Positions 1 through 64,000 of a DNA stretch of 64,000 nucleotides are shown here, in pieces. Each line of letters starts with the position of its first letter. The first letter of the stretch is position 1. The notes beneath the pieces were generated by a model, which saw only the letters and a list, made by a program, of their open reading frames with translations, ran no database searches and was not told where the DNA came from. Both the position numbers and the translations under genes were made by a program. The DNA is from Phoebastria nigripes. Taxonomy: Eukaryota > Chordata > Aves > Procellariiformes > Diomedeidae. The stretch is from positions 2,031,728 through 2,095,727 of the forward strand of contig JAYKAV010002955.1 of assembly GCA_035582835.1 (NCBI GenBank). The letters are read 5' to 3'.

Positions 1-185
1 TGTAGCTCTGTTACTTGTAAAGAGTCTTGTCATTTTCTGTGCTCTGTATAAACTCATAGAAGTTCAGGGAACAGTCATATTCTTGTTAAAATAGGTGTTT
101 GATAATTGCAGTAATTTCATATGGTGTAGGCTGACATTGAATTACTCTCATGTCGTGTCCCATTGTACCTCCTCATTTCTTCTAG

Positions 186-352
186 GTGGGCAGTATCCAA
201 CAGAGAAATGCTTATGGCACAGAATAGTTCGTTGGAATTTAAACTACACAGATTATATTTCATTAGTTTATTGATGGGTGGAACAGCAAATCAAAGAGAA
301 GCACTTCAGTATGCAAAAAACTTCCAGCCGTTCGCCCTAAATCATCAGAAAG
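186..352 (+). CDS. RMND5A: RMND5A coding exon (CTLH/CRA region)
   Basis: The acceptor is ttcttctag just before 186 and the donor gtaagt starts at 353. The exon reads WAVSNREML...LNHQK, part of the helical CTLH/CRA region. Its last base is the first base of a split Asp codon completed by the next exon. Confidence 0.95.
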
Positions 353-2025
353 GTAAGTTTTTGGTCACATTAAGGGGATTTATAGCACTTGGATGTGGCA
401 CCTCGTAGTAAAATATAAATCACTTTCCAAACGTGTTTTATTCCATTGTTTTCATTTTGTTAGAGGATTCTTATTTTTGTATTTAACATGTATAACTTGA
501 ATCCTTACAATTTGAATTGTCTTTTTTTTTTTTTTAAAGAGGGCACAAAATTATATTTTAATATATCTGCACATTTGCTTAAATTTAAGGTTTTTGACTC
601 TTTAAATAATACGTAGATTACATCTAGAATAGGCCTGCTGCCAGGGTAAAGTGTTAAAAATGCACAGAAATGTTCTTGGAATAGTCATCTGCTATTTTCT
701 GCTGCATGGGGTAATACAAAGAGAAATGAAACTTTTGAAAAATGGGGAATATGTGAGTTAAGTGAACCATCTCAAGCTGAATCCAGTAAAGCCTAATTTT
801 TAGGGTATTGTGTGTGTCAGAAACCTTACAAAAAAGTAAACCTGTTTGAAGCAAATTAATAGGCAGCATGTCGTGCTTGTAGAGGGGCGAACGACCCCCC
901 AGTCTATCCATAGTGGACTGGAGCTCTTGTAGCTGTAGACATCTGTTCTGTGATGGCTGCAATTGTATTTTGTAGAGGTGAGGATGTGTATTATTGATTT
1001 GGTGTATCTGCCCATTTTCCATGTAAAAGCTAAAACTGTAGACACTGGCTTTTATTTATAGTATAAAATAACTAACTGTTCCTGGTCCCTCACAGATATT
1101 CAGGTTTTGATGGGCAGCCTGGTATATCTGCGGCAAGGTATAGAGAACTCTCCGTACGTTCATCTATTAGATGCAAACCAGTGGGCGGACATCTGTGACA
1201 TCTTTACAAGAGATGCCTGTGCTCTTCTGGGTCTCTCAGTTGAATCACCTCTCAGTGTTAGGTATGCTGGTTTTCACTTGCTTTTAAGACCCAGTACATA
1301 GTGTTTTGGTTTCTATTTCTTGTTGAGGACAAAAGAAACGGCTTTTTAGAAGTAGTCTCATCTAGCTTGTATTAAATAAAGTGTATGGTTACGATTAGCT
1401 CTAACAAGATTTGCAAAGATTAGAAATCAGAGGTTCCCGTGTGCTGTGCTTTACCCTGCACCTCTGCAGCTCAAGAGAAAGCATTCATGGGTGGAATTAG
1501 GCTTCCGTAGTTTAGACATCAGTGCGAAAGATGAGGATGGCAATCAGGCAATTATTCCCACAGCAAATGTGTGAAAACTGTCCCTGCTGTTTAACTGCAA
1601 AAAACCCCAAAACTCTAGCCATGATTCTGTCAGCACTTGTTGATCTTGGTTTTTAATCCACACATTACTTTATCTGTCTTCTCCTTAGAAGAATGCCTAA
1701 GAGTTACGTCGTGATTTCAGCTGCTAAAATTTCCAAATTATTTGCTGGACCTCATTTGCAAAGAAGAAAGAGGCACTTTCAAGCTCAGTAGCTAATCTGA
1801 CAAAATGCAGATCTGTAGGAGGCTGTTGGATATGTGAAGAAAAAACAACCTAATCTCCTTCTAGCTTCTCTGAAGATAAAACAGATTAGCTGCTATTTAG
1901 CCTTTGGATTCTAGTTCCCTCAATATACTTGCCTGATGTTCTCATTTTCATTTCAGACATTAAACAGAAAATAAATTATATGTATCTTTCTGGGCTAGAT
2001 TTGGTACTTAGCAGAAGCTTCGCTA

Positions 2026-2119
<94 letters not shown>

Positions 2120-5100
2120 NTTTGATTTGGCTTTTTTTTTTTATTTACTGTTTGCATGTTACTATTATTAGAGTTCTGTGCTTAGTTTAGAGCTCTTAAA
2201 ATTGTCTAGCCTTCTGCTTCTCCTGTTTGCACCTCTGTCATAAAGTACAACAGAAGCAACAAAGGGAGCACTTTCAGATTAATTGTCTTTCTACAATAAA
2301 TGTTACAAGTTTCAGTTTGAGGGTTTTATAGATATCTAAAACTTCTATCTCTGGTTTTTGGTTTTCATCTTTTTCCTCTTTCAGTCAAATTAACAGCAGT
2401 CTTTTACATTTTAATTGCTCATGCACTGACGCTGTAATAGGTTTTCAGCGCAAATGGCCAAGAGATTTTCAGTGAAGTGGAAAATTCCTGTTATTGATGT
2501 TTGGATTGGTTGGATGCTTGCTTTGTGCCTGGTATGAAATTGATTGCACTGAAATGTATTTACTGTATAGGTGGTATCGATACTCTTGTCATAAACAAGA
2601 CTGTCCCAAACTGGCATGACCTTTGAGTGCTGCAAATCCTGTAGAAATTAAACCAGCTTGAAGTTAAATCCCTGCTATAAAATATATTGCTTTCTAGGAC
2701 ATGGGTAGCAGTCACTTTTTCTTTAAGGTTGATTGGTTTCTCCAGTATGTATCTAATCCTGTACAGGCCTCATGGTCTGAGTTACTGTGTGGAGTCAGTG
2801 GGAAAACTCTTGTTGTACTAAGGAGGTCATGGTTCAGGGTCTCGAAGGACTACAGGATGCCATTTGAATTTACTATTTACTTGAGTTGTTATACTCTTAC
2901 AGGGCTCTTCCAGAGATGTTTTCATACAGAACCATTAAAGCAGTAATGCTTTTATTTGTACAAATACTATTTGTCTAAACTTTCCACAGGGTTAACACAA
3001 GTTACACTCAGGGTTGAAATAACCAAAAAGCAAAGTGTAAGGATTAAAATGGCCAGTTGGAGGTGAGGGATATGACNTTTGTTTGTTTGTTTGTTTGTTT
3101 TTTAAGCTTAGGCAAGAGATCTGTAGGTTTCAGGGACATCACTCCCAAGTAAACTAGCCAGAATGTTGCTGCAGAAACATAAAAACAAGTATCTGGAGGG
3201 GCAGAGTGGAGAGGAAGGTTGTGACTTCTGTAGACAATAAAACTTGCACAAATAGTGAAATAATCTGCCAAAGAAACAGAGCAGGCTGATACCAAGGTCA
3301 AATCCTGTTTCTGTTGCTGTTGATTTCCAAGCCTATAGTACTGTCATTAGACTTAAATTCATCAAAACATCTGTTAATTTGTGGAAACTCAGTGTCATAC
3401 TTTTTTTTGTAACATAGTGAAATATTTCAAAATAATGTGGTAAGTTCTGGTAATGGGTAACTCCCAGAGCAGGCTGAACTGTTGGGACACTGACTTTGGT
3501 CAGTTGTGTACTGCCATTCTTGTTACAGGCTGTGGTTTACTTCCTTCACTTGCCTTCCTATGTTTTTTTCTACATTTGTTTTCTTGATTTAAGGTGAAGG
3601 TGGAAAGACATGTTTCTTTACATGGTAATTACATGTAATTAAAGGATTATGGGTTGTGTGTACGTGCAGGTTACGTGGAAACTCTTAGGCTGCATATACT
3701 CTTCCATAGTTGAGAGCAACTACCTATATAAGCTAACATGATGTTTTCCTCCTGTACAGATCAAAATCAAAGTAGGTGGTATAGAAAACTGATCCATTAT
3801 AAGACTCAGAGCAGGGACTAACTGTTGTTTTCAGTCCAGAATGTAGTACATGAGGGCCCTAGCCTAAGATGCAGGGTAGCTGATAATCTGCCCCAAAACT
3901 CTTGCTTGTTATACTTGAAGGGAGCTTAGAAGTACAGACAATAACTGAATGAAGTAATACAACACTCTTGTGACCCAGTTAACCTTTAAAGTAGAAATAT
4001 AAAAAATGCTGGCTTCCTAACAGGCACCATATGTTAACATTTCCTTTTTCTGCAGTTTTTCAGCAGGTTGTGTAGCATTACCAGCTCTAATTAATATCAA
4101 GGCAGTTATTGAACAAAGGCAGTGCACAGGTGTTTGGAACCAGAAGGATGAACTACCGGTGAGTCGATGCTAAGCTATCCCAGGGCAGATTTCCAATGTT
4201 GAATGCTGTTTTCAGGTTTCTTCTGTGCTGAATATTAAGGGATGTTACACACGGACGCCACCTCTAGCAGCTCCTGGGTTTGGGACTTCCTACTGTACAG
4301 AGACCTCGGGGTCTTGTCCCCGGCTGATGGACGTGACTGCTGGTTTCCCGTTTGTAGGTTCAACCAGTAGCGAAGCTGAGCGTGAATTGCAGACACCCAC
4401 CCACCCACACACACACAAAGGACAGTGATACGACTGGCTACACAGGCTGCCACAGACGAGGCGCTGCCTTCAGCAGCACCCACATACAGGACTTGCATAA
4501 AACATAAGTATAGACAGCCAAGATCCCTTCCTCCTCTTTGGCTGGTAAAGATTGAAATTCACTGGTGAAAGCACACACGCACCACTCTAGATTCACCAGC
4601 AAATGCGTGTTTGTGGACCCTCAAATACTGGCATGGCCCTTCTGGCCCCTTTTATACCTCTTTCTGGCCGTTCCTCCCCAATCCCCTTCCCCTGCACGTT
4701 CCTCCTGCAGTTTGTATAGTTCTACTAACCCCCTCTCCTCAGAGACCCTCAGGTTTGCATTCTTACCTGTTGCAAAGTCTTGATTTGGTTGCAGTTTCTT
4801 GATGACCTATCAATTAGTGTGACTGACAAGGTTGTTTCTTGTTATAGTCTCCGTTACGTTTGTCTGTCAGGTTTATTTTTCTCAGTTTTGTTTGTTGCTC
4901 CCCTGTTTACTTGTTATCCCCTTGCGTACTGAAAAGGTCTTTGATCAAATGACCTTAACAAAACAGATGCTCTCGCCTTCCACTTAGCCTTACACTGAAC
5001 GTATGAGATGTTTCTATATAACTGGAAAGGAAATGCATCCCACTGAGAAACATTAACTTCCCCTAGCTATGCTTGAGCTCTGTCCACAAGTTGCTTTGCA

Positions 5101-7957
5101 CTAACTCTTTATCAGGCAGATAGGAGATGAAGGAATTAGTGCTACATCTGGGGACGCGAGAACTGAATTGGGATCTGGTGCATTATGCTTCCAGCACAAC
5201 TCATTTGTATCAGTTGAAACGAAGTTCAGTTGTTATGAAACCCCAGTTTCCCTTTATAGCTCTTACCAGGTGCATGCAGCTCTCCAGTGGCCTTCTCCAG
5301 GAAAGAAAACCTATTTTGTGCAAACTGGGCATGAACTGAGTTAGCCTCTTTGATTGTAGCTGTAAGAGATTCATTTATAGCATAAGTGCATGTGTTGAGT
5401 TTCTCCCAGCTATGTTTTCTGTAACACTGAGAGTGTAACCTCCAAGTGTGACAGATTCATGCCCTGCCATCCGGACAGGAATGATTAGCTAGGGAGCATT
5501 TGGGAAAAGATTGCTGTCAGATGCAGATCAGTTAATAGTATTTATATGCCTCCTTGCATATTCTAAACTTAAGGGTCTCTAATGTGTACTGCTAAGGCAA
5601 TATAGGGATGGGAAGCCTTATTTTCATCATGCAAAGACAGAGATTAAGTAGCGTGAAAAGGTTATATTGTCAGATTTTGTTGAAGGTGAAACCTGTCAGA
5701 ACTGAGGACTGGTCAGAGCCAGGAGCTTCAGGTACAGAAGCTGTGACCTTTGCAGTTCTCAGTTGATTCCTAAAGTCACGGACCCATTCTTCTCTGTGAG
5801 ATGTCACTTTCTGAAATCATTTGGTCCTGATGGCGAGAGTTGTGCTGTACCAGTGTCTTCTGTGTTGATACTGAAAATAAATGATTCTGACACACTTCAT
5901 TATTGACATGACATGTAGGTGTTGGGAGAGTCTTTCAAGAAGCTGTAGAACATTAACATAATCAATCCAAGGGTTTTTCTCTTTTCTTCCCCCCCCCCCC
6001 CTTAAATGAGATCTGTCATCTAAACCACTTCGGAAATCACTGGCTAGGAAATACAGAAAGTCTTGTTGGGTCATCAGCTCAGTTTCCTGCCAGGGCATAG
6101 ATCTGCACTAAAGTATGCACTAGTCCCTTGGCAGAATACTCTGTTGCTTTGTTGAGGATAGGGAGAAGCAACATAAATCATCATTTTAAGATCACAATTA
6201 AGTATTTTTGGCTGGGAAATTGTCAGGCGTCCACACAATGGATTTTGCTGCCTTCACAGCTGAATTGTGAAATCTGTTAATTAAGGGCCATGACCTAAAG
6301 GGATAATTATCTGGAAGTGTAGTTTCCCACGATAAATTGTTATGTTAACTTCTTTCACAGATTGAAGTGGACCTTGGTAAAAAGTGCTGGTATCATTCGA
6401 TATTTGCCTGTCCCATTCTTCGTCAGCAAACGACAGATAATAATCCACCTATGAAATTAGTCTGTGGTCATATTATATCAAGAGATGCTTTGAATAAAAT
6501 GTTTAATGGCAGCAAGTAAGTACCATTCTTTTATTTCAGACAATATATAGACAAGGACAAATCTTAAGACTAAAATACTGTGTTTTGAGAAAACTGAGTC
6601 CATAATTACATTATTGGTGGAAGCTTGTTAATCTTAGAGAATGACTTTAGAAGCCAGATAAGCCGGGTTGATGCGCTGGAGGAAAGCATAATAAACCCTC
6701 TGATGTTGTAGAAAGTGAGATTACTTGAAGGAATGCAANGAACAGAGTAATTTTCCAAGTTGTAAGTACTGTTGTGTTGTCTTAAATTCAAAATGGAGGC
6801 TTTTACACACACAGTTTTTCATTGGGAGCAAGGTTAGTAATGCATGAAACATCCCTTAAAAAATAAAATTAAACCTCTGGGGAAATATGGCTTAGTAATT
6901 GAGCAGGTAGTTGAATTATCACTGTGGAAATACTCCTTCTTTGATACCAGTGGGGTACCTACATGCTTTTGGGAAGGAGGAAATGGGAGAGAGAGCGCTA
7001 TACAGATTTCCTTGAGGAAGAACCAGTGGTAATTTGGATTTAATATATGCAGCTTCCATGGAGTCTGTCAGCTTAATTTAGACCCATAAGTTGTTTTGCG
7101 AAATCCAGTGTGAAAATAAGTGACGCTATGAATGAAAATGTCGAGTGACGTTTGCATTCTTTGCCCTGTTAGAAAAGCCTAAAGGTTTGCCTTCATGGGT
7201 GACTTTAGCCATTTTAAGCCAGCAAACTTGCTGCTACACTATTCCTGTCCCCGCTCACTCATTCCTGATGCTTTCATTGATCAGCTTTAGTGACAGCACA
7301 GCTCTGACTATTAACTCGAGGGGGGTGAAAGGCCCAAACTTAGAGATGGGGAAAAGTGGATCAATGCTAGAAGAAATGTTGTAAGCAGGTGGAATTGTAT
7401 CAGTGGAGACCTCAGCAGGGAGGCCAGGCTGACCTCTTTAGTCATAGCCTGCAGGAGCTGATCTAAGTGGGTTGTAAAATCACAGCATTTTGGGAACCGG
7501 AGAGTAAAAAGCACTGGATGCTGAGGAAGTCAAAGTGAAAGCTGCCAGCCTGTCTAAAATGACTAAAATGCAACAAACTAATCCAGAAGTAGAAGTAATA
7601 GATTAATCATGAAGAGTAATTTCTTGGTATTTAATAATTCAGGGGTGTGTGGGTGAAAGGTGAGAAAGAATATAATTAGAAGAAAAAGCGTGATAAGGTC
7701 TCTCTCAGCTAAAGGTGACTTTTAATGGAGCCAAGTAAAGCATTATGGCTTAAGAGTATGTTTGTTTCACGCTACCGGGGAAAAAAGAGGAAGGACTATC
7801 ACTGCAAACTTGATACCTTTGTAACAGATGAAAAAACTTAATGCTCAATTGTCGCACATTGCCGCGATTCTAACGTGTTGTCTTTGTCCCCAGATTAAAA
7901 TGCCCCTATTGTCCGATGGAACAGAGTCCTGGAGATGCCAAACAGATATTTTTCTGA
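186..7957 (+). CDS. RMND5A: RMND5A, 3' part of gene (five exons, 5' exons outside window)
   Basis: RMND5A is the vertebrate homologue of yeast Rmd5/Gid2, a RING-type subunit of the multi-subunit CTLH (GID) E3 ubiquitin ligase. Exons at 186-352, 1096-1261, 4056-4158, 6361-6515 and 7894-7957 join in phase into the last 217 residues, ending in a TGA at 7955-7957; the human protein is about 391 residues. The first exons here encode the CTLH/CRA helical region. The last two encode the C-terminal degenerate RING, with visible Cys/His ligands in [22 protein letters not shown] and KCPYCPMEQ, and the typical C-terminal end DAKQIFF. Every junction has an AG acceptor and a GT donor, and residues split across introns rebuild the expected amino acids. 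The protein looks nearly identical to mammalian RMND5A, so the gene is under strong constraint. It sits upstream of CD8A and CD8B and on the opposite strand, as in mammals. Confidence 0.96.
353..1095 (+). other. RMND5A intron
   Basis: Intron between the first two exons in the window. It has a short poly-T at about 523-535 and otherwise nothing recognisable. ORFs on either strand here are chance. Confidence 0.85.
1096..1261 (+). CDS. RMND5A: RMND5A coding exon (CRA region)
   Basis: The acceptor is ccctcacag and the donor gtatgc starts at 1262. The exon reads (D)[11 protein letters not shown]...ESPLSV(S). Both split codons match RMND5A. Confidence 0.95.
2030..2119. repeat. poly-T run of about 90 bases
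   Basis: An uninterrupted T run followed by an N at 2120 and more T-rich sequence. No LINE body or target duplication is visible next to it, so it is either a long homopolymer or an assembly artefact. Confidence 0.9.
3078..3103. repeat. (GTTT)n microsatellite
   Basis: Tandem GTTT units directly after an N at 3077, inside an RMND5A intron. Confidence 0.9.
4056..4158 (+). CDS. RMND5A: RMND5A coding exon
   Basis: The acceptor is tttttctgcag and the donor gtgagt starts at 4159. The exon reads (S)[12 protein letters not shown]...NQKDELP and ends at a codon boundary. Confidence 0.95.
4159..6360 (+). other. RMND5A intron
   Basis: Intron with a short CA/CCCA-rich patch near 4397-4417 and a poly-C run at about 5989-6001. 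No coding or RNA gene is recognisable. Confidence 0.85.
6361..6515 (+). CDS. RMND5A: RMND5A coding exon (RING, first half)
   Basis: The acceptor is tctttcacag and the donor gtaagt starts at 6516. The exon reads [13 protein letters not shown]...MFNGS(K) and contains the first Cys/His residues of the degenerate RING. Confidence 0.95.
6516..7893 (+). other. RMND5A last intron
   Basis: Intron between the two RING-encoding exons. I see nothing else in it. Confidence 0.85.
7894..7957 (+). CDS. RMND5A: RMND5A last coding exon with stop
   Basis: The acceptor is tttgtccccag. The exon reads (K)[20 protein letters not shown] and then TGA at 7955-7957. It supplies the final CxxC pair of the RING. Confidence 0.96.
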
Positions 7958-9591
7958 AGAGAAGTTTCATTATGCAGTTTGTAAGTGACACTCTGGATTT
8001 CAGGTGCATTTCAGGAGAATTAAAACACTTGTTCCGTTTTATGCAGCGGACTGAGGACTCCTGTGTTTGTATAAGCTAATGCTACAGAAACTTTGCCAAC
8101 ATTTAGTATATACGTACCAAGTGGAAATGCTACAGAAATATTATTACCATAGGGCTTTACTATACTCTTGGTCTCCATACCTGATCAAGTTACTACACCA
8201 GCAGTTGTCATTCAATGCAGGTTTTTGTACTTAATTATATGGTGACTTTTTACTTTTTAAAAGCAGAAATTGATCACCCCCATTTGTTTAATATTCTTCC
8301 TGCTATTATTCTATCATTCTATTGATAACTGTCACCTTAGAGAATGTTTGTGGAAAAAGTTTTATTTCCTGTAATGTGTACATAATTAAAGGTAAATACT
8401 TCAGAAAAAAAAAAAAGTTTGATAAATTGAATAGTGGCTATAAAACTAATTTGTATTTTTTTCGCTGAAAAAGCTGTGATATATTCTGAGTTTTTCTTTC
8501 AAACATTTTTTCAACTTTTACATAGAATTCAAAGTAAATGTGCATATATATAAAGTATATAAAATATATAGCCCAAGGGGCTACCTGTTAAAATCCATCA
8601 CTAATTTATAAGGGTGATGTGTGGCTAAATTACTACTGGAGCAGAGAGGGAATAGGAAATCCTGTTCTTCTGGTTTCATGATCGAGAAGTGTTTGTGTAA
8701 GAGAACATTCAATAAATTCTGAAGTGGAAATGCTTTTAGTTGATGACATTTGCTCTCTGGCCTTTGTAGTCATGTTCTTTGAACTTTGTATTCAGGATTA
8801 GGCTATAAATGTCATGTTGCTGTATAGTTTAATAGTCATTATAGTGTGCTATTTATAAACAGTTATCAAAACCAAATAAATTGTAGAAGTATTCATTGTT
8901 AAATGGGGGAAAAGCATGTTCTGATGCAATCTACTGATCACAACTCTGCACTTGGCAGAACTGGGCCCTACATCATATATTAGGAGGTAGCAAGTTTTCT
9001 GTAGCTTGAGAACACTTTGCTTCTAGCCTTGTTTTTGTAGTAGACTATTACTGCCATTGCCACTTTTTCTGCTAAATTTGTCATATTGTTGACTAGCTAA
9101 ATTTGTACTCATAAACGAGATGTAGATCATGGCAGTTAAATCTTTTCTAGTGTGCATATATTTGTATTTATTGCACTGTCCTATAGTAGGGCAAGCAGCC
9201 ATAAGGCATGCGAAGCTACATGTAAAATTATATTTCTGTATTGTGTAGTTAAAAACAAAAAACCAACCCAAGCTTATATGGTTGAATACTGACACACTGG
9301 TTGAATGCACTAGCACAATGCACTACAGAGAAGACCGTCTTTGAGAAATCTACACCTTTTGAATTTGTATGTCACCTGACTTGAGAGACTGAGTTGGACC
9401 CTATCGGATCAGTGACAATGGACATCCCTAAAGAGACATTAAGAGGAGCAAGTCAAGGCACACAAATTTTAAACTTTAAATGTGTTTGATACATGTGAAA
9501 AATACAGGTGTGTGATTTTCTGCAAAACTTAAATTGTATTCACACTGAGTTCAAAACAACCGCGTTACCAAGTGGTAAAATGAACAATAAA
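7958..9591 (+). other. RMND5A: RMND5A 3' UTR (extent uncertain)
   Basis: AT-rich untranslated sequence follows the stop codon. Candidate AATAAA signals lie at 8711-8716, 8875-8880 and 9586-9591; the last is followed by a GT-rich stretch. Mammalian RMND5A has a long 3' UTR, so the distal site is plausible. Transcript data would be needed to set the end. Confidence 0.55.
9586..9591 (+). terminator. candidate distal RMND5A polyadenylation signal
   Basis: A canonical AATAAA followed by gggtgagg and T-rich sequence, about 1.6 kb after the stop codon. Confidence 0.4.
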
Positions 9592-9599
9592 CGGGTGAG

Positions 9600-12500
9600 G
9601 ATATTATTTTCCATGTAGGTTTTCTAGTCTTGCTGAAATTGTTTTTAATCTTTTATTTTGAGTGGAATTGCTTAATGCTTTGGATTTATATGAAATGGCA
9701 TATGAAGTATTTAAAAAGAACAGTAAGAACAAAACCCTCCAAAACCACCCTGAAGTGTAAGTGCTGCATCTCTTTTTCTGTTACGCTGCTGGTGTTTTAG
9801 CATTGGTGTGAACACTGGTTCATGTTGATAGTACCTCTAATGCAATTGCTTAGAGTACAAAAATAGCACAGTTATTAAATGGCAATAGGGTACAAATTCA
9901 ACTTACGTATTAGAATGTTTTTAATACAAAGTGGTCCTGTTTTCCCTTTTAAATAATGTATATTATAGATGCGTAGCTAATTCAAAAACTCGGCTGTTTT
10001 CACCAGATAATTGCAATTCTTTTCCTAGCTGTGTGTATGCTTACTTAAAAATAATTGCTTGCAGTTTTGAAACTCTACCAACAGGTGATGCTAGCAGTTT
10101 AATATAGAATGCTTATGTGCTTACAGTAATGGGATATCGTGCTGCGTGTTTGTGAAATATGTCTACGTTTTGGTTGTTACAGCTATCCAGTTTGCCCTTT
10201 GAGGTGATGCAAGTTGTCTCCTACTACTGCCTGATACGCTTCTGGTAACTAGAGAAAGTGCTTGCACAGGGGGAAGTGAATAATACTCTGAGGTTTTCAT
10301 ACTTAAAATATAGTTAGCACCTGATATAAATACATTTTCTCTAACAGGGTTTGGGAATATCCATAGTAAAAAAAGTACTTGATTTTAAAGTTACGGTGGT
10401 ATCTGAGGTCTGTCTCTATTACGCTTTTGGATCAGATTGTGAAGCCTTTAACTAGTCCCTTTGTGCAGCAAGTGCCTTGTAATGAGACTGCTGCATAATG
10501 AGAGTAAAGAGACTCAGCACACTTACATCTGTATCAACATCGCTGTGTCGCTTCTGCATACTCCATTGGGCTTGCAACTGGTGCTTCCCCCCCTCCTTTG
10601 CAAAATGTGTCAGAACAGCAGCTCTGTGGCAACAAGTGCACCAGCTAGTAATGTAGATGGGCCTTAAGCCAAGATTTTTTTGACCACGCTTATATGAAAG
10701 GTTTAGTTTAGCTTATGGGTGCTCCAAAAGTAATGGATGTTTATAAATACGATTTCTGTAGCAGCAGCTTNTTAGTAGTGTTAGTTCTATGTCTATTAAT
10801 AGACTGAGTTTTAATTTTTGTAAATGTCTTAAATGGGAAATGTATTGTGATATGTTCTTGTGGTGTTTCAAGTCTGTCTTGTGGTATAAAACATAATCAA
10901 ACCTTAAAAACAGCTAGTAGGAAATGAAAATAGTACTTAGCCTTTTTGATCTCAAAAGGTATTGATCATTTTTGTGGTACTATGCCTGTCGTTAACACAA
11001 AGCTCATGTCTTCACCTCCCGTTAGTACTCTCGATGATTGGCTGCTCTGTGAAGTATTTTTGAATTAAGTCAAGTCTTTTCCTGCAGTGACTTCAGCACT
11101 ACACATTGCAAATAGATATGGCTGAACAACCAATCTTCCCTGCTAAAAATCAGTGTTTCTCTAGTGACATACTGTATTGATTTCAGTCTTCTATCTGTAA
11201 GTCAGGTTAATTAACGTGCGTAGAAGCTGGAGTGAAGCTGTGTATTACAAGTAATGAGTTAGAGCTTCTGATCCCTGTTAACTTAGACCTGTCTCCATCC
11301 TGTTGCTTTCATTCTTTCTTCTTAACGTTTTACAGGATGGCTGCTGCTAAAATTTAAGGTTGAAGTTATTTATGACTACTCAGAGCCAACTCGCCAGGTT
11401 TAACCCAGTAAGTTTGGGTTAGATTTTTCCTTGCAAGGTTTGTTTGCCTACTGCAAGATACTGTTTTCCTTTCTGTGCTTATCACTGCAGAGGTTGATTT
11501 GTCTCTAGGGGGGGAAAAATTCATGCTCCTTAATCCATCCCAGCTCTTGTACTTTTCCTTTTGTAAATAGGAAACTGCAGTGTAGGGAAAGGTGCTCTGA
11601 GAACAAGAGAACAAAAAAAAAAGAGTGGCAACAATGATCTGTAGTGAGTAAAGCTATAATGTAGTGTTACATGACTATTCTGAATTTAATTCAAGCCCTC
11701 GTGTATATATAAAGGAAGAGTGGTTTACAAAAATGTGTATGTGTGAGAGAAGAGTGACTTAATATTCCTTTATGACTTCATGTTTGCATTAAATTAGCAG
11801 TCCTATAGGGGAATATGGAAACTGGAGTTGTTTACAGCCTAAATATAGGAACTAAATAAACAAACACAGCTATTTTGTCTTGACAATTTTCCCCCCTCAA
11901 AACTGAGAGTAAATTCCAGTATTTTCCAGGGTTTCTAAATTACACAAGAGGTTTCCAAGAACATGGAGCGCAAGCAGATGTGATAGGTCTCCCATGACAA
12001 AAATCATGTATATTCAATTTATTCAGCACAGCTCAGGATGGGAATCCAGTGATGGATAGGTCATGCTGACCCTGCATGTCAAATAGATTTGATTTCAGAT
12101 GAATCAGAAGGAAGAAACCTAGTTACAGGAAGCTCATATTTCACTGTCTCTTTACTGTTCTTCCAGAGATTTCTGTAATTCTTTCCTCACCTTACTCTGC
12201 TTTTCTGTCTTGAATGCTGCAGAAACAGCAGCAATGTTACGGTTTCTGTGGGGTGGCTTGCAAGCACTTGCACAACATGCACCACAGCATTAGTCTGAGG
12301 AGTCTGGGTGGAGCTTAGGTGCCTTCACTGTGACAGGTCATCTCTCAAATATAGGCTTGGACAGACAAAGTGACTTTAACTGACCAGTCCAGTTACTGGC
12401 TCTTCTGGGGTCATCTTGGCTGTATTATTTATCTGGAGCTTATTTAACTCATCAAAATCTGTTATGACTCAGAAAATATTTCACAGTAAGCGAAGCACCG

Positions 12501-15500
12501 GATGGGGGAGAAGCAGGTGTTTAACAAAGGCCACAAATTCTGGATGCTGTATGTTGTGGGGGCATCTGATGCCTCCCTCAGGCATCGGCCCTTCATTGGG
12601 CTTTCAGTGACCATCTTGTACCCTTTTTTCCTTATTAGTTGAGGTTATGCTTAAATTGTAAATCAACTCTTACTCTCCACTGTTAAGTGTTAACTCCTAG
12701 GTTGTTTGCCTTTAGTCCATCAGCTTCTGAGAGTTTTGAGCTACTCCACTATTAATTTTGAGCAACTCTGCAATTAGGTAACCCTCAACCTCTGAACAAA
12801 TTTGTTCCTTCCACTTCTCTTTGAAAGTCATTCTATATCTCGGACTCTTGTTTGCCTTGTATTAACCCGTAACAGCTCCCAGCCTTTGCCTCTGCACGCA
12901 GTGCAGTTGCCTCACCGTGTAACCTACAATCTCCTCCACATGCTGTTAGCAAAAAGCTGTCAGATCTGTAGGGCCTGTCCAACAACAGCTTCCTGCATGG
13001 AGAAACAAGCACCCTTGAGCTGCTTCTCTAGACTCCAGCTCAGCCAGTCCTTCCCTTTTCATCGGTGCAAGCAGCAGTCCAGGCTTCTTGCCCAGACATT
13101 GCTACTCAACCACAAACTTGGCCACTTTGCTCCAAACTTGTTTGATTTGCTAGAGGCATCTGCGTGCCTTCTTGCTTGATGCTGTGTTAGTCATTCACCT
13201 CTACAGGAGGGCTGGAGTTGCTCTCGGCTCCTTCCCTTCTCACTACTGCACTGGTATTTGCATCTGGTTATTAAGGTTTTGGTGCAAAAGATGTGGTTTG
13301 GTTTTTGCCTCCTATCAGTAGCTTATCAGTAGGGGTGCAAAGGTAAATGTTTGTCTTGTGAAGAAAATTCAGGTCTTATTAAGCTGATTATAAAGAATAT
13401 TGTTCCTCAGCTCTACATGTAAATGGAAGACTTAACAGGCCTTCTTGAGCTATAGGTTTAAATCCGAGCTGGCTACAGCTGACCTGAACTGGAAGATGAA
13501 TTGATCATGGGACTGCATGGAAAGAAGAGCTGGCGAAGGAAACTCAGTCTTGCTTTGGAGAGCTGTGCTGTGTCACCGCCTCTGCTGGAGGGTTCCTTGG
13601 TGAAATCAGTCTGGTGGTTTGAAGCAAACTTCTCATGGATGCGTGTGTGAGGTGTTCCTTATTTTAGGGGTATTCAACATGAAACTCGGGGCAGTGACTA
13701 AAGAAGAGTAAGTGCTTATTCTGGTGCATTCCCCAAGCTGCCTCTTCTGGTTCCCTCAGCCTTCTGACCTGCAGAGGTGATTTTGCTGGTTGTGTAGCAA
13801 ATGCTGAATCACAGTAGTTCAGTCCAGTGTATTTGTAAAACATATTTAAATTGCAGTGGTTCACAAATAGAAAAGCCCAAGTAAGAAGAGACAGATGAAC
13901 AACTTTTACCCGCGGGTATCTTGGGACGGACAGCAATCCATGAACGTGTACTTGTAGTATCTCACAGAAAGTCTGCAGATGGAGAGTTGGATATGCTTTT
14001 AAAATTAATTCCTTAATAGGTTTATGCTAACTCATGGTATCTGTTACAATGGTACAGAGGGATAATATTTCTACTGATACTTTATATGCAGTTTGCAGCC
14101 GAGCTTAATATGCAATTTGGGTGATACATCCCTTTGGTCATCTACAGATCTAAGAACCAAAATCAGAGACCACCAAGATCTGTGTTTTAAAGAGATGCAA
14201 ACACACGAACGAAGATAAAGAATTGAAGATGACGCCCGGCTGATAGATAGTGAGTAAGAAGCTGAAAGCTGCTAATAGAGTTCAGTGAACAGTCATGTAT
14301 TTTTAATAGCGTGATTATACTCAGTAAAAAGCCATGCCCTCATAGCTTACAGCTGTGATGACATTGTCCAGAAGTTGGCAGGCAGGAGAATTTGTAATGT
14401 GTCCATTAACTGGGCTTTCTTTTACATGAAACATACCCTCTAAAGAGGGAACGTGCTATATAGGCAGTAATATTGTGATGAAAGTCCTTTCTTTGCAGTG
14501 CTGAAACTGCTGGGAACTTGCTAGGTTCGTGAATTTATGAACGAAGGCTCCGATGACCTTCAAAGATGAGATTTCCTCTTTGCTTTCTTCTAAGGCATCT
14601 GGCTGTGCAACCGGAGCTGGAACCAGTAGAAACTAGTTGCCGCAGGCAGTTGTATGATGGTCAGTATTTATCTGGCTTTGCGATACCTGGATGCAGGCTG
14701 GGTCCTGAGGATTGTGCCGAGCGGGGCGTACCCCGGGGTGCTGTGTGAACTGTGACCTGCAGAGTGCAGGTTGGAGATTCAGCATGAAGGGTTCGTAGAG
14801 GGAGACAGGAGGCATCCCAAAGCTTCCTGAGTTTGGCAGTGGGGTTAAAAGACATCAACTGTGTTCTGTGATTCTGAACTAGAGGTCAAAAATTGGTAGC
14901 CCCCGCTGTGCAGTGGATTTTGCGCTGTATTCAGGAGGGTAATTACAACTGTCAGTGTTGTAATCTCTTTTCTAGATGTTGATTTCCTGTGCAAATGAAG
15001 ACTACTAAAAAAAAAAAAAAAAAAAAAACCAAACCAAAACCCAAACATATCCTGCTTCCAGTTCTTCGCTACATTCACCTGTGGTGTCAGGAGGGCTTTG
15101 GCTGTATTGATCTCGCTGCAGGACCAGGGTCTTAGTGCAGCACTGCACAGTGGAGCGTTGCTGTTAGTAACGTCAGTAGGTAGTACTGCCCAAATATATA
15201 TGTTTTACATTGCTTAGGGTATTTTGCTCTGTTTATCCCGCATTAGGATTCCATGCGGTTTCTGTAGTGAGGAATTTGTTGTACATGTGTTCATCTTACT
15301 GAAAGCTTTTTGATTTTTAAATACCCATATCCTGTTTTTCACTACAGGATTGACCTCTGTAGGCTCTCATAGCAGTAGAACTAGCAATAAATATTTAACT
15401 TGTGGATCATGAAATAATAATTTCATTTGAAAGAATAGCATAGCTTAGAGGGAGTAAAATACAGAAAAATGCTTCTGCTAGGTTTTCTGTTTAATATTTA

Positions 15501-18500
15501 TACATTTAATCTTGGTGTGCGTCACATGCCACATTCAACTACTGTGCTAGAGAAAATGAATTTTCAAGGAAATGCTTCCCATGCATAATATGTGGCCTTT
15601 TGTGGGGAAACAACAGCAGATGNATGCAGTCAGATCACTTCACCTTCTTTCTACAAAACCATTTAAAAGAGTCGGAGGGGGAGGGGAAGGTCACTGTGGA
15701 AGTGGGGAGACAATCTAAGTTGTTGGAAGAGGATTTAGGTTCGGGGGATAGCGCCAGGTCAGGAGCATTGCCTGACAGCCTGGGTTGCAGGAACATGGCA
15801 GGGTGTAGACCAAAGCTCCAGTATAATGTGAAAACCCAGGATAAAATGATTGAGAACAAGAAGGAAACAGCTGTAGAGAATGCTGCCAGTGAGGTAGTGA
15901 TGTTCCTACTTGTTTAAGCTGTTTTGCAGAAACGCTTTATGAATTAAGGCTTTGTAAGTGAAAACTTCTAGCTCAAACTAAGTCAACAAGAGATTCCAGG
16001 ACGAGCTGATAATAAAATTGATGCTCATAGGAGAGAGAAAAGCTATGAGCTTTTCACCTGCATGGTTAGAGCTGACCATAGGACAAGATTGGACTGGTTT
16101 AGGTAACCATAATGTGTTAAAACAGGGCTAAAGGTTGGACCCAGCCTAGAAACACGTTGGTGAGTAGATCTGCTTCGTGTTGTAAAAACGCAGCTGCGTG
16201 TTGGTGATGGGACAGACTCTGGTACTGCAGGTGCGGTGAGAGCCTCGCTTCTCCCCAGCTTAGCACCTGGGGTTTGAACGAGGCCACCCTTAATAGGTTG
16301 GATGTGTCTTAGTGTTTCTTAATGTCTGTGAATTCATAGACATTTCAATATTAAGGCTTTTCTGTTAATTTTTTCTTTATAGTGTGTGTAGAGACATGTA
16401 GTTGTCATTCAGTATTTGCCTGCTATTGTTTAGATACACTTATCTAGTCCCTAAGTATTTTTTTTGATTAAGTATTACAAAAAACTAAGTTTGGAAGAAC
16501 TTTGTTTCTCTCTGAATTTCTCTCCTTCCCAGCTTGTTTGCAGAGGAGGAGACTAGCAAAGGGTTTCTTTCATTCTTTTTTTCTCAGGTTTTTATCAGCC
16601 CCTTGGCAAGAATACCTGAGCACTTCCAGAGTCTTTATCTCATCCACCTTCGTAGCACCCCCCTGGGATGGGAGAGTGTTACGGACCCCATCTTGCAAGT
16701 CCCTGGGAAAATAATTTTAGATCATTTTAGGCAGTGGTAAGCTGGAAACTGAACTCTGGTGTCCTAAAGCTCAGGCTGGTATGTAAATCACTGCCTTTTC
16801 CCTTACCCAAGACTTCCTCAAACCCTCATTTATTATCTTCACAAAGGATTTTAGCGCTTCTGAGGCTAGGAACTGAAGAAAGAAATAAACGTTATTGAGT
16901 CTGACTAGAAACATTTGTTTTAATTTTTTTTTCTCAGTTCTTGATTTGCAAGTGTAGTAGGAAATATTTACATAAAATACAGAGCTGAAAAAACAGAACT
17001 CATTGTAGTCAATCAACATGTCCCACATCGGTATGCTAAAAGTCCTGCTTAACCAAAGGAAGTGACAAAGACTTTTTTTTTTTTTTTTTTTTTTAATACC
17101 ACTCAACCATTTCTTCCAGAAAGAAAGAAAATCCCACTTTCCTTGCTCAGGCAAAACTCCTGCTGAAACTAGTGGAAATGGGGCTAGCAGCAGAACAAGG
17201 ATAGCAAGAGGGAAACAGTGAATCTTAGCCCCCAGGACTGTAAAAACCTAAAAAGTAAGGCCCTTTAATCCATGTTTACCTTCTCAGTGCAGCCCTGTGT
17301 TATGTTAGATGAAAGAGTAAAGCTCCTAGGAGACATGTGGCACCACAAAAAGAAGATATGTTAAGTGAGGGTGTTTATTTCTAAGTCATTTTGTAGGAAA
17401 TTCAAATTTTGGCTGCATTTTAGAAAGAAATAACATGCACCCTTCAGCAAAGGTCCAGCTAATATCCTTATTTCTCATCAGCTTATCGCTGATACATGTC
17501 AGCATTGGGATTGACCTGTTTCTTTTGCCTGAACCGCAGAGCTCCATCACTGGGAATAGAGATGGCATTTGGCCTTGGGAATCAATTTGAAAAACCTCGG
17601 GTTTTGGAAGGAGCTGTGCTTTAGCGTGCAGTTCACAGAAGAAGTGCCTGCTTGCTGTCCGTGTCTTTGCTCCATCTTGTCTTTTCAAATTTGTCAGGGT
17701 AGAGTGCATGAGGAGTAGTAGCATTATAGATAACGTAGGTGATGGGCTTATGCGGTGACAGCTCCTAGAAGACGATCCAGAAGCCAAAAGGTGCAGATGC
17801 TTATATGTGTTGGTTTGGCGTGCTAGGTTTCACATTGGGCTTCCCATTCACAGGTCTAGAGAGAGAAAAGGTTTTAATTTACTTTGATGTGAAAGGAACA
17901 AGAAGGCAATTGATGTATGGCTGCTGGTCAGCTCGTTTAGCCTTGGGAGCTCGTTTAGCCTTGGCCCCTGCAGCCAGGGACCTCCAAGAGCAGGCTGCAA
18001 AGTGTTCCTAAAGCCTCTTTGTGCTAGCGAAGGATCTGCCAACATTTCAACTAGTGACAGCAAGTAGAAGGACTTTCTTAAGATACACTGCTAATCAATT
18101 GTTACACTAATTAAAAAAAGGGGGGCTTTTTAAAATTTGCCTCTGACTTCTGCACACTCCTGTCCTCTCATCAAGCCTTTCTCCACATTCAGAAATGAAT
18201 GAAGAAAGAAGAGCTCAGGGCTTTTTTGGAGTTGGGGAAGCTGTTACCAATTCATAAGGACTTTTTCTTGTTGCAAACCAGTTTCCTGCAGAGGAGTTTA
18301 AAAGGAGGCTTTCTAGACAACCAGCATGCTCCCAAAATGATAGAAATTACTGGTCTCCAGCAACTGGTAGTTTTTTGCCGATTTAATGAGTTGGAGATTT
18401 GGCACCCGTTTTCACTGAAGATTAGTTTGTGGTGGAAAATGAATCCTTCAGCTGCCAGCAAGAATCCCAGGCCAGACCCTGAGGCACTCTTTAATTGAGT

Positions 18501-20126
18501 GAATTGCACTATTAACTTCCAAAGAGCTTCATTTCAATAAGCGGGAACAGCTCAGAGCAGCAGGAATTTCCTCTCTAAATAAAAGCTTAAATATGCTACA
18601 ATTGCTTAAACCAGGACTCTGTCATGTTAGCACTGCCGAAGGAAAGCTGTCCTTGATGAGATGATTTCCTGAGGCACTTGTAACCCAACTGCTCCATCAG
18701 TGCAAAATTGAAGAGCTCTGCAGTGTGTTTTTCCCCTTAGGGACAGAACATCTTTGCACAGGGTTGGCAAGAGGAATTGAGATAAGTGAAGAATGCAAGC
18801 ATCGTCCTAAACAAGGCTGCGAGAAGAGCTCTTTGTTATCACTTAGCCCTTGGAAAGCCAGGCGAGGATCAGAAAAGCGCTGGGTATAACAAATACCCAT
18901 CATAAAAATGACAGGCTATTCCCTTTTTCAGACAGGTAAAAGAAAATGCAGGTCTGTGGGTGCAGCTGTATTCTGATACATACATAGAAAGATTGTACCC
19001 AAAGGGCAGAAGGCATTGCCACTCAGTGCCTCTTCCCTTAAACACTATTATTATTTAAGCAATGATTCTGAGGCGTTCTGCCTTTAAAAAAAAAAAAAAA
19101 AAAATTGTAGGGATCCCTTTTCTGTTAATGTAGGGGGAGGGAGGTTCTTTCTGAGTGATCGTATTAATTTGGACAACTAAAAAAATATTAACTTTTTTAC
19201 TATGAAACCCATGCATGTATAACAAGGAATTTGAATTTATCTGATTTAAAAGATGCTTGATTTGCAAAGAATAAGGCTCCAGAGGTGTGACAGTACTGCT
19301 CCAAACTTTCTTGCAACCCAGCTTTTCCAAGTGCTAGCCCAGCACTGGCCTGGCCGGAGCAGTAGCAGGGATTTCAGTGCTGAAGCGCTCACTTGCTGCA
19401 AGCCCTCGGGTGCACTCTCGGCACAAGGCTTGCAAAACTGCAGAAGTGGGTTTCTGCAGAGCAGGCGAGGTGACGAAACCGTCGCAGGGAGGTTGATTTG
19501 CAGAAGCAAAATGCGTGTTACTTGCTGGCAAAAAGATTTCTTGTTCCAAACTGGCAAATTGCAATTCTTATTCCGATAGTGTTTTCCTGGTGACTCAGGA
19601 TGATGGGTAGGTTGGGGAGGCAGAAGGGAAAGCATAAATAAAGGATTCCTNTCTGCCCTAGAAAATAGGTTAACTCTAAAGCTATACATATCTGCATTGC
19701 TGTTTCTCAGGAAAGTCATCTAGGGCTGCATCAGCCTCTCTGCTAGTTACTTAGTGCCTGTTGGGGAAATAGAGGCATAAAGCCATGGTGATGTTGGTCC
19801 AAAATTGTGCAGAGGGGGATTTGGGATGCAATAACTTGCATCTAATCCATGGGCACAACCTGAAGGTCCAGTGATGAAATCAAATGAACAGTTTGGGGAA
19901 ATACAGTCACCCCCAGGCTCAAGTTGGAGTAGTACATTGGGAGTGCTCAAATGTGATGTTAGTTCTGAGCATCGGGTGATGCACGAAGTTTTTAGGCTGC
20001 CACAAACACCTCCTGTCTTTCTGTTTAGTACCTACTGCAGTGTCAGTGCTCAGTGATTTGAATTACTTAAAATAAAAAAAAAACCCCAAACACAGGAGAA
20101 GAGAATCTTATCTCTCTTTCTTTCCC
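9600..20126. other. intergenic / possible UTR, no gene recognised
   Basis: Between RMND5A and CD8A, which converge. I found no exon with family similarity on either strand. Small items are poly-A at 15008-15028, poly-T at 17074-17094, poly-A at 19086-19104, and a direct repeat of about 17 bases (agctcgtttagccttgg) at about 17930-17965. The 3' UTR of CD8A should lie in the right end of this stretch. Confidence 0.6.
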
Positions 20127-21759
20127 TTAATTCATTACACAGTCNCCTCCCATCCACCATATATCGGATGAAGAATTTTTAGGTGGCTTTTTGATATCTG
20201 CCTGCTTTATCACTTGAGGGTGAGATGCTGCTGAGTTTAAGAGAAAAATGTCNACACCAACAGTCACTAACCTTTTACATCTGCATCTTCGTCTTCTGGT
20301 TTCTAAAATAAAAAAGAAAATGTTTTAGTTCAAAGATACCGAGTCACAGCTCAGTAAAGAAATGCTGCAGCAAGGGAGGGCTGGCATTCCCTAGCAGCTT
20401 GCTATCTTTAAGACTAACAATGCATAAACCAAGCTTATTTTTGAGGAAAGCCATGCCAGTGAGCGGTGCTGCAGCTCACGTTTCCCTGGCAGTCCACTTA
20501 AGTATTTTCATGAATTAAATTTTCATGTGAGTAACAGTAGCAGGGTCAGCCTGCGAACCCTGATGGTGAATTTTTTTTTTTTGCTGTCTCCAGTGACTTT
20601 GGCACGTTGCTGAAAATCCATTCGCAACAATTAATTTCTACAACAGATGAGTGGTAATGATGCCATGCAGCATGCAACCAGGTTGAACGATACTCCTCCC
20701 CATTTTAGCATCTATGTCGTTATGTATTCGGTGAAATACAATGTCAAGCCATTGATTTTTAGCACAAGGTAAAAACCTGTCCTTGAGGGTTCGGGCTGCC
20801 CGCTGCAGAAATTAATTGCAGCTAATGGCTTTTCACTGATCATTCACATCAGCATTAAAAGGCAGAAATAATTCCCTGAGTGGCGTTTGTAGGTTAATAG
20901 ATGTTGCAGGTCACCAGGGAATCCTAGTGCATATGGATGGCTCTTGGTGACTTCAGAGGGAATTTGCACCGACTCTGGGTGCTCTGCTGCATCATCAGCT
21001 ATTTCCCTCAAGAAGAATGATTTTTGGCTGTGGCTTATTGGTGTTTTTTCCATTATTCCTTCCTATCGCTGCAGTCTGTGGTGATTAGTATTTATCAGCG
21101 CTGAAGGATGGTGAAAAATGGTAATTTTTAACTGGGTCAGCTGGCAAATTCATCTCACATCAGCTCCAGGCTGTGGGGTCAGTGAGGATCTAGTTAGGTT
21201 AATTCAGCAGCAAAATACTTCGGTGTTCCAGGCAAACAAGCTGAGCCGGTTTAATGAAATCAGTGTAACTTCTGGGGGTATCGGGGAAACTCCCCGAAAG
21301 AAAGTTAAACTNATTTCAGTGAGCGTTAAATTGATTTAAATACATTTGCACTCACTGCTTGCTCAGGGTAACTTAAAGACATTTCAAACATGAAATTTCA
21401 CCAAAGGACTTTTGCCTACCCAGAGATTTTGCATTACTGCTTTAACCGTAGCAGTCTCTGAACCTGTGTAATTAAGTTGCTCATTTGGTTACAGCTCAAG
21501 CTGCTAGTGGGAGTCTTCGCATTTGAATTTGCAAGCCCCGTGCTGGAGCATGTTTATCCTATTTTGTCAATGTTTTNGGTTCTGGTACTTCTACCCCCTG
21601 ATACACCAATTTAAGGACGGTAGAGGCAATACAGTTTGATAGAGTAAGTTTTCTCTATTTATAATCTATTTTTCTTCCTTGTAGTGTAGAAACTGATAAT
21701 TATTTCTGAGGCTAAGCCTACTGATGAGGAAAATACGGACACTGATTTTTTCTTTTTTT

Positions 21760-21848
<89 letters not shown>

Positions 21849-24371
21849 AGTGGTCCTTCTCTTGGGTTGACTGTGTCCTGGTTATCCGATGCCTACGTAA
21901 AGGGGATAGCTAGAAGATCCATTCCTGTCCTGAAAGACAGGGCTGCGGTTTTGGGCTAGAGGAATATCTACAGGGGGTTACAGGTGAGCCTTACGTTGAC
22001 ACAGCATGATGGTGACCACCAGGGCGATGAGGAGCAGGAGGCAAGCACCTGCCAAGGGAACCCAGATGAAGATGTTACAGAAGAAATTCAGCTCTTTCTT
22101 CTTGCTGGTCTCTGCAGGAATAGAGAAGAGGAAAGGTCCACTGGGTGCTCACGGCTGGTGTTATGGCCAGCTCTGGTGGAGCCAAGGGACCCGCCTGGCA
22201 TTCAGCGAGGCTGGCGGTGAGGCAGAGGGCTTCCCCTGGCCCCCAAAGGCAGAGGTGGGCACCAGGGATGTCCATGAGCGCAGCATGGGTGTCATCCCCC
22301 CTGGGGAGTGTTCGTTAGTGCTGCTGCTCTTGGCGTTTTCCTGGGGACTTGTGGGAGGACACGTAGCCAAAATTTTTTCTCATGTCCCCTGCAGAGGCTA
22401 AAACCAGCAGCAGCCCCCAAGGCTCTGCCTTCCCTCCACCTCTTCCCATTGTGCCCAGCCAGGAGACATGCATGTGCTTTTTAAATCATCCTTAGCCTTT
22501 CCCAAGTCGGATGAAACGTTGGGGTTTAACCCTCCCAGCTGCACATACCCAGGTATCCAACTCTGATAAAGCTCGAAGGATTTTCCCTCCCCTTCCCATC
22601 CCAAAGTGCCTGCAGGCTCCCCCTTGGTATCAGTGGACCAGAGCCCAGCTCTTCCCCTCTCCCTCCCTGCAGCTGGGCTACCTGGATCCGGGGTCTGCGG
22701 GCAGGGGTCCTTTTCGGTGATGCCATGCTGGGTGGTGGGTGCCGGTGTGGTGGGTGCCGCTGTGGTGATGACTATAAACGAAAATGGATGAATACAGCAT
22801 ATAGGGAAATACAATAAAATGGTGCGCTCCTGCCCTTCTGCTCTCCCATCCCTGCCAGGGCATGGCTGCTCCTGTGGCCAGCACAGGGCTCAGCTCCAGG
22901 GGAACTTCATAGAGCCCATTTTGGATGGTGACTCCCCCAAGGAGGGTCTCCCAAGACCCAGTAAGGAGCTGCAGGCTTCTTATTTCTTGCTTTCTGCCAC
23001 CATCCTCAGAAAGCCTGAGTACCCTGAGGTTGGTAGGACTTTTGGGACCTATGTGAGGTGAGGAAGGAGGGGGGGGTGGTGGACTTTGCTTTAGTCTCAT
23101 CCCTTCAGAGCCACTAATGGGTGAAGAAGTGGGGATTGGGAGGTGACGCTGGGTCTGTCCGTTCATCTTTGCCTTTGGGCAGGGGTGATACCATGAGAAG
23201 AAACGGCAAGCAGGGAGCTTCTGGCAGGAGGACTGGTGTGTTGGTCACAAGATGCCTTGGGCAAGCAAGCAGGGAAATGGGGTTTGTGGGAGAGGCAACT
23301 GATTAAAAAGGCACGGGCAGGGGGTGCTGGACATTTTGGCAGAGCTAAGCAAGGTTGGGTGGAGGTGTTGCTGACCTGGGAAGAAGGCGGGCTGGCCAGG
23401 GCTGAAGTACAGCATTTGGTTGCTGTTCATGAGGCAGAAATAGTTCCCCTCATCCTGTGGCATGAAAGACTTCACTACCAGCCGGTAGAACCTGCTGTCT
23501 TTCGTCGCCTCGAAGCGTGTGGATGTCCTCTCGTTCCCCTTGAAGGTGATCCGGGGCAGGGAGGAAATGAAGACGATAAAGTGAAGGGTCCCACCCTTGT
23601 CCAGGTGGACCCAGAATACGCCGCTGTCCTCCTTGTCGGCCAGACACTCCAGCTCCAGCCGCTGTCCCAGCTTGGGGTGCGTGATGCGGCTGTCACGAAA
23701 CCTGGCTGTCATCTTGTACCTCTGGCCCCAGATCCCAGGGCAGCCTGCGGGAGGGAAATCCTTGTGGGAACTGCTTGGGAAGACCCATGTCCCCTCCTGG
23801 CAAACCTTGTTCCCTGCCCATGGGGTGCGAGGTCAAATGCAAAGGATGACCGTGCTGTCTGGATGACTTGGAAGGTTTTATTGGAGTCCTTGCTGGGATC
23901 ACGTGTGGAGGGTGCTCAGCAATCAGCCACCCGGGCTTTAAAGTTGGGTGCTGCCCTTCAGAAAAGCCTTTCAGCTGCCTTCTCGGGGATGGTACCCCTT
24001 CCCAGCTTATCTGAAGTGACTCCCTAAAAACACTGACNGCTAAATCCCCTTTTTTTTCCCCTTCCCTCTCCTCTCCAGAACCACTTCTCCGACCGGGCTC
24101 CTTTCCCGGTGTGTATGATGCTGCAGCCACCCCTCTGGCTGCCCTACGCTGCCTGAGGTGATGCCGCCTTTACCTCGGCAATTACTGAGCAAACCTCAAA
24201 GTCAGCCTTTTTGGTTTGCTTTTTATTTTCCCTTTAACTATTTAGCCCAATTTCTTGGATTCAGTGGAAGTGGTTTATTTGCCCCTCCCGGTGAAGGTGA
24301 TGCACAACCCTGTGTCCATACTCACAGAGTCCCAGAGCGAGCAGAAGAAGCAGTGCAGGAGACCCAGTCAT
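20127..24371 (-). CDS. CD8A: CD8A, T-cell surface glycoprotein CD8 alpha chain
   Basis: Type I membrane co-receptor of cytotoxic T cells; it binds MHC class I as an alpha-alpha or alpha-beta dimer and recruits the kinase Lck. Exons (minus strand) are 24371-24326, 23744-23376, 22771-22682, 22111-21995 and 20302-20272, giving 217 in-phase residues. Residues 1-16 are a leader. The IgV domain has Cys49, Trp60 and Cys119 in DEGNYFC, then the J-like end FSPGQ. The hinge (139-175) is Thr/Pro-rich. The transmembrane segment is about 182-206. The tail RRRRCRCK carries the CXC (214, 216) used to coordinate zinc with Lck. The first four introns are phase 1. The end is unsettled: the CXC exon either splices at a GT at 20271 to an exon I could not find, or runs on in an open frame to a stop at 20127-20129. 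The listed left edge is the second option. Confidence 0.93.
20272..20302 (-). CDS. CD8A: CD8A exon 5 (cytoplasmic CXC motif)
   Basis: A 31-base exon after a tattttag acceptor, reading (Q)TRRRRCRCK(R), with a possible donor gttagt at 20271. The CXC pair matches the Lck-binding site. The frame also stays open to 20127 if the donor is not used. Confidence 0.85.
20303..21994 (-). other. CD8A intron 4 with long poly-T
   Basis: Intron between the transmembrane and tail exons. Its only striking content is the homopolymer at 21746-21843. Confidence 0.85.
21746..21843. repeat. poly-T run (poly-A on minus strand)
   Basis: T-rich from 21746 and uninterrupted T from 21762 to 21843 (82 bases). No flanking retroelement is recognisable. 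It is similar in length to the run at 2030-2119. Confidence 0.9.
21995..22111 (-). CDS. CD8A: CD8A exon 4 (transmembrane)
   Basis: Acceptor attcctgcag; donor gtaagg from 21994. It encodes a charged juxtamembrane stretch and the hydrophobic span from [11 protein letters not shown] to VTIMLCQ. Confidence 0.94.
22112..22681 (-). other. CD8A intron 3
   Basis: GC-rich intron; nothing recognised. Confidence 0.85.
22682..22771 (-). CDS. CD8A: CD8A exon 3 (hinge)
   Basis: Acceptor tttatag; donor gtagcc from 22681. It encodes the Thr/Pro-rich stalk ([16 protein letters not shown]) with a Cys at 162 that could form the inter-chain disulphide. O-glycosylation is expected from composition. Confidence 0.93.
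22772..23375 (-). other. CD8A intron 2
   Basis: GC-rich intron; nothing recognised. A plus-strand ORF that crosses it is antisense to CD8A exon 2. Confidence 0.85.
23376..23744 (-). CDS. CD8A: CD8A exon 2 (IgV domain)
   Basis: Acceptor ccctcccgcag; donor gtcagc from 23375. It encodes residues 17-138, the whole IgV domain including LELEC, GVFW and DEGNYFC. Confidence 0.96.
23745..24325 (-). other. CD8A intron 1
   Basis: Intron between leader and IgV exons; nothing recognised. Confidence 0.85.
24326..24371 (-). CDS. CD8A: CD8A exon 1 (start codon, signal peptide)
   Basis: ATG at 24371-24369 opens [15 protein letters not shown], a typical leader, with donor gtgagt from 24325. The exon has 46 coding bases and phase 1, the same as CD8B exon 1. 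Confidence 0.93.
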
Positions 24372-24469
24372 CTTCTCCTAGGGATGGCCGTCCTTGGGGA
24401 TGGTGCAGCGAAGCAGAGATGATCTTTCTTGCTTGGCTTAGGAGGCTGCATCGCTCTTTCGAGAGGATG

Positions 24470-24480
24470 TGATGTCATCA
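24470..24480 (-). promoter_or_regulatory. CRE/ATF-like site upstream of CD8A
   Basis: The near-palindrome tgatgtcatca lies about 100 bases upstream of the CD8A start codon and reads TGACATCA on the minus strand, close to the CRE/ATF consensus. Position alone suggests a promoter role; binding is not shown. Confidence 0.25.
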
Positions 24481-27400
24481 GGACCCTCTGGGGTAAAGAG
24501 ACGATGTTCGCCATCTGCGGCAAAATGAAGGGAAAAAAAAAAGATTTCTGAAGAAATTCAGTTCTAATCCAGAATTTGGGCTCATTTATCGTTATCAGTT
24601 CTTAACAGTGCCTCAAGGATTTTGTCTTGATGACTTCCCTAGAGATTCAGACTGACGATGCTCGTGCCTGAGGTAGGATTAGCCACTGCAGCTTGTTGTC
24701 TCCCAGCCATCTGGGGCTTCACAGCAGCTCCAGCTCCGCAGGAGTCATGGAGAAGCCCCGTGCTTTGGCTGCAGGCCCCAGGTTGCGTTTCTTGGCAGGG
24801 ATTCCGCTGCCTTCGCTCGTGCGCACTCAAGGGGTCTCATGCGGATGGCAGAGCACACCGTATTTTATTACCCAGCAAGCAAGACAGGAGTGTTTCATGG
24901 CATATATCCATACGTATTATTTATCTGCAAGCACATGTGTTGCTGACACGCAGCTGAGTTCTTCAGGTGCTTAATTGTTCTCTTTGCAATTCTTCTTTGC
25001 AATTGCTCTGCAAAAGCTGCTTTGTGCAAGGCAGGTGGTCTGTGATCTGAAACCCACCGAGAAAGCCCCATACCCCAGGGGTATGCATTTTTTTTTTTTT
25101 TTTTAACATCATGTGGTTTTCTTCTCTAACCACAGGGGCTTCCGCCCTGCCAAAAAAACCCTTGTGTGCTTCAACGGAGAGGGCCCTTGCTGCTGCCTCC
25201 AGGTGACCATTTGCACGTGGGTATGGGTGATGCTTCCTGGAGCTTTGCACATACAATAGCAACAGTTTCACCAGACTGTGAGGCGGTGGGCCAGTGTATT
25301 ATTTATGTCTTCGGCTGGCACCTCCTGGCTTTCCTGTTGATTATTTTTCTGTGCAAGGTGTTTTTCTATTACTCCTTTGCAAAGAAAGCTCCCTTTTCCT
25401 GGGCATGTCAGAANCCAGGTGCTCTTGTCTTTGATGCCATTGTTCTTGTGGTTGCTTCTTAGAGATGAGTTATGGAAAATGGTTTAGGAACTGGGTTTGT
25501 TTCACTGGGCATCAAAGCATGTTGGTGAGTGAGGACAGCTGCTGTTAGGCCTGCTGAGATGTATGAAATTCACACTTTCATGAGGCTGTGACACTTGTGA
25601 TGTCTACCTGAAATAGAGCAGATTTTGGCAAAATAAAGAGAAAATAGGTTTCGTTAATTAAACAACATTACAAGGATCTGGATCTCAAAATCCCATCAAG
25701 CAAATGTGAACATCAGGCTTGAGGTTCTTCTAAGGTTCTCCAGCCNTCTCCAGATGAGACATCAAGTGATGCTACTTGCGTAGGCTCCTGATTCCTATTG
25801 TTCAGCATGGTTTGAATGGAAATGAACATGCTGGCAAACAAGGATGGGGGGACCGAATGTTTGTCAGGACTAGGTTCTCATTCTGCCATAAAGCATGGAT
25901 GCTTACCTACAGCACGTAGTGCATGTCCTCAGAGATGTGGCGGTGGATGTGCTGGGAGAACCTATACAATTAAAGGATCATCCATGAAGGGCTATTGACT
26001 TTCTTAGTAGGGACATCTTACTTCTCTTGTGTCTCTGAATAACAGTAAATTTTATTATGAATCAGTCCCGGATACCAAACTGGAGCCCAGAGGTTCCTCT
26101 CCTGGATGTAGATGTGTCCTTGATCTTGGTCCTCGTGGCTCACGGATTGAGCTGGTTTCCATGCGAGGCCACTGTTTCCCGTGTCATGTTCAGACCCCAC
26201 GCTCTGCGTCACCGTTCAGAGGTCTCCTTTTCTTCTTCATACTTTTATTTGCCGAAGCNCTTTGTGACTCACTACATGAAAGATACCACCAGTCCCTGTC
26301 TCTCTGACACTTGTCCCTTGCGCTGGACAAGGGCGACGTTGGGGAGTGACAGGAGATGGCTTCAGGAGGAGCTATTCCTTTCTGCTGCCTGCAATAAACC
26401 TCTAATGAATATATCCTTTTAAGGCAAGACAAAAGCTTGTTGTCAGTGAAGAGTGACAGCTGTAAGTGGGCTGTCATGCATCTCTTTTCAGCGTGGACAC
26501 CCTTTGTTGGCCAGAGAGGGCACCAGGGAAGTGTAGCTCCGATGGAGACGTCTGTGTGTGATCATATGAAACCAGCCCTTTCCTATGCCCCCATCTCATG
26601 TCTCCTAAATGATAAATTAGCTGGAGCAGGGATCATCTTTTTCTGGCTTCTGTGTTTAGGTATCGCTTAGCACAAAGCTGTTTCTATTTTGCATAGTAAA
26701 ACAACTAAAGCAGCTGCAATGGCAATTATTTAATTACGAAAAGCTCCAGGCATAAACAGGACCTCCAGGAAAAGCTCTAATTTAAAATCAACTCTTGTAT
26801 AAATAATTTAGATCAGTATATGTATGTTTTACACTGGTGACCCACTCCAAAACTGGGAGGGGTAGGTGGTTAATGAGATTAATTAAGAAATCCGTCTGAC
26901 TTTAGCATACACTGTTTTGGCAGTTTGTCCTCTAGATGATATTTTGCAGTGGATTTGTCATTGTTAAACTGAGGACCTAAGTCAAATCAGTGAAACACTA
27001 GCATTAATAACATGTTTTATTAGTAATTTCTATTGTAGTGCCACAGTGATGATATGACTAAGGAAGAAAAAATTCAGACAACCGGTTACTTGTATTATAC
27101 AATACTAGCATTGTATAAGAGATGTCAGGAGACCAGACAGATTGGTTAGACAGTAGAAGGTAATTTCTTTTTTCTCCCAAACCTACCACTAAGTTTCATT
27201 TTACTCGTAGCTAAGGTTGCAGGGCACTGATTGCTGGTGAACTCCAACCTAAGTTGCTTATGACCGAGGTTTATTTTTATACAATAAGGCAAGCCTAGGT
27301 CTGTATTTAATTAATGTGAAACAATTAAACAGAAGGAGACAGGAGCAAGGAGAGAAGAGACGAAACCATACAGGGAAGAGACAGACTGACAAGGATCCGC

Positions 27401-29689
27401 ATTTTTGGAATGGGAGGTGAGTTTAGGATTAATTTTCTCTGTGCTTGCTTACGTCCATTTAACAGAGAAGACATGGGAAACGAGAGCGAGCTTGGGGCAT
27501 CAGAGCTGGAGGAGGTGCTGAGTTTCAGATATGGCTGATTTCGTAGTCATTTTGCGGAAGGATCGGTGACTTTTGCATAGTGGTAAGAAACTCTTCAGCT
27601 TCTTAGTATCAGTAAAATCGGACATCGCATGGATGTCTCACGCTATTGTGTGACTGGCAGCAGGAGCACATCTCAGGACGTGGGAGTTATGCTGTGATGG
27701 TTGGTAGACGCAAAAGTAGCATCAAAATGATGGTGNTCTATCAGGTCCGTTGTTTCTGTTGCCTGTGGTATCTCCTCATAGTGCTTCGGAAGGTTTCCCC
27801 ATTGCTAAGCAAAGATGCAGTGTTGCTGCTGATGAGCAGGTGCTGCTTGATCCCTGCGAGTGATCAGTTAGTGATAACTCAGGGTGTGACACTGGATTGT
27901 GTTTGCTTCAGCACTGCTGATTCTTCCTGTTGTTAACCTTTGAAGGATCTTTTTCGTAAGGAGGAATGGAAACTTTTAATGAAGATTTCAAGATTTAGTT
28001 GCGAATCACAAACTTCTGTTTCAAATGGAGGGGAAAAAAAAAAAATGTTGAGACTATAGCATACAACTTTTCCGGTGTGAAATCAAGCTGTGGTTTATGA
28101 GCAACTTGCTGCCCCTATTTTCTTTGCAAAGCTGCAGCATTGAAGGGGTTTGGAGAATGTCAAGTGCAACTGTCACGCACCAGATACTCACACACCATCT
28201 TTCCACTGTAGCTGCACGTTTCCAATTCAGTGGTGAATACTGAACTCTCTTCTGGGTACTCTTAGTGTAAACATCACATACCTTAAAATAGAGTATGCAA
28301 ACCACAAACACTCCTGCTCTCTCATCTCTCCATGGTGTGGACTTTTAACCTAATCGCTGGGTTGAAAAATCTCCATAATCTCCATGCTTGTCGATACCTT
28401 GGCGGAGAGTTTGATACAAGAAAACCTGAATGTGTTGAGGGTTTTCCTTCCACAGGCTTCTTGCACCTTCTCTCTTGATGCTGCAGAGCTGGTTTGTGCA
28501 GACATTTGGTAAATCAGCAATCCGTGATGGCATCTTTTGGGGACTGGTGACGTTTACTCCGCCAGTGCCACAGCTGGAGTTGGCAGTAGACAGGTTGGGT
28601 TTTTTGTAGCTCCCATCTCCTAAANACCACAGAGATTCAGTCCAGAACTACAGAAAGACTTTGTATTTTCTAGCACTGAATATGAGCTTTCCTTAGGAAA
28701 AGGAAAATCATCTGTATAGCTCCAATGTATAATTTTTTGTCTGAAGAGCAGTTCCAGTCATCTTTAATTGGTCAACTGGGCTCGTTATCTCACTTCCAAT
28801 TCCCACAATCAAATTTCTGTTGGGTTTGAGGCACTGTTTCGCAGTTGTCCTCCTAGTCCAACCCCGTTCCAGGGTCTCATACCCAGGGAGCTGACTTGTG
28901 TCTCCATCAATCCAGAGTCTGGTCTCCTTCCTTGCTGCACATTGACCTTCTTCCTTGAAGACCTTGGGCAGGAAAGCCTAGTGGAGATACCCCAGGGAGT
29001 TTCTGGGTCCATCTGTCTGGTGCAGGAGGACTTTCCCAGAGCAGGGTATTGCTGTGTATCTTTACTGTTAACATCTTTGAGAGGGAACTTTCATTTCTGT
29101 AGTTGGTTACAGCTAGTGGAATGGAAGAAGTGTTCCCATTTCTGATTATCCACCCCTCCTGCTGACAGTGCTGGCAGTATGGAAACCGGTGGCTTGCTTG
29201 AGATTACTTGCTTCATCCATTTTGCGGTCCTATTAATAGCGTTGGCTGGCTTGTACAACTTGTTATTTCTTCCAGATTTTGCATTTACTTGAAAACAACC
29301 CCAACCCTCACTGTAGAATTAGACCTGTAAGACGCAATGCTAAGCCACGATACCTTGTTCAAAAGAGGCAGAGGGGAGGAGAGATGGCTGCATCAAAAAG
29401 CAGCAGCTGGTTTAATGCTCTCCCGTCATCAACAAAACAAACTAAATTCGGTGTTAAGAGTTTCACTTTTAACAGCCTGATCCCCACCATTACTGTGAAG
29501 AGAAACGTGTGATTACTCTTTCCATACCTGTTCTCCTAGAGGTACCACTCCCACCCTGTTTGTGAGTGTTGGACTCAGTAGCCATATAACAATTCATGTT
29601 TAAAACATATCCTGCAAACTTTACTTTTATGCACATTAATTTACTTGCATTTATGTATTGTAAATATAGAATTGCAGAAGGATCTTTCA
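24481..29689. other. intergenic CD8A-CD8B, first part
   Basis: No exon recognised on either strand. A short poly-T lies at 25089-25104. Any CD8A upstream control elements would be at its left edge. Confidence 0.6.
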
Positions 29690-30410
29690 GAGACTGGGCA
29701 ATGCAGGGGCAGGTGAAATTTGGAGTAGGTGAATGTGAAGTGATGCATGCAAGGAAAACCAGTCCTGGCTTTGCTATAAAATAAGGAGTCAAATATTGCC
29801 ATTCAGGGGTGAAAATTTGGGTTAAGACAGGTACTACCATGGAAACATCAACTCAGTGCCCAGCAGAAAAAGCAAATCAGATGTTCGCATGTAGGAAGGA
29901 AATTGGGTATAAAACAGAGAACACAGCTATGTCATCGTATGGTCCAATGGTCCAATCCATGCTCAATGCATGGTCCAATGCATTGTATAAATCCTTAAAT
30001 GCTGTGTCCTGGTCTCACTCCCTCATCTTGAAGAGGGGACTCAAAAAAGAAGTAGTAGGACCAGAAAAGGTTCAGAGAAGGGCAAAATGGAGGATCAGAG
30101 GTCTGAGATGGGTTTTGTGTAGGCAGGCTAGGACTCTTCAGCCTGAAAACATGATTTAAGTGGCTATACACTGAAGGTCTCCAGAATCATGAGTGGCTGG
30201 GAGGGAGTGGAGACGGATTGATTATTCACTGCCTTTTCCAATACAGAAAGTAAGGGGCAGCAGATTAAGCTGATGTTGGTGAGGCTGAAAGCAAATGAAG
30301 TCGTCCTTCACCCACGGATGTCCCTGCCAAAGGACACTGATGATGCAGAGCCTGGACAAATGCTTGGAAGAGAGGTCCATTGTGGGTTACTCAATAGGTA
30401 GCAACAGGAA
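29690..30410 (+). mobile_element. degenerate CR1 LINE 3' fragment
   Basis: The text resembles the 3' region of old amniote CR1 elements: stretches like caactcagtg-cccagcag, aaaaggttcagagaagggc, ggactcttcagcctgaaaa and the following 3' UTR-like sequence occur in the expected order in plus orientation. It is heavily mutated, with a small internal repeat of ggtccaatg at about 29940-29980, and no reverse-transcriptase frame survives. Confidence 0.65.
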
Positions 30411-33259
30411 ATCCTTTTGGTTAAAAATAGTCTGAATATTAAGGGAAAGTGTCATATATGATTGCCTTGTCCTTATTATTCCTTAGCCATCTGCTCGTAC
30501 CCAGTGTTGGAGACAGAACAGTCGTCTGGACAGACCTTTCCTCTGAACCAAACCAGTCATTTTTATATCCTTAACTATGAGATCTCATTACAATGTGTCA
30601 TTTTAAGGAAACNATTTGCTACAAAACTCCACATCCATTTCCTCTGAAACACTATTAATTTTCCAATTATCTCATTCTTTAATGCAGAACACTTAAATCT
30701 TCCTTAGTTGTTGGCCCTACACAAGTTCATTTATCCCAAGAACGGATCCTGCGGTTCTCCATAACTCTCCCAACATCTCTGTTCTCTGCACCNCAGATAG
30801 TGAGAGAAAAAGGCAGGGTCCAACTCTTTCATGTGGTTACCATCGCATAGAGAAAGAAATTGTTTTCTGGATGTGTATACATTCAGGATATAGGAGATAC
30901 GTACACATGAACTGCCTATGGCTTTCCAGCCTGTGCCTCCAGTTGTGTGAACTGGAAGATGATGGGTTGGAGATGGTTTGAGCTTCATGTGGCTCCAGCC
31001 CTTCAGGGTAGCAGCACCCAGCCCTGCAGGCCCTGTGTCCGTGTCCCTATCTGCTTGTGGTGGGACAGGACTCTTTCCACAGCCCTTTGGGACTCTCCCT
31101 TGCTTGCTTTGAAGCCATGAGTGGCACAGGGAAGGGAGAAGGGGCTCCTTCATGGTGTGCCCACCCATAAATGACACCACTGAGGATGCTATGGCCATCT
31201 TTGGTGCATCACACCCCTTCATCCCTCCAGCAGGGAGCATTGGAGCAATTCTGTGGTTACCTGGGACCTTGAGCAAGACACCTTTGGTGCTGAGAGAGGG
31301 CAGAGAAGGCAGGTGAGTTTTTCCTTTCTCTATTTCACGGTCCAGGGCACCCTGGATGCTTCTTGGAAGAGGGATAATGGCCAGGAAAGACGTTTGATGC
31401 TGGCCAACTAGCTTAGTTTGTGTCCCAGCTTTGGGGAAGTGAGGAGGAACCCAGGTTTGGGGACCAGGGGAATTTGCATGGCGGCGGCTGCCTTCCCCTG
31501 GCATCTCCTTGGGGATGGCAGCTTGGGCTCTGCGGAGTGGGATGTGACCTACGTTTCTAAATTATGTCAAAATTNTCCTGGCTATGGTAGCGATGGGTGA
31601 GTCAGATTAAAATGAAAAGACATGAGGAAAGGCATATATTTTAGTAATGGCTGTTCCACTGCTGCTCTGACTTTGTTTCCTCCTGCATCAAGATGACTTG
31701 AGACATATCTTTTAATAACAGCAGTGTCATTTGCAGCTTGTTGCTCAGGGCAGGAATATACGACTCCCAGCCTCCAGGAATATTTTGTCTCAATTTTTTT
31801 GGAGAGACTGATAGGAAATATCCCAACTTGAATTTTGCGTTCTGTGTTGATGTTAAGGCATAATGTTTTGAAGCCCTGTAGCTGGGTGTCAGCACAGCCC
31901 AGCACCTCTCCCCGAGACATCAACCAGCGAGTTTACCTCGTGCTTATGCTGGACAACAATCACATCTTGAGCTTTGCTGAGGAACGGCAGCGGTTCTGCC
32001 TGTGAACCCTGCCTGCGAGCCGGCTGCAGGGCCCCCAGCAGCCCAGCACCTCCTCCCGTGGTGGTACCTGAAGAGATGTCAGGTATAGTGGGACTCGGCT
32101 GTGGTTTCTGCCATGGGCCGCACTGCGACGTGGAAGAGCAACGCTCACCCAGCTCCTCCGAAGATGCCCTGCCTGTCCCTGGAGACAGCTGCCCAACACC
32201 TAGGGTTTGTGCTGCGTTTCATGCTGCCTGCATGGCCTGCAGCCCTGGCTCTCCGTGCTGGGAGGGAGCAACAGGAAACGCGGTGGGCGAGATCACACGC
32301 GTAGCTCTGGGGACAGAGATGTCTCCTAAGCCACAGCCCTCCTCCCTGCCCAGCCTCCTGGGCACATATTTTGGTGCCCAACCTCCTGTCTGGATGTTTT
32401 AACCATGAGGAGAGAAGAAGAGCAGAAAAAACACAAGGTGGCTTGCACCTTGGGCTGGGTAAGTCTTGCTCCATCGTGTGGAGGAAGGGGTGGGGTGGGA
32501 CGTGGGGCTGACCGCAGCAAGCAGGGTGCTGGTGGTTGGCACCGGCTTGTGGGCTCATCGCTTTGCTTTGGAGACATCCATCGCTCCCCATGCTTTACAT
32601 GGGGAAATCAGGCATTTTTTGGTGTTCCCCGGCAAAGCTCAAGCCTTTGAAAGACTCAACGTTGCATAACTTCGCCTGCAGACACCCACGATTTCTGCAG
32701 GATCGGGTTTTCTGCTGCGTGATGCAGAGGCTGAGTCTGGTTTGGGCAAGATGAAATTTAGCCCTTACTCATTGCCCGACCCAAAAAAAAGCCAAGGAGA
32801 CGAGCTCATGGGTGCCTGCATCAGCCTGGCTGCCTGCGGGCTCCTGACGCCTCCAAGGGGCTTTTCGGAGAGGATGGAAAGGACTTTGCCATTTGAGCAG
32901 GTTTCCTTTTCGTATTGACTGCCGGCTGCTTTCCGTGAGTGACTCGTCTTAGGGTTTTTTGGGTTTTTATGTTAAATGAACTAAGTTGGTTTTGTGAGAT
33001 CCCCATTGCAACAGCACATAGATATGTTGTACCTGGCAGAGAAAAAATTCTGCGCCAATGCCATCATTGGGATTTTTTGGAGTGTTTCACATCTGGTTTT
33101 AATTTATTAACTAGATCAGAAAGTGCAAATAGTAATAATGATATTCCCCTGCTTAAAAGCGTGATGCAGTCCCCCTTCATACACTTGTGTACCTTAAAGG
33201 CTAAATGAGAAGTCGAACTTTAGCAGAAAAAATGAATGGCTGGGGGAGGAATCTCGCCC
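30411..33259. other. intergenic CD8A-CD8B, middle part
   Basis: Contains a minus-strand open frame of 257 codons (30731-31504) with no recognisable domain; I do not call it a gene. Nothing else is supported. Confidence 0.5.
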
Positions 33260-33800
33260 TGAGCGCACGCAATATAGATATATTGATATACACAAATATT
33301 TGTTATTTCAGCAAATAGTATTTAATTTAATAACCAAAAATAATATTAAATAAAAATTATAATAATATTAAAGAAACCATTTCTGGTTTATATAAACCAG
33401 AAATTTAATATATTACTACTTCTGGTTTATTGAATGAAATGTGATGAAGCCCAGGGAAATATGGGCCAGAANTGCTTATGCTGCCTGAAGGTAGTTTTTT
33501 GTTCCTCAGTGTTTTTTTTCTATAGGTATCTGTCAATCTACATAACTGTCAATATATATATAAAATAACACATATATAGCTATATATATTATATATAACA
33601 CATAATACATAAAAGTAATATCTATAATATGGTTATATATAATATATTTAAATGTAATATATAAGTTATAACTCTATTGAATATATTATATATAATACAT
33701 TTAACTGTAATATGGAAGTTATAATAAACTATATATAATAATATATAGTTAGCAAATTTTCAATATAAATAACTCTCAGTATATANGATACAATATTTCT
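33260..33800. repeat. AT-rich tract with TA/TATA repeats and a palindrome
   Basis: Long AT-rich low-complexity sequence with many tata/atat units and an N at 33786. It includes a perfect 26-base palindrome at 33379-33404 and a further half-copy of its arm (cttctggttta) at about 33420. Confidence 0.8.
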
Positions 33801-34732
33801 ATATTTAAGGGTCCTGTAAATTGTTTGATATACGAAACAGCAGAGTGGCCGGGTGAGCTGGCGCGTGCTGTGGGTGGAGGAGGGCTTTAGTGCGCTGGAT
33901 GCTTCTGAAAGACGGGGAAGAGGATTGCCCGTGCCCCTGCTCGGGTGTGCGTGCGTAGGGCTGCGTCTGTGCACTAATGGGATTCAGGAGAAGCAAGTAA
34001 AAATTGGGATTTTTTTTTTTTTTGCAGCTTCTGGGATGTATCTGGTTTTAGATGGCAGCAGAAAAAGACATTTGGAAATTCCCATTTAACAAGTCTGGTC
34101 TGGATGCCTAGAAGTCCTGCTGTGAATCTGTTTTTCCTGCCAGGAGGAGATATTTAATAAGCAGCTACTGTACACGGAGCTGTTCTGGCCAAGGATAAAT
34201 CGGAAGGAATTTAAACAGCACCCACGGATATATGCCTCTCCTTTCCCTTTGCACAGAATTCAAGTTTAATCATTTAATAGAGCTGTTACTCATCCTTTCT
34301 CCCTTAGCGTGCCCAACTTAGCTGCGTTTATGACTCTGCAATTCTTTTTTTTATATATTTAGGAGCTTTAAAATCAGATATAACTTCCAATTTCCCTAGC
34401 TTGTTTTCAGTTGAATGTTTTCAACTGCACCCGATTTATATTTACTTGTTTGTATTATAAAAACACAGGCCCTCCACATAAAAATGACTGGGCAGGTTAA
34501 AAGAATAAAGAAAAATTGGGCACTGCCAATATTAGATCAGCGACTGAGATATTCTGGAAAGACTGACAATTTTTTTTAAAATCCATTTACAGTAGTTTTA
34601 CAAAAGCGTGAGGACTATTTACTGCAATGCCTGAAATACCTGTATTTCTGCTCTGCTCTCTGTCCCTTGAATATTTTAATGCTTTCAAGATACGCATGCA
34701 CTGTTTATTGAAAGAATAACTGTAGTCTTTTT

Positions 34733-34885
34733 TAATAATATAGAATATATTCTATATATATTCTATATATTCTATCTATTCTGTGTATTCTATCCAGAAT
34801 ATAGAATATATATAGAATATAAATATAGAATATAAAATAATATAAAATAATAAAATAATAATAACAACAATAATAATAACGGATT
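34733..34885. repeat. AT-rich satellite-like repeat (attctata / tagaata / ataata units)
   Basis: Imperfect repeats of tatattcta on the left and its complement tagaatata on the right can fold on themselves, followed by an (ATA)n/(AAT)n tail. Confidence 0.75.
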
Positions 34886-35847
34886 ATTGCAACATGTAAT
34901 TTTTGACCTCTTTTACAGTTCCTTGCCTGATGATTCGCAGGGGTGGGCACAACACAGGTAACACTTTGTACTTAAACCCATAGATCTGTAAACCCCTCCT
35001 TGTCCTCTTCGAAGGCCTTTTGTCTTTGTTCAATTTCTTGCAGCGTCTCCTTTTGTCATTTAAGGTGACATCATTTATTAACCGCTCACGTGAGGGTTTG
35101 GAGTTATATATAAAATCTCATTATTTTCCCTTCTAGGTATGGATGTTCCTTGCTGCGGGGAGGAGGGTGACAGCGGGAGACGGGAGAAGACTGGTCCGTC
35201 CTCGGAAGGAAACGAGGAATAAATTAGGGACTCTCATTTGCCAGGACATCGTGGCAGGAGTGACATTGCAATGGGTGATGCTGTTACCCGTAGCTCTCCC
35301 TCCATGGATCCGGGCACTGTGCTATTAGCAGAGGTGCACAGAAATATTTTCTCATTAGTCGTCATGATGGAAGCATCCCTTTTCCCCCCACGTGCTGCAA
35401 CACGGCATCCCTGACCCTCGGCTGGTCTCGTCATCGTGCTCTCAGCACAGTGACGAGATAGGAAAGAAAACCAAAGAAGTTGCAGATATCAGGGGACCGG
35501 GCTAATTTTCTCAGACATAAAAGCATCTTTTTATTAATGCTTCTGTTTCTCTCTTATATATGCTCTGGGAAAACAGTCTATGAAAGGGGAGGTGATTTTT
35601 TTCCCACCATCTCTTGCATTTGTGAAATCTACTGCTAAANTCTCTCCAAGGTTTACTGTCTTAAAACACCCTATTGATGATTATAGGAATTACTACAATT
35701 TTTTCATCGTTTCTGTTGCTAAACTGCCTAAACCTGTGTTTCGACAGGACATGTACCATCCTTGACTGTTGCTGTCCTCTCCTGTTTTCATTGCACGCAG
35801 GTGATGTGGAGGTTGGGGGTTTTTTTTTGGTTGGAGGTTTTTTTGTT

Positions 35848-35873
35848 TGGTGNTTTTTNTTTTTTTTTTTTTC
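35848..35873. repeat. poly-T tract with Ns
   Basis: A T run interrupted by two Ns; low-complexity sequence, probably slippage in assembly. Confidence 0.7.
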
Positions 35874-37303
35874 AATTTACAAAGGAGCAACGAAGCCAAA
35901 TTGGGGAATTCAGGAGTTGAGCAAATTCTTTGCTGCCTGTTACAATTATTCACCGGCGGGCAGAGAGCCGAGGGGTAAATCCCCATCCTTTGAACGGGTA
36001 TTATTAGAGTAGGGATAATCTGGTGGCTGAAGTCTATCAAGGCAAGATGGTGCTGTCCCGGGGCGTTTCAGCAAGGGTTGGACGCTGTGGGAATGGCGTG
36101 AGTGTGGGATGGAGAGAGGAGGAGTGGACCGGGCAGGGTTATCCCCAAGGCTGCTCACCTTCCCCTGGGAGAGGAGGATTGGGCTGTTGCTCCCTGCCTT
36201 TCGCTGCCCAGACCTGGCTCTGGCTGCTTGGCCGTGGGAGGCCATCTCCTGTGCTGGGCAAGAGGTGGGAGAGGTGAAGCAGAGATGGACATTAAGGTCA
36301 GGATGCCTCAAGTGTGGGGAACGGAGCTGGGATTTCAAGAGCAGCTGCAGACAGAGGGAAAAATCCTGTTTTTGACAGAATAAACCTTTGCCTATGGCAA
36401 GTTTCAAAGGGGTATCCTTATAGCTGTCCCATAAAAAATACATATCATAAAAATCATCTGCTCCTGGGGNGAAGCTCTGCACACAGAATGCTTGCAGGGT
36501 AGAAAAAGGGTGGGTTTAGTTCATCTGAGTTTTCACAGAGGCTAAAATATGCTGGTGTATGATGTGTCAGAGGCAGAGATGCTCGGGGACCCATNGTTGC
36601 AGCTGCTGATGGTGGGATGGGGTCTGGGGTTGGTGTCCCCTGCGGCCATCAGCTGGGTGGCCTGAAAGCCTGGGGGAGCATCGCAGCCCCAGGAAAGCCG
36701 ACTCGGTGTGCACTGCTGCCGGCTTTGTTACTGCATCATTTAGGGGAAACATCCATCTCGGGGAGCACCCACGGTTGGGTTTGAGACCGAGCCCTCTGGA
36801 AAAATCTATATTAAAGTGGAGAGCGGCAGTGCCCTGTGGCTGGGAGGGGAGGGAGGGTGAGGCCAGACGGATGCTGCTGTGCGACTGCCGTGTTTTACAC
36901 CCACACAAGCTCTTCCCACACCCGCGTCTGCCCCGGCCCTGGGGACTCTGGAGCCACGTCAGCCCTCGGCTCATGGGCGGCTGTAAGGATACGCGCAATG
37001 TGCAGGACAGGAGATTCCCCGCTGCTTCCCCAGCAGTAAAAATAGCTGCTGGCCTTCCCACCCACGCTGGGGACAGGAGGTGTCTGGACCACCCTCCCCT
37101 TGCAGTCACTGCAGGTGATACAGCCTCGCACCGGTGCCCGTGTCTGAGCAGAGACGCAGGGCTGGGGATGCATCCCAGGGTGAGCGCCCACTGCCTGCGC
37201 TCAGCAAGATGCCAAATTTCCAGCCCCACGTCAGCTTTGCAGCTCTGGGCAGGGGCTGAGCCTTGTTAACAACCCTGGGGAGACCTACTCTGCTTCTGGC
37301 ATC

Positions 37304-37409
37304 GCTCGGGGCTCAGCACACATGGGCATTTCTCAGGGCTCAGCACCCATGGATATTGCTTGGGGCTCAACATGCTCAGGGCTCAGCACACACGGGCATC
37401 GCTCAGGGC
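37304..37409. repeat. minisatellite, about 27-base imperfect unit
   Basis: Three to four imperfect units of the form ctcagggctcagcacac followed by atgggcat-type sequence lie head to tail. Confidence 0.7.
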
Positions 37410-38407
37410 AATTCTCGCCGGCTGTGCCGTGCTGCTGGGCGCAGGGCCAGCCCTCGGTCACCTCTGTTTGCTCTCAGAGGCGGTGTTGGCCTTCAAGCTG
37501 CACCAGGTGTTTGGCCTTGCGTACATGGCTTTGTCTGGCTTTCCTCTCCCACTCTGGGCTGTTTGCAGTCTCCCATGGGAGAAGACACCCTCCCAGACCT
37601 GCTCCCCCCGGAGCTTTTGCTCTGCTTTAACTCTTGCTTGGGTAAAGGCCGTTGTTCCTTGCTCCCCACGCAACTGTGTCCCTCACTGAGCAGGGCCACA
37701 AGACACCAGCCTGCAGAGCAAAATGGCTGAGCGATATATTCATTATTGCTAACGAACACGCCTGTACAGGGCCTTTACACGCTGTGCAGTGACCTGCCCC
37801 TGCATCTGCCGCTTGCTCTCAAAGTGTTCGTTACCGAAGTCTTATCAACCAGCGTTAGCAGGAGCAAACCAAAAGCACCTTGGTGCTGTCCTACAGATGA
37901 ACACAGAGGAGAGCCAAGGAGCTCACAGCATCTTTCCAGCCCATCTGAATCCCTTCGATATGCCAGCCCCGGTGCCCCCAGTGCAGAGCCAGCCATGGTG
38001 TTCAGTGCCCTTTGAGAAATGCTCAGCACGCTGCAGAATCCGGCCTGGTCCTTTTGCCAACTGTTGTGTCATGGAAAAATGTTAAAGTTGTGGTCCGTTG
38101 CAGGAGAGAAACATCTGTCTTGCAACGCAAACCCATGTCTGTCCCCTGTAACGTCCTTCCTGGGTCACGTCCAGGCAGGGCTCAGCACCGTGCAGGGGAG
38201 GGTCCGTAGCTTCTCCCTGCCTGCCCGAGGTGGGGGGAGCCGGTGGGATTTACTGCCTGTGGACGCGAAGCCACAGCCTCCGCCGCAGACCTGGGGAGAG
38301 ACGGTGTCCGTCAGCCTGGGGACCCCTTCCCAGCTCCCCATCCCGCTCCCGGGCTGTCCCAGGGCCTGACACCCCCCATCGTCCCCCGGGGCTGGTGGGA
38401 TGCTTAC

Positions 38408-38497
38408 GGTGGAGGCGGTAGGCGGTGGGGACCAGGCTCAGCAGGAGGACCAGGGCACTGGCGGCCAGGGGGACCCAGACCAGGGGGCTGCAGGCAC
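38408..38497 (-). CDS. CD8B: CD8B exon 4 (transmembrane)
   Basis: Acceptor tgctctccag; donor gtaagc from 38407. It encodes ACSPLVWVPLAASALVLLLS and on to AYRLH, a single membrane span with a short basic start of the tail. Confidence 0.93.
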
Positions 38498-41400
38498 CTG
38501 GAGAGCAGGAGGGGACATGGTGTGGAGCTGCCCACCCCCAGCTCAGCACCCGGCATCATCCTGCCCCAGCAGCTTTGGGGGATGAAGGATGGGGTGGGGA
38601 GGGGAGAAAAGCAAGGCAGGTCCTCAGGANGGGTGGAGGACATGACCATCACCCTGGGCTATCCCTTGGAGGGTGTATTACACCCCAAAAACATTGCAGG
38701 GAACTTAGCTATGAGTCACAATAACCTTTTTTGTGGTGTCCTCTCTGGCATGGGAATTCACCATGCCTGAAGGACTGATGCTGTACCTGCAGGGGCTGCA
38801 CANCCAAGGGACAGCAGAGCTTAAGCAGAGCTAAAGGGAAGTACATCCTGGCCCCTAAACCCTCGTATATCCCAGGGAACCACTCCTAAAGGCAGAGGTC
38901 AGCTCCATCCAGAGTGGTGGGTCTAGGTGGACCTGGATGCCCATCCCTGCAGGGTCACGTTGTGGTTGTCCCCACCCCAGGACAAACTCCAGTTGAAGCC
39001 CGGGGACCCCCAAGGAGCTCAGCAAACACCTTTTGCAAGGCAGCCGGAGCCAACCNGGTTCTGTACCTTTCTTGCCAGCAGCTTTGCTTTTGGTTACGCA
39101 CCGCAAGGGCTTTTTGAAGAGCGGTGCCTGAGTGGTCTTCGGAGGCAGAGACAAAACATCAACTGATGGATAAGGAGGAGAAGAGGATGGTTAATAGGGC
39201 ACCAAGTGCAGCGGAGGTCTCAAAGAGCAGTCAGGAGGGGCTGGAAATTTTGACTTTTAAAACTAGCCCCATCCAGGGACCCCCACAAAGGGCTGGGTCA
39301 TCCAGAGGGACTGGGAGCTTGACCTGAACCTCTCGGTGGCCACAAAAGTTACAAAGAGCTTGTAAAAGCATTAATAAACCAACGTACAAGGGCAGAAGGT
39401 TAAGGCAGGGAAAAAGGAAACTTCCTCGAGCTACATTTTCTGCCAGGCACCATCTCATCAGCGTTGCACGAAATCACAGGTAGCGGGAGATTTCAGTAGC
39501 ACTGGGAGGTTTTAAGGGATCCCTGGATCTTTTCTGTATTCAGATTGCTCTAATCTTTGCTCAAAATTGGAATTTTTTTTTTTTGCTGATAAAATGAGGG
39601 CAGGATTTATTACGGTGTATCTGAATTACAACGGAGCACGTTCATCTCTGTAAAGTTGGTCAGGAAGATATCCCAGTAATGTCATTAAATAGCTGTACAT
39701 CTGACCGCTCAAACTCCACTTATTCAAAATGTTGGGTGATTCAAAACTATTTTTCTGCTTCTATCCAGGACTGAAATTCCTACGGAAACCACTGTTCTTT
39801 TACATGGAAAGATGAGACATCAGGTGCCTGGAATTTATCTGGATAACTTCTCCCTTACATTATAATAGACTTAAAGAAAAGGAACTTAAAGACAATGTGT
39901 TTTATCATGTGTACTAAAGGAAAAAAAGAAAATATCCAGCAAGGCCTGAGTCCTCCCAGAGCACCTGCTGCTGTTTAGTTGTAAATTGGAGTGTCCTTGA
40001 TCATGCTGCATTTCAGCCCTGTTTTTCATGCTTTGCTTTGCACATAGATATGTGCCCAGTTGATAAAAAACAGTTCTCTTTTATCTTAAACCAGCTTTTC
40101 TTTGAGCCGGCAAGAGTCCAAAAGGGTTTTCTCAGCCAGCTCAAGGTGCAGGGCATATTTGCAAAAAAACCAGAAAGGTTGGGTCACTGGGAATGATTTA
40201 GAGCCAGCAGCCGTAGCAGCATCTTGGTTAAATAAGTTATTTGTCTCCATAAAAGCCTGCCAAGAAAGGGCTGAATCCTACTTCAAACACATTATTTTTT
40301 CTACACCACCTCCTGCTCGGTGGTCAAGGGGAAAATGGGCTGAAAAGAGCTGTTGTATGCCCCAGGGTCTGTAAAGCCTCACTCCCCCAATGCCACCCGC
40401 AGGTAGCTCTGATTTCTGGTTGGAACTCTCCAATGATGGTGGGTTGTGAGCTTTGAGGACTAAATCCCAATTCAATCCTTTTTGTGAAGGAGAGGCTTGA
40501 AACCTGCGGCCAGACCCACCCCAGCGATGCGAGTGGTGATGTCCTCTGGCCTTGATGTTGCTCTTGTCACTTGGAGGAAGGGTAAGGAAGAACCGGGGTG
40601 GGGGAGGACCCGGGAGCTGAGCAGGGCACATATCCAGCCTCTCATCCAAAGTTCCACAGGGAACGAGAAAAACGCAGGGCATGGCAATATTGGAAGCTGA
40701 GCGTCTTCCCGTGGAAATCCTAAGACACTAGGACCAACACGGTGCTCAAGGCATGACCACAGCAGAGCAACCACCAGTGGCAAAAGGACTATCACATGCA
40801 GCTGACCTAAAATATAGCTGTTTTCTGTATTTTCTGACTTCACTGGTCTCATAGGTCTNTTCAGGAAAACCCCAGAGCCCCAACCTTGCATCTCAAAATT
40901 GGGAAGGGTGGCACATTTTAGAGCCCCGGGGGTGATGCTTACCCACACCGAGCCGTGTCCCGCTGCCCAGGAGGAGCTGGGAGGACTGGGAGATGCAGCA
41001 GTAATAGGTGCCGTTGTCCGAGGCGTGGAGGTGGCTGATGTGCAGGCTGTAGGAGGTGCGGGAACTCACCCCATGGACACTAAACTTGTCCTGGCTGATG
41101 TTTGCGCCGTACATGGCTTTGCCCAACAGGTTGGAAAATACCAAGAACTCGAAATTTTGCCTCTCCTGGCTCCAGCGGTACCAGTACACCCCGGCATGCT
41201 CCTTCTTCAGCTCACAGAGGATTTCTGTTTTATTGTTAGTTTGGGCTAAAATGTGCTCTGGAGTCTGGGATAAAAGCAGATTTGTACAGAAACCTAAGAA
41301 AAAAGAGACAGGAATACATAGTTATTATTTTGTTTTCATTATTTTTCTTCCATGCTAAGTACAAANATTTTCTTTGTGGGCTTAATAAGATCAAGTAGTC

Positions 41401-44120
41401 ACAGACCAGGTGATCACACAAGTGAAACACAGGAGCATCTTTATCAGGATGCTCCCGTATTCCCTCAGAGGCCTTTTTTGGGTTCCTCAGCTATTTTTTG
41501 GTCAAGCCTAGTTATACAGGTAGAGTTTGCCCTGTAAACACTCACGTAGGGAGGAGGCTCAGTGGCAGGGAGAGGGATGGAGGGATGATTTTGAGGGTGT
41601 CCTCGGGGCTGTATGTGAAGGGAAGAGCATCCCCACCTGCTCCTGTGGATGCCCCTCTCCTGCCCTCCTATTCTCTCTCATTTTTTGAAGAGGCTTCATC
41701 TCTCTTTCAANGGATTTTTTTTGAGCCTCCTATTTGCCAGATTTTTGTTCTAACAGATGCAACACTGATAAACTTCATCTCAGGTGCAGAAAAAGACCAA
41801 AAAATGTGCAAAACATCTCAAAATGAGCCAATCTGATATTAGTTTTCAGACAAAATTATTTTCGTACGAATTTCGAGACCTGGGGAAGGAGAGGGAGTGA
41901 GGGGTAATGGNGGGATTGAAAGCTTTGGTTTGCCATCGCATCGCCCTGTTTGGGCTTTGCAGTTTTTGTAGAAATTATCTGAGTCGTATTTGGCCCAGGC
42001 AGATGTGAGCGGTGTCTGTGTGCGAGCGAGGATGTGTCCTTGTGAAAAGGATAACAGGTGACTTGTGATCCTTTCTGTTCGGCAAACAGTCCTACAAAGC
42101 TGCAGATACTCTGAGACCGAGTGAAAAACAACCTCTGAAGATAAGGATGCTCTCGCTTCCTCCGTCTGTTTCCCAGGCATGTTTTAAAGCTGTGCAAAAA
42201 GCTCAACAAACCACGGTTTTTGGCTTTTTTTACCTTAAAACATCCCTATTCCTTCAAAATGCCAAAGCCGCTTACAGTAGTTGTTGCAAACAGCCTCGTG
42301 CAGCCCTGCAAACCCAGTGGTGTGGGAATGGGTTTGCATGACCACAAGAACACCTGAAGCCATCCCCGTAGCCCATGGCCCTGATGTCCCCCATGTCCCC
42401 GATGGGGACAGGCAGAGGAGAGGGCTCTGGTGACTGACATAGGTCCAGAGCCTTCCTCCATCCCCGCACCGATGACCCCATCGCTGCCGGTGCACTGCAG
42501 AGATGAGCAGGCTTCAGCCCTAATATTGCAACGCCGAAATTTAGGCGTTGCACAGCAGCCGCAGCATTTCACCACATCCTCTGGTGCTGCGACAATATAA
42601 ATGTCTCCTTATTATTAAAAGATGTAATTTTCAGGTTTTGGAGTGCAATCCTCCCAAACTTTGCTCTGGCAAACACCTGTGTGTTTTTTTAGGGGATGAA
42701 ATGCGTGTGGCCATGGGGCATGGTGGCTTCAGGGTCTCCTTGGCTGCCCTGAGCTCTGTCTCTGCTGGGCATGGGAAACTTAACCCCCCACGAAAACCTT
42801 TTCCTTGAGCTGTTGGAGAGATTATTAGATGAATCAGAAGGGATGAGAAGGGATCCTGGAAAACGCTCAGCTCAGCTCTGAGCCAGTGGTCAAGCTCCAG
42901 TGGGGTGAGCTGGGATGGAGCCCGAGCAGAAAAGCTCATCCTCTGCCACACCTTCATCCCCCAAACCCTCCCTGTTCCCTTTCCCAGTGTATATTCTCAC
43001 AGGGGACCACGGGGAATTGGAGTGGGACAGGTTTGTTTCCACGTGCTTGGCCAGACAAGCCTGCAGCAGCTCGAAAACAGTTCCTTTTCCCTTTGCATGT
43101 GCAGAGCAAACTCTAATTTATTGGGGTTTTCTCAGCGGGGACCCCACCGTAGATCTATAGGATATTACTACCTGTACATAGGATTTGATCAAGTGCCTCG
43201 GGCTGCTTGCTGCCAGATTGGCCATGTTATGTCGCGGCTGGATGACCATCACACAACACGAACAAAACACCCTGCAGTCCTGACAGCCTCTCGCCAGGAT
43301 GCTGGGCAGCTGTGGATCTGGGTTGGGCAACGTCTCAGGGGACCAACTTGAGCTGCCACCCTAATATATATGTTTAACGGGTGTTTCAAGCTCTCAACGC
43401 TTTCCACCTAAGAACCGATGGCACAATTTGTCCTGTAAAGCATAATTCTACCACTTTGCCGCAACATCGACTGTATATATTCGATCCAGCCCTCCTGCAA
43501 CCTGTCTGAAATAAGCAGAAGGCAGCATGGTTTTATAACACACCGATTCCAGCTGTGGCCCTTGGGAAACATGCAGTCCTTGGATAGATTTAGAAGAAAA
43601 TGTGATGGGATGTTTATCGTCTTCTGGTTACACAGGCAGCGTAGATAGATGCTACTTTAACTTCTCCATCAGCAGCTTCCCACAGTCCGTCTGCACTAAA
43701 AGGGTGCAGTAAAAACAAACTCTGCGGTGTCTATACCATTATATATTGCACTATAAATAGAATAGAATAGAATAGAGTAGAATAGACTAGACTAGACTAG
43801 ACTATTTCAGTTGGAAGGGACCTACAATGATCATCTAGTCCAACTGCCTGACCACTTCAGGGCTGCCCAAAAGCTGAAGCATGTTATTAATGGCATTGTC
43901 CAAAATTATGCGGTGATAGGTAGTAATATCCTGTAGATCTATACTGTGCCTGTATATTTAAACTTCCATCATCCAGATGCTATGCAACGCATCCCACATG
44001 CTGGAGCGGGGTGGAGGAGAGGCTCCAGCATGATTTCAGGTGCACTCAACCCATAAGAGATGTGTCCCTCTTACCTGGGATCTGGAGGCAGATGCAGAGA
44101 TGGAGCCACGGCCGGGCCAT
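38408..44120 (-). CDS. CD8B: CD8B, T-cell surface glycoprotein CD8 beta chain (tail exon not found)
   Basis: CD8 beta pairs with CD8 alpha on cytotoxic T cells and strengthens recognition of peptide-MHC class I. Exons (minus strand) are 44120-44075, 41293-40943, 39162-39067 and 38497-38408, giving about 194 in-phase residues with phase 1 at every junction. Residues 1-16 are a leader. The IgV domain has Cys42, Trp53 and Cys114 in DNGTYYCC, followed by the J-like GSGTRLGV. The stalk exon encodes VLSLPPKTTQAPLFKKPLRC and more basic residues, matching the short beta stalk. The transmembrane segment begins ACSPLVWVPLAA. The cytoplasmic exon after 38407 was not identified. The gene is in the same orientation as CD8A, upstream of it, as in mammals. 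The two genes share exon-1 length and intron phase, fitting an ancient tandem duplication. Confidence 0.92.
38498..39066 (-). other. CD8B intron 3
   Basis: Intron between stalk and transmembrane exons; nothing recognised. Confidence 0.85.
39067..39162 (-). CDS. CD8B: CD8B exon 3 (stalk)
   Basis: Acceptor ccatcag; donor gtacag from 39066. 96 bases encoding a Pro/Thr/Lys-rich stalk with one Cys (LRC) in the expected place. Confidence 0.87.
39163..40942 (-). other. CD8B intron 2
   Basis: Intron between IgV and stalk exons; nothing recognised. Confidence 0.85.
40943..41293 (-). CDS. CD8B: CD8B exon 2 (IgV domain)
   Basis: Acceptor tttcttag; donor gtaagc from 40942. It encodes residues 17-132 including TEILCELKK, VYWYRW and the C-terminal J-like segment. 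Two potential N-glycosylation sites (NKT, NIS) are present. Confidence 0.95.
41294..44074 (-). other. CD8B intron 1
   Basis: Large first intron. It holds the CR1 tail with microsatellite at 43757-43915; nothing else is recognised. Confidence 0.85.
43757..43915 (-). mobile_element. CR1 LINE 3' tail with (TAGAA)n microsatellite
   Basis: A run of aatag/actag units (43757-43804) joins ttcagttggaagggacct and atcatctagtccaactgcct, a common avian CR1 3' end read in reverse orientation. It is strongly 5'-truncated. Confidence 0.75.
44075..44120 (-). CDS. CD8B: CD8B exon 1 (start codon, signal peptide)
   Basis: ATG at 44120-44118 in gccATGG context, reading MARPWLHLCICLQIP(G), with donor gtaaga from 44074. 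46 coding bases. Confidence 0.9.
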
Positions 44121-47100
44121 GGCGGTGGAGTCAATGACGGAGGGGTTTTGTGCCAGCTCCCCCTTTCCAAGCACGGTCAACTCTTGGTGGTAGGGCTGGC
44201 TTCACCCCGGGAGGTTCTTCCCCGTCTCGGCGCAGATGTCTCACCGACAGCTGTCAAAGAGCATCTGCCGCAGCAGCGCCCGGAGCCTCAGCCTGGCAGC
44301 TTCTTCTGCGCCNAGCCCCAAATCCAGGTGTGCATCAGGGCGGCAGCCCCATGTGCCTCTCCAGCACTGCACGGGATCCCCTGAAATCCCCTTTAGGAAG
44401 AAAAAAAAAGAAAACTCATTGATTTTTAATTACGACTTTTTCATATTTCATCACCTAGTTTTTCCTCCTTTTAATCTAGCTCCATGTAATTAAAAAATGA
44501 CAAATGTAGGAACTTGGCATTAAAAATAAAAGCAGGAAAGGATGAATTTTGGCTGGTTTCTCCTCCGTTTAAATGAAAAAGCATTCAAAATAAGGAGAAG
44601 ATGCAATTTGAGCTGTGGGGTTGTTTTCTTCAGCAGAATCTTTAGCGGGAGGTGTTTTTCTCCAGGCCTGGAAAATGCCGAACGCCAAACTATCTCGCCA
44701 TAAAGCAGAGGCGCGAGGCATCACAGAAAACTTTGAAGCTAAGAACAAGAAACCTCAAACAAATTTAGTGGCTGAAAAACCACAAAAATAAGGAAATTCT
44801 GCTGGGGCTCCCCACCTTGCAGCGGGCGCTGCTTTGGTAGCTGCGACACTGCGCAGCTCATACGCAGAAATATTGAAATGATAGATAAAATATCAGAGTG
44901 GCTTTGAAATGTCTTCAGGATGGAGAGGTTTGGAGCACTCAGGGTTTAGGATTTGAAGAGTGAAATATGTGATGTGAAATTACAGGGATGAACTGGTGTC
45001 AGCAGCCTTCAACATTTCCATGTTTGGGAAAAAAAAAAAAATTATTAATTTTATTTATTCACTGCCCCTTTGGCTGCTGAGCAGGGTTCGGTTGTCTTTT
45101 ATGCCCANGTTATGCAGATGCTCGTGGTCCTTACAAAGCCTCAGTGTCTCCCCTGGGCTGGCTCCCCAACGAGGGGGGATTTCCCGGGGGGGTCTCACGT
45201 GGGGCACCGAGAAACCTCCCCCGGGGTTTGAGTTGGCGGACGAATAGGAAAAATTATTTTGCATCTCATGAAGTGCAATTTTTTGGTCCATTTTGTACCA
45301 GATTTTTCCATGCTGCTGTAACACATCCCCTCCCCATTTCTGTTTAAAATAATTTCCTGCTCAAAGCAAGTTGTTAACCACCGAAAGCCTTGGGCTCGGC
45401 TGCTAAAATTTAGGGTTGGCTGAATCGCTCCTTAACTCTTTCCTGGCAGGAGAAAGTCATTTCAGTGCTTTCAAACACATTTCAGTGCTTTTAAGCCCTT
45501 GTTTTCAGAGCTGAGCCCCCAACGCGGGGTGCAGCAACCCTTGCTTTTCCCCTCTTTACCTCCTGCTCGCCTTTCCCCTTTTATTTCACATCACTCCCAA
45601 ACTGGGACCTCCCCAGAATGGGGTGTAGGCACCTCTTTTTTGGTGGGGTTTATTTAATATGAGAAATGTCACTGCAAGTGAATTTGCCCTTTATCCCTGT
45701 GGTGAAGTCGGTGAACTGAGCCCAAAGTCCCTGGACGCTGCAATGGCTGCATCCCCCTTTTCTCACTGCTGCTGTCACCTGGAGCATCTTCTGGTCTCCT
45801 GGCCAGGACCAAAGTGCTCCCAGAGGTGGCTTTTGTCACCGTTACAGTCTTGGACATAGGGCATGTTACACTGGGCACCATATGCTGCTGCAAGGCTGGT
45901 GACACTGGNTTGTCTAAGCAGACCTATTGGGTTGTCTAAGCAGATATTTTGGCTTGGGAGGATTCTCCAGGCCATTATAGAAGCTTTAGAGATGCTTGCC
46001 TGCAGCGCTTTTACCTATAGGGTGTCTCCGATGGAAAGAAAAAGGAATATTTGCAATGTAAAAGCATAGTGTGTGTGCTGGAAAAGGGATTAATTTTTCT
46101 TTTTTTTTGAAGCTGCTGTTTATANGCAGTTAAGCTATTTACCAGGGGCCAAGCTGTTCTCAGGACTGGGTGTTGCTCCTATGAGAAAACATTTTGGAGG
46201 TGGGATGCCTTTGTCTGGCAGCCCATCGCCAACAAAAATAAAACCACTGTGGGAACGTGCAGGAGAGCAGCTGCTGTTTATAACATCCCCACGTTGTTTG
46301 GGGCTGCTGTCCTGGGAAGAAAATAGGGGAGGAAAAAAGGGTGTAAGTTGAACTGATCTGTTAACACAAGCAAGATTTGTTGGTGACCTTGCTGGGGTAC
46401 AGCGGCTCCTAATCATGAGTGTTTGGCTCACGGCTGGGCCAAGATGGGGGGGATCGCTGAATTTTGGTGTGATTGCGTTATTTGGCTGCACAATTTCTAG
46501 GGGGAATTTATTCTTTTTCTGAAATGAAAGACAACCATCCCAGTCCCCAGCCCAGCCAACTCCCTGCCCCATCTCAGTGCTCGCCCTGTGGGTCTCCTCC
46601 TCGCCCATCCCAGGGGGAAACATCCCTTCTTCTTTTTCTCAGCCCTCATCCCATGTACCTCACCATGCTGACACTAATTCCCTGTGCTTTCACCAGCTCC
46701 ATTACATTTTCATCTTTTTATTTTCTCCCTATGATGGGTTTCTTCCAGCAAAGTGTTTGCTCTCGGGGGGTTGGAGCAAAGCATCGGGGTAGAAGAAAGG
46801 GATCTACAGACAAGAAGCAGGACCTGTCTGGGGTTTCATCTCTGCTAAACTCCCATGTTGCAGCAGAGGTAATTGCAGCTGGGCTGTAAATGCCAGGCTG
46901 GAGGAACAGTTGCCAAGGAAAAATCCATTCCCTCTGTGCTTTCTGGGATACAAGGGCTGACTTTTGGGATCAGGGAGGGCTGCTCAGCCTCAAGCCTGAT
47001 CCAACGCAGCCAGTACCACAGGACCTGGAAATAAGGGCCCGTTGGGGATAACAGGCTGCTGGATGGAAACTCACTGGGACTGAAGCAGCCACGGGGGAAC

Positions 47101-47749
47101 ATTTTTTTGCTTTTTAAGTTTTTAAAATTATTTTATTACAGGGAAGGGTGTAGCTTCTGGAGTATTTCATTAGGGGGAGAAGCAGCGATGAAAATGATAG
47201 TATTTTCACTGAGTAAGATGAGTACTACCTTTTTCTTAGTGTAACGGCAGAAAAAAAATCAAGCGGGTCGAGTTTTCTTTTCTAAACTGCTCGGAGCTAA
47301 GACGTGGTTTGGGGGGATCTGTCTGCCTTTGCAGGTGCAGATTTACAGCTGTACTTCAGCTGATGCAATATCACAGTTGAGGCTCCTGACACGTCGTGGG
47401 GTACCCCCAAGGTATACGCCAGCGTGNGGCGGGCTGGTTTGTGGCATGGAAAAATGCTGCTTTTGAAGTCCAGAAGCCAAAATAGATCTAAACTACAAAC
47501 TGTGTGAATTTTCCTGCCATCTCATCTCCCCTCAACGAGCAATTTGTACTTGGAGGGAGAATTTGGGGGGACCGTGTGTGTCAGGTCCCCCTGGACAGGT
47601 GTCAGGTGTGAGCCCCATGAGTGATCTCCCCCCAAAACCCAGGTGCTGACTGTGTGTGCAGCAAGTGAGGAGGCCATTGGGGGACTTTGGGAGGATGGAT
47701 GCTGAGGGGACAGGCTCCAGCTCTCCCTCTTCAGGGCACTTGGTGCAAG
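44121..47749. other. spacer between CD8B and the retroviral locus
   Basis: Contains the CD8B upstream region at its left end. No gene or mobile element is recognised. It is the only stretch between two divergently transcribed units and so the natural place for shared control elements. Confidence 0.6.
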
Positions 47750-47984
47750 CAGAAGTTAGCATAAGCNAGCGGTGACTAATCCTGGGCCCCNCCAAAACAG
47801 ATAAGGGGCAGAGCAGCTGCTCCCATGTGATTTCAGCCTCCCTAATCAGTGCCAAAGAGGATAAGGAAAGACGAGGAAAGTGTCCTTGGGAAGACAGGGG
47901 GAGGGATGCAACACCTGCAGGAGGAAAAGTCACCGAGAAAGTAAACAGAGGCGTTATCAGCCCCAAACAATGACCTGCCATGGC

Positions 47985-47992
47985 TATAAAAA
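47985..47992 (+). promoter_or_regulatory. TATA box of 5' LTR
   Basis: TATAAAAA in ccatggctataaaaagcg; transcription would start near 48015-48020. The aligned position in the 3' LTR (about 57065) reads ggtaaaag, with no TATA box. Confidence 0.7.
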
Positions 47993-48106
47993 GCGACTGG
48001 GGTGAGACTTCGTGAACACCTTGATCTTAAAGGTGCTGAATCCACGGGAGCTCTGCAGTGACTGTCTCCAGGTCCCCGGGACTGCCAGGACATCCAGCCA
48101 AGGATT

Positions 48107-48113
48107 GGTGAGA
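48107..48113 (+). promoter_or_regulatory. candidate splice donor in the leader
   Basis: attg|gtgaga, with the GT at 48108-48109, lies about 90 bases after the expected start of transcription and is kept in both LTR copies. Joined to the acceptor at 53811 it would make a spliced env mRNA. Confidence 0.4.
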
Positions 48114-48402
48114 TCTTATTATCGGGGTCCTACTACACCTCTGCTTTGTTTTGCCCATTCCCGCGTCCCTTCCCCGTCCCCTCCCCGGGAGCCGGCGGGT
48201 TGCGGCAGCTGCCCACTCAGCNGCGGCCACCCATCCCCACCTTCCCCTTCCCTTGCTACCAGGTTCAGCATCCCCCCGGGGGGGGCTTTTCAGAGGGGTG
48301 GGTCGCGGGGTCGCAGCCTTCCTCTGCGGGTGGGTCGGTGGTGCTGGTGTTATGGTAGCTTTGCCCTAAGACGGAGCCGTCTCGGAACTCGTTCCCCTCA
48401 CT

Positions 48403-50100
48403 ATGATGACTGACATCGTTAGCAACTGGAAGCTGGAGCAGTTTGTGCTCCAGAAGTGTCTCCCCCCAGTTTGGTCCCCAGGGGCCTTCCAGGGCCCAGA
48501 GGCATACCAGCAGCTGTGCCAGCAGTGGGAGAGCTGGTCGGAGGAGACCAAAAAACCCAAACCCACAAACAAGTGCAAGAAGCGAGCAGCTTTGCAGGGT
48601 TTGCTGATGGTGGGCAGGGAGTTGTCCAAATTGCTGAAGGAGGCTCTTGAGAGCGTGCAGACGCTGGAGCAGGCCAAGGGCGAGCTCAAAATGCAGGTGG
48701 ACAACCTGCGGGCAGAGGTGCAGGGTTTGTGCGGGGACTCTCTGCGGAGCGCAGTGGAGATCACCCGGCTGGAGAGCAAGCTGGGCTACGAGAAGCTGAA
48801 AACGGAGGAGCTGGAGAAGGAGGTCGGCAAGTGGATTGGGGAGACCCACGATGCCCAGAGCGCGGTGCGGGCGGTCCTGCAGGACGTCCAGCGGGACCGG
48901 GGCACTGGCCCCGATCACAAGGTATGCCATGCCAAGATCCAGGAGCTGCAGGCAGAGCTGGGGGTGTCGAGGGGCATCGTGGCTGCCATCCAAGGCAAGA
49001 GGAGCCGGTTCGGGAATGGCGAAGGGGAGGACTCCCCNGACCCGCACCCGCCCCACTACGATTACGAGGATGACGTGTGGGGTGCCAATGGCCCCACCAG
49101 GCCATCNCCCTATGCTCCCCTGCGGGAGGAGATGTGCCAGCTGCAGGGAGGGGAGGTGGAGGCTTCCAAAATTAAAAAGAATCCCCCCGATGAGCCAGCT
49201 GGCCATGGCCCACTCCAGGCCATAGACACCAACAGGGCTGTGCTCTGGTTTACCCCCGAGCAGCTCAAAACGGTGGGGAAGATGCTGGGGCCGTTGACGA
49301 AGGAGACGGCAGTCAACTGGCTGTCCAGGGCCCAGCGGCTGCCCAGGTGCCAGAGCGGCAACTTGGTGAGTGACCTGATAGANGTGGTGAGAAAGTGCAT
49401 GAAACCAGATGATTTTGCGGCGCTGCCGGGGGACGTGCAGATGGGCAACGTCCAGGACATTGGGGATGTCCAGTTGGCCGTGCTGAAGGTGTTCTTCCCA
49501 GAGGTCAACCCCTTAGTGCTCTTCCACCAGGAGAAGCAAAACCCCGAGGAGCGGCCGGACGCCTACGTTAACCGTAAGAAGATGCTCTACCAGATAGCCG
49601 GGCTGCCCGGCTCAAAGGACTCCCCCCTCGATTTTGACAGGCCCGAATTCAAGGAGCCGCTGGTGGTGGGGCTGACGCCCCCGTTGCGGGTGATTGCTGG
49701 TGGGGATGCAGCCAGAAAGCCGCTGTTGGAGCTGGAGCAGATCCTAACCCAGAATTTTGAGCTGCAAAAGCAGGCGTTCCCGGGGTACATGCTGGGGGGG
49801 AAGAAAGGGAAAACCTCAGCCATGTCCTTCCAAAATGCAGGGGTGAGAAAAATGCAAGGAGACAACCGAAAAGATCCTGATGGCAAGGGCGGTTCGGGGA
49901 AGGAGAACCAGCAAGGGCTGAGGTTTCAGAAGTCCAACCCTTGGCGGGCTGAGCTGAGGAAGCGCTTGATAAAATATGAGAAGCAGGAGGATATCGATGG
50001 CTTGCCGGATGCGGAGCTCTTCCGAAAACTGGCCCTGCACGAGGCCAAAAAGCACAGCAGCTCCAACCCGATTGACCCGGGGTCTAAGGCTCAGCAATAG
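48403..50100 (+). CDS. gag: retroviral Gag polyprotein, full-length open frame
   Basis: 565 codons from ATG at 48403 to TAG at 50098. The role in a virus is particle assembly. The N-terminus begins MMTD and has no Gly2, so no myristoylation signal. Residues about 66-198 are Leu/Glu/Lys-rich and predicted coiled coil. An acidic linker carries PPHY (216-219), a PPxY-type ESCRT-recruiting motif. Residues about 270-470 look like capsid; a major-homology-region-like segment (QNPEERPDAYVNR) is at about 380-392. The last 100 residues are rich in Lys, Arg, Gly and Gln but contain no Cys, so there is no CCHC zinc knuckle. Three Ns (49038, 49107, 49383) each leave one residue unknown. No stop or frameshift interrupts it. 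The minus-strand ORFs across it are shadows. Confidence 0.9.
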   Translation: MMTDIVSNWKLEQFVLQKCLPPVWSPGAFQGPEAYQQLCQQWESWSEETKKPKPTNKCKKRAALQGLLMVGRELSKLLKEALESVQTLEQAKGELKMQVDNLRAEVQGLCGDSLRSAVEITRLESKLGYEKLKTEELEKEVGKWIGETHDAQSAVRAVLQDVQRDRGTGPDHKVCHAKIQELQAELGVSRGIVAAIQGKRSRFGNGEGEDSXDPHPPHYDYEDDVWGANGPTRPXPYAPLREEMCQLQGGEVEASKIKKNPPDEPAGHGPLQAIDTNRAVLWFTPEQLKTVGKMLGPLTKETAVNWLSRAQRLPRCQSGNLVSDLIXVVRKCMKPDDFAALPGDVQMGNVQDIGDVQLAVLKVFFPEVNPLVLFHQEKQNPEERPDAYVNRKKMLYQIAGLPGSKDSPLDFDRPEFKEPLVVGLTPPLRVIAGGDAARKPLLELEQILTQNFELQKQAFPGYMLGGKKGKTSAMSFQNAGVRKMQGDNRKDPDGKGGSGKENQQGLRFQKSNPWRAELRKRLIKYEKQEDIDGLPDAELFRKLALHEAKKHSSSNPIDPGSKAQQ

Positions 50101-50103
50101 GGC
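50098..50103 (+). promoter_or_regulatory. in-frame UAG between gag and pol (stop-codon readthrough site)
   Basis: gag ends caa TAG ggc and pol continues in the same frame without another stop. This is the gamma/epsilonretrovirus arrangement, in which a fraction of ribosomes read through UAG, rather than a -1 frameshift. Whether it still works is unknown. Confidence 0.7.
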
Positions 50104-53100
50104 TGCCAGGCACCCGCATCGCCCCTTTTTGTGGCACCGATTAAGACCGATTTGTGGGGGCGCCTGATAGTTGATATAACTATTGGAGGAGGGGTGCTTG
50201 GACAAGTGATGTTAATTGATACTGGTGCCTCTTATTCAATTCTGAATATGGCCCCTGGCGAAGCCGGGCTCTTCCAAACCTGTGAACTTATTGAATTGAC
50301 AGGGCCGAACGGCCAAAAATCCTCAGTGCCGTTCACAGGGCCCGTACCTTTTGAAATTGGGACTGCCAAAGGGTCTGAAAAATTTGGGAAAATGGAAATG
50401 AAGGGAAAGCCAGGAATTTTAGCCATCTCTGCGCTGACAAAGATGGGGGTGGTGGTGGACCTGGCAAACCAAGCGCTGTTACACTGCCCCCAAAGTGATG
50501 CGCCTGTTATCCCGGCGAGCCACAGGGTAATGTCGGTGAAAGCCCCTGAGCTCCTGGTCCACCCTGAGTGGGAGCCCCGAGTGAAACGGGTCACGGAGCA
50601 GTTCCCCCAGGTCTGGGCAAGGAGCAAGCTGGACTGTGGGCAGATTGATGCTGTCGTGGCAGTCAAAGGGCCGGATCCCCCTCCTCAGCCGCAGCTCCGG
50701 TACCCGGCTGAGGCTGAGGACGGCTTGTGGGACACAGTCAAAACCTTGCTGGAGCAGGGGGTGCTGGTGGAGCAGCAGAGCACCAGCAACGCCCCAGTGT
50801 GGCCCCTGCGGAAAGCTGATGGGAAAACGTGGAGGCTGACGGTCGACTTTGGCGCCCTGAACCGTGTCACCCCGCTGCGGACCTCCGTGGTGGCCAAGTA
50901 CCCCGACATCATGGCAGCCATCTCCCGGGGATCCGAGTGGTTCTCGGTGCTCAGCCTGACCAGCCCATCCTTTGCCATCCCCTTGCACCCTGAGTCCTGG
51001 CACAAGTTTGCCTTCACCCTTCGAGGACGGCAATTTGCCTTCGCCAGAGTCCCCCCGGGCTTCCACAACACCCCTGCCATCTGCCACGCGCACGTGGCGA
51101 GGATGTGGGAGAAGCTCGGCCACCGGGAGAGCGTGCTGTCCTGTGCCGGTGACATCCTCATCCACACCCGGACAAAGGAGGAGAACCTGGAGGTGCTGGC
51201 AGAGGTGNTGGAGGCTGTCCAGAAGACGGGCTTCAGGGTCAGCCCCACGAAGGCCCAGCTATGCTGGAAGGAGGTCTCCTACCTAGGGGTGACCCTGCGG
51301 GAGGAAGGGTGCTTGCTGGAGAAGCAGAGGGTTGAGCTAATACAGAAGGTGTCGGCGCCGGCCGATGCCGCCACCCTGAGGTCCTTCCTGGCTCTTCTGA
51401 GGTTCTCCCGGGAGTTCATCGAGGGCTATGCGGAGAAAGCTGCCCCCCTCTGCCACCTCCTGAAGAAGGACACCCCCTGGCAATGGGGGCCGGAGCAGGA
51501 CGAGGCGGTGAAGACCTTAAAGGAGAGTGTGGCGCGAGCCCTTATGCTGGCACGTCCCCAGGGGGACAGACCCTATGTCCTGCAGCTGGCCAGCGCAGGG
51601 AGGGGGCTACGGGCCACTCTGGGCCAGCAGCATGGTGCCCACCTCCTCCCTGTTGCCCATGCCTCGCGCCTCCTGACGCCGGCCGAGCAGCAGTTCACTG
51701 ACTACGAGAGGGAAGTTTTAGCCTTGACCTGGGCCCTGCAGCACTGGGAGTACCTGGTGGGGTCGGCCCCGGTGCTGCTGAGGACCTCCCGTGCCCCAGT
51801 GAGGTATCTCTTGTCGGGGAAGGGGAACGAGGGTCCCCTGCGCTGCCCCAGGATGGCCAACTGGGCATTAGAGTTGACCGACAGGGAGGTCCCCGGGGAG
51901 GCGGGGGAGCCCTTGTCTGGTGCCTACGGGGTGGTAATCAGTGGAGAGAGGAACGGGGAGGAGCTGGAGGGTCCTCCGGCCGAGCTCAAGCCACAGCGGG
52001 CGCTCCTGTTTGAGAGCGGCCTCAGCCTGGCGGAGGCCAAGGAGAGAGGCTATGTCGTGTGGTTTGTAGATGGGTCCAACTACCACGAGAAAGGAGTACC
52101 CTACACGGGCTATGCTGCCGTCAACCGAGGCACCGGGGAGGTGGTGAAGGGGAAGTGCCTGCCGCACTCCATCCAGGCTGCCGAGCTGGTGGCTGTGACG
52201 GCTGCCCTGGAAAACACACCGGCAGACCAGCCGCTGGCCATATTTTCGGACTCGGGTTGGGTGGTGCGAGCGGTGCTGGAGTGGCTGCCGCTCTGGAGGG
52301 AGAGGGACATGCAGTCTGCTGACGGCAAGCCCGTCACCTATGCTAAAAAGCTGCTGTACCTCGCGAGGCTGGCGGAGCAGAGGGCATGCCCGGCCCATAT
52401 CATTAAGGTCAAGGCCCACAAGAAGGGAACGGAGGAGGCCAAGTGGAACAAGGAGGCAGATGCCAAAGCCAAGCAAGGTGCGAAGGAAGGGCTGATGTGG
52501 AAGGCCAGCCAGCCCTCGGAGAACGGCCCTGTGTCAGTGGCTCCCAGCAGACACTGGGAGAGCGTGGACCTGCTGGGCTTGCAGGCGCAAGACCCCAGCA
52601 TCCTGGAGTTAGCACAGGGCAGGGAGTATAAAGGGTGCAAGGTGTGGAAGGATGTCTCGGGGCTGGTCCTGGCGCAAAGGGAGGGGGCGGACTTCCCAGT
52701 CTGGGTGGTGCCTGAACTTGTCCGGACAGAGCTGGTGGCCTTGGCTCATGAGCAGGGGCATCTGGGGACAGACAAGACCATGGGGAGGCTGCAGGGCGCT
52801 GGGTGGTGGCCTGAAATGAAAGAGGACGTGGAGAGGTACGTCAACAACTGCCTGACATGCGCAGCCAACAATCCCGATGCCAAAACAGCCAAAGCCCTCC
52901 TGGGTCACCAGAGGATTTCTGGGCCATGGAGCAAGTTGCAGATGGAGTTTATTGGCCCTTTGCCCCAAACAGCCCAAGGGAACAGGTATTGCTTGGTGAT
53001 CAGTGATAACTTCACCAAGTGGGTGGAAGCGTTTCCGGCTCGAAACAACACGGCCAGCGCAACCGCAAAGATCCTGGTAGAGCACATCTTCTCACGGTGG

Positions 53101-53775
53101 GGTGTCCCAAAGGAGATCGACTCAGACCACGGCCAACGCTTTGTCGGAGAAGTCACGAAAGGGGTGTGCCAAGCCCTGGGCATCAAGCAAAAGCTTCACA
53201 TCACGGGGCATTTCCATAAGCCCGGCTTGGCGGAGGGACCCAACCAGCCGCTGAAGACTGCACTGAGGAAGCTTGTGAACCAGCAAAGGAAAGACTGGGA
53301 TCAGAAGCTCCCGCTGGTCCTGCTGGCGTTACGGGGATCTGTGGCATCTCACACACCTTCTCCCCAAAAGCTGCCTCCTGCAAGAGATCCGAAGCTGCCA
53401 GGACACTGGTGGCAAAGAGGGGAGCCCCCGGATGAACTGCAGCCCCGTGTGCTGATGGACAGATGGGTCCAGGACATACTGAGGACCGTGTCGGCTACGT
53501 ACCACCAGCTCGCCTTGGTGCAGGAGACCAACATCCCCAAGATGGATAAGCAGCTGGGAGTGCTGCTGCGCCCCATGGAGTGGAACACAGGGGACCTGGT
53601 AACATATCGGGGGGTTAGAGAGAAGAACCAGGTGCTGGGACCCCAATGGATGGGGCCCGTTAGGGTTGTGAACAAGGCCAGCCCCTCCATGTACCAGGTA
53701 GAAATCAGAAAGGGGGCGAAAAGGCAGGAAAAATGGCTCCATTCTTCACAATTAAAAGCATGGAAGGGAAATTAA
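50101..53775 (+). CDS. pol: retroviral Pol (protease, RT, RNase H, integrase), open but RT and integrase catalytic residues changed
   Basis: Open from the codon after the gag UAG to TAA at 53773. Residue numbers count from the codon at 50131. Protease: DTGAS at 30-34 is kept. RT: the motif A aspartate is Ser275 (FSVLSL), motif B is VPPGF, and the YxDD motif is CAGD (338-341), so two of three catalytic aspartates are gone and polymerase activity is not expected. RNase H: D647, E685, D707 and D777 are all present. Integrase: zinc ligands H873, H877, C907 and C910 are present; of the catalytic triad the first Asp is Glu939 while D999 and E1035 remain with exact 35-residue spacing. A GPY/F-like C-terminal domain follows. 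Length (about 1,224 codons) is normal for class I pol. One N at 51208. Confidence 0.92.
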   Translation, partial: GCQAPASPLFVAPIKTDLWGRLIVDITIGGGVLGQVMLIDTGASYSILNMAPGEAGLFQTCELIELTGPNGQKSSVPFTGPVPFEIGTAKGSEKFGKMEMKGKPGILAISALTKMGVVVDLANQALLHCPQSDAPVIPASHRVMSVKAPELLVHPEWEPRVKRVTEQFPQVWARSKLDCGQIDAVVAVKGPDPPPQPQLRYPAEAEDGLWDTVKTLLEQGVLVEQQSTSNAPVWPLRKADGKTWRLTVDFGALNRVTPLRTSVVAKYPDIMAAISRGSEWFSVLSLTSPSFAIPLHPESWHKFAFTLRGRQFAFARVPPGFHNTPAICHAHVARMWEKLGHRESVLSCAGDILIHTRTKEENLEVLAEVXEAVQKTGFRVSPTKAQLCWKEVSYLGVTLREEGCLLEKQRVELIQKVSAPADAATLRSFLALLRFSREFIEGYAEKAAPLCHLLKKDTPWQWGPEQDEAVKTLKESVARALMLARPQGDRPYVLQLASAGRGLRATLGQQHGAHLLPVAHASRLLTPAEQQFTDYEREVLALTWALQHWEYLVGSAPVLLRTSRAPVRYLLSGKGNEGPLRCPRMANWALELTDREVPGEAGEPLSGAYGVVISGERNGEELEGPPAELKPQRALLFESGLSLAEAKERGYVVWFVDGSNYHEKGVPYTGYAAVNRGTGEVVKGKCLPHSIQAAELVAVTAALENTPADQPLAIFSDSGWVVRAVLEWLPLWRERDMQSADGKPVTYAKKLLYLARLAEQRACPAHIIKVKAHKKGTEEAKWNKEADAKAKQGAKEGLMWKASQPSENGPVSVAPSRHWESVDLLGLQAQDPSILELAQGREYKGCKVWKDVSGLVLAQREGADFPVWVVPELVRTELVALAHEQGHLGTDKTMGRLQGAGWWPEMKEDVERYVNNCLTCAANNPDAKTAKALLGHQRISGPWSKLQMEFIGPLPQTAQGNRYCLVISDNFTKWVEAFPARNNTASATAKILVEHIFSRWGVPKEIDSDHGQRFVGEVTKGVCQALGIKQKLHITGHFHKPGLAEGPNQPLKTALRKLVNQQRKDWDQKLPLVLLALRGSVASHTPSPQKLPPARDPKLPGHWWQRGEPPDELQPRVLMDRWVQDILRTVSATYHQLALVQETNIPKMDKQLGVLLRPMEWNTGDLVTYRGVREKNQVLGPQWMGPVRVVNKASPSMYQVEIRKGAKRQEKWLHSSQLKAWKGN

Positions 53776-53789
53776 CGGGGCTGGAGAGC

Positions 53790-53811
53790 CCATCTTGCTT
53801 ATGTTTTGCAG
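53790..53811 (+). promoter_or_regulatory. splice acceptor just before env
   Basis: A pyrimidine-rich stretch ends in tgcttatgttttgcag, with AG at 53810-53811, ten bases before the env ATG at 53822. This is the expected acceptor for a subgenomic env mRNA. Confidence 0.65.
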
Positions 53812-53821
53812 ATAAAGGAAA

Positions 53822-56446
53822 ATGGAAGGCGATTGTGACCGGCGGGAAGGGCGAACTTCGTGGCATCACCAGCCCTGTTTGCGCTGCGGGGAAAATGCTT
53901 TCAAATTTCTGGTTGCAGGATTTGCTTTGCTTTCTGGTATGTGCATAGCGCTGAGCACCCAACATGCCCAACCAACCCATCAGCATCTCAGACAAAAAGT
54001 CAGTCGTTCCTACTTAGAAAGGCACCCCAACACATGGGCCACAGCCCAGCACAGGGTTAAGAGGTACACAAAAATTGGGACCGATTGGCCCTGGTCTCAA
54101 GCTCACATAAAATATACAGGAAGCATGGGATTAAATTCTAACAAAGAGTTAAATTTGTCAACGGTGGTTATGCACGGGACGGAGGTGTACTTGGAAAATG
54201 AGTGGAGCTGGGATAGCACAAACAGACTTCCACAGCTGCTGGGGAAGGTGGGACAAGAAATAAAGGTAGGGTGCAGGGTAATTAATGGATCCACTCACCA
54301 GCGAGTAACTCAAATCTCCGTAACCGAAGTAAAAACTAAGAAGAATCAGAAAAAAACCTGCGCTGTGGAAAAATTGGACTGCTGGTGCAATTTTACTTTG
54401 GCCCAGCCAGTCTTTGTGGTCTGCCTCTGGGCACACAACAGCGTGGGGCTGTCCTTTAAATTCAAGATTAGCACCACGACACGCTCCTTTGCTGCTGTTA
54501 AGATCTCAAAGTGCCATTTTTTGGCCTGGCATGCAGCCCAATATGCTGAAGTTGGCAACCAAGTAAAATTGGAGATTAAATACTCCCAAGAAAGTATAAC
54601 TGACCCGATGCAAATTGATGGCACCACCGTGACTATCACTGCCCCTAACAGCCGCAAGTGGGTCGTGTCAGTAAACTGCCTCCGCGAGAGCAAAACACTT
54701 AATAGATCTGAATTAGGCACGGAGGCTTCATGGTATAATCAGGATTACGGACGCTGCCCACACCTGGTCATAAACCTCCAGGTGTGGTGTCGAGGAAACC
54801 TGGCCGTAGAAATGTCCCCCGAGCTTGGAGGAATGTGGTGGATAGGAGGCCCCGAAGGATTTAAAAGAGAGTTTACCATCATTGCTGTCTTACGCCCTTT
54901 TGTTTCCAAAATAGGTCCTTATGTAGTCAAGCAAAATCACATCCAAGAGCTGTTGACCGGGCCTGTCCGGTCACTGAAGAAGGTGGTGTTGTCTCTGTCC
55001 ACTGTTAATATTTCATCCGTCAGACCGCACTGTACCCCCTTCCTATCCACCCTCAACACCGGCTGGCTGGCGTGGCTCCACAGCCGCTCCATCCAGGGGA
55101 CCCGGGCCAGGAGAGACCTGCTGGCCACGGCGCTGGGAGGAGGAGGCGCCGGGCTGGGAGTCCTCAACAGCATGAATGTTGAGGTCTTGGCCAACAAGTT
55201 GGAGGCTGTCACCTCGGGCGTGCAGGGCCTCCTCAGCCCCCTGAATTCATCCCTGGCCAGCCTCGGGATGGGGCAGTGGCTCGTGTCAGAGGTGTTGCCC
55301 ACCTGGGAACAAATAAGTGAAAAAGACCACCAGGTGCTGTTGCGAGCACTGGGCATCGAACAAAGTAACGTCTCTCTTGCTCTTAGTTGCATCCAGGCCC
55401 AGATGTGGGTGCAGAGTGTCGTTGCAGGTATCCTGAGAGACGGCGACAACGGCGTCCTCCCCACTGAGATCCGAAAGATTGTGTGGGACGCGGCCACAGG
55501 GAAGGAGCGGCAGCTCCAAGCCTGGTGGAGGCTCGTCAACTTCACCCACGACCAGGTCCTCAACGCAGTCATCGCCCACGTCCTGACCGTGGCGGAGGCC
55601 CGCATCGAAAAGGTCTACCCCATCGTGGCCCTGGGGGTTAACACAAATGGGTCCGTGGTCTACCCCCTGGACCACCGCATGTGGGCGAGGGTGTCTGATG
55701 GGAAATGGCAATCGGTAGATTTGGAAGCCTGCATTTTGGAAAGGGGGCTGGGATTCATATGCGAAGATGATGCCCTTAAGGCGAGCGATGTTTGCTTTGA
55801 CACCAAAGAAGGGGTGTGTCATTTTGAGATCAATCCCCAGAGCAGTAATAAAACCGTGTTAGCGTACGTAGGGAAAGGGTGCGTGTGTTTTAGAACGATG
55901 TGTAAATACGTGCAAATTAATGAAGTTTATAATCAGACCGTGTTTAATGACTCAAATATGTGTGCTTGCAATGTAGCTGTTATTAGAGGCTGTGATTTTG
56001 TGTATAAACCGCCTGTGTTTACTAGCCAGTTGCTAATCAGAAACTATACCTTGTATCGTAGTATAACCCCAACCCCCATCGGTATGGATTTATCACTTGT
56101 AAAAGAAATGTTAGAGCATGCAAATTTACAGCAGCTGTTAGAAAATGCTAAGGCAGAAGCTAAAAAGATCCTAATAACTGTACATCACGATGGTAATGTT
56201 ATAAAACAGGTAATGGAACGAATTAAGAGGGTGGGAGAACACCACTGGTGGGAAATTTTCTTCGGCTGGTCCCCCACGGCCACCGGCGTCTTCAACACGC
56301 TGCTGCACCCCATTGTAGTGATACTGCTAATGCAAATCTGCGTGTGCTTTGCCATGGTAGCGACTTGTTACCGGGTGAGGCAGGTGAAGCTCTGCATTGA
56401 CAACCAGGTGAAAGGACTGGGGCTGGCCAAGCGCCTCCTACCATAG
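53822..56446 (+). CDS. env: retroviral Env glycoprotein, full-length open frame
   Basis: 874 codons with no internal stop, beginning 47 bases after the pol stop and in another frame; pol and env do not overlap. A polar leader of about 27 residues is followed by a hydrophobic signal core (about 29-44). A furin-type site RARR (428-431) divides a 431-residue surface part from a 443-residue membrane part. The Gly/Ala/Leu-rich stretch right after it looks like a fusion peptide. The membrane part is about twice the gammaretroviral length, with a Cys cluster at 687, 689 and 694, no clear CX6CC, and about a dozen N-glycosylation sequons across the protein. One membrane span is at about 828-850 with a tail of about 24 residues. 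It is therefore not a murine-leukaemia-type Env; long TM subunits of this kind occur in epsilon- and foamy-like viruses. Cell-fusion or receptor activity cannot be read from the sequence. Confidence 0.9.
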   Translation: MEGDCDRREGRTSWHHQPCLRCGENAFKFLVAGFALLSGMCIALSTQHAQPTHQHLRQKVSRSYLERHPNTWATAQHRVKRYTKIGTDWPWSQAHIKYTGSMGLNSNKELNLSTVVMHGTEVYLENEWSWDSTNRLPQLLGKVGQEIKVGCRVINGSTHQRVTQISVTEVKTKKNQKKTCAVEKLDCWCNFTLAQPVFVVCLWAHNSVGLSFKFKISTTTRSFAAVKISKCHFLAWHAAQYAEVGNQVKLEIKYSQESITDPMQIDGTTVTITAPNSRKWVVSVNCLRESKTLNRSELGTEASWYNQDYGRCPHLVINLQVWCRGNLAVEMSPELGGMWWIGGPEGFKREFTIIAVLRPFVSKIGPYVVKQNHIQELLTGPVRSLKKVVLSLSTVNISSVRPHCTPFLSTLNTGWLAWLHSRSIQGTRARRDLLATALGGGGAGLGVLNSMNVEVLANKLEAVTSGVQGLLSPLNSSLASLGMGQWLVSEVLPTWEQISEKDHQVLLRALGIEQSNVSLALSCIQAQMWVQSVVAGILRDGDNGVLPTEIRKIVWDAATGKERQLQAWWRLVNFTHDQVLNAVIAHVLTVAEARIEKVYPIVALGVNTNGSVVYPLDHRMWARVSDGKWQSVDLEACILERGLGFICEDDALKASDVCFDTKEGVCHFEINPQSSNKTVLAYVGKGCVCFRTMCKYVQINEVYNQTVFNDSNMCACNVAVIRGCDFVYKPPVFTSQLLIRNYTLYRSITPTPIGMDLSLVKEMLEHANLQQLLENAKAEAKKILITVHHDGNVIKQVMERIKRVGEHHWWEIFFGWSPTATGVFNTLLHPIVVILLMQICVCFAMVATCYRVRQVKLCIDNQVKGLGLAKRLLP

Positions 56447-56640
56447 TCAAGGGCAAGACTGGGTTGGCCTCTGTGTTTGCCACCAAGAAGAACTTTTAGC
56501 TCCGCTGTTGGCTGCAACCCAGTAGGCGTTGAGCGGTGGGGACACATGCCATACCAGACCTTGATGTGAGGGATGGCCTCCTCTGTTATAAGAGGGCCAT
56601 CCAGGAGGAGAGGGCAGGCCAAGCAGCCTGTGGTTGGCAT
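56447..56640 (+). other. region between env and the CR1/3' LTR
   Basis: Non-coding. A purine-rich stretch near 56596-56610 (ggaggagagggcagg) could be a worn polypurine tract; this is weak. Confidence 0.3.
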
Positions 56641-56840
56641 GAATCACAGAATGGTTGAGGTTGGAAGGGACCTCTTGAGATGATCTAGTCCATCCCCCCC
56701 TGCTTAAGCAGGGTCACCTAGAGCAGATTGCCCAGGACTGTGTCCAGTTGGGTTTTGACTATCTCCACAGATGGAGACTCCACAACCTCTCTGGGCAAAC
56801 CTGTTCCAGTGTTTGATCACCCTCACAGTAAAAAAGCAAG
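56641..56840 (-). mobile_element. CR1 LINE 3' fragment inside the provirus
   Basis: aatcacagaatggttgaggt, ttggaagggacctcttgaga, gggtcacctagagcagattg and the stretch ending cctcacagtaaaaaa match the common avian CR1 3' end read in reverse. It ends exactly where LTR similarity begins (agagttagcataag), so it was inserted at, or has replaced, the left edge of the 3' LTR. Confidence 0.88.
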
Positions 56841-56841
56841 A

Positions 56842-57341
56842 GTTAGCATAAGTAACTTGTCTTTGAACCTCCCATCCCCAAATGCTAATGTGAAGAAGCT
56901 GCTCTTGTGTGATTCAAGACTCCTTAAGCAAAGGAGAATGGGATAAGGAACGCCAAGGACAGTGTCTTTGGAAGGAAAAAGAAGGGAATGTAATGCCTAA
57001 GCGTTGAAAACCACCCACTGAAGATGGCAGAGGTGTTACCAGCCTCAAAGACTCAGAAAGACGGTAAAAGATGAGCAGAACGAAAGACCCTGCAATCACC
57101 TTGGACTTAAAGGAGCTGAATCCACATGGACCTTTGCAGCAACCATTTCCAGGTTCCCGAGACTCCCAGGACGTCTGGCCAACGGATTGGTGAGATCTTG
57201 TTTTCGGAGCCTGGACATCACCGCTTTGCTTTGCCTAGTTGTGCATGTACTCAATAAAATTTGTCTCTTAGACGACGGACTGTCTATTCAATCACCGCCT
57301 GCTCAGCTACTCGCTACCCAGGCTTGTAACTTTGGCTACAC
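56842..57341 (+). mobile_element. 3' LTR of endogenous retrovirus
   Basis: Aligns with the 5' LTR at 47750-48156 and continues further right with a polyadenylation signal and R/U5-like sequence that the 5' copy lacks. The right boundary is a guess (near gtaactttggctaca) because neither a target duplication nor a matching 5' end is available. Confidence 0.8.
57253..57258 (+). terminator. polyadenylation signal of 3' LTR
   Basis: AATAAA in tactcaataaaatttg. No AATAAA occurs at the matching place of the 5' LTR or between it and the gag start. Confidence 0.75.
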
Positions 57342-60300
57342 TGGTAAAGAGAAATTCTGGTAAAAAGAAAAGATGTGGGTTTTTTTCCCCTTTTATAGGC
57401 CAAAATCACTCACTTGCTTTTTGTCTGCAGAATATTCACTGAAACACAAAGATTTCTGCCTTGGTCTGAAGAGTGGGGCTCTGAGCTGATGCACAAACGG
57501 GCTCCCCTCTTTCATCCTGCCTCTCCCATCCTGCATTATCACCCTGCCTCTGAATCCAGAAGGAGCCTTAAAATATACATAGGGGGTCTCAAACGATTTA
57601 AAAACGTTGGCAATTTCAAAAAATAAATCAATATCACCTCATTTCCAGCCCATGGGTCTGATCTCATCTCGGAGGCGCTGCTCTCTCTGAGAATGGGGGT
57701 ATTTTATGCAGACAAAAAGCCCTTTGCAATCCAGGCTGAAATAAAAAGATTAAAGAACTGGCCTTTAACCCAGCAGGCAACTGCTGGGCAAGCTTGAGAA
57801 ATCAGTTAAAAACCCCACTTTTCACAATCACCAGGCTGGGAAGCGCAAAGAAACGGCATATTGCCACAGCGTACTTTTTTAAAAGAAAAGCGAAACTTCA
57901 ATATACGGGTTTGATAAAGACACTTCTTCTTAAGAAGCACACATTATAACTGAGTTCATGAAAATGTGAATAAATAAATCATTGTCTAAAAGCACAGAAA
58001 TCCTTTTTCCCCCTCCAAGAACCACAAAAACAGCCCCTTCACCCTTGGGATGGGAGGTTGAACTCCCCCCACCCCCAGCCCTCCCACCCGCCTGGGAAAG
58101 GGCCGGTGCCTGGTCCCCTCTACGCTCTGCGGCTCCCTTCATTTTGCTGATAACAAAGCCGCACAGAAAACACCTGGTTATGTTGGTTAAAGCACCTTTC
58201 TTACTTGCTAACACCTTACATGTTTCATGAGAATTAATTTCCCTGTGAATAATTACCCTTTTAATCAAAGCCTTTAAGCCTCTAACCTGTTTTGGAAGCC
58301 TGTAGGGGAAAAAGGAACGGCAGAAAATTCACATTATCCACTCTTCAGTCCCAAACTTGCACAGGGACAGCGCGGCACAGCAGGGGTTAGCCCCGGGATG
58401 ATGGTATAGCCATAGGGAAAGGGGTTCCTACGTCTACGTGCAGGTTTTAGCTGAATGCAGACCGCTGCATGGCTGCTGGATGCGGCAGCAGCATCCTCTG
58501 CAGCTGCAACGTGCTGCTGCCCTCTGCAGAGCCGGCACACAGTGGTTTGGAAAGTTTGCAAAACTATGAAGTTCCCCCTGCCTTTTAGTGTCATTTGTTT
58601 ATCACCGTAAACCTAGGAGGGCTGTTTTCACGGTAGCAGCAGTATTGCTGTGGCTGTGATAGACTTCGGGTGCAACCTGGGGGCAGGACCTTGAGCCAGA
58701 GTTTTTGCCTGCTTTTCCAGTGGTTTCAGTAGATCCCATAAAAGATTTTACCCAAACTTGCCTGCTTTTCTGAGCCAAATGGGTAACACAATTGTATTTA
58801 TTCCCTAGTATTTTTGTTCTTGTCCTCTGCGCTCTGGAGCAGAGGGGAGTCTGCCTGTGCAGAGTATGCAAGCTGTGGCCCGTGGAAACCCCCAAGCCAT
58901 CTGCAACGCACCAGCTTTCCTCGGTTCCAACTAGGTAGATGGAAGAGGCAGTTTTCAGAGCTAGCCCAGCCTGGCTGCCTCCACTTTAGGCTGTGAAGAT
59001 CGATGTGGGCAGGTCACTAGCCCCACTGGTCTAGTCCTGTGGCAGTAATTCAGATTAACTTTTGAAAAACTAGGGGCTAAGATGCTGCTGCAAAGCAGCT
59101 TTGACTCAAGTGGAACAAGCGATGTGAAAATAAACCTTGGCGGAACCCCAGACATGCTGGGGTCCTCTGGAGAGTCTAAAAAGAGCCCACAAGGGACAAG
59201 AAGGTACCAAAAATGTAATTTAACCCAAGGAGCCTGTTCCTCATGCAGAGCATCTGCTTATCTCTGGATATGTCTCATGGGACTGCAGGGATACTCTAGG
59301 ATTTCTCTTGGGTACCTGGCGTGATGGACCTTGCCTGCTGCTGCAGAGGATCCTGCCAGTTTGGGGACGTGCCCTGCAGCCACGTGGAGGTGCCACAGCA
59401 GGTCCTCACTCCATGTGAGCAGACACGGAGAGTCTCCATCTCCTCCAAAGCAAAGGTGAAGGGCTACGTAGAGATACCTGGATCGTGGCTGCATGGGGCC
59501 ACCTCCAGAGCCAGTCCTGGGGTAAAGACCTAACGGCTACCCTGAACCTATACATCCCACATTGGCTCAAATCAAATGCAGAAGGAATTTGAGCCTGGGT
59601 TTTCCCCTGGCTAGGCCTGTACTTGAGCGCGTTGCTCAGAAAAAGCTCAGACTTTGATTTCCCAGCCCCAAACAGGTTAACATCATTGTATTTTCATGAA
59701 AACATTCAAAAGAGCTTGGAATTTTTTTTTGGGGGGGGTGTCTGCCTCTGAAGCCCTGAAGACTGTCAAGGTTCATTTCATACTTCCTCGGGCAGGGCCA
59801 GGCAGAAGCTGGCAGATTTCTGTCCGTCAGAGCTGCCTCCCCAAACCTATCCTCAGCATTTTGACCAATGTCACTCTCCAGCGTGAACTTTGCATTTCAG
59901 ACTCAAGGCTTGGCCATGGCTCTCCTTTTTCTACTTTCCCTCTCTCTCTTCCCTCTTTCCCACCTCTAACTTTTCGACCCTTCCTCCACCAGGTGCTTTC
60001 CACCTTCCTTAACCCCAGTTTTCTTGCTTCTTGAGCGTGACTGTCACTCAAGATCGTCCTTCAGGACTCCCTGCTTTGAGCAGGACGTTGCAAAGCTCTC
60101 TTCCTTCACCCAGCACCTACAAGGTGCCCGCACATTCACAGAGAGGGGAATTCATCTGGCTTTGAACCTCTCGCTGCTGATGTCCTTCAAAACTCAGGCA
60201 TTTTATAAGCCATTGCGCATCAAAGGGATCCTATAAAAGCAAAAGTAGTAACAGGCGGATTGATACCCTGGAGGGTTCAATCTCAGTGCAGCATTGGACT

Positions 60301-63300
60301 GTCTGCTGCAGTGCTCCAGTTGTGACCCCTCCATAGGCACCTTTACAGTTGAGAACAGACCTTTTATTCCTGTCAGCCCTGCTTAGTGGCTAGGCAAGCT
60401 ATCCCCCAGTTCCTTTTGCTCCCAAGCATTTTACTCCACCCCAGAGCACACCAGGTGATTCACAGAGAAGCTGGATACTAGCCCCAACTATTTACAGTCT
60501 GTAAATTTACTGTAGACACAACCCCGTATAGCAGAGCAGTAAGAAGGGAAGAGCAAGAAAGCCCCAGGGACAGAGTGATACAATCAGACAGCGATGTAGT
60601 GCAGCGTGCTATATGCTGGCTGATCATGATTTATTATGTATGGGCCGGATGGAAGAAATGAGTTTTAGGAGGCGGAATAAAGAAGAGCATCAGGGCTCAG
60701 AGGCACAGTGAGGACAGTTGGTTTGAGAGCTGAAAAGCTGGGTAGCTCATCTGGGATGTGAGACAGATTCTGGCTTGTGTTGATTTTTTTCTGCTTTGTA
60801 GAGTCCCAGAGAAATTCTGTGATGTGCCAGCACGCAGTGTGAAGGGAGACGCTTGATTTATTCCTCACAGCAGACTCAGGAAGTGATCAGATATACATCA
60901 GCCTGGCTGAGAAGGGGCCATGAATAACTCAGTAGGGAGTTAGTTTACTCTTAGGAGTGGTGAAGTGACTGAAGTTATATCCTGCAGAGGGAAATGCAGG
61001 GAATTGTTATGGGTTCACTCATTTTCTTGAAAAATAAAACACAATAGAAACAATTTCCAATTTTGAGAGAGACCTATCATTGTCACGACTGTTGAGTTTG
61101 GCAAAGCTAACACAAGATGGTGTAATTAAGAATTAGGCCTTCTACAGTATGGGGCAATCAAAATGCCCTTGTTCCTCCAGCTGCTCTCAGCAGTTTCACC
61201 AGTGGACGAGAGTCACAAGTACCTGGAAAGAGAACAGAAAGACAGGAGGTTACTTGGAATAGTGCAGGCTAGAAGACATCAGGAAAAAAAACATCCCCCT
61301 TAAACTTTCAACTGTATTTCCATTCCTTCCCAGCATCTCTAGAAGTAATGCAAGGCTTTATTCCATCGAGAGGCACGGGAAGTTGGCGGTATCTGCACGA
61401 GTGATGGTGGATATGCCTTCTGACCTGATCTGAGAGCAGGAAGCAGCTGTAGGGCATGGCTCTATGAGGTGAGCGATGGAGTGAATTTACAGCACATCGA
61501 CTGCTCCGTGGAAACTGTTCTCTCCAGGCTTGTACCACAGGGTGTGCACAGAGTGACTTCTCCCTCAATCAAACTGAGGTACATTACTCATACTGGTCCT
61601 GGGACAAGAGTACACATCTGGCCAGCAAACCCATGCCCTATTTTGTCTCCTGATAACTTGTTTGTGCAGCTGGACACAGATTAACAGGCCTGGCCCTCCC
61701 ACCTCATCTGCCCAGGTGGGCTCTGCCCCTGTATGCCCATGGATGCTGTACTGGTCCATGCACGGTCACCAACAGTGCAGGGATAAAAGTCATGGCTGGA
61801 GCCACCTGCATTGTACATATCTCCCCCTTTCGACCCCTCAAACAAATAAAGGCTTGTCCAGTATAATAATGAAGGTCCTGGCTGATACTGGCACAGTAAG
61901 AAAGGAAAATGGGAGTAAAAATTCCATATCATTGGAAATACGCAGTCAGTACTTTAATATAACCCTTTGTTTAGCTTTTTCATGCAATTCCAGCAAATTT
62001 TTCTAGTATCATCTTTCCAAACGCATTCAAAGGACACAGACAGGCTTGCATGGCAATATTCTCTGCACTTAAATGTATTTTCTGTTAAGACAAACGTATT
62101 TTGGCTGTGTATACAGGACTGACACAAATATTTTCAGAAACCCAGATATGATCAGGCATTACCAGGGACAGAGGAAAGCAGCAAAGACAGACTCACCTCA
62201 CTGTGAGAGCCAAGTGTCGTTCAGTGGGGAGAGAGACAAGCCCCCATGGCTTATGCAGCAAGCACTCCCAAGGGGGAGAGGGTAGACACCGACCTTTACA
62301 GATTCCCTGAGGAAGTAAACAAACAGTAAGTGCGATTAGATAGTTTAATGACTGCAGCATTTCCACAGCCGCCCTTAAATTGATTAAAGATCAGAAGTTT
62401 CAAACCTGGAGGCCTAACACAAGGCACCCAAATCTCTTTTTAGACAGTTAATTGGAACGTCTTTGATTTTTAGTGCTACTGAGCAGCACGTAGTCAGCTG
62501 TTTTCAAAACTAAACCCCTTTTTGAGGTGCCTACAAGGGGATATAGATGCTTATTTATTAACAGTTTCCTGACTGCTTAGACAACACCGGCCTAGGCTTC
62601 CATTTGCTGATCTCCTCTGAAGTCTCTTGTATTTGTCAAATGGCACATGAGCACATTCTGAAGCATAAACACTACAAATCCATCTCACTGGGGGGCTCCC
62701 ATTGCATTTTCCTTGCTCTCCATTAGCAAATGTTGCAGTAATGCTACAAAGATGCCTTCTTGCCTATGTTTGCCTAAGCAAACAGCATCAGAGTACTCTA
62801 TAAAACATTGCTAAAAAAAGAAAAAAACCAAAGACTTATTTGCCTCAACAGCACATCTGTCAATGAACAAGAAAGTACTGTCACACCAGTGGTGGTATGT
62901 CTGTCCTCACTTCCTTCATGCTTGTTCATAAACCTGNCTGATAATCTTAACCCAGTTAGTTGCCAGGGCTAACGCGGAGCAGCAAAATCATAACGAAAGA
63001 GGACATAGCTATGAGATGAGCGTTGGAGAGCGGATAAGGCCACACAGTGGAGGTTGAGATGGACACCAGCTTGTGGGTGTCGTCTCAACCTCCTTTTCTT
63101 CACCAACTGGTGCTTCTTGCTGTTTTGAGTGTGGAGTGGAAAGATGAAAGACAAGCTGTGCACCGGCATATGTACCCCACGCCCGGCGAGCCCCCTGTTT
63201 GCAGCTGCACGGCAGGCAGCGTGCCGGCTCTGCTCAGGCTGGGCGACACAACACCTTCACCGCAGGCACAGCGCCGGGGTCGGCACACCAGCACTCCTGA

Positions 63301-64000
63301 ACGAGCGCAGCTGGTGCGTGCGGTCTGATTTCTTCATTTGCTGAACTAGAAAAAAGAAGAATAAAAAGAGATGTAAACAAACCAGAAGGCAGGCAGTGAA
63401 GCAGCTGGCATCACCTTCTCTGTCAGATTTGAGAGGAGTTTTTCTTAAAACAAAGCCCCTTCCATACAATCCTCTCATTTTGAGGGAAATTCTAAGGAAA
63501 GGAGTACATCTGCTTGCTCAGGCTGTGAGTCCAGATACCCTCACAGAGTAACATGAAATAACTTAGCAGGGAAGAGACGCTCATCCTGAGAGTTTTCAAA
63601 AAATATCACAGATCTGTAAGCGCTTGAACAGACACAAATGCCAGCAATGCTAACTGGTGACCATCCACAGAGGGTCCCAAACTCCAGACTTCATATAAAC
63701 CTGATAGGGTAGGTTTTAGGTCTGATGTTGCTTTGCAGGATGCAACTCTGCTATCATGGTCTTGATTTCACATCAGCTTCCCAGGTATCCTCTTTCACCC
63801 TGAGCATGACAGCGTGGAGCAGGGAAGGATCTCATGTGTGAAAGAATTGCCGATGCACATTCGAATTTGAATGCTACACGCAATACAGGCGCAAAAGGTG
63901 CTTTCCCAAGGGGCCCTGAGGCCTCTGCATCATGGGCACCACTGACATGAGCTACTTGGCCAAGGAACCTTGGTGCATGCACAGATGCTGCTGAAGGCAA
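57342..64000. other. no gene recognised right of the provirus
   Basis: Unique-looking sequence with no exon I can assign on either strand. A poly-A patch lies at 62813-62827 and a G run at 59732-59739. In other vertebrates SMYD1 is a possible next neighbour, but I see no SMYD1-like exon here. Confidence 0.55.

Follow-up and report, generated by a model that had tools for sequence, protein, structure and literature searches.

The question raised by this locus was why a provirus whose long terminal repeats (LTRs) had drifted far apart should still have every reading frame open. The window, which was the whole 64-kb stretch of Phoebastria nigripes DNA analysed, contained three retroviral frames running from stop to stop at 48370-50100 (gag), 50101-53775 (pol) and 53816-56446 (env). 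As claimed in the original prediction, all three were open, and their translation gave 565, 1224 and 874 codons with terminal stops only. The pol frame was the same as the gag frame, and the TAG at 50098-50100 alone separated them, while env had 876 residues when read from 53816 and 874 from the ATG at 53822. Three N bases fell within gag and one within pol, while env had none; 46 were scattered across the window.

The repeats were compared in two ways. In a strict alignment, positions 48017-48125 matched 57097-57207 with 90 of 109 columns identical, and the 19 differences were close to the 20 or so in 95 bases counted originally. A looser alignment covered 397 columns, of which 275 (69%) were identical and 122 differed (K2P 0.40), and it scored 118 in comparison to 19 for the best of 300 shuffles. 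The U3 part (47747-47967) aligned by itself as well, with 144 of 213 columns identical and 69 different, and none of 1000 shuffles was as good. The avian neutral rate is about 2e-9 changes per site per year, at which a K2P distance of 0.40 corresponded to about 100 million years between the LTRs. The R block is better kept, is transcribed and contains the splice donor, and it would by itself yield a lower age. For the 5' limit of the LTR, the sequence to the left of the CR1-like piece was compared with that to the left of the 5' repeat; these did not align, and 489 of 500 shuffles were as good.

The decay expected of unselected frames was simulated starting from the present ones, with neutral change set at 0.20 per site (half of the repeat divergence), substitutions only and 200 runs per gene. 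The simulation led to roughly 10 stops for gag, 22 for pol and 17 for env, and we observed none. Even at half that rate, 5.7, 12.8 and 9.7 stops were produced, respectively, and the lowest of the 200 gag runs had none. Thus, with stops the only kind of damage modelled, the expectation that unselected codons should have collected many of them was borne out, and the reading of the locus as a host gene of retroviral origin was supported.

The accompanying guess that this gene was the orthologue of chicken Ovex1 also proved right. The landmarks described in 2009 (PMC2717909) were found here, CD8A was located on the left, and Env was 86% identical to chicken LOC422926 over its whole length (100% of the query), this being the locus name for the 3' part of Ovex1 with ORF3 (PMC2717909). 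Gag, Pol and ORF3 were open, with Pol in the Gag frame past an amber codon, and a Gag 12-mer and a protease 12-mer were the same as those quoted in that paper. Similar to Ovex1 of chicken and zebra finch as described in PMC2717909, the locus had the same frame order, a Gag of 565 codons, Pol in frame past an amber stop, MLIDTGASYSIL as the protease site, KKPKPTNKCKKR as the basic stretch and the MHR. Moreover, the dead RT, the E replacing the first IN Asp, the splice pair, the TATA box, the polyA signal and the CD8 neighbour were common to both. On the other hand, the chicken Env had 873 codons rather than 874, and the LTR remnant was traceable into U3 here, whereas that paper reported no U3 repeat.

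We considered it almost certain that the locus at 48403-56446 was the P. nigripes orthologue of Ovex1, a provirus retained as a host gene. It illustrated a known gene well rather than revealing a new one, since the core claim of a domesticated provirus has been in print since 2009, when selection and a host role for Ovex1 were already argued (PMC2717909). The additions made here were modest, namely palaeognath relatives, catalytic losses common with ostrich, U3 remnants, a conserved furin motif in the Env leader, and a control within the same genome made up of decayed relatives. The features of the locus are collected in Table 1.

Table 1. Features of the Ovex1 locus of Phoebastria nigripes and of its left neighbours (positions in the window).
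Feature	Position	Strand	Basis or remark
Open frame with CD8A immunoglobulin exon, left neighbour	23248-23832	-	Best PDB match CD8 alpha chain, E 1.4e-39; V-set
Second V-set exon, left neighbour, between CD8A and Ovex1	40896-41321	-	V-set, E 4e-16; J-like GSGTRL end
5' LTR remnant (U3 + R)	47747-48155	+	Aligns to 56834-57235; R-like block 48017-48125
TATA box of LTR promoter (putative)	47985-47991	+	Sequence and chicken analogy
Splice donor junction (putative)	48107/48108, GT 48108-48109	+	GGATTG/GTGAGA; chicken analogy
gag, 565 codons, stop TAG 50098-50100	48403-50100	+	KKPKPTNKCKKR and MHR present
pro-pol, 1224 codons, gag frame	50101-53775	+	RVT_1, RNase H and integrase domains
Protease active site D-T-G, kept	50218-50226	+	Pol row comparison
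First RT catalytic Asp, replaced by Ser	50953-50955	+	Pol row comparison
YxDD, reads C-A-G-D	51142-51153	+	Pol row comparison
RNase H span, four acids D, E, D, D kept	52069-52461	+	Pol row comparison
First integrase catalytic Asp, replaced by Glu	52945-52947	+	Pol row comparison
Splice acceptor junction (putative)	53811/53812, AG 53810-53811	+	Sequence TTTTGCAG; chicken analogy
env (ORF3), 874 codons	53822-56446	+	Membrane anchor near residues 826-849
Leader furin-like motif RVKR, Env 78-81	54053-54064	+	After hydrophobic leader
SU/TM furin-like motif RARR, Env 428-431	55103-55114	+	Gly-rich stretch next
Purine run, possible polypurine tract	56603-56614	+	Sequence
CR1-like fragment in 3' UTR, rough limits	56640-56833	- (antisense)	By eye
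3' LTR remnant	56834-57235	+	Alignment to 5' remnant
Polyadenylation signal AATAAA	57253-57258	+	Sequence

The piece that we took to be CR1-like was recognised by eye from the known 3' end of CR1. An antisense CR1 piece is present in the 3' UTR of Ovex1 in both chicken and zebra finch, and the chicken 3' UTR also carries a run of 13 purines and an AAUAAA signal near the polyA site (PMC2717909). In the 5' part of the chicken gene, the TATA box is 23 bases upstream of the cap site, the intron starts at +97, and ORF3 begins 11 bases past the acceptor, as it did here (PMC2717909).

Ovex1 has been placed between CD8 and SMYD1 (PMC2717909). On the left side, the CD8A exon was identified from a motif scan and the second V-set exon from a further 10 ORFs. 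The latter matched 2461 sequences with CD8 beta among them, though not as the best, and its sequence suggested that it was probably CD8B. A scan for SMYD1 motifs, run without a positive control, gave no match in the window or over the next 29.3 kb to its right, and 30 ORFs from the flanks gave nothing in Pfam at E 0.01.

Open frames taken alone would also fit a young provirus that was inserted recently and whose LTR mismatch arose via recombination or gene conversion. However, no close copy of the locus was found in the genome, either for env (among the matches listed), for gag or for a 601-base piece of pol. The env search, in which 52 of 251 candidates were scored, listed 71 matches besides Ovex1; the identity of these env-like places was 31-61%, and none of the matches listed exceeded 61%. 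The Gag search returned itself and two weak matches (39% and 23%), and the pol piece matched itself only. Thus, gag-pol was present as a single copy on the evidence of gag and the 601-base piece, and the near-identical copies elsewhere that had been named beforehand as the mark of a recent insertion did not appear in these searches. The two weak Gag matches, L003 on C1232 (39% over 115 residues with stops) and L004 on C1222 (23% across 185 residues; its frame of 444 was open), were possibly chance matches between coiled coils.

The env relatives provided a control from the same genome. Among the matches listed, all 12 other places with at least 400 matched residues had at least two in-frame stops and Ovex1 had none, so relatives of the same env family decayed and Ovex1 did not. 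An open piece by itself proved little, since some shorter relatives were also open, including three (C700, C1395 and C1652) over 313-336 residues. This multi-copy avian ERV family can be called GGLTR11/TERV-like, a name borrowed from PMC2717909. Its SU domain and TM were homologous to those of Ovex1. In contrast to Ovex1, the family had many copies, of which the longer ones were broken (among the matches listed).

For the relatives in other birds, about 8000 candidates from the protein database were scored for each of Gag, Env and Pol. At least 7 proteins were 86-96% identical to Gag. There were at least 55 Env matches, where P0008-P0034 were orthologue-like (at least 82%) and those from P0035 onward, at 35-55%, were other family members with the exception of P0061. 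Env identity was 95% in Balearica and 87% in Apteryx mantelli (874 residues). The Pol matches numbered at least 74, and P0063-P0078 were orthologue-like at 83-93%, including Struthio camelus (85% over 91%), Grus (91%) and Ciconia (92%), with coverage of 88-97% of the query. The original prediction had named absence from related birds as a point against itself, and relatives were instead present across birds including kiwi and ostrich. That chicken and kiwi have full-length relatives of Env (86-87%) also argued against a recent insertion.

We built an Env tree of 11 rows, leaving out P0032 as a gene model that departed at its end. The oscines formed one group and the suboscines another, and Gallus grouped with another row and Apteryx. 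Six of the eight inner branches were well supported; the position of the window sequence beside Balearica was not. The tree fitted vertical descent in birds as their relationships are generally understood, and it suggested that the host of this locus belongs to the Neoaves. A pigeon protein, P0061, was considered as a second Ovex1-like locus (pol and env at 50-55%) and rejected, because by eye its pieces hardly differed from Ovex1, although stretches were absent; on that inspection we took it for a broken model of the pigeon gene orthologous to Ovex1.

The authors of the 2009 paper noted that palaeognaths must be examined to date the insertion of Ovex1 (PMC2717909), so the kiwi and ostrich relatives bear on their question of its entry time. 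A study from 2016 listed Ovex1 in turkey, duck, 18 Neoaves and four reptiles, and drew on the genomes of ostrich and tinamou for its repeat content (PMC5006616). No statement on palaeognath Ovex1 was found in the literature searched, a coverage outside which most subscription papers lay. The dead residues in ostrich and the protein identity suggested that kiwi and ostrich may have the insertion at the same site.

Catalytic residues of Pol were compared in 16 Ovex1-like rows, which comprised the window, five named birds and ten further rows and covered ostrich, with the odd gene models P0061 and P0077 left out. All 16 rows had lost the first RT Asp (15 had Ser and one had Cys) and the first Asp of YxDD (15 Gly, one Ser), and all had Glu in place of the first integrase Asp. 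Neither the RT and IN catalytic residues nor the paired LTRs of a replication-competent provirus were intact at this locus. Two outside relatives, P0079 and P0080, had all of these RT and IN residues intact. Since the losses were common with ostrich, they most simply predate the split of living birds, and RT and IN probably died before these birds diverged, which would have left the element unable to copy itself unaided from then on. The shared losses provided an argument for vertical descent that was independent of the flanks. They were also difficult to reconcile with a recent insertion, because the dead RT and IN were common to ostrich and 14 other rows, and we regarded such an insertion as hardly credible.

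Other parts of Pol were kept. The protease D-T-G was present in 13 of 14 covering rows (D-I-G in the remaining one), the four RNase H acids in 15 of 16 (one row lacked one acid), and the integrase zinc ligands in all 16. Of the positions identical in P0079 and P0080, Ovex1 retained 46 of 74 in RT, 28 of 42 in RNase H, 52 of 70 in the IN core and 7 of 12 in the protease. Dead and live domains were thus kept about equally, and for this reason the retained protease and RNase H residues said little about activity. P0079 and P0080 were 43% and 31-33% identical to Ovex1 Pol and belonged among the relatives of the lineage from which it arose. All three retroviral genes of Ovex1 were retained after the catalytic residues of its copying enzymes were lost, which made it an unusual case.

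Env had two putative furin sites. The pattern R-x-[KR]-R was present at residues 428-431 in 12 of 12 rows and at residues 78-81 in all 11 rows that cover that site. In 11 rows (P0032 left out), 22 of 29 cysteines were invariant; the protein had 13 glycosylation sequons. We looked for the leader motif before the first SU domain in 15 ERV relatives. It was absent from all eight in which the start of the domain was found, and the other seven, several of them short at the front, were uninformative. We therefore treated the leader motif as what looks like a trait of Ovex1, in contrast to the multi-copy family. A leader furin motif together with a long TM resembles Env of foamy viruses. A kinship with them was rejected, since the motif was missing in the eight relatives with a domain start.

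Env of the window had no Pfam family, and its AlphaFold model was poor (mean pLDDT 48, pTM 0.30), with block means of 55-84 over residues about 111-220. Some members of the multi-copy family differed from Ovex1 in having two tandem domains of the first SU type, and hence an SU duplication was suspected in Ovex1 as well. Comparison of profiles did not support the idea that residues 223-357 repeat the domain at 95-222 (hhalign probabilities 1.1% and 0.25%, with three control stretches at 0.1-0.3%), and a tblastn search of seven relatives with 223-357 gave nothing convincing. The tandem domains were seen in L009 (C1799), L010 (C1397), L013 (C1290) and L015 (C1443), and also in C146 and C1792. L011, L012 and L014 had a single first domain, with about 60% identity to the one in Ovex1.

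Gag in chicken has the same length, motifs and stop type (PMC2717909). Over 8 rows the mean column identity of Gag was 92%. At lax thresholds, only weak Pfam families below their cut-offs were obtained for Gag, and neither Gag nor Env had a match better than E 0.25 among PDB sequences. RNA folding 3' of the amber codon was not significant in comparison to shuffles (z -1.1 and +0.6) under a model without pseudoknots. With no significant RNA structure, the argument for amber read-through came from the conservation of pol, because in chicken both unspliced and spliced RNA were seen and pol had no RNA of its own (PMC2717909).

We read the locus as a single, very old provirus that was inserted beside CD8 before living birds split and was then retained as a host gene. 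Its old 5' LTR may still act as a promoter. The unspliced RNA would then produce Gag and, via amber read-through, less Gag-Pol, and a singly spliced RNA would produce Env by analogy with chicken. Since Gag-Pol was no longer able to copy or insert itself, its conserved parts must serve the host.

A host could also need one protein only, either Env or Gag, with the other frames spared by selection on one RNA or by slow decay. The syncytins, where a single retroviral gene was kept, provide a precedent for this. Similar to the syncytins, a retroviral protein was retained here as a host gene; unlike them and other captured env genes, gag, pol and env were all open at this locus, apparently under one promoter and one splice pair, as judged from the sequence and the description of chicken Ovex1 (PMC2717909). 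A chicken follicle proteome also fitted selection on one protein, as its table listed C7ACT2 of gene LOC422926, the name of the ORF3 part, among the proteins differing between follicle stages (PMC7367319, PMC2717909). However, the published dN/dS between chicken and finch was 0.08, 0.18 and 0.16, below 0.2 in all three genes and lowest in Gag (0.08) (PMC2717909). The mean identity in Gag and the stops expected from the simulation in each frame also stood against this explanation, and we considered it improbable.

The production of Ovex1 protein was an open question in 2009 (PMC2717909), and with a follicle protein recorded under the gene name LOC422926 (PMC7367319), a functional test in chicken would be reasonable. 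In embryonic gonads, LOC422926 RNA showed a bias to the left in males and females alike (PMC10572726), and its level was low in large yellow follicles (PMC8944860). Expression of Ovex1 was wide and highest in the ovary, and receptor interference was proposed for Env (PMC5006616).

In line with that proposal for Env, the proteins might be restriction factors, where Env blocks the receptors of related retroviruses and Gag poisons their assembly. The genome did contain relatives of the same env family (71 were listed in addition to Ovex1), which means that the lineage was infected by related retroviruses. Restriction factors are usually under positive selection, and Ovex1 showed strong conservation instead of fast change. 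Moreover, its highest published expression was in the ovary (PMC5006616). Our best guess, itself tentative, was that the supporting cells of the ovary are where Gag assembles and is trimmed by the kept protease, with Env working either on the cell surface or on a Gag particle. We ranked this particle or surface role first among the functions, restriction second as a possible but doubtful one, and the need for one protein last, and left the rest to other functions. A more complete version, in which a whole retrovirus was domesticated and RT-dead, IN-dead Ovex1 makes Gag, protease, RNase H and an Env cleaved at two sites and builds an Env-bearing Gag particle in ovarian supporting cells, and has done so since before the palaeognath/neognath split, seemed rather unlikely.

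Outside birds, CrocERV37-39 group with Ovex1 in a published phylogeny, where a similarity to SpeV of tuatara was also reported. These are separate ERVs of crocodilians and tuatara. Viral contigs scanned with gag, a pol relative and an env alignment contained no relative. Within birds, the kiwi ERV envelope P0035 (Apteryx mantelli) and Ovex1 Env had 79% identity across residues 88-216 but only 51% across the TM half, a pattern that may reflect recombination or gene conversion.
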